From a virus, in the IMG/VR virus record IMGVR_UViG_3300025687_000414, positions 1-21,004 of that record: a DNA stretch of 21,004 nucleotides. One strand, given 5' to 3'. Each line of letters opens with the position of its first letter. Position 1 is the first letter of the stretch. The notes beneath the pieces were generated by a model that saw only the letters and a program-made list of their open reading frames with translations, did no database searches and was not told where the DNA came from. Position numbers and translations under genes: made by a program. Of this stretch, positions 1 through 21,004 are shown piece after piece.

Positions 1-6
1 ATCCAT
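1..6 (-). CDS. Start of a gene running off the left edge (partial)
   Basis: Only the first two codons of a minus-strand gene (ATG GAT) can be seen. The start is supported by a strong ribosome binding site, AGGAG, at about 15-19 on the complement, eight bases upstream of the ATG. An earlier in-frame or alternative start, such as the ATG at 41-39, cannot be excluded because too little sequence remains. The stretch between this start and the preceding gene (7-74) holds no other convincing ORF. The product is unknown. It continues the same minus-strand operon. Confidence 0.4.
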
Positions 7-74
7 GTGCATCTCTCCTGAAAATAACCCGGCAGCGGCATCAATTCGAACACCTATGGCACCGACATCGCCTT

Positions 75-260
75 CTAAAGTTGATATGGTTGATAGTGTT
101 CCCGCTGCCGGGTGTCTCGATGTTTCCAAATGACCGCGTCGGCTGGATTGGCGTAAGCAATTCGCCCGCCTCGCACGGCATACCCGTATAGGTGTTTGAG
201 CCTACTTCCGTCCTGTCGCCAGTACAGCTTGAGCCACTGATACAACTCGTCACCTGTCAT
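75..260 (-). CDS. Hypothetical protein, 61 aa
   Basis: I do not recognise this protein. It is short, basic and rich in Tyr and Trp (for example DELYQWLKLYWRQDG near the N-terminus), with no membrane segment and no Cys. I chose the ATG at 260 because it forms an ATGA overlap with the stop of the 35-residue membrane peptide upstream, the junction type seen throughout this operon. A longer reading from a TTG at 302 would overlap that peptide heavily and has no good ribosome site. It ends with TAG at 75. It probably belongs to the accessory or lysis-side segment of the phage, but nothing in the sequence assigns a role. Confidence 0.5.
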   Translation of the reverse strand: MTGDELYQWLKLYWRQDGSRLKHLYGYAVRGGRIAYANPADAVIWKHRDTRQREHYQPYQL

Positions 261-364
261 TTGTGCGGCTTGCCAACGGCGATCATAATCAACGTCAGAC
301 AACCGACAAACATTGTGCAGCCAAAGGCTAGAGCGTCGTTAAGCAGTCCTGTTGGGTCATTCAT
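257..364 (-). CDS. 35-aa single-pass membrane peptide
   Basis: This tiny ORF encodes a peptide starting MNDPTGLLNDALAFG, followed by a hydrophobic stretch (about residues 10-30, including TMFVGCLTLIMIAV) and a basic tail GKPHK. That is the layout of a one-helix membrane peptide. The ATG at 364 overlaps the stop of the upstream coiled-coil gene by 8 bases and has a GAGAGG element about nine bases upstream. The stop at 257 overlaps the next ATG as ATGA, so both borders fit the operon's coupling pattern. Possible roles are a very small holin-like or lysis-accessory peptide or an exclusion peptide. Size and topology alone cannot decide between them. Confidence 0.5.
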   Translation of the reverse strand: MNDPTGLLNDALAFGCTMFVGCLTLIMIAVGKPHK

Positions 365-659
365 ACCTGCCGTCCTCTCCGATTGTCACCTTACTGAATT
401 TTGACCTGACCTTTTCGTCGCGGACTTCTGCCAGTTTGTCCTGCACATCCGCAGTGACGTTTGCTGTTCGCATATCAGCAAACAGATCCGACATCCTGTC
501 AGCCGCTTTCAGCATTCGCTTGATCGACTCGCTCAGATCCTTTTTGACCTGCAGCAGATGATTGATGTACAACTGCTGCTCTTGGTTTTCCGTGTTAAGC
601 TCATCAATTATCCCTTGGGATATCCTGATCTTTCGCTCCAAGTCCTCTCGCGTCATCAT
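357..659 (-). CDS. Coiled-coil hypothetical protein, 100 aa
   Basis: Most of the protein is predicted by eye to be alpha-helical and charged. Heptad-like spacing of Leu, Ile and Met runs from about residue 5 to 85 (for example LERKIRISQGIIDEL and later LLQVKKDLSESIKRML), which suggests an elongated coiled coil. The start is the first of two adjacent ATGs (659). It forms an ATGA overlap with the stop of the DUF6197-like gene, and a longer N-terminal reading would lie wholly inside that gene. No catalytic motif, signal peptide or membrane segment is visible. It could be a small structural or scaffolding-like factor. I do not recognise the family. Confidence 0.6.
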   Translation of the reverse strand: MMTREDLERKIRISQGIIDELNTENQEQQLYINHLLQVKKDLSESIKRMLKAADRMSDLFADMRTANVTADVQDKLAEVRDEKVRSKFSKVTIGEDGRYE

Positions 660-1000
660 AGTCCTACGCTCCTTAGTACGCGGATAACATCTTCCTTCGT
701 TCGAAACTCCTGATCCTGCCACTCGATCAGCGTTGCCGATGGCTTCTTCAGCTCTCGCCATCGCTCCGAAGTTAAAGCAGTCAAATCTTCACACTCGCTC
801 AATCGGCGTTTACGATCATCGTCGACGGCCTGCATGACCAACTCGAACTTGTTCGCCGGTGCTTCGTCCGACAGCAACAACGCCCCGACGATATCGACTT
901 GTTTAACCTTCGGTGAGTCAAGGTCACACCGGCGACCGTTGTGGCTGATCGCATGTGCTCCTTGGCACCATCCGCGTTTAATGTATTCACTCGGCAGCAT
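656..1000 (-). CDS. DUF6197-like phage protein, 114 aa
   Basis: The N-terminal motif YIKRGWCQGAHAI, the central DIVGALLLSDE segment and the C-terminal IEWQDQEFRTKEDVIRVL match my memory of the DUF6197 family. That family occurs in phages and actinobacteria and has no established function. The usual pattern is a GWxQGA motif, then a GAL motif, and an ending of the type WNDxxxRTxxdVlxxL. The ATG at 1000 is chosen because AGGA stands eight bases upstream. An upstream in-frame start would fall inside a hairpin in the 112-base gap. It ends in an ATGA overlap with the coiled-coil gene. The protein is cytosolic in appearance. Confidence 0.65.
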   Translation of the reverse strand: MLPSEYIKRGWCQGAHAISHNGRRCDLDSPKVKQVDIVGALLLSDEAPANKFELVMQAVDDDRKRRLSECEDLTALTSERWRELKKPSATLIEWQDQEFRTKEDVIRVLRSVGL

Positions 1001-1112
1001 TTTGTTTTTCCTGGCCGTTTGTTTTGTGTCTTGCACTGAAAGACACTATCGGCGAGCAGCACCGGAATTGAAACCCCAATTCGGGCAAAATCTTTGCAGA
1101 TTGCAAAAATAA
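1001..1112 (-). promoter_or_regulatory. Structured 112-base intergenic leader with two perfect dyads
   Basis: This is the only sizeable gap in the accessory segment. It contains a perfect 15-base dyad, TTTGCA-GAT-TGCAAA (1093-1107), and a perfect 7-bp hairpin, GTGTCTT/AAGACAC with a 7-base loop (1026-1046). The hairpin lies about 20 bases before the ribosome site of the DUF6197-like gene. Neither stem is followed by a T-tract on the minus strand, so they do not look like intrinsic terminators. The first could be an operator-like site and the second an mRNA structure. No clear promoter is seen. A 37-residue Cys-rich ORF (1046-1159) overlaps this stretch and is described in the findings. Confidence 0.35.
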
Positions 1113-1385
1113 TCAGACCCGGCGATATCCGAGCCGCCAAAGCATGACGGACAGGTCATGAGCAGTTGTTTCAACCCACGATTCATCTTTGGTCCAGTCG
1201 CAGGCGTGAAGTGCTTCGTGCAGGTACGTCTCAAGCTCAACGCGGTCATCGAGATAATCGGCCACGCGGATTGCTTTACCTGGCTTGTCCGGTGGATCAC
1301 ACTCGCCGTGCTGTGGCTCGCCGTCGTGCGTGATGCTTCGAGGTCGTTCGATGCGGTAACGCTTGCCAAGCAGCGTGACCATCAT
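1113..1385 (-). CDS. Small HExxH putative metalloprotein, 90 aa
   Basis: The protein carries a clear zinc-peptidase signature, HEALH (residues 56-60), within LETYLHEALHACDW. It is followed by an acidic helix, ESWVETTAHD (68-77), whose Glu72 or Asp77 could be the third metal ligand. This is the minimal core of a gluzincin or SprT/ImmA-like metallopeptidase without extra domains. I remember similar short phage proteins ending in a 'LWRLGYR' motif, but their substrate is unknown. The first of two tandem ATGs (1385) is chosen because it forms an ATGA overlap with the end of the metallophosphoesterase. A longer reading would be buried in that gene. It might be a host-directed or lysis-related peptidase. 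Activity cannot be inferred from the motif alone. Confidence 0.6.
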   Translation of the reverse strand: MMVTLLGKRYRIERPRSITHDGEPQHGECDPPDKPGKAIRVADYLDDRVELETYLHEALHACDWTKDESWVETTAHDLSVMLWRLGYRRV

Positions 1386-2587
1386 GACAACAACTGTTCT
1401 GCTGACTCGCTGTAGATTGCGGTCATGCCGTAGTCGTGCGAGTACAGCAGGTTCTGCGTCGCCTTCTGGCTCAGGCTGTAGCCGCTCGTGAAGTGCCACC
1501 AGTCCGTTCCGCTGAGACTCGGCAGGATGCGAGCCTTCACACCGGCTTCCTCATGCGTGCCAATCCGCTCGATTCGTTTCTCTTGATGTAGGTGACCAGT
1601 GAGGATTTCTCGACAGCGTTTTGAACGTGCCCATTCGTCGGCCCACTTGACCGGCATCATTTCAATGAGGTGTTTAATCTTTGGCCCGTCGCCGTGCGCA
1701 AATAGCAACATGCACTCGCCGAACTGCCTCACCTTGACAGGGCATGGTGACGTATCAACAGTGACGTGCTTGTCACCGTGGAAGGCCCAATGCACGCAGC
1801 GAGCCAGTAACATTGACGTGGTGCGATCGTGATTACCTGGTACATGGATGCACTCGACCGGACACACAGCACGCAGTTCAGAAACCGCTGACACAATCGC
1901 TTCTTCAGCAACCTGAAGCATCTTCTGAAATCGCCCGTCGAAGTCCTGCGGGGTGCCTTGCTCAGTCTGCAACATCCGGTTGTCAACGTGAAGGAAGTCG
2001 TTACCGATCGGCAGGATTGCCTTCGTAATGTTGCCCGCTTTGCAGTGTTCGACTGACGAACGGATTGCCCTGGCATACAGTTCCGCTGCAAGCTTCAGGT
2101 CGTAGTTGCTGCCGACTTCTGGACCCCAGCAGAGTTTCCCGAAATGGTTGTCAACCAATCCCACAACCAGTGTGGATGCGTCGGCCTTCTGCTTGCGTTT
2201 GCGGATTGCGGGCAGTTTGTACGATCGCTTGTGGACTCGCTTTGCCAGCTCGTCGATGGCGTCAACGATTGAGTCACGGAAACGGCGTTTGCAGACCACG
2301 CTAATTGCGATCATCTGCCGTTTCTCAGGCTTGCCGCTGTCCGTGCTTTTTGCACCGAGTGTGACCTGGTAACTATTGATCCGCACCCGCTCTGGTTCCC
2401 AGACAACCTGATCGATACCAGCATGCTCAAGAGCGGCCTTTGCTGTCTCGATCTGCTTGTAGGTTCGGATTGAAACCTTGAGCCCGTCAGGTGATTCATC
2501 GACCAGCACGTTCTCCGATGTGTCGGCCGTGTTGTTTGACGGGATGTCTCCGACGATCTCATCAACGAGTGATTCAGGCTCACTCAT
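1382..2587 (-). CDS. Calcineurin-like metallophosphoesterase, 401 aa
   Basis: The C-terminal two thirds show all the conserved metal-binding blocks of the metallophosphoesterase superfamily in order: DNH (residues 146-148), GNDF (195-198), GNHD (251-254), HGD (298-300) and GHLH (331-334). The enzyme should therefore hydrolyse a phosphoester or phosphodiester using two metal ions, possibly a nucleic acid or nucleotide, as in SbcD/Mre11-type relatives. Residues 1-135 form a separate N-terminal region of unknown role, followed by a basic linker (RKRKQK near 130). The ATG at 2587 overlaps the stop of the HTH-like gene by 8 bases. A TTG at 2608 is possible but lacks a ribosome site. Its place between structural genes and small accessory genes suggests a late or DNA-processing role, which is inference. 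Confidence 0.85.
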   Translation of the reverse strand: MSEPESLVDEIVGDIPSNNTADTSENVLVDESPDGLKVSIRTYKQIETAKAALEHAGIDQVVWEPERVRINSYQVTLGAKSTDSGKPEKRQMIAISVVCKRRFRDSIVDAIDELAKRVHKRSYKLPAIRKRKQKADASTLVVGLVDNHFGKLCWGPEVGSNYDLKLAAELYARAIRSSVEHCKAGNITKAILPIGNDFLHVDNRMLQTEQGTPQDFDGRFQKMLQVAEEAIVSAVSELRAVCPVECIHVPGNHDRTTSMLLARCVHWAFHGDKHVTVDTSPCPVKVRQFGECMLLFAHGDGPKIKHLIEMMPVKWADEWARSKRCREILTGHLHQEKRIERIGTHEEAGVKARILPSLSGTDWWHFTSGYSLSQKATQNLLYSHDYGMTAIYSESAEQLLS

Positions 2588-2816
2588 GGTTTTTGAGCCA
2601 TACTGCAACAGTGCCCGGAGTTACTTGCAAACCCAGTTTGTCAATCAGTCGCTTAGCAATCGGCTGATATAATCCTAACTGCTTCGGCATTTTCGCGCGA
2701 ACAGCGAGAGCAATGGATTGTTTGTCTTTGTCGAGTTTGTCAAACCATGTAATGCACTTTGCACTTCTTGGCACTGCAAGAATATCATCGACCAGGTCAG
2801 GTTTCTTCGCTGCCAT
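2580..2816 (-). CDS. Small HTH-like protein, 78 aa
   Basis: The C-terminal half (about residues 50-77, IAKRLIDKLGLQVTPGTVAVWL) has the spacing of a helix-turn-helix: a helix, a short turn after Gly-Leu, then a TVxxWL recognition-like helix. The N-terminal half contains a WFDKLD motif and is otherwise unremarkable. The start has a good AAAGGAG ribosome site seven bases upstream of the ATG. The gene overlaps the metallophosphoesterase by 8 bases, so the two are probably co-translated and may act together, for example by this protein binding DNA near the enzyme's substrate. That partnership is inference. It may instead be a small regulator. I do not recognise a named family. Confidence 0.55.
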   Translation of the reverse strand: MAAKKPDLVDDILAVPRSAKCITWFDKLDKDKQSIALAVRAKMPKQLGLYQPIAKRLIDKLGLQVTPGTVAVWLKNHE

Positions 2817-2845
2817 GACAGCTCCTTTTGTGGTGCAGTAATGCT

Positions 2846-3211
2846 TTAGGTGTCACCGTGATGTGTAACCTCGCAGCGTGTCGCATGTACCTCAGCTCGC
2901 AGTTGGTCGACGGATTCAGCCAGACCTCGCATTGCTTCGTGTCCTGCATTTGACAAATCTTGCGACATCTCACGGTGCAGTCGAAGCTCCTCGCGAAACT
3001 CCGCCCGCTGCGATCTTTGGTCTTCAATCAGTCCTGTGACCACTTCGCGAAAATCAGCACGCGCGGTTTGCGACGCGGTTTCCCACTTTTCCATAATGCT
3101 CGGCAAGCCCTTCATGGCAAACCACAACACCAACGCCATGAGTGTTCCCAGAGCACTCAGGTTGCTCCAGTCGGTTGCCTGCTCGATGTTCGCCAATACT
3201 TCCGGGCTCAT
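2846..3211 (-). CDS. Membrane-anchored coiled-coil protein, 121 aa
   Basis: One hydrophobic segment lies near the N-terminus (about residues 18-36, LSALGTLMALVLWFAM). A long charged helical region follows, with heptad-like spacing (about 45-110, for example RAEFREELRLHREMSQDL). This single-anchor plus coiled-coil architecture resembles inner-membrane spanins (Rz-like) and some phage holin-accessory proteins. No lysozyme or amidase is visible nearby, so the lysis assignment is tentative. The ATG at 3211 forms an ATGA overlap with a stop that lies in the -1 frame of the preceding short gene, which bears on whether that gene is frameshifted. A 29-base gap follows, carrying the ribosome site of the next gene. 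Confidence 0.55.
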   Translation of the reverse strand: MSPEVLANIEQATDWSNLSALGTLMALVLWFAMKGLPSIMEKWETASQTARADFREVVTGLIEDQRSQRAEFREELRLHREMSQDLSNAGHEAMRGLAESVDQLRAEVHATRCEVTHHGDT

Positions 3212-3272
3212 GATGCGTTATCCCTGCTGACAATTGCTGACCCTGTAATGTCGGTGATGATCTCACCACCTG

Positions 3273-3455
3273 TCAGTGTGCGTTGTACGTCGTAGGACCA
3301 ATCTGTACCGACCTTACCGACCGTGCTGTCTGCCCAGGGTAACTGGTGACAACCTGTTCCGTTGCTGCATTCAGTGCTGTCAACAAACCTGAGTCATTAC
3401 CCGCGTCATGCAGTGCGAGCAACGACGAATCGGATTGAATAGTATCTTTGAGCAT
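3273..3455 (-). CDS. Short hypothetical tail-associated ORF, 60 aa, possibly frameshifted
   Basis: The ATG at 3455 follows the fibre gene by nine bases and has an AAGGA ribosome site, so translation from it is likely. The N-terminal 45 residues are helical and Ala/Leu rich (for example GLLTALNAATEQVV). The protein ends at a TGA at 3273, leaving a 61-base gap, which is unusual in this operon. In the -1 frame an uninterrupted reading runs on to 3208 and ends in an exact ATGA overlap with the next gene. It has no ATG, GTG or TTG of its own. The true product may therefore be longer, by frameshifting or because of a one-base indel. Function unknown. Confidence 0.5.
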   Translation of the reverse strand: MLKDTIQSDSSLLALHDAGNDSGLLTALNAATEQVVTSYPGQTARSVRSVQIGPTTYNAH

Positions 3456-3464
3456 GGGTTTTCC

Positions 3465-6176
3465 TTATGCGTCAGTGCCTAGAACTTCAGGTAGATTAAA
3501 TGATGCGGCATCCGGCACAACTACCGTGACTTTCGCGTTTGCGGTTGCGATCGAACCAAACACGCTAGAGCTCGTAAACGTCGAACGCCAAAGTTGATAC
3601 GTTGCCCCGCGAACCAAGTTTGTGAATTGTACCAGTCCCGTTGTCGCGGCACTTGTGGCGGTCCTAACTGTCGTATCCAGTGAGTCACCGGCCACACCCG
3701 GCCCCGCTGTCATCTGCATTGAGAATGTGACACCCGATTCTGGTGCGTAGTTTTCGTCGTAGCAGACCAGCACGCCCGTTGACGTGTCACTGCCGCTGCT
3801 CGGGGTGATGCTTGATTGTGCGATATCTTTATTCACTGTTGCATCTGCCGTCACGACAATTGTGCCGGTCTCGGATGTGTATCCCGCCTTGTAAATCGCG
3901 TAGCTGTAGGTCGCATCATCGAGGGCAAACACAGCATTACCGCTCGCATCAGTATCGACAACGAAAGTGTTGACGCCTTCCGTGAGTCTCACGCGTGCGT
4001 TTTCAAGGTTGGCTGGCGTGCCTGCCGTGTCCTTGACATTGACTGTGATAGTCCTGGCACCAGACCCGGCGACTGACGCAAAGTTGTCGTCAATGTCCTG
4101 GATTGTTTGCAGAGTGACTGCACTGGCCGCGTCGTCATTGTCAAAGAATTCATCAAAGTTTGCCGCGATTCGGCCTGCTGTGGTTTCAGCGATTGTTGTA
4201 CCAAGGAACTGCGTCACGTTGGCGTTGACCGTGCCTGTGACAGTTGCCTGATCGACATCGTCCACCGTCTTAGTCGTGGTCGTGTCCAGGTCGTAAAACT
4301 GCGATATGTTGTCAGCCAGATTTCCGGTAGAAGTTTCCGTTAATGCCGTACCCTTGACCTGTGTTACATTCGCATTGACTGTACCGGTCACCAATGCTGA
4401 CCCGATGTCGTCCTGAGTTTTCGTGCTTGCTCCGTCGTCGTTATCAAAGAACACGGAAGCGTTTTGAGCAAGCCGCCCTGATGTCGTTTCTGTAACTGCT
4501 GTCCCGAGCACCTGTGTAAGATTGGCGTTTACGGTGCCACTAACTGTGGCCGTCCCAATATCGTCAGCTGTTTTCGTGGTCGCTGCGTCTGCGTTGTCAA
4601 ACACGGTAGAAATGTTCGCAGCCAGACGACCGGCTGTCGTTTCCGTTAGTCCTGACCCCTTGATCTGCACTACATTGGCGTCAACGGTTCCGCTGACGGT
4701 TCCGCCGCCGATGTCATCTTGAGTCTTAGTGCTGTTCGAGTCGCCATTATCGAAGAACGTGTTGAAGTTCGCCACAATCCTTCCGCTCGTCGTTTCAGCA
4801 AGCGCTCCTCCGAGCACTTTCACCACGTCAACTGGCAAGTTTGTTAATGCGCCGCTGCTCGGCAAGTTGTCAGTAACAGCTTTAATGCCATCCACAACAG
4901 AGTCAATCGTATCCACCGAAGCTTGTGTTGCCAACGCAGTGAGGCCAGACCCTGCCGCTCCGATCTCCGCAGTGTCCACAAGAATCGCATCAACATTGCT
5001 GTCAATGGTGTCTACAGAAGCTTGCGTTGCAAGTGCAGTTAACCCAGACCCTGCCGCTCCGATCTCCGCAGTGTCCACAAGAATCGCATCAACATTGCTG
5101 TCAATGGTGTCTACAGAAGCTTGCGTTGCAAGTGCAGTTAACCCAGCACCTGCTGCACCGATCTCCGCAGTGTCAATCAGAATGTCATCTACAATTCCAT
5201 CAATGGTGTCCACGCTCGCCTGTGTCGCAAGGGCAGTGAGTCCAGCCCCTGCTGCTCCAATCTCTGCCGTGTCAACCAGGATCGAATCGACATTGGTGTC
5301 GATGACATCGACTGAGGCCTGGGTTGCCAACGCTGTGAGACCAGCACCTGCCGCTCCGATTTCCGCCGTATCAATAAGGATGGCATCTACGTTGGCATCA
5401 ATCGTTGCAATCTCATCATCAATGGTGGTGAGAGAAGCTGGAATGGTTGTACCTGTGTCGACCAAGATTGCATCCACAATGCCGTCGATTGTGTTCACAC
5501 TTGTCTGGGTTGCCAGGGCTGTTAATCCCGCTCCCGCTGTGCCGATCTCTGCCGTGTCAACCAGAATAGAATCTACAATCCCATCGATTGTATCGACACT
5601 AACTTGTGTGGCGAGAGCAGTTAATCCAGCACCAGCAGCACCAATCTCTGCAGTGTCAATCAGAATGGCATCGACAATCCCATCGATGGCTGCGATTTCA
5701 TTATCAATAGTCGTTAGGGAAGCAGGGATTGTTGTACCTGTATCAACGAGAATTGCGTCAACATTACCATCGATGACATCGACACTGGCCTGAGTCGCTA
5801 GAGTAGTGAGTCCAGCACCAGCTGCTCCGATTTCTGCGGTATCGATAAGGATGGAATCAACAATCCCGTCTATCGTGTCAACAGAAGCCTGAGTAGCCAA
5901 GCTGGCAATCGTTCCCGGGTAAACATTCAGGCTCTGAGTGATTGCCCCCGACAGCTTCATTGTAAAGAAGACATGGTCCGCATTGGTCTCTGCCTGCGTC
6001 GGGGCGTAGGTCCATTGCCCATTCCCCTCATGAGTCGACGTTCCGCCCCCAGTTGCCTGGGTGCCCCCATCTTTAGTGATATAAACCGTGGGCGTTCCGA
6101 TTGTGATCCCGGTCTCCCCATCGGTGGAGTCCACCATGAAAAAGCCAACAACTTGACTGGCGGTGTTCTTTAACAT
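3465..6176 (-). CDS. Repetitive tail fibre / tail surface protein, 903 aa
   Basis: This is the longest gene in the window. Residues 1-90 form an N-terminal module (QVVGFFMVDSTDGETG onward) of a type common at the start of phage tail proteins. About residues 94-430 hold roughly ten tandem units of about 33 residues built on VDTAEIGAAGAGLTALATQ and IDxxVDAIL, whose regular hydrophobic spacing suggests a trimeric fibrous shaft. About 440-697 hold five units of about 51 residues, of the type VTGTVNANVTQ...ETTAGRLAANxxxFFDN. Residues 700-903 look like beta-sandwich domains of the carboxypeptidase-regulatory type (ARVRLTEG, ALDDATYSYAIYKAGY), which may present a binding tip. The ATG at 6176 overlaps the previous stop as TGATG. 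The repeats predict copy-number variation. Confidence 0.75.
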   Translation of the reverse strand: MLKNTASQVVGFFMVDSTDGETGITIGTPTVYITKDGGTQATGGGTSTHEGNGQWTYAPTQAETNADHVFFTMKLSGAITQSLNVYPGTIASLATQASVDTIDGIVDSILIDTAEIGAAGAGLTTLATQASVDVIDGNVDAILVDTGTTIPASLTTIDNEIAAIDGIVDAILIDTAEIGAAGAGLTALATQVSVDTIDGIVDSILVDTAEIGTAGAGLTALATQTSVNTIDGIVDAILVDTGTTIPASLTTIDDEIATIDANVDAILIDTAEIGAAGAGLTALATQASVDVIDTNVDSILVDTAEIGAAGAGLTALATQASVDTIDGIVDDILIDTAEIGAAGAGLTALATQASVDTIDSNVDAILVDTAEIGAAGSGLTALATQASVDTIDSNVDAILVDTAEIGAAGSGLTALATQASVDTIDSVVDGIKAVTDNLPSSGALTNLPVDVVKVLGGALAETTSGRIVANFNTFFDNGDSNSTKTQDDIGGGTVSGTVDANVVQIKGSGLTETTAGRLAANISTVFDNADAATTKTADDIGTATVSGTVNANLTQVLGTAVTETTSGRLAQNASVFFDNDDGASTKTQDDIGSALVTGTVNANVTQVKGTALTETSTGNLADNISQFYDLDTTTTKTVDDVDQATVTGTVNANVTQFLGTTIAETTAGRIAANFDEFFDNDDAASAVTLQTIQDIDDNFASVAGSGARTITVNVKDTAGTPANLENARVRLTEGVNTFVVDTDASGNAVFALDDATYSYAIYKAGYTSETGTIVVTADATVNKDIAQSSITPSSGSDTSTGVLVCYDENYAPESGVTFSMQMTAGPGVAGDSLDTTVRTATSAATTGLVQFTNLVRGATYQLWRSTFTSSSVFGSIATANAKVTVVVPDAASFNLPEVLGTDA
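4090..4850 (-). repeat. Second tandem repeat array, five units of about 51 residues
   Basis: Five copies encode the pattern V(S/T)GTVNANVTQ, then GTxxTETTxGRLAxN, then xxFFDNDDxxSTKTxDDIG. The first copy has a degenerate start (LPVDVVKVLG) and the last a different end (AVTLQTIQDIDDN), as expected for capping units. The period is near 153 bases. This array is distinct in sequence from the shaft repeat upstream. Confidence 0.75.
4890..5905 (-). repeat. Diverged tandem repeat array of about 33-residue shaft units
   Basis: About ten units encode the alternating motifs TAEIGAAGAGLTALATQ and (V/I)DxIDxxVDxIL. Two units are variants in which the TAEIG segment is replaced by TGTTIPASLTTIDNEIA, four residues shorter in total. 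The DNA copies have diverged at synonymous positions apart from the exact pair at 4945-5142. The conservation at protein level fits selection for a regular fibre. Confidence 0.8.
4945..5142 (-). repeat. Exact 99-base tandem duplication in the fibre shaft
   Basis: Two successive 99-base units (4945-5043 and 5044-5142) appear identical base for base when read side by side. Each encodes one 33-residue shaft repeat. Neighbouring units encode similar proteins but differ at many synonymous positions, so this pair is a recent duplication. The number of units is in frame and free to change without breaking the gene. Confidence 0.85.
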
Positions 6177-6805
6177 CAGTGCAGCACTCCTGGGGCCCAT
6201 ATTCTATTTGAGTTGAAACTCCAAGCCGGGTTGAACTCGCCGCCAATGACTTCGGTTCCGTCGATTGTCAGTCGCACCCAATCAATATCAAAGTCAGCCT
6301 GTGCCCCGTTGATCGATCCAACAGCGATATTAAATTCAAACAGCGACGATCTTGTCGCCGCACCGAATGAACCAGACCAACTGGCTTGGTAGCTGGTGAA
6401 TGAAGTCGCTGATACTGTGACTGTATCGACGGATGTCCATGATCCGCCATCGATCCGGACTTTGAAGTCGACATCAAGCGGGTCAGTGTCAATCCTCGCC
6501 TTGAAGTTCAGTGTCAGGGAGGTGATGTCTGAATAGATACTAACCGGTGTTTCGCAGCCGAATGTTCGGTTCGTATTATCCTGCGAGGCTTTCCAATCGA
6601 TCCATAGCAGATCCCCCTCAGTGACAATGTTGGCGTATGATGGGCCGCTGTTAGGTGTAAGCGTTTCGGCCATTGGGCTTCGCTCCCGTTTCGGTGTGGG
6701 CTTCGGTAGTGGTTCAGGTGTCAATGATTGGCGGCAACCAATCAGCAACAACAGGAGTACCACTGCCGCTGCTTGTGTTCGTTTTGTCATGAGGTTGTGT
6801 GTCAT
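6176..6805 (-). CDS. Lipoprotein-like tail-region protein with possible internal start, 209 aa
   Basis: From the ATG at 6805 the protein opens with a bacterial lipoprotein signal: basic MTKRT, a hydrophobic core AAAVVLLLLLIG and a lipobox Cys (residue 24, LLIGC). A Pro-rich linker follows (LTPEPLPKPTPK, 28-39), then a beta-rich domain (about 45-209, with alternating DVDFKVRIDGG and FEFNIAVG strands) that resembles a jelly roll. The start forms an ATGA overlap with the previous stop. A second ATG at 6673 (Met45) has a perfect GGGAG element nine bases upstream and would give a soluble 165-residue form starting exactly at the beta domain. A lipoprotein in a tail operon is unusual. Function unknown; a surface or exclusion role for one form is speculation. 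Confidence 0.6.
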   Translation of the reverse strand: MTHNLMTKRTQAAAVVLLLLLIGCRQSLTPEPLPKPTPKRERSPMAETLTPNSGPSYANIVTEGDLLWIDWKASQDNTNRTFGCETPVSIYSDITSLTLNFKARIDTDPLDVDFKVRIDGGSWTSVDTVTVSATSFTSYQASWSGSFGAATRSSLFEFNIAVGSINGAQADFDIDWVRLTIDGTEVIGGEFNPAWSFNSNRIWAPGVLH

Positions 6806-7821
6806 GCTGCCACCGGCGTCACTGTTATCGTGGCCGGAATGTCTCGAATGCCGATGGCATTCCAGAGGGACGGAACGCCGGAGTACCACCCGTCAACCTG
6901 CTGCAACAAAGGCAGTTCAATAGAGTCTGTTAAGTCGCCACAACTCACCACCTTTGACCACAACTGACGCTTTGGTTCGCCATACAATACGGACCACCTC
7001 GTCGGCGCGCCACACTCTTCGAGTGTGTGCCCTGATCCGGGGCGTGTGTGTTCTGGGTACACATTGGACACCAACTCTTCTTCAGCTGCGAAGTTTTCAG
7101 GTGAATTAAACCGTGACTGAGCACCGACTATAATCGATGTGCCCGTGCGGTACTGACTAAACACTGATTCTGTTGTGTTTGCGACCGTGTATACCGTGTT
7201 CAAGAAATACAAGTCGAGTGATAATCGGACATGTCCTGTTACGACTGCGCCGGATTCCCCCGCTCCTGACATGCGCAGAAGGTAACTGAATCCACGGAAT
7301 GTTGTTCCGTGCGTGTATCTCATTCCACCACACCCAGTAAGCCCCTGATCGCCTGTCACCATTACAACACTCTCTGTATTGCGGGCGAAATCGTAGGGAT
7401 GCTGGAATGCCCCAGCGTAATCAGTCACGCTCGTCTCTACGGGAAAAATTGGCGAACAGTTTTTTGCGACGGCTAAATTAGTCCCAAACGTAACTGCGGT
7501 TCCAGTGTACGCCACATCATGACCGACCGCACCACCCCACATACATGTTGCTGCAGTGGATGGCGAGACGCCATCTTGGTGATAAGTTCCAACACCTGTA
7601 AGAATGTTGGATTCACCAACGCTGGAAATAGATGGATACACTCGCTTGTGCCAATACGTTCCGCTATCCGGCTCAGTATTGACAGTGTGGGCAGCTTCCA
7701 TGCTTACGCTGTAGGACATTGGTGAAAAATCCATCACCCAGCCTGTAATACCAGCGCTTATGTCGCACCCATAGCACGATGTCCGTTCCTCACAATGACA
7801 ACACCTCCCAATCAGACTCAT
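6802..7821 (-). CDS. Tail-tip protein with Cys-rich N-terminus, 339 aa
   Basis: The N-terminus carries two CxxC pairs (Cys7/Cys10 and Cys16/Cys19, within GRCCHCEERTSCYGCD), likely a small zinc knuckle or disulfide-bonded cap. The remainder is a Gly, Ser and Thr rich beta protein with aromatic residues (VYPSISSVGES, FRGFSYLLRMSG, PTRWSVLYGEP) that looks like a particle surface protein. The ATG at 7821 is chosen for its ATGA overlap with the preceding stop and a GGGGAG element about ten bases upstream. A longer start at 7848 would overlap that gene by 31 bases. Its position after the tape measure places it at the distal tail. I cannot assign a named family. Confidence 0.6.
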   Translation of the reverse strand: MSLIGRCCHCEERTSCYGCDISAGITGWVMDFSPMSYSVSMEAAHTVNTEPDSGTYWHKRVYPSISSVGESNILTGVGTYHQDGVSPSTAATCMWGGAVGHDVAYTGTAVTFGTNLAVAKNCSPIFPVETSVTDYAGAFQHPYDFARNTESVVMVTGDQGLTGCGGMRYTHGTTFRGFSYLLRMSGAGESGAVVTGHVRLSLDLYFLNTVYTVANTTESVFSQYRTGTSIIVGAQSRFNSPENFAAEEELVSNVYPEHTRPGSGHTLEECGAPTRWSVLYGEPKRQLWSKVVSCGDLTDSIELPLLQQVDGWYSGVPSLWNAIGIRDIPATITVTPVAA

Positions 7822-8195
7822 GATGGTGGACTCCCCAGAGCTTCGCAATCGGCCCCTACGAGGATCACCTCATTCTCTGTCGCCATGACTCGTATCAGCG
7901 TGTTGGCTTCCAGCGTGATACCTTCCCACCGATGCGTCAGCGTTTCCGTTTCGCCGGTGCGGACCAGATCGCCGCTGTCATTGACTCGCAGATATTCAAT
8001 CGTGCCGGTCGTTGGTGATGTCACGCCGTTCGACGGTGCAGTGATTGCAGAGTTAGTGATTGCCCAATATGACCGCTGTGAACTCACGCCCTGCCACTTG
8101 CCGCTGTGGCTCTGTGTACTGCGTTCACGGCGCAAGGTTTCCCTGACCACCTTAGCCACTTGTGCTGCAAACTCTTCGGACATCACAACTGGCAT
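7818..8195 (-). CDS. Hypothetical tail-tip protein, 125 aa
   Basis: It begins with a basic amphipathic helix (about residues 5-27, EEFAAQVAKVVRETLRRERS). A compact beta-rich region follows (EYLRVNDSGDLVRTGE, ITLEANTLIRVMATENEVIL). No catalytic motif is visible. The gene sits between two tail-tip genes, with TGATG coupling to the one before and ATGA coupling to the one after, so stoichiometric co-translation in tail-tip assembly is likely. A role as a small baseplate or hub adaptor is inference. I do not recognise the family. Confidence 0.6.
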   Translation of the reverse strand: MPVVMSEEFAAQVAKVVRETLRRERSTQSHSGKWQGVSSQRSYWAITNSAITAPSNGVTSPTTGTIEYLRVNDSGDLVRTGETETLTHRWEGITLEANTLIRVMATENEVILVGADCEALGSPPS

Positions 8196-9070
8196 CAGGA
8201 AATCCCCGGCAGGTTGCTCAGGTCGAGTTCCTGATAGATTGTGAAGTCGCCGAAGATCGCTGTCGCTGGTGTGGGGTTCTGTAAGATCGTTCCGTCTGCC
8301 GCGAGTGGGACTGGCTGCGACACCGGCGAGCTATCTTTACTGTTGCCGCCGCTGTCGATGTCTTTCACTAAAATCGGCTTCACCACTCCGCCAACCTTCT
8401 GGTTGAATCCGGCCTGTAGCGGTTGCAGATTCCATCCGTCTCGATGGATGTGGATCTCAAGAGTCACCTTGCGAAACGTGTAATTCCCACGCAGCTCAGG
8501 TTCTCCGATATCAATCCTCTGCACCTTTGCGAGCCCAGCCGCAATGCTCAGACCGTCAATCGTAATCGTCCCGTTGTTGATCGCGTTTTGATAACTCAAC
8601 GCCCATGATGGCACGCTTGTCACGTTTTGTGTGATGCGAGCAATTAGGTGTGAAACATCACGCGTCGGTGCGGGGTCGATAAAGTAGTCACCAGCACTAT
8701 TGAGGACTGCGTTGCCATCCGTATCCTTGAATACTGGCTCTTGATAAATTTCCGATGACCATGAGATTCGCGGTTGATCGTCGACTGGGTTTTCTTCAGC
8801 CGGCTCAAACACGTCGGTCGTGTATTCTGCGGTTACTGTCCATCCTGTCCACGGTTCTGTGTTTTCGACGCTCAACGAGACGCAGTAAGCCGCAGGGTCA
8901 CCGCTAAACACGGAGCCAATTGTCGGCAGGCTGGCGTGACTACCGACCTGAAACACACTATCCGCCCGACTGTCTGTCGTGAGCACAAACGCGTTCGTGT
9001 AGGTGCGGATTCCGAGACTGTTTTTGCCTTTAGGAAATCCCGGCTTGACGCCCCTGTAGGTCACAGTCAC
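8195..9070 (-). CDS. Putative distal tail / tail-tip protein, 291 aa
   Basis: This is the first gene after the tape measure, where siphophages usually encode the distal tail protein that opens the tail tip. The sequence is beta-rich (LSVENTEPWTGWTVTAEYT, RKVTLEIHIHRDGW) with no membrane segment or enzyme motif. Its length is close to that of typical Dit proteins (about 250-300 residues), but I see no diagnostic motif, so the assignment rests on position. It starts with GTG at 9070 in a TAGTG overlap with the tape-measure stop. A second GTG lies two codons later. It ends in TGATG coupling to the next gene. Confidence 0.6.
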   Translation of the reverse strand: MTVTYRGVKPGFPKGKNSLGIRTYTNAFVLTTDSRADSVFQVGSHASLPTIGSVFSGDPAAYCVSLSVENTEPWTGWTVTAEYTTDVFEPAEENPVDDQPRISWSSEIYQEPVFKDTDGNAVLNSAGDYFIDPAPTRDVSHLIARITQNVTSVPSWALSYQNAINNGTITIDGLSIAAGLAKVQRIDIGEPELRGNYTFRKVTLEIHIHRDGWNLQPLQAGFNQKVGGVVKPILVKDIDSGGNSKDSSPVSQPVPLAADGTILQNPTPATAIFGDFTIYQELDLSNLPGIS

Positions 9071-11046
9071 TAGACGGCCTCCTGTACTGCAGGCCCGTTC
9101 GCCTGTTGTGGCTTCGTGTTCTTCTCAATCTTTGCAAGTACAATGTTCGCCTTTTTGGCTTCCACGACCTGTGGTGACTGGCTAGCGACCGACGCAACCT
9201 TTTTGGACGCCTGAGCCTTTGCGATTGCAGCGGTCGCTTTTCCGGCTTGCGTGACCTGTGCTGACTGACTCGCAGATGACGCAATCAGTTTGAACGCTTC
9301 TGCCGATCCGCGTTGAGTAATGCCAGCAAACTGTGTTTTGCTTCTTGTACTCGCATCATCTAATTTCTTCTGAGCCTCCATGATTTCTCGTAACCGTGCC
9401 TGTTGCTCTGGGGATGCTCCAGCCGCTGCAGCATCTTCTATCGCTGCGTCAATCTCCGATATCAGGCCGAGCTGAACCCGTAAGTCCTGCTCTGCATTTC
9501 GGATCTGCTCATTGAATGTTTTTTGTGTGGCGAGTTTACGTTGTTCCGCTTGTTCTGCCTGTCGTGCAGCGTCCGCAGTGGCTTGACGCTCGCGTTCCCG
9601 AGCTTCTGTAACCTCGTCTATTTCCCGCTGTATTTGAGCCAGCCTTTCTACCTCCTGCGGGTCGACGCCCATCGCAATGAACTCTGCATTGCCTCGCTGA
9701 TTGGCATCCATGTTGTCCTGCACGTACGCCAACTCTTGCTGAGCCTCCGCAACTGCAGCGTTGAAGCCCGACATTTCCATGCGTGCTTTTTTGAGTGTCG
9801 TCTCAAGTGACATATTCGCGTTCAGCGAGTGCGTTGCGAAAACGTCATACAAACGATCAGCACGTTCCAGGTCGTCGCCTAGCTTCTCGATCTCTTGCTT
9901 AAACTTTTCGATGTCATCGTTCGGGCGAGGCTTACGAATTGAATTCATCAACTGCTCGACATCACGCCACCCCTCGACGATTGGTGGCTCCCATGTCGAG
10001 GCGGCGTTCCCCGCATCGGCAACGCCCTGCATTTCAGCCTGTAGCTCAGCTGCCTCTTCGGTCGTGTCAGCAATTGCCGTGTTCATCGCATAGATTGCAG
10101 CTGTACCGATCGCCACACCGGCTGCGATTGCCGCCCACCCTGACGGCCCCTGAAGTGCCAACATTGCAATTTGTGCTGACCGTGCGATGTTCATTGCCGT
10201 AGTAAATGCGGCGATGGCTTTTTGCGTCGCCCAAACTGCAGCCGCTGCGACAACCATGACACCACTAATGCTGCCGGCCACAGTCGCAAACCCACTAAAC
10301 TGCTGTAGTAGTTTTGTTACGGCGGATAGGGTTGCATTAATTGGAGGCAACAGCACCTTGCCGACTTTTTCACCGAGCAATGTGGCGTTGTCAATCATTG
10401 TTGACCATTGCCCCGCGGTCGTAGTCGCCAACTCTGCCATTGCCCCGGCAGCGTAGTCGCTACTCGTGCCCATCAGCGTGAATGCGGCTTGCAGATCTTC
10501 TCCGCTAATCGCACCTGCTGAGGCTAGTTTGTATAGACTGGCTTCTGACTCGCCGGTGACTTGAGCCAGTGCTCGCAGAATTGGAACCTGCCGCTCAATT
10601 AACTGGTTGAGCGTTTCTGCCTCTACTTTATTTTTCGCAACAGCCTTCCCGAGAATGTTCGCAAGATCTGACATCCTCGCGCCAGATTGAGCAGCCACTT
10701 CCCCTAGATTTTTGACGGTTGCCAGTGACTCCTGAGCCCCCATCTGGAAGCCCAGCAAAGTGCGGGTTGCGTCTGCTATCTCGATCTTACCGAATGGAGT
10801 GTTTGCCGCGAACTCGCCAATCTCATCGAGCATTGCGGCTGCCGCGGACCCAGACTTAAGCAATGACTTAAAACGCAGTTGCAAGGTTTCCGCATCTGCT
10901 GCGAGCTTCGCAAGCCCGACTCCTGCACCGATCGCGGCAACTGCTGCAGCAAAACTCGATATCGCTCCTTGCGACTGCTTCACATTTTTTTGAAAGTGTG
11001 AATTGTCCGCCCGCAGATTGACTACGAGATCGCCGAGACTAGCCAT
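9070..11046 (-). CDS. Tail tape measure protein, 658 aa
   Basis: It has the canonical tape-measure N-terminal domain: LRADNSHFQKNVKQSQGAIS, then ANTPFGKIEIADATRTLLGF and LGEVAAQSGARMSDL, with an LIERQVPILRALAQVTG segment. Next comes a hydrophobic region (about residues 255-330, with VMVVAAAAVWATQKAIAAF and WAAIAAGVAIGTAAIYAM) that in this family is thought to enter the host membrane. A long Gln, Ala and Glu rich coiled coil fills the C-terminal half. Length sets tail length at about 0.15 nm per residue, predicting a tail near 100 nm. That conversion is general knowledge, not measured here. The ATG at 11046 overlaps the chaperone stop by 8 bases. Confidence 0.92.
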   Translation of the reverse strand: MASLGDLVVNLRADNSHFQKNVKQSQGAISSFAAAVAAIGAGVGLAKLAADAETLQLRFKSLLKSGSAAAAMLDEIGEFAANTPFGKIEIADATRTLLGFQMGAQESLATVKNLGEVAAQSGARMSDLANILGKAVAKNKVEAETLNQLIERQVPILRALAQVTGESEASLYKLASAGAISGEDLQAAFTLMGTSSDYAAGAMAELATTTAGQWSTMIDNATLLGEKVGKVLLPPINATLSAVTKLLQQFSGFATVAGSISGVMVVAAAAVWATQKAIAAFTTAMNIARSAQIAMLALQGPSGWAAIAAGVAIGTAAIYAMNTAIADTTEEAAELQAEMQGVADAGNAASTWEPPIVEGWRDVEQLMNSIRKPRPNDDIEKFKQEIEKLGDDLERADRLYDVFATHSLNANMSLETTLKKARMEMSGFNAAVAEAQQELAYVQDNMDANQRGNAEFIAMGVDPQEVERLAQIQREIDEVTEARERERQATADAARQAEQAEQRKLATQKTFNEQIRNAEQDLRVQLGLISEIDAAIEDAAAAGASPEQQARLREIMEAQKKLDDASTRSKTQFAGITQRGSAEAFKLIASSASQSAQVTQAGKATAAIAKAQASKKVASVASQSPQVVEAKKANIVLAKIEKNTKPQQANGPAVQEAV

Positions 11047-11341
11047 TCTGCACGCCTCCCGCGATCTGGTTCAGTAACTGCTTCGCCTGACGGTTTCCGT
11101 TCGCAGCTTCGGACTGATGTTTCGTCCATGGCATGAACATGGACGGATCGACCGAGCTATCATGCGTCATGTAAGAGTAGATCAAATGCACGATCATTCC
11201 TAAAGTCTGCGACGCGTAGCCGATTGGCTCTACTGCATCCTTCGCACACCATTCGTCAAACTGTTCCGGCGACATCGATTCGAGCATGCCATCCACGTCA
11301 GTTGTGTGTGCGACGTGTTCAGCAAGCCGCATCGCGGTCAT
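11039..11341 (-). CDS. Tail assembly chaperone, lambda gpT-like downstream frame, 100 aa
   Basis: The protein contains LESMSPEQFDEWCAKDAVEPIG, whose EWxAxxxxEPIG pattern matches the T-type half of lambda-like GT chaperones. It lies directly before the tape measure, the expected place. It can be read in two ways. It has its own ATG at 11341 in an ATGA overlap with the upstream chaperone stop. The same frame also stays open back to a slippery heptamer at 11362-11368, so a -1 frameshift would fuse it to that protein. In the family, such fusions bind the tape measure and recruit tail tube subunits and are absent from the finished virion. Confidence 0.75.
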   Translation of the reverse strand: MTAMRLAEHVAHTTDVDGMLESMSPEQFDEWCAKDAVEPIGYASQTLGMIVHLIYSYMTHDSSVDPSMFMPWTKHQSEAANGNRQAKQLLNQIAGGVQNG

Positions 11342-11718
11342 TCGTCGCCAGTTTCTTCCGAGTTTTTTGCCGCGTTCTTGTCTCCCGTTCCGCCGCTTAA
11401 TCGGTTCGCTACGTCGAAGACGCGATTCAGAACATCAGCCGGCCAGTTACCGACCGCTTCAACATCGTCGGGTTGCAGAATTGGCTGTCCGTTTTCGTCG
11501 CGTGCGCAACAGATCACCAGCCGTTCCTTCTGCGTCTTCACCTTTGCGGGATCGAGCCCGGTATATTTGCGGTTCATCATTGACGCATCGTGATCGTTCT
11601 TCTCACGAGCATTCATCCCGTGAACAATCACAAACGCATCCGGCCCGAATTCCGGCAGGTCGACGCGTTCAGTCTTCGCCGCCAGTGGTTTCAGGAGTGT
11701 TGCTCGATCAATCGTCAT
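11338..11718 (-). CDS. Tail assembly chaperone, lambda gpG-like, 126 aa
   Basis: The sequence MTIDRATLLKPLAAKTERVD, followed by a FVIVHGMNAREKNDHDAS segment, is typical of small acidic phage tail assembly chaperones encoded just before the tape measure. It should coat the tape measure while the tube polymerises. The ATG at 11718 is preferred because it shortens the overlap with the upstream gene to 11 bases. An ATG at 11736 (six residues longer) is possible, and neither has a clear ribosome site. The C-terminal tail (TGDKNAAKNSEETGDE) contains the slippery heptamer A-AAA-AAC over the codons for Ala-Lys-Asn, eight codons before the stop. Confidence 0.75.
   Translation of the reverse strand: MTIDRATLLKPLAAKTERVDLPEFGPDAFVIVHGMNAREKNDHDASMMNRKYTGLDPAKVKTQKERLVICCARDENGQPILQPDDVEAVGNWPADVLNRVFDVANRLSGGTGDKNAAKNSEETGDE
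11362..11368 (-). promoter_or_regulatory. A-AAA-AAC slippery heptamer for -1 ribosomal frameshifting
   Basis: On the minus strand the zero-frame codons are GCA AAA AAC, giving the canonical X-XXY-YYZ heptamer near the end of the first chaperone. After a -1 slip the reading continues CTC GGA AGA AAC TGG CGA CGA, without a stop, into the second chaperone, giving a fusion of about 226 residues. Position and frame match the lambda G/GT arrangement. A short CCGC/GCGG stem starts about 28 bases downstream. No strong stimulatory structure is evident. Confidence 0.75.
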
Positions 11719-12076
11719 CTTCGTCGTCGTCCTCATCTGGGTCTATGTAATTCGGCCCCGGGATGTCGTTGCCGTCTTCGTCGTAGCCGAGAATCTCGCC
11801 GTCCAGGTATCGCTGGTAGTCTTCCGGCATGATGCCTTTGCCCACCATCTCCTGTTTGATCTGAGCCGCTTTCATTTCCGCAGTTGTCATGCACGCTTTG
11901 AGCGTGCATTCATCGTCAGCAGGTTCCGCCATGCCCATCTGGACCAATCGATAAGCACGGCGGTCTTCCAGTACAGTACCTTCAGGCCAGTACCTCACGC
12001 CGTCCCTGACTTCCATGCGGTCATCGTCAGGGGCACCCGGCGTGACTCTTGCGTCACGTATTAGCTTGGCTTTCAT
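11708..12076 (-). CDS. Hypothetical tail-module protein with acidic tail, 122 aa
   Basis: It lies between the tail tube and the chaperones, a position where some phages carry a small tail assembly or tube-capping factor. The N-terminal part (MKAKLIRDARVTPG, then VRYWPEGTVLEDRRAYRLVQ) looks like a small beta barrel with a surface helix. The middle is helical (MTTAEMKAAQIKQEMVG) and the C-terminus is strikingly acidic, ending in twelve residues that are almost all Asp or Glu. The ATG at 12076 has an AGGA element about six bases upstream. The acidic tail is encoded by the bases that overlap the next gene's start. No family is recognised. Confidence 0.65.
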   Translation of the reverse strand: MKAKLIRDARVTPGAPDDDRMEVRDGVRYWPEGTVLEDRRAYRLVQMGMAEPADDECTLKACMTTAEMKAAQIKQEMVGKGIMPEDYQRYLDGEILGYDEDGNDIPGPNYIDPDEDDDEDDD

Positions 12077-12084
12077 TTTATTTC

Positions 12085-12495
12085 CTACGTGGTGTAAGAC
12101 ATCAACTGGTCAAGCTTCAGGCTGACATCACCCTTGACTGCGTCGGCCATGTCGCCCTGGAATCCGAACGAGATACCAGCAGCTGTAAACGTCATTTCAG
12201 TTCCACCTGCGAGCGTGACGCTGTAATTTCGTTCGGCAGGTGTTGTCAGATCGTCGGTGAGTGCCTGATGACCAGCCAGTTCGCTGTCATAAAACAGCGT
12301 AAAATCGAACGTGCCGCCTTCCGCGTATCCAGTGGCTGCGTACTCTTTTCCTGCGCCGGTCGTGTCAATCGTGGTGGCGTCGTACGTTTCGGTTTCAGCA
12401 CCTGAGTGACTGAATGAAATGATTTGCGCAATCGGCGTCAGTACTGATGCAATGTCTTGGTCAATCACAGCGCCTTTAGTCTGGATTTTTGCCAT
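12085..12495 (-). CDS. Major tail tube protein, 136 aa
   Basis: The beta-rich sequence with ETETYDATTIDTTGAGKEY, a YAEGGTFDFTLFYD segment and a C-terminal ADAVKGDVSLKLDQ strand matches the general tail-tube fold of long-tailed phages, which stacks as hexameric rings. It is near the lower end of the usual length (about 135-250 residues) and lacks any Ig-like C-terminal extension. The ATG at 12495 has an excellent AAGGGGG ribosome site about six bases upstream, the strongest in the tail module, as expected for an abundant protein. Its place after two tail-completion genes and before the chaperones is canonical. Confidence 0.82.
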   Translation of the reverse strand: MAKIQTKGAVIDQDIASVLTPIAQIISFSHSGAETETYDATTIDTTGAGKEYAATGYAEGGTFDFTLFYDSELAGHQALTDDLTTPAERNYSVTLAGGTEMTFTAAGISFGFQGDMADAVKGDVSLKLDQLMSYTT

Positions 12496-12507
12496 GTCGG
12501 TCCCCCT

Positions 12508-12909
12508 TTATGCTGGCGTGTATTGGATCGTGACATCGAGCAAGGTGGTATAGATGCCTGTGTCAGACCCATCGGTTGGTGGTTCGTACTGTGTGCTTTC
12601 ATCGTTCAGCAAGACAGCCTTGACTGTCTCACTGCCTGCTGTTCCGGTGTAGTCGTCGATGAATGTTCGGACGGCGTTTCCGAGTGTTTCCGATTCGACA
12701 GACCGATCCGCTTTGCAATCAATATCGAAGTCGACAAAACGTAACCCGGTTGATCCGTCAATTGTTTGGTTTTCGTTACTACTCATTTGCGTGATGATGA
12801 TGTATGGCAGAACTGCTGACTGTGGAGCTTTCGACACGTACACGCGGCTTCCCACGATTGCACTGATCGTTGATTCTCCCGTCAGTAGTGACACCAGCCC
12901 CGACCTCAA
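12508..12909 (-). CDS. Tail completion / tail terminator protein, DUF3168-like, 133 aa
   Basis: The sequence (LRSGLVSLLTGESTISAIVG, then SRVYVSKAPQSAVLPYIIIT) matches the DUF3168/gp17-like tail completion family, which caps the tail tube before joining to the head. I place the start at the TTG at 12909. It overlaps the previous stop by four bases, has AAAGG nine bases upstream, and begins where family members usually begin. A GTG at 12957 would add 16 charged residues encoded entirely inside the upstream gene, without a ribosome site. The protein is compact alpha/beta with a FVDFDIDCKADRSVESET segment typical of the family. Confidence 0.78.
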   Translation of the reverse strand: MRSGLVSLLTGESTISAIVGSRVYVSKAPQSAVLPYIIITQMSSNENQTIDGSTGLRFVDFDIDCKADRSVESETLGNAVRTFIDDYTGTAGSETVKAVLLNDESTQYEPPTDGSDTGIYTTLLDVTIQYTPA

Positions 12910-13418
12910 AACGCTTTGCCTTTCGCTATCTCTTTCTTGATACCCTTCCAAACCCACTCACGAAGAATCTGCCTTGTCTGTCCTTTGTTCCGCTGTGCCA
13001 ACTCGCCTGCTGTTGGTGCTGACTTTGGAAAGCGACCAGTGAATCGAACCGGCCCGCCTTTCTTGCCTGTCTGTCGATCCTTTGTGCCCTTCTGCACCCA
13101 TTGCAAACCGCGACCGAGCCCCACGCCTTTTCGCCCGGATCGTTCTTTGAATTTTTCGTTGCCGGCCTTTTTGGCCGTGCGTCCAACTTTCCATCCGACT
13201 TTTGCCCCGCCGCCCGGTGCCTCTTTCGTTTTCAACCGCCGCCATCCGACCGTCTTTCGAGCTTCCTTCATTCTTGACGGGATTGCTTTTTTCAATTCCT
13301 TAGCCAGTGGCTGAGCAGCCTTTGCCATACCAGTTGACACGGCCCGCCGTGCTGCCGTTTTTCGCATGTGCGACAGCACATGATCAAGTTCTTTTTCTCC
13401 TGTGATTGTCACGGTCAT
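12906..13418 (-). CDS. HK97 gp10-like tail component, 170 aa
   Basis: The N-terminal pattern (TVTITGEKELDHVLSHMRKT, then a helix ending in AAQPLAKELKKAIP) is that of the HK97-gp10 family, a tail completion protein at the head-tail joint. The protein is very basic and Lys/Gly rich in the middle (residues about 60-140, GGGAKVGWKVGRTAKKAG), longer than minimal relatives (about 110-140 residues) and probably flexible there. It starts with ATG at 13418 in a TAATG overlap with the head-closure gene and overlaps the next gene by four bases. Co-translation with both neighbours suits equimolar connector assembly. Confidence 0.78.
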   Translation of the reverse strand: MTVTITGEKELDHVLSHMRKTAARRAVSTGMAKAAQPLAKELKKAIPSRMKEARKTVGWRRLKTKEAPGGGAKVGWKVGRTAKKAGNEKFKERSGRKGVGLGRGLQWVQKGTKDRQTGKKGGPVRFTGRFPKSAPTAGELAQRNKGQTRQILREWVWKGIKKEIAKGKAF

Positions 13419-13759
13419 TACACTGCCCGCCGTGTCTGGATCTCGATCTCATTGTGTGCTTCATCAATATCGATCACGCTCAGGATTTCATAGTTCTGGC
13501 TGTCGTATACGACTCTCATTTTCGGCGTTGCTGCTGCTAGTGTCTCTGACCAGGGACACATCCAGACGTGCGACACATCTGCCGCGACTTGATCCACTTT
13601 CCAAAACTCACGTCCGCCTTTTGTCTGCACTGCCGCATAGGTTGACGTGTAATGGTCCCAATTCGATTCATCTGTCTCATCAACGTGCCCATGAGCGTCG
13701 GCTGTCGCGTTTGACTGCTGCACCTGCACCCGCTTGTTGTATGTGCGGCACTTAGACAA
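13418..13759 (-). CDS. Head closure (head-tail joining) protein, 113 aa
   Basis: The sequence is of the phage head-tail joining / SPP1 gp16-like family: NKRVQVQQSNATADAHGHVD near the N-terminus, then a YAAVQTKGGREFW segment and a C-terminal NYEILSVIDIDEAHNEIEI. These proteins plug the portal vestibule after packaging and provide the tail docking surface. The start is TTG at 13759, supported by a very strong GGAGG six bases upstream and an 8-base overlap with the connector gene. No competing ATG fits. It ends in TAATG coupling to the next gene. Confidence 0.8.
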   Translation of the reverse strand: MSKCRTYNKRVQVQQSNATADAHGHVDETDESNWDHYTSTYAAVQTKGGREFWKVDQVAADVSHVWMCPWSETLAAATPKMRVVYDSQNYEILSVIDIDEAHNEIEIQTRRAV

Positions 13760-14327
13760 GGCCCACCTCCGTCCATCGCAACTTAGACATCAGGCGGTCA
13801 TAAGTTGCTGTGTGCGGTGATCCGTCGCACTGATTCCAAACACTCTTCCCCAGTTCAATAATTGCCAACACTGCTTCTGGAGGCACATCCGATGCGGCTC
13901 CGTAACCGGCGACAAATTCAACTGTAACTGCGTTCGGGATGTCTTCTGGCGTCGCCGGCCATGAGTAACCATCCTTCAGCACAATCCGTGGTGGTGTTGT
14001 CGTCAAATCCACTGTGTAATTCGAACTTGAGAACGTCTGGCTCTGGTCATCCGTATCGGTGTAGGTCACAGAAGTTACCGACTGAACCGGTGCAGTCCTG
14101 ATTTCCAACGTGTCGGTTGCAGGGAATTTGTCTCGAAACTGTTTGACAGTCTGAGTGATCAACCGCCGCTCTGAATCATGCTCGACCTGCCGCCTCGCTG
14201 CTTTCATGATCCGAGTGAGTTCATCATCGAAATCAGACGTGAGTTCACGCAGTGACTGTTTGAACTCAGTCAGGGTGAGCGGCTCTGTTGTCGGTTCTGT
14301 CGTGACTTTGTATGTGACCTGATCCAC
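13752..14327 (-). CDS. Head-tail connector, gp6-like / phiE125 gp8 family, 191 aa
   Basis: The protein begins with the helical module of connector proteins (LTLTEFKQSLRELTSDFDDE, then IMKAARRQVEHDSERRLI). A beta module follows (FPATDTLEIRTAPVQSVTSV, IVLKDGYSWP) and then a C-terminal helix (PPEAVLAIIELGKSVW). That layout and its length match the phiE125 gp8-type head-tail connectors, which form a ring under the portal. It starts with GTG at 14327 in a TAGTG overlap with the small gene upstream. Confidence 0.82.
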   Translation of the reverse strand: MDQVTYKVTTEPTTEPLTLTEFKQSLRELTSDFDDELTRIMKAARRQVEHDSERRLITQTVKQFRDKFPATDTLEIRTAPVQSVTSVTYTDTDDQSQTFSSSNYTVDLTTTPPRIVLKDGYSWPATPEDIPNAVTVEFVAGYGAASDVPPEAVLAIIELGKSVWNQCDGSPHTATYDRLMSKLRWTEVGLV

Positions 14328-14560
14328 TATTCAGAAACCTTTGCGCGTGGTTTCCTCTTAGTAGCCTTCGCTGGCTTTTCGTCAGGTTCTGACTCTGACA
14401 CTCGGCTGACGTCAGAATCTAATCCTGAAACAATCACAGCACCACGACCGTCCAGAAACTGTGCAGCAATCTTGGCATCGCAAGTGATCACGTCGCCTGG
14501 CTCGCCTTCAGCTCCGGGAACGTTACTGCTGTGCGTCAACTTAATTGTCATTGTGGTCAT
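14327..14560 (-). CDS. Small head-module hypothetical protein, 77 aa
   Basis: Residues 1-48 form a short beta-type domain (TIKLTHSSNVPGAEGEPGDV, then AAQFLDGRGAVIV). An acidic hinge (SESEPDEKP) and a basic tail (AKATKRKPRAKVSE) follow. Many phages carry a similarly small protein with a charged, disordered tail between capsid and connector genes. Its role is usually unassigned, and the basic tail could touch packaged DNA or the capsid lining. The ATG at 14560 has a GAG element about seven bases upstream. A second ATG lies three codons later. It is coupled to the connector gene by TAGTG. Confidence 0.65.
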   Translation of the reverse strand: MTTMTIKLTHSSNVPGAEGEPGDVITCDAKIAAQFLDGRGAVIVSGLDSDVSRVSESEPDEKPAKATKRKPRAKVSE

Positions 14561-14584
14561 GAATTCACTCTTTCCAGAAGAACA

Positions 14585-14608
14585 GCGGGGGCACAGTCGC
14601 GCCCCCGC
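14585..14608 (-). other. GC-rich hairpin between small head genes
   Basis: A perfect 8-bp inverted repeat, GCGGGGGC/GCCCCCGC, with an 8-base loop lies in the 64-base gap after the small head-protein gene. No T-tract follows on the minus strand, so it is not a typical intrinsic terminator. It may slow polymerase or protect the 3' end of the capsid message. Confidence 0.6.
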
Positions 14609-14624
14609 GTCTTAATCAAATCAA

Positions 14625-14987
14625 CTACGCTTCAGCGGCCCAGATGCCGTGCATGTTGAGCGTCAACCACCCCTCATCGCCATCTGCGATCAGCGTGACA
14701 GCGTCACCCTTTACGTCGGTTGCTGCAGTGTTAATCAAGTCTTTGTTGTCAACTCCGCCATTGATGTTGTCAGCGGCAGCTGGTGACAGACTGCAACCCG
14801 TGGTGGCTGACACGGTGTCAATGACAAAGTGATACACGAGGCCAGCTTCCGTTGATGGCAGCGTGAACACGCAGTCAGCAACGTTCACGCGAAACACCTT
14901 GCCGTGGTCTTCGGCTGTCAGCGTTTGTGCGGCTCCGGTCACGTTTTCATAACCCGAAATGAAATCTTTATTCCAATGTGTGGCCAT
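14625..14987 (-). CDS. Putative head decoration / structural protein, 120 aa
   Basis: It directly follows the capsid gene, where decoration or head-fibre proteins are common. The sequence is beta-rich with TLPSTEAGLVYHFVIDT, LSPAAADNINGGVDNKDLI and DAVTLIADGDEGWLTLN. This 'TLP...G...F.I...SPAA...I.GG...VTL..DG..GW' pattern recurs, from memory, in small phage structural proteins of unknown detail. The ATG at 14987 is preferred because GGAG stands nine bases upstream. A TTG three codons earlier falls within the ribosome site itself. Hairpins flank the gene on both sides, so it may be expressed as a separate, abundant message. The decoration role is inferred from context. Confidence 0.65.
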   Translation of the reverse strand: MATHWNKDFISGYENVTGAAQTLTAEDHGKVFRVNVADCVFTLPSTEAGLVYHFVIDTVSATTGCSLSPAAADNINGGVDNKDLINTAATDVKGDAVTLIADGDEGWLTLNMHGIWAAEA

Positions 14988-15019
14988 GTTTGGCAACTCC
15001 TTATTGTGTGAGCAAAGTA

Positions 15020-15043
15020 CCGGGGCTCGACATTGAGCCCCGG
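15020..15043 (-). other. Hairpin after the capsid gene
   Basis: A perfect 9-bp inverted repeat, CCGGGGCTC/GAGCCCCGG, with a 6-base loop lies 15 bases after the capsid stop. The minus-strand continuation is TACTTTGC, so there is no T-tract. A stable 3' barrier protecting the capsid message, or a weak terminator, is more likely than a full stop of transcription. Confidence 0.65.
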
Positions 15044-15057
15044 CGATTCAGTTCGTG

Positions 15058-16422
15058 CTACGCAGCCTGCTGCAGGTACTTGACTGGGTTGGTTCCCGCG
15101 TCGAGCAGATCCCCATCAAAACGCATGATGGCAACGAACGCAACCTGTCCGTAGTCGGCATAACGTTCGTCCATACGAACCAACGTGACGCCGAGCACTT
15201 CGCGAACAAGGTACTTCGACAACGCTCCGTAAAGCACTGTCTTAGCACTGTTCGTGATGCTGGCCATGTCCTGATTGATAATCACGCCGCTGTTGAACAA
15301 CAGGTCAGGATCGCCAGCCGTTGCACCGGGTTGCCAGTGGTAGACACTGTCGGTGCTTTTCAGCTTGCGTACGTAGTTGCGAGTCGCGTCGTTAAACATC
15401 CACATCGCGCCGGAACGGTAAGCCGGATCAACAGATGCCTGAAGGTCAAGCATTTCATCCATCGTGATTGCTGATGCACTGGCAGCAGTTTTGCCGAGCG
15501 TGGCAGCGGTCACGATACCGTTTGGCTGGCCTGAACCAGTACCAGTCGTGCCATGCGTATTCTGGATTCGCCCGAGTCGCTCGCCGAGAAGCGAACCGAC
15601 AACAGAACCCATATTGAACGCACTATCTTGCATCAGCTCGGTGCTGATTCGGACAATCTTTGACGTGTACTTGTACGCATCGAGCGTCAAGTTGCCGAAG
15701 GTCACATCCTGTTCAGCGTCCTGGACGTTTTCAGACAACAGGGCACCTGTGTTGCTGGTGTCGTTGACTGTCGGCCAGTCCAGAGCAGAACCTGTCGCCG
15801 TCCGCACGATTGTCGCAGCCTGACGTACACCACCAAACTGAAGCAGTGCCCGCTCAAGGTTCGTCACGAAGCCCGGGAAAGTAGTGTGACCACCTGCCGT
15901 GCTCGTGCCGATGCTCTGAGCGTTCTGGAAGTCCGCCAGATTCTTCGGTGCCTCATTGTGCAGCGGGATGTACAGGCCACCGGCCTGGCTGTCCCAAGAA
16001 CACCCGGAAGCCTTGAGCTGTTCCTGCGATTCGGGATTGCTCATGACGCCCGCTCGGCCATTCGCTGCCCAGTCCTGAAGGACTGAATTGACGGCCTCAA
16101 GCCGATTGATTGCAGGCTTGTCGCCCGGCTTGCCACCCTGTGCAGCCCGGATCTTGTCGAAGTCGCCAGCGTTCTGTAGTGCTGCGAGTTCAGCCTCGGC
16201 GGCTTCCTGTCGCTTCACTCGTTCTGCTGCGGCCTGTTCAGCCTTGTGCAGTTCGTCAATATGATCCTTGAGCTTGTCTGCGTCGTTGTGCATCGCATCA
16301 AAGCGTGCATTCTCGTCGTCGGTAAGACCGCCGTGATCTTTTTCGCACTCGGCCAGAAACGCCCGAGCGTCATTGATCAGCTTGACACGCTGATCAACCA
16401 GTTCCTGAATAGGAGTTGTCAT
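15058..16422 (-). CDS. Major capsid protein, HK97 fold, 454 aa
   Basis: Residues about 5-100 form a charged coiled coil (RVKLINDARAFLAECEKDHG, HIDELHKAEQAAAERVKRQ), the scaffolding delta domain that the adjacent protease should remove during maturation. The remainder is a typical HK97-type capsid: GGHTTFPGFVTNLERALLQF, VQDAEQDVTFGNLTLDAYKY, RISTELMQDSAFNMGSVVGS, the TGTGSGQPNGI loop, and a C-terminal DYGQVAFVAIMRFDGDLLD. The ATG at 16422 is chosen over one at 16452 because GGGA lies about six bases upstream. That site is enclosed in a hairpin and preceded by a terminator-like stem, so expression may be regulated at the leader. Confidence 0.93.
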   Translation of the reverse strand: MTTPIQELVDQRVKLINDARAFLAECEKDHGGLTDDENARFDAMHNDADKLKDHIDELHKAEQAAAERVKRQEAAEAELAALQNAGDFDKIRAAQGGKPGDKPAINRLEAVNSVLQDWAANGRAGVMSNPESQEQLKASGCSWDSQAGGLYIPLHNEAPKNLADFQNAQSIGTSTAGGHTTFPGFVTNLERALLQFGGVRQAATIVRTATGSALDWPTVNDTSNTGALLSENVQDAEQDVTFGNLTLDAYKYTSKIVRISTELMQDSAFNMGSVVGSLLGERLGRIQNTHGTTGTGSGQPNGIVTAATLGKTAASASAITMDEMLDLQASVDPAYRSGAMWMFNDATRNYVRKLKSTDSVYHWQPGATAGDPDLLFNSGVIINQDMASITNSAKTVLYGALSKYLVREVLGVTLVRMDERYADYGQVAFVAIMRFDGDLLDAGTNPVKYLQQAA

Positions 16423-16423
16423 T

Positions 16424-16463
16424 GTTGGTCCCTTTATGTTTGGTGTTTTCACCAGAGACCAAC
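16424..16463 (-). promoter_or_regulatory. Hairpin enclosing the capsid ribosome binding site
   Basis: On the minus strand GTTGGTCTC (16463-16455) pairs with GGGACCAAC (16432-16424) over nine positions, one of them a wobble. The second arm contains the GGGA ribosome site and ends one base before the capsid ATG. An inner GGTG-AAAA-CACC hairpin (16442-16453) sits in the loop. If it forms, it should limit capsid translation until melted or displaced. Confidence 0.6.
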
Positions 16464-16464
16464 G

Positions 16465-16521
16465 AAAAAAGCAGCGTTGACCACTGGCGAAGAATAGTCT
16501 TCGTCAAAGGCCAACGCTGCT
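16465..16521 (-). terminator. Terminator-like hairpin upstream of the capsid gene
   Basis: Read on the minus strand, AGCAGCGTTG (16521-16512) pairs perfectly with CAACGCTGCT (16479-16470). The stem continues inward with partial pairing and closes with CGAAGA/TCTTCG around a 4-base loop (16488-16503). Counting the first T with the stem's final base, six T follow (16470-16465). This is a textbook rho-independent terminator shape, yet it stands between the protease and the capsid gene in a continuous operon, so attenuation or antitermination is implied if it works. Confidence 0.65.
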
Positions 16522-16541
16522 CTTGCTTTGTTGCCGTTACG

Positions 16542-16575
16542 CGGTGAATTGCCCGCTCATGCAGACGTTTCACCG
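16542..16575 (-). other. First hairpin of the capsid leader
   Basis: A perfect 7-bp inverted repeat, CGGTGAA/TTCACCG, with a 20-base loop lies about 25 bases after the protease stop. The loop contains the start of a 7-codon mini-ORF (MSGQFTA, 16560-16537) with no visible ribosome site. It is the first of three hairpins in the 178-base gap. Confidence 0.5.
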
Positions 16576-16600
16576 ATTAGATTTTGCCACACTTTAACTG

Positions 16601-17314
16601 TTATGACTCCGCTGTCAACAACATTTTTGCTTTTGCCAATCGCAAAGCCTCACGGGACGATTTTGGCAGTTCCGGCCCGGTTCTGACGGTTATTGTCTTG
16701 GCCAGTGCCGCCAGTTCAGCGAGTTCGTCCCGATCTTCAATTGCCTTGGCGTAGAATTCGCCGAATGTGCGAGCAGTGACAGTCTTGTTTGGCGTCACTT
16801 TATCGGCGAATCCGTGTTTTTTGGCATCGGCGGCAGTGAGCCACTTTTCACCTGCCATCCAATCCAGCAATTGTTTACGATCCTGCCCCGTCCGAGCTGA
16901 ATACACGTCAACGAGCGTGTCGCGGATTGAATCAAGTAAGTCTGCGGTCTGCAATGTGTCCGCTGCCGCGTCTCGCAGGTCTTCAGCCGTGCCGAACGCC
17001 AACGCACTCGGTCCCATTGGATTGTGAATCATCAGCCGGCTCGCTTGACCCATTGTGATGGTATCGCCAGCCATCGCAATGACTGAAGCGATCGATGCTG
17101 CCACGCCTTGTATGACAATATGATTTTCACCTGGCCGATTCACCAGCGTCTGGTAGATCGTGAGCCCGTCAAACACGCTTCCACCGGGACTGTTCACATT
17201 GATTGTGAGTGGCTCATCCCCGGCAACGTCTTTGACCATGTCGGCCCACCGCTGTGAGGTTACGCCATCTTCGCCGTCGTAGCCAATCGGCCCGTAGATG
17301 TTAACTTCCGCCAT
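16601..17314 (-). CDS. Head maturation protease, ClpP-like (S14), 237 aa
   Basis: The protein has the ClpP fold signature of phage prohead proteases: NSPGGSVFDGLTIYQTL (residues 41-57, oxyanion region), GVAASIASVIAMAG with the nucleophile Ser74, and RLMIHNPMG with the catalytic His97. A candidate acid, Asp151, lies within LLDWMAGEKWLTAADA. It should cleave the capsid delta domain and the head interior proteins. The ATG at 17314 forms a TAATG overlap with the portal stop and has AGGGGAAG upstream. A longer reading from 17377 would add 21 His-rich residues encoded inside the portal gene. The C-terminal 60 residues are helical and may act as a capsid-targeting region. Confidence 0.9.
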   Translation of the reverse strand: MAEVNIYGPIGYDGEDGVTSQRWADMVKDVAGDEPLTINVNSPGGSVFDGLTIYQTLVNRPGENHIVIQGVAASIASVIAMAGDTITMGQASRLMIHNPMGPSALAFGTAEDLRDAAADTLQTADLLDSIRDTLVDVYSARTGQDRKQLLDWMAGEKWLTAADAKKHGFADKVTPNKTVTARTFGEFYAKAIEDRDELAELAALAKTITVRTGPELPKSSREALRLAKAKMLLTAES

Positions 17315-18939
17315 TATTCTTCCCCTGTGATTGTGGTTGTGAGTATTTCGCTCCTGCCGGTCCATGTTGCCACGCACTCAGCCACAGCACCTGCCAGACT
17401 GGTTGCCGTGCAACTGCCAGCAACTTCCATGAGTTCATGCTTTGATTGTGCCGCGTGTTTTACAAATGCTTTCTGGACCTCTGGTGTTGTGCTGTTGTGT
17501 TCTATCCAGTCGGCATAAAACGAGTCAGCCCACGCGATGAAGTTGTCTTCCTTCTGTGCCGCTTTGACGACTCGATCACGCTCGATCTGAGTTGCCTTGT
17601 CAACACTGGATTGCACAAACGCACGCAACAAGCGATTGTTTGTGTCAGGTTCCGTCGTGTCGTTGTTGTTGTCCTCGTCTTCCTGTGGAGGCTCAACTAC
17701 TGACTGTTGCTGCACCTCGTCTGATTCTTCACCGATCTCAACAAGGTTGCCTGGTCGGTATCGCCTATCGCCCTTTTCGCCAATCGTTGGCATATTCTCC
17801 GACCGCAGGACATCGTTAATAGTTAGGTTTCCATGCTCCTGCAGCCGGCTGTAGTAGTTTGCCCGGTCATTGGCCGACATTCGCAATAGTGCTTTGCGAT
17901 TGAATTCGATGAAGTGGGTATCGTTTGCCTTTTGCGTGGCACTCAGCAGTTTTAAACAGCATTCCATTTCCCACTTTTTCAGCCATCGATCCAGACACTC
18001 ATCGAGGTAGCTTTGATTCTCCGCCTCAAGACTGCTGTATGATGTCTTGGTATCGTCACCTAGTTTGTGTGACGGGCAACCGATGATGTTCGCCACTGTC
18101 GCGCGAACCTCGTACTGTCGTGTCTGTAGGAACTGGGCCTGCTCCGGTGCAATCGTCATCTGCTGAAACTTGACGCCATCCTGTAACAGAGCCACTTTGT
18201 GCGAGTTCGTAATCCCGGCGTACATGGAGTCCCACGCCGCTCGAGTGTTCCGCACTTTCTCCTCGCTAAAGTGCCCGGGAACCATCATCAGACCGCTCAT
18301 GTTGGAACCCTGCCCGAAAAACTTGGCCCCGAACTTCTGAGCAGCCATACCAACGCCCAACGCGTCAGCCATCAGCGACACAATGTCATAGCCTGTCAGC
18401 CCATCGCTCGACAGCCCGCGAATGTGGAACACGTCGCGAGCCATAAGCTTGATTTCGTCACCGGCGATTGTTGTGACATAATACAGCGATCCATCGAACA
18501 TCACCGGGTAGGTTTCCGATGGATTCAGAATCAGCATCTCAACCGGTTCCATGCGGTTATTTCGCTGAATCGCCGCATACCCATTGCCCCGCAGTAATGC
18601 ATGTGCTGTCAGGCACTCCCGGAACGTTACGGCGTCGGATGTTTTCGATGTTTGGCGTGTCAGTAGTTGCCATGCGGGATGCCGTTTATCCGTCTCTTTG
18701 CCCCCGTCCTGCAGTCGCCGGTACACGTTCAACGGCAATTTCGCCACGTCGCCCGCCACTAAATTAATGGCTCGCCACAACGGTGGGTAACCCATCGCGC
18801 TTGTGGGCGTCACTGACACCCCGCTGTCCGATGCCCCACCACCGAATATACTCTGCCACACCGCTGGATCTCTCAAACTGATGTTTGGGTTTTCCAGTGG
18901 TGATGCGTTAACGATCAATTCCGTCACACCGTATTCCAT
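17314..18939 (-). CDS. Portal protein, HK97 family, 541 aa
   Basis: The core is a classical HK97/lambda-type portal: WRAINLVAGDVAKLPLNVYR (about residues 55-74), ALLRGNGYAAIQRN, DVFHIRGLSSDGLTGYD, GAKFFGQGSNMSGLMMVPG and the conserved VANIIGCPSHKLGD segment. It forms the dodecameric ring through which the terminase pumps DNA. After the core, from about residue 400, there is an acidic low-complexity linker (PPQEDEDNNNDTTEPD) and a helical extension of about 110 residues ending in a beta-type tail, making it longer than typical portals (about 400-430 residues). The ATG at 18939 follows the terminase stop by nine bases and has an AGGGG ribosome site. Confidence 0.92.
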   Translation of the reverse strand: MEYGVTELIVNASPLENPNISLRDPAVWQSIFGGGASDSGVSVTPTSAMGYPPLWRAINLVAGDVAKLPLNVYRRLQDGGKETDKRHPAWQLLTRQTSKTSDAVTFRECLTAHALLRGNGYAAIQRNNRMEPVEMLILNPSETYPVMFDGSLYYVTTIAGDEIKLMARDVFHIRGLSSDGLTGYDIVSLMADALGVGMAAQKFGAKFFGQGSNMSGLMMVPGHFSEEKVRNTRAAWDSMYAGITNSHKVALLQDGVKFQQMTIAPEQAQFLQTRQYEVRATVANIIGCPSHKLGDDTKTSYSSLEAENQSYLDECLDRWLKKWEMECCLKLLSATQKANDTHFIEFNRKALLRMSANDRANYYSRLQEHGNLTINDVLRSENMPTIGEKGDRRYRPGNLVEIGEESDEVQQQSVVEPPQEDEDNNNDTTEPDTNNRLLRAFVQSSVDKATQIERDRVVKAAQKEDNFIAWADSFYADWIEHNSTTPEVQKAFVKHAAQSKHELMEVAGSCTATSLAGAVAECVATWTGRSEILTTTITGEE

Positions 18940-18948
18940 CGCCCGCCC

Positions 18949-20508
18949 CTAGAATAAGACAACACCGCTGCCGCTTGTGTTGTAAACGCTCGTGTCAGTG
19001 CCGTAATGAGTCGCCAAAGCAATGCCCATCAGCATTGCACAAATTCCGTCGATCTTTTCCGCCGACTTGCCTTTGTCCGGCCTAATGTTCCCGCTCGGGT
19101 CTTCCTTGTGAGCGACGTTTGAAGCCATCCAGCGAAGCACCGCGTTCCCGTCGTGCCGAAACTTCTGGTTGCCCATCATTGACAGCAACTTTTTGAACGG
19201 CTCGTTGTATGTGCTGAACGTCTGAGGCATTTTGAGCAACACGTGATCTGGCAGACCTCGCTCTTTGAGCAATTGAGTAACGCCTGCCGCGTTCCAAGGA
19301 TCGAACCCGATGTATTGCACGTCAAAGTCTTGGCAGATTTCAAACAACCGGTCAGCCAGATACAACACATCGACTTCATTGCCGTCGGTCAGTTCAACAA
19401 AACCCTTGCTCGCAAAGTTGCGAATCATCCGCTGGTCCTGTCCGGCTCGCTGGTCGACGTTATCTTCAGGAATCCAAAACCACGGATGAACAATGACCCC
19501 GCCATCGTCTTCAGGAAACACAAGAACGAACGCCGTAACGTCACGAGTTGATGACAGGTCGAGCCCGCCGTAACATTGACGCCCCTTCAGTGCGTGCAAT
19601 GAATGTTCTTCGTTCGGAGAAAAACAGTTATCCCACTTCGCCATTTGAATGATTCGTGATTCCTGTTCTGTCCATTGGTTCAGGTGCAATCGGCGGAACG
19701 TGTTTTCGAATGCTGGATTCTCTTCAGCTCTTGCTGCCTGCTCTTTGAGGTAGTCCATGCTGACAGCGACATCGATGCACGGATTCGCCTTCCGCCATAC
19801 CTCTTCATCGTTCCAGTCGTCGCCGTGTTCCGCTCCGAAGATGACAGGATAAAACGATTCGTCCTGAATCTCGCCAGCCTTCACGGCTTTTGCGTACTTG
19901 TGCAACTCCCAGCAAATTGAACTGCGGTCATGACCCGCCGTGGTGATTGCGATTGTGAGCGGTTGCCGTCTTGCACCGGTCGACGTATCGAGCACATCCC
20001 ACAGGTCGCGGTCTGGTTGTGTGTGGACCTCGTCGAAAATGATTCCGTGAGCGTTGAAACCGTGAGCCGCGTCAGCATCGGCGGCGATCGCTCGATAAAA
20101 ACTGTTCGACTTTGGATGTATCACCCGCTTCACACTGTCGCGGATCTTGACGTGCTTTGACAATACCTTTGATTTCCGCAGCATCTCAGCCGCCATGCTG
20201 TAAACCAGTGACGCCTGATCACGGGTACTCGCTGCCGAATAGACTTCGGCTCCTTCTTCGTGGTCGCACAGCAGCAGATACAACGCCAAGCCGGCTGCAA
20301 ATGTCGATTTGCCGTTCTTTCGCGGAATCTCGATGTAGGCCTTGCGATATTGCCGCGTGCCGTCAGCTCGCTTCGTGCCAAACAATTCGCGAACAATCTT
20401 TTCCTGCCACGGCATCAGTTCGAATGGCTGGTTCGCGAGCGCACCTTTCACGTGTACCAGACACTGGCGAAAGAAGTCGACAACGTGCTGACCTGCGGCA
20501 TCATCCAA
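18949..20508 (-). CDS. terL: Terminase large subunit, Terminase_1 type, 519 aa
   Basis: This is the DNA-packaging motor: an ATPase that translocates DNA into the prohead and a nuclease that cuts concatemers. Walker A is PRKNGKST (residues 62-69), with the adenine-contact LMPWQ motif at 31-35. Walker B is GIIFDE (155-160), followed by the coupling region LTIAITTAG. The RNase H-like nuclease acids are in GGLDLSSTRD (Asp317), IGFDPWNA (Asp403) and KIDG (Asp487). Length fits the family (about 500-570). The start is a TTG at 20508 overlapping the small-subunit stop by eight bases. The first in-frame ATG would remove the adenine motif region, so TTG is favoured. Confidence 0.95.
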   Translation of the reverse strand: MDDAAGQHVVDFFRQCLVHVKGALANQPFELMPWQEKIVRELFGTKRADGTRQYRKAYIEIPRKNGKSTFAAGLALYLLLCDHEEGAEVYSAASTRDQASLVYSMAAEMLRKSKVLSKHVKIRDSVKRVIHPKSNSFYRAIAADADAAHGFNAHGIIFDEVHTQPDRDLWDVLDTSTGARRQPLTIAITTAGHDRSSICWELHKYAKAVKAGEIQDESFYPVIFGAEHGDDWNDEEVWRKANPCIDVAVSMDYLKEQAARAEENPAFENTFRRLHLNQWTEQESRIIQMAKWDNCFSPNEEHSLHALKGRQCYGGLDLSSTRDVTAFVLVFPEDDGGVIVHPWFWIPEDNVDQRAGQDQRMIRNFASKGFVELTDGNEVDVLYLADRLFEICQDFDVQYIGFDPWNAAGVTQLLKERGLPDHVLLKMPQTFSTYNEPFKKLLSMMGNQKFRHDGNAVLRWMASNVAHKEDPSGNIRPDKGKSAEKIDGICAMLMGIALATHYGTDTSVYNTSGSGVVLF

Positions 20509-20968
20509 GGAACTTGGCCTCTAGTGAATCGTTTTCAGTCTCTTCGGTAACGTGCAGACGTGACCGGCTCGATGGTGTCAAACCGAATTCGCACAGATAT
20601 CTGTGACAAATCGTAGACAGTGCCCTCATTGCTTTCGCAGCCGGATGTTCCGTGACGCCTTTTTCTGTTTGATAGTAGCGGCCCTCTTTTCGCACTGTGT
20701 CAACTGCTTGTCGCCATTCGCTGTACGCTACGCAATACTGTTCAAGTGCCCCGCGTTCCACGGGCGTCAAAACTTTTAACTGTTCGAGTTCCGAGCAAAT
20801 CCGCTTCCATTCATTTTTAGACAATCGGTCAAGGTGTGCAGGTGTCTTGGGCCTGCCGGTGTCGACTTTTGGCTCTGCCTTTGGTCGCCGTTGCGGGTCT
20901 TTATCGAAATCACCGTGCAGCACCTTGAGTGCTGTCGGCTTTCTTGGTCTTCCTGATTTTGCTGGCAT
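20501..20968 (-). CDS. terS: Terminase small subunit, P27 family, 155 aa
   Basis: The sequence GRPRKPTALKVLHGDFDKDP at the N-terminus, then RPKTPAHLDRLSKNEWKRIC and a VTPVERGALEQYCVAYSEWR-like helix pair, is diagnostic of P27-type small terminases. These recognise the packaging site on phage DNA and deliver it to the large subunit. I chose the ATG at 20968, which has GAG seven bases upstream. A TTG at 20980 would add four residues but overlaps that element. It is the first gene of the visible operon. The 36 bases upstream contain an A-rich stretch but no promoter I can define with confidence. Confidence 0.9.
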   Translation of the reverse strand: MPAKSGRPRKPTALKVLHGDFDKDPQRRPKAEPKVDTGRPKTPAHLDRLSKNEWKRICSELEQLKVLTPVERGALEQYCVAYSEWRQAVDTVRKEGRYYQTEKGVTEHPAAKAMRALSTICHRYLCEFGLTPSSRSRLHVTEETENDSLEAKFLG

Positions 20969-21004
20969 AGACCGTCTCAAATTTTGCGGATTTTTTTACG
21001 CTTG

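Follow-up and report, generated by a model that had tools for sequence, protein, structure and literature searches.

The Bacillus subtilis trp leader (TRAP) combines a terminator, which acts on transcription, with a hairpin that hides the Shine-Dalgarno (SD) sequence of the first gene. The Escherichia coli trp attenuator has four strands with the alternative pairings 1:2, 2:3 and 3:4, the last of which is the terminator. In HK022 (put RNA) and lambda (qut/Q), a promoter-proximal phage RNA or site decides terminator read-through.

Here we describe a leader that precedes a phage capsid gene. Like the B. subtilis trp leader, it pairs a predicted terminator with an SD hairpin; however, the terminator comes first, its descending strand is linked to the SD hairpin by a 2:3 helix, and the gene that follows encodes a capsid protein. 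The four strands and the 1:2, 2:3 and 3:4 alternatives recall the E. coli trp attenuator, although in the capsid leader the predicted terminator is formed by 1:2 and the SD lock by 3:4, and no leader peptide is conserved. As in the put and qut/Q systems, the leader as proposed below would be a promoter-proximal element that decides read-through. By analogy, it appears to work like the known dual transcription/translation leaders, and it is a member of none of the families tested. Rfam, whose families take in the known riboswitches, gave no matches at the gathering score in the window (the whole stretch of DNA analyzed, 21,004 nt) and 20 related loci, and the matches of a permissive scan fell far below gathering, among them a mir-242-like match that was set aside as a hairpin artefact.

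Each phage particle takes hundreds of capsid subunits, which must be produced at the proper moment, yet the capsid gene usually shares its operon with packaging genes that are in low demand. How the ratio of capsid to packaging proteins is set is little known in phages outside model systems. A leader made of a promoter-like site, a terminator and an SD lock, conserved across an uncultured clade and travelling with the capsid gene when the protease upstream differs, would be a concrete and testable mechanism. It would also give annotators a new RNA family and might serve as a part for tight on/off expression.

Elements of the leader in the window

The window is a 21-kb virus record whose head and packaging operon lies on the minus strand in the order small terminase, large terminase, portal, ClpP-type head maturation protease and major capsid protein. 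The protease gene (16601-17377, minus strand; PF00574, E 1.2e-27; PHROG head maturation protease) ends at 16601. The major capsid gene (15058-16422, minus strand; HK97 type, PF05065, E 4.5e-55) starts at 16422 with an ATG at 16422-16420, leaving a gap of 178 nt (16423-16600). The initial annotation had described three consecutive hairpins in this gap and proposed folding the region as a check. All of the features that it listed are present on the minus strand at the positions given, and the fold of 16400-16610 (minus strand) is well above chance, with a minimum free energy (MFE) of -83.1 kcal/mol (z -7.66), a value that none of 200 shuffles reached. We considered and rejected a protein hidden in the gap, as the frame common to the window and one relative (L003) is broken by a TAG in another (L024).

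To the features already listed we add a sigma-70-type promoter-like site, TTGACA - 16 nt - TAAAGT (16591-16618, minus strand; 10 of 12 consensus matches), which lies in the 3' end of the protease gene and overlaps the upstream end of the gap. If this site is active as a promoter in the cell, as its sequence suggests, the predicted transcript would begin just 5' of the first hairpin. This hairpin, P1 (16542-16575, minus strand), is formed in the MFE fold by CGGTGAA (16575-16569) and TTCACCG (16548-16542). The 75-nt region that contains it has a z of -2.27 in the window. Because the mean z is just -0.83 across 39 curated leaders, the evidence for P1 is weaker than that for the two hairpins that follow (P3 and P4), and as a structure P1 is weakly supported across the family.

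P3 (16470-16521, minus strand) is a terminator-shaped hairpin found both in the MFE fold and in a covariance-model match. Its ascending half is strand 1 (16521-16497) and its descending half strand 2 (16496-16470). With an energy of -35 to -38 kcal/mol in the window and a U6 tail (TTTTTT, 16465-16470, minus strand), it has the form of an intrinsic (Rho-independent) terminator, in which a stable GC-rich stem is directly followed by a U tract. P3 is thus a predicted intrinsic terminator, at which transcription would end. P4 (16425-16463, minus strand; MFE fold) is a hairpin of 9-10 bp that buries the capsid SD. Strand 3 makes up its 5' arm and loop, and strand 4 carries the SD AGGGA (16433-16429), 5' of the capsid ATG. 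The SD is paired in the predicted hairpin, and the fold suggests that P4 may occlude it in the cell.

The pairing of strand 2 (16489-16475) with strand 3 (16464-16450) was confirmed exactly as it had been claimed, with 11 Watson-Crick pairs, three wobbles and one mismatch. The alternative helix is in fact two pairs longer, joining 16491-16475 to 16464-16448 (16448-16491 overall, minus strand) with 16 of 17 positions paired. The energy of this 2:3 duplex is -20.9 kcal/mol, a value equalled or bettered by 21 of 10,000 shuffles of strand 3.

Just 3' of the capsid gene there is a further strong hairpin, GCCGGGGCTC..GAGCCCCGGT (15019-15044, minus strand; -21.6 kcal/mol), with a weak U tail, and hairpins occur at the same place in several relatives. 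Since a strong hairpin directly follows the capsid gene in the window and in these relatives, the gene may be its own transcription unit, closed by the hairpin at 15019-15044. Elsewhere in the window, the ORF at 3465-6200 (minus strand) encodes a 911-aa protein that has no PHROG match and includes five tandem copies of a 99-bp (33-residue) unit at 4902-5394.

Relatives of the leader and conservation of its pairings

Searches for the capsid in IMG/VR and GTDB yielded 257 loci where its start could be read, of which 163 are nonredundant. Dozens of uncultured HK97-type phages have the leader layout ahead of their capsid gene. In many relatives the gap before the capsid gene measures 140-450 nt, and a strong hairpin of the P3 type precedes the capsid start in 86 of the 163 nonredundant loci. 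Down to about 40% capsid identity the order of elements is kept: promoter-like site, P1, P3 containing an inner stem, a U-rich tail, P4 whose 3' arm carries the SD, and ATG. Promoter-like sites with at least 9 of 12 matches lie upstream of 15 of the 39 curated leaders, versus 1.3 expected from shuffles. The T content after P3 is bipartite in the same 39 leaders, with fractions of 0.69, 0.74 and 0.56 at positions +1 to +3 and of 0.67 and 0.62 at +7 and +8, versus 0.20 overall; some leaders, such as L009 and L048, have poor U tails. The last 42 nt before the ATG have a mean z of -2.12 in the 39 leaders versus -0.56 in 75 related capsid genes that lack a leader hairpin.

The leader appears to go with the capsid gene and not with the upstream neighbour, because the upstream gene differs (ClpP-type protease in the window, S78 protease or other in relatives). 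Ten upstream ORFs were checked, all from distant relatives: six are S78 prohead proteases, one matches a formyl transferase domain and three are without a Pfam match. The formyl transferase domain (PF00551, E 1.5e-12) is found in place of a protease in the ORF upstream of the leader and capsid gene of L072 (839-1483).

A motif, GA[CT]A, often within GGCGACA, is located after P1 and 8-50 nt 5' of P3 in 22 of the 39 leaders (10.5 expected), and GAG before P1 is seemingly common in the wider family, as judged by eye. P1 and the GA[CT]A motif between P1 and P3 form a candidate binding site for a trigger.

Two covariance models were built, R1 from 6 distant leaders and R2, refined, from 14, with no sequences of the window clade in either. 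Both models match the window at a single place (16420-16519, minus strand; 25 bits, E 0.002). In other contigs, the sense matches, down to an E of about 0.01, end at or near the capsid start, and the antisense matches overlap the same palindromic hairpins. Across 24 whole records, good matches are confined to one site in each. A second, weak match in L124 (7036-7090), just 3' of the capsid gene, is a plain terminator-like hairpin. The leaders of L027 and L028, which belong to the wider clade of the window, are less clear, and L027 has no R2 match.

MAFFT misplaced strand 1 when aligning distant leaders, and covariance-model alignments and alignment-free duplex tests were used instead. We compared ten pairings among five segments (S0-S4) with swapped partners and shuffles in the 39 curated leaders, which represent 34 sequence clusters. 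Only S1:S2, S2:S3 and S3:S4 exceed both swaps and shuffles. The seven other combinations (S0:S1, S0:S2, S0:S3, S0:S4, S1:S3, S1:S4 and S2:S4) are at chance in the 39 leaders. The three pairings put forward in the initial annotation (1:2, 3:4 and 2:3) are thus the ones kept above the controls in these leaders. An upstream RNA strand that could act as antiterminator by pairing with strand 1 (S0:S1) was at chance within 70 nt in these leaders. In the larger set of 86 leaders, the 2:3 pairing has a mean z of -1.58 (44% with p<0.05) versus 0.13 for 1:3 (7%). The same 2:3 test on 881 other strong hairpins from the same contigs gave a mean z of -0.10 (6% with p<0.05).

The pairing is kept while the sequence changes. 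With UCG of strand 2 and CGA of strand 3 taken as anchors, 27 of 47 leaders pair at the three positions that follow, versus 11% of swaps, and the paired triplets come in 11 different combinations (e.g., CCU/AGG, UGC/GCA, CCG/CGG and CUG/CAG). The left (upper) part of the 2:3 helix, UUCGCC/GGCGAG, has 16 paired double changes in a covariance-model alignment that was not fitted to 2:3, where 1000 row swaps average 5.7 and never exceed 13; because related rows push such counts upward, we read this excess as support and not as a probability. Compensatory changes in related phages, whose absence would have counted against the initial annotation, are therefore present in this upper part. The right (lower) part, GGG/CCC, which cannot coexist with the SD stem, does not vary and so yields no covariation signal either way. 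The energies of both pairings are biased towards the sense strand (p 4e-5 for 1:2 and p 0.011 for 2:3), and the selected molecule is therefore the RNA of the capsid strand.

A proposed double lock on capsid synthesis and competing readings

In the full-length RNA, the 2:3 helix is worse than the closed state (1:2 plus 3:4) by a median of 14.8 kcal/mol. When strand 1 is removed, 2:3 wins in about half of the leaders, with mean pair probabilities of 0.7-0.97 in many of them; in the window, P4 still wins. The strands are made in the order 1, 2, U tract, 3, 4, and the terminator forms before strand 3 exists. Because strand 3 is made after the U tract, 2:3 is not itself an antiterminator. As the closed state is the more stable by about 15 kcal/mol, opening the leader would need strand 1 to be blocked or removed by some trigger. 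This trigger does not seem to be a visible RNA rearrangement, since no upstream strand competes for strand 1. The switch suggested in the initial annotation therefore stands in part: 1:2, 3:4 and 2:3 are all kept and the upper 2:3 helix covaries, but 2:3 is strongly disfavoured in the intact RNA and its lower part is invariant.

We propose that the leader is a cis-acting double-lock attenuator of the capsid gene, a reading whose chances we judge to be about even. The RNA would start at the promoter at the end of the protease gene or read in from upstream. By default, strands 1 and 2 would form the intrinsic terminator P3, and in transcripts that leak through, strands 3 and 4 would form P4 and hide the SD, so that capsid synthesis would be shut at two levels, by termination at P3 and by the SD lock of P4. 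A trigger, for which a bound protein, a modified RNA polymerase or RNA cleavage are candidates, would keep strand 1 off strand 2, and termination would fail. The freed strand 2 could then pair with strand 3 ahead of strand 4, or in its place, and the ribosome site would be exposed. The 2:3 helix would in this way couple read-through to translation, with capsid made from properly activated transcripts only. On this reading the leader RNA would switch in the cell, and it may tune capsid dosage.

The leader probably does act as an on/off switch of capsid production, one so far unreported, and it likely represents a new RNA family with a double-lock attenuator mechanism. More tentatively, and with odds that we put below even, it may belong to an RNA family that is widespread among phages yet undescribed, in which one conserved alternative helix links antitermination to capsid translation, with a late-infection factor or free capsid protein as the trigger.

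A static architecture, in which a terminator or insulator is followed by an SD hairpin and nothing switches, would account for the far greater stability of the closed state. The 2:3 complementarity would then be a compact tertiary contact (loop-invading or kissing) of P3 with the P4 loop, or would merely follow from the likeness of the two hairpins. Most of the covarying left part of 2:3 falls within the P4 loop, where pairing could leave the SD stem closed; of the strand-3 bases engaged in 2:3, 243 are free in P4 and 282 pair with the SD strand. The right part is invariant. However, it offers no reason for double changes that restore 2:3 pairing, and a contact through the left helix would still require the inner P3 stem to open. 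Moreover, the 2:3 pairing runs on through the P4 stem in nearly every leader. We consider a static leader rather unlikely.

Removal of strand 1 could also result from processing of the RNase III type, in which the P3 stem is cut in read-through RNA, strand 1 is lost, 2:3 becomes a stable 5' hairpin, and the SD is open on the processed capsid mRNA. The long P3 stem with its asymmetric internal loop has the general form of phage RNase III sites (T7), and the high 2:3 pair probabilities calculated for many leaders without strand 1 agree with such a product. The kept U tail points to termination instead, and the persistence of P4 in the window after strand-1 removal also argues against processing, which we regard as improbable.

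The promoter enrichment and the terminator-shaped end would equally suit a separate phage small RNA, composed of the promoter, P1 and the terminator, that lies before the capsid gene by chance. This is very improbable, given that P4, which is conserved, and the 2:3 pairing tie the element to the start codon of the capsid gene and that good matches occur at one place per genome, adjoining the capsid start. Finally, a ribosome-mediated attenuator of the trp type, with a leader peptide over strand 1, is scarcely credible and was rejected: the window has a short ORF (MSGQFTA) in P1, but SD-preceded small ORFs that end in P3 are no commoner than in shuffles (6 of 39 leaders versus 9.2).

Cultured phages and simpler terminators before capsid genes

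The leader was not found in a cultured phage: none turned up whose capsid protein is more than about 36% identical over its full length, and the gap measures 12-95 nt in the four records inspected. The best partial match is to Vibrio phages (42% capsid identity over 66%, 12-nt gap). The leader may so far be undescribed because no cultured phage was found to exceed this full-length identity. A literature search whose scope left out preprints and most subscription papers, and which does not prove absence, turned up no description of a leader of this kind.

Paraburkholderia-type prophages and Halomonas phage vB_HmeY_H4907 have, as in the leader, a terminator-shaped hairpin with a T run between the protease and capsid genes. 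Unlike in the leader, this hairpin is short and simple, and the prophage loci L104, L105, L107 and L108 are without 2:3 pairing (z 0.2 to 0.8). In these four loci, from a Phenylobacterium MAG (L104), Paraburkholderia (L105 and L107) and a Rudaea MAG (L108), the short terminator and T run occupy the 3' part of the gap. In L105 and L108, an outer helix rich in GC (CGCGCCTCGCGCA ... TGCGCGAGCG) surrounds the terminator. The Paraburkholderia strains are isolates, and the simpler form of the terminator is thus testable in the laboratory. In the cultured Halomonas phage (L119, 1935-2001), the terminator AGCCGCC..GGGCGGTTTTTTT is positioned directly 5' of the capsid ribosome site.
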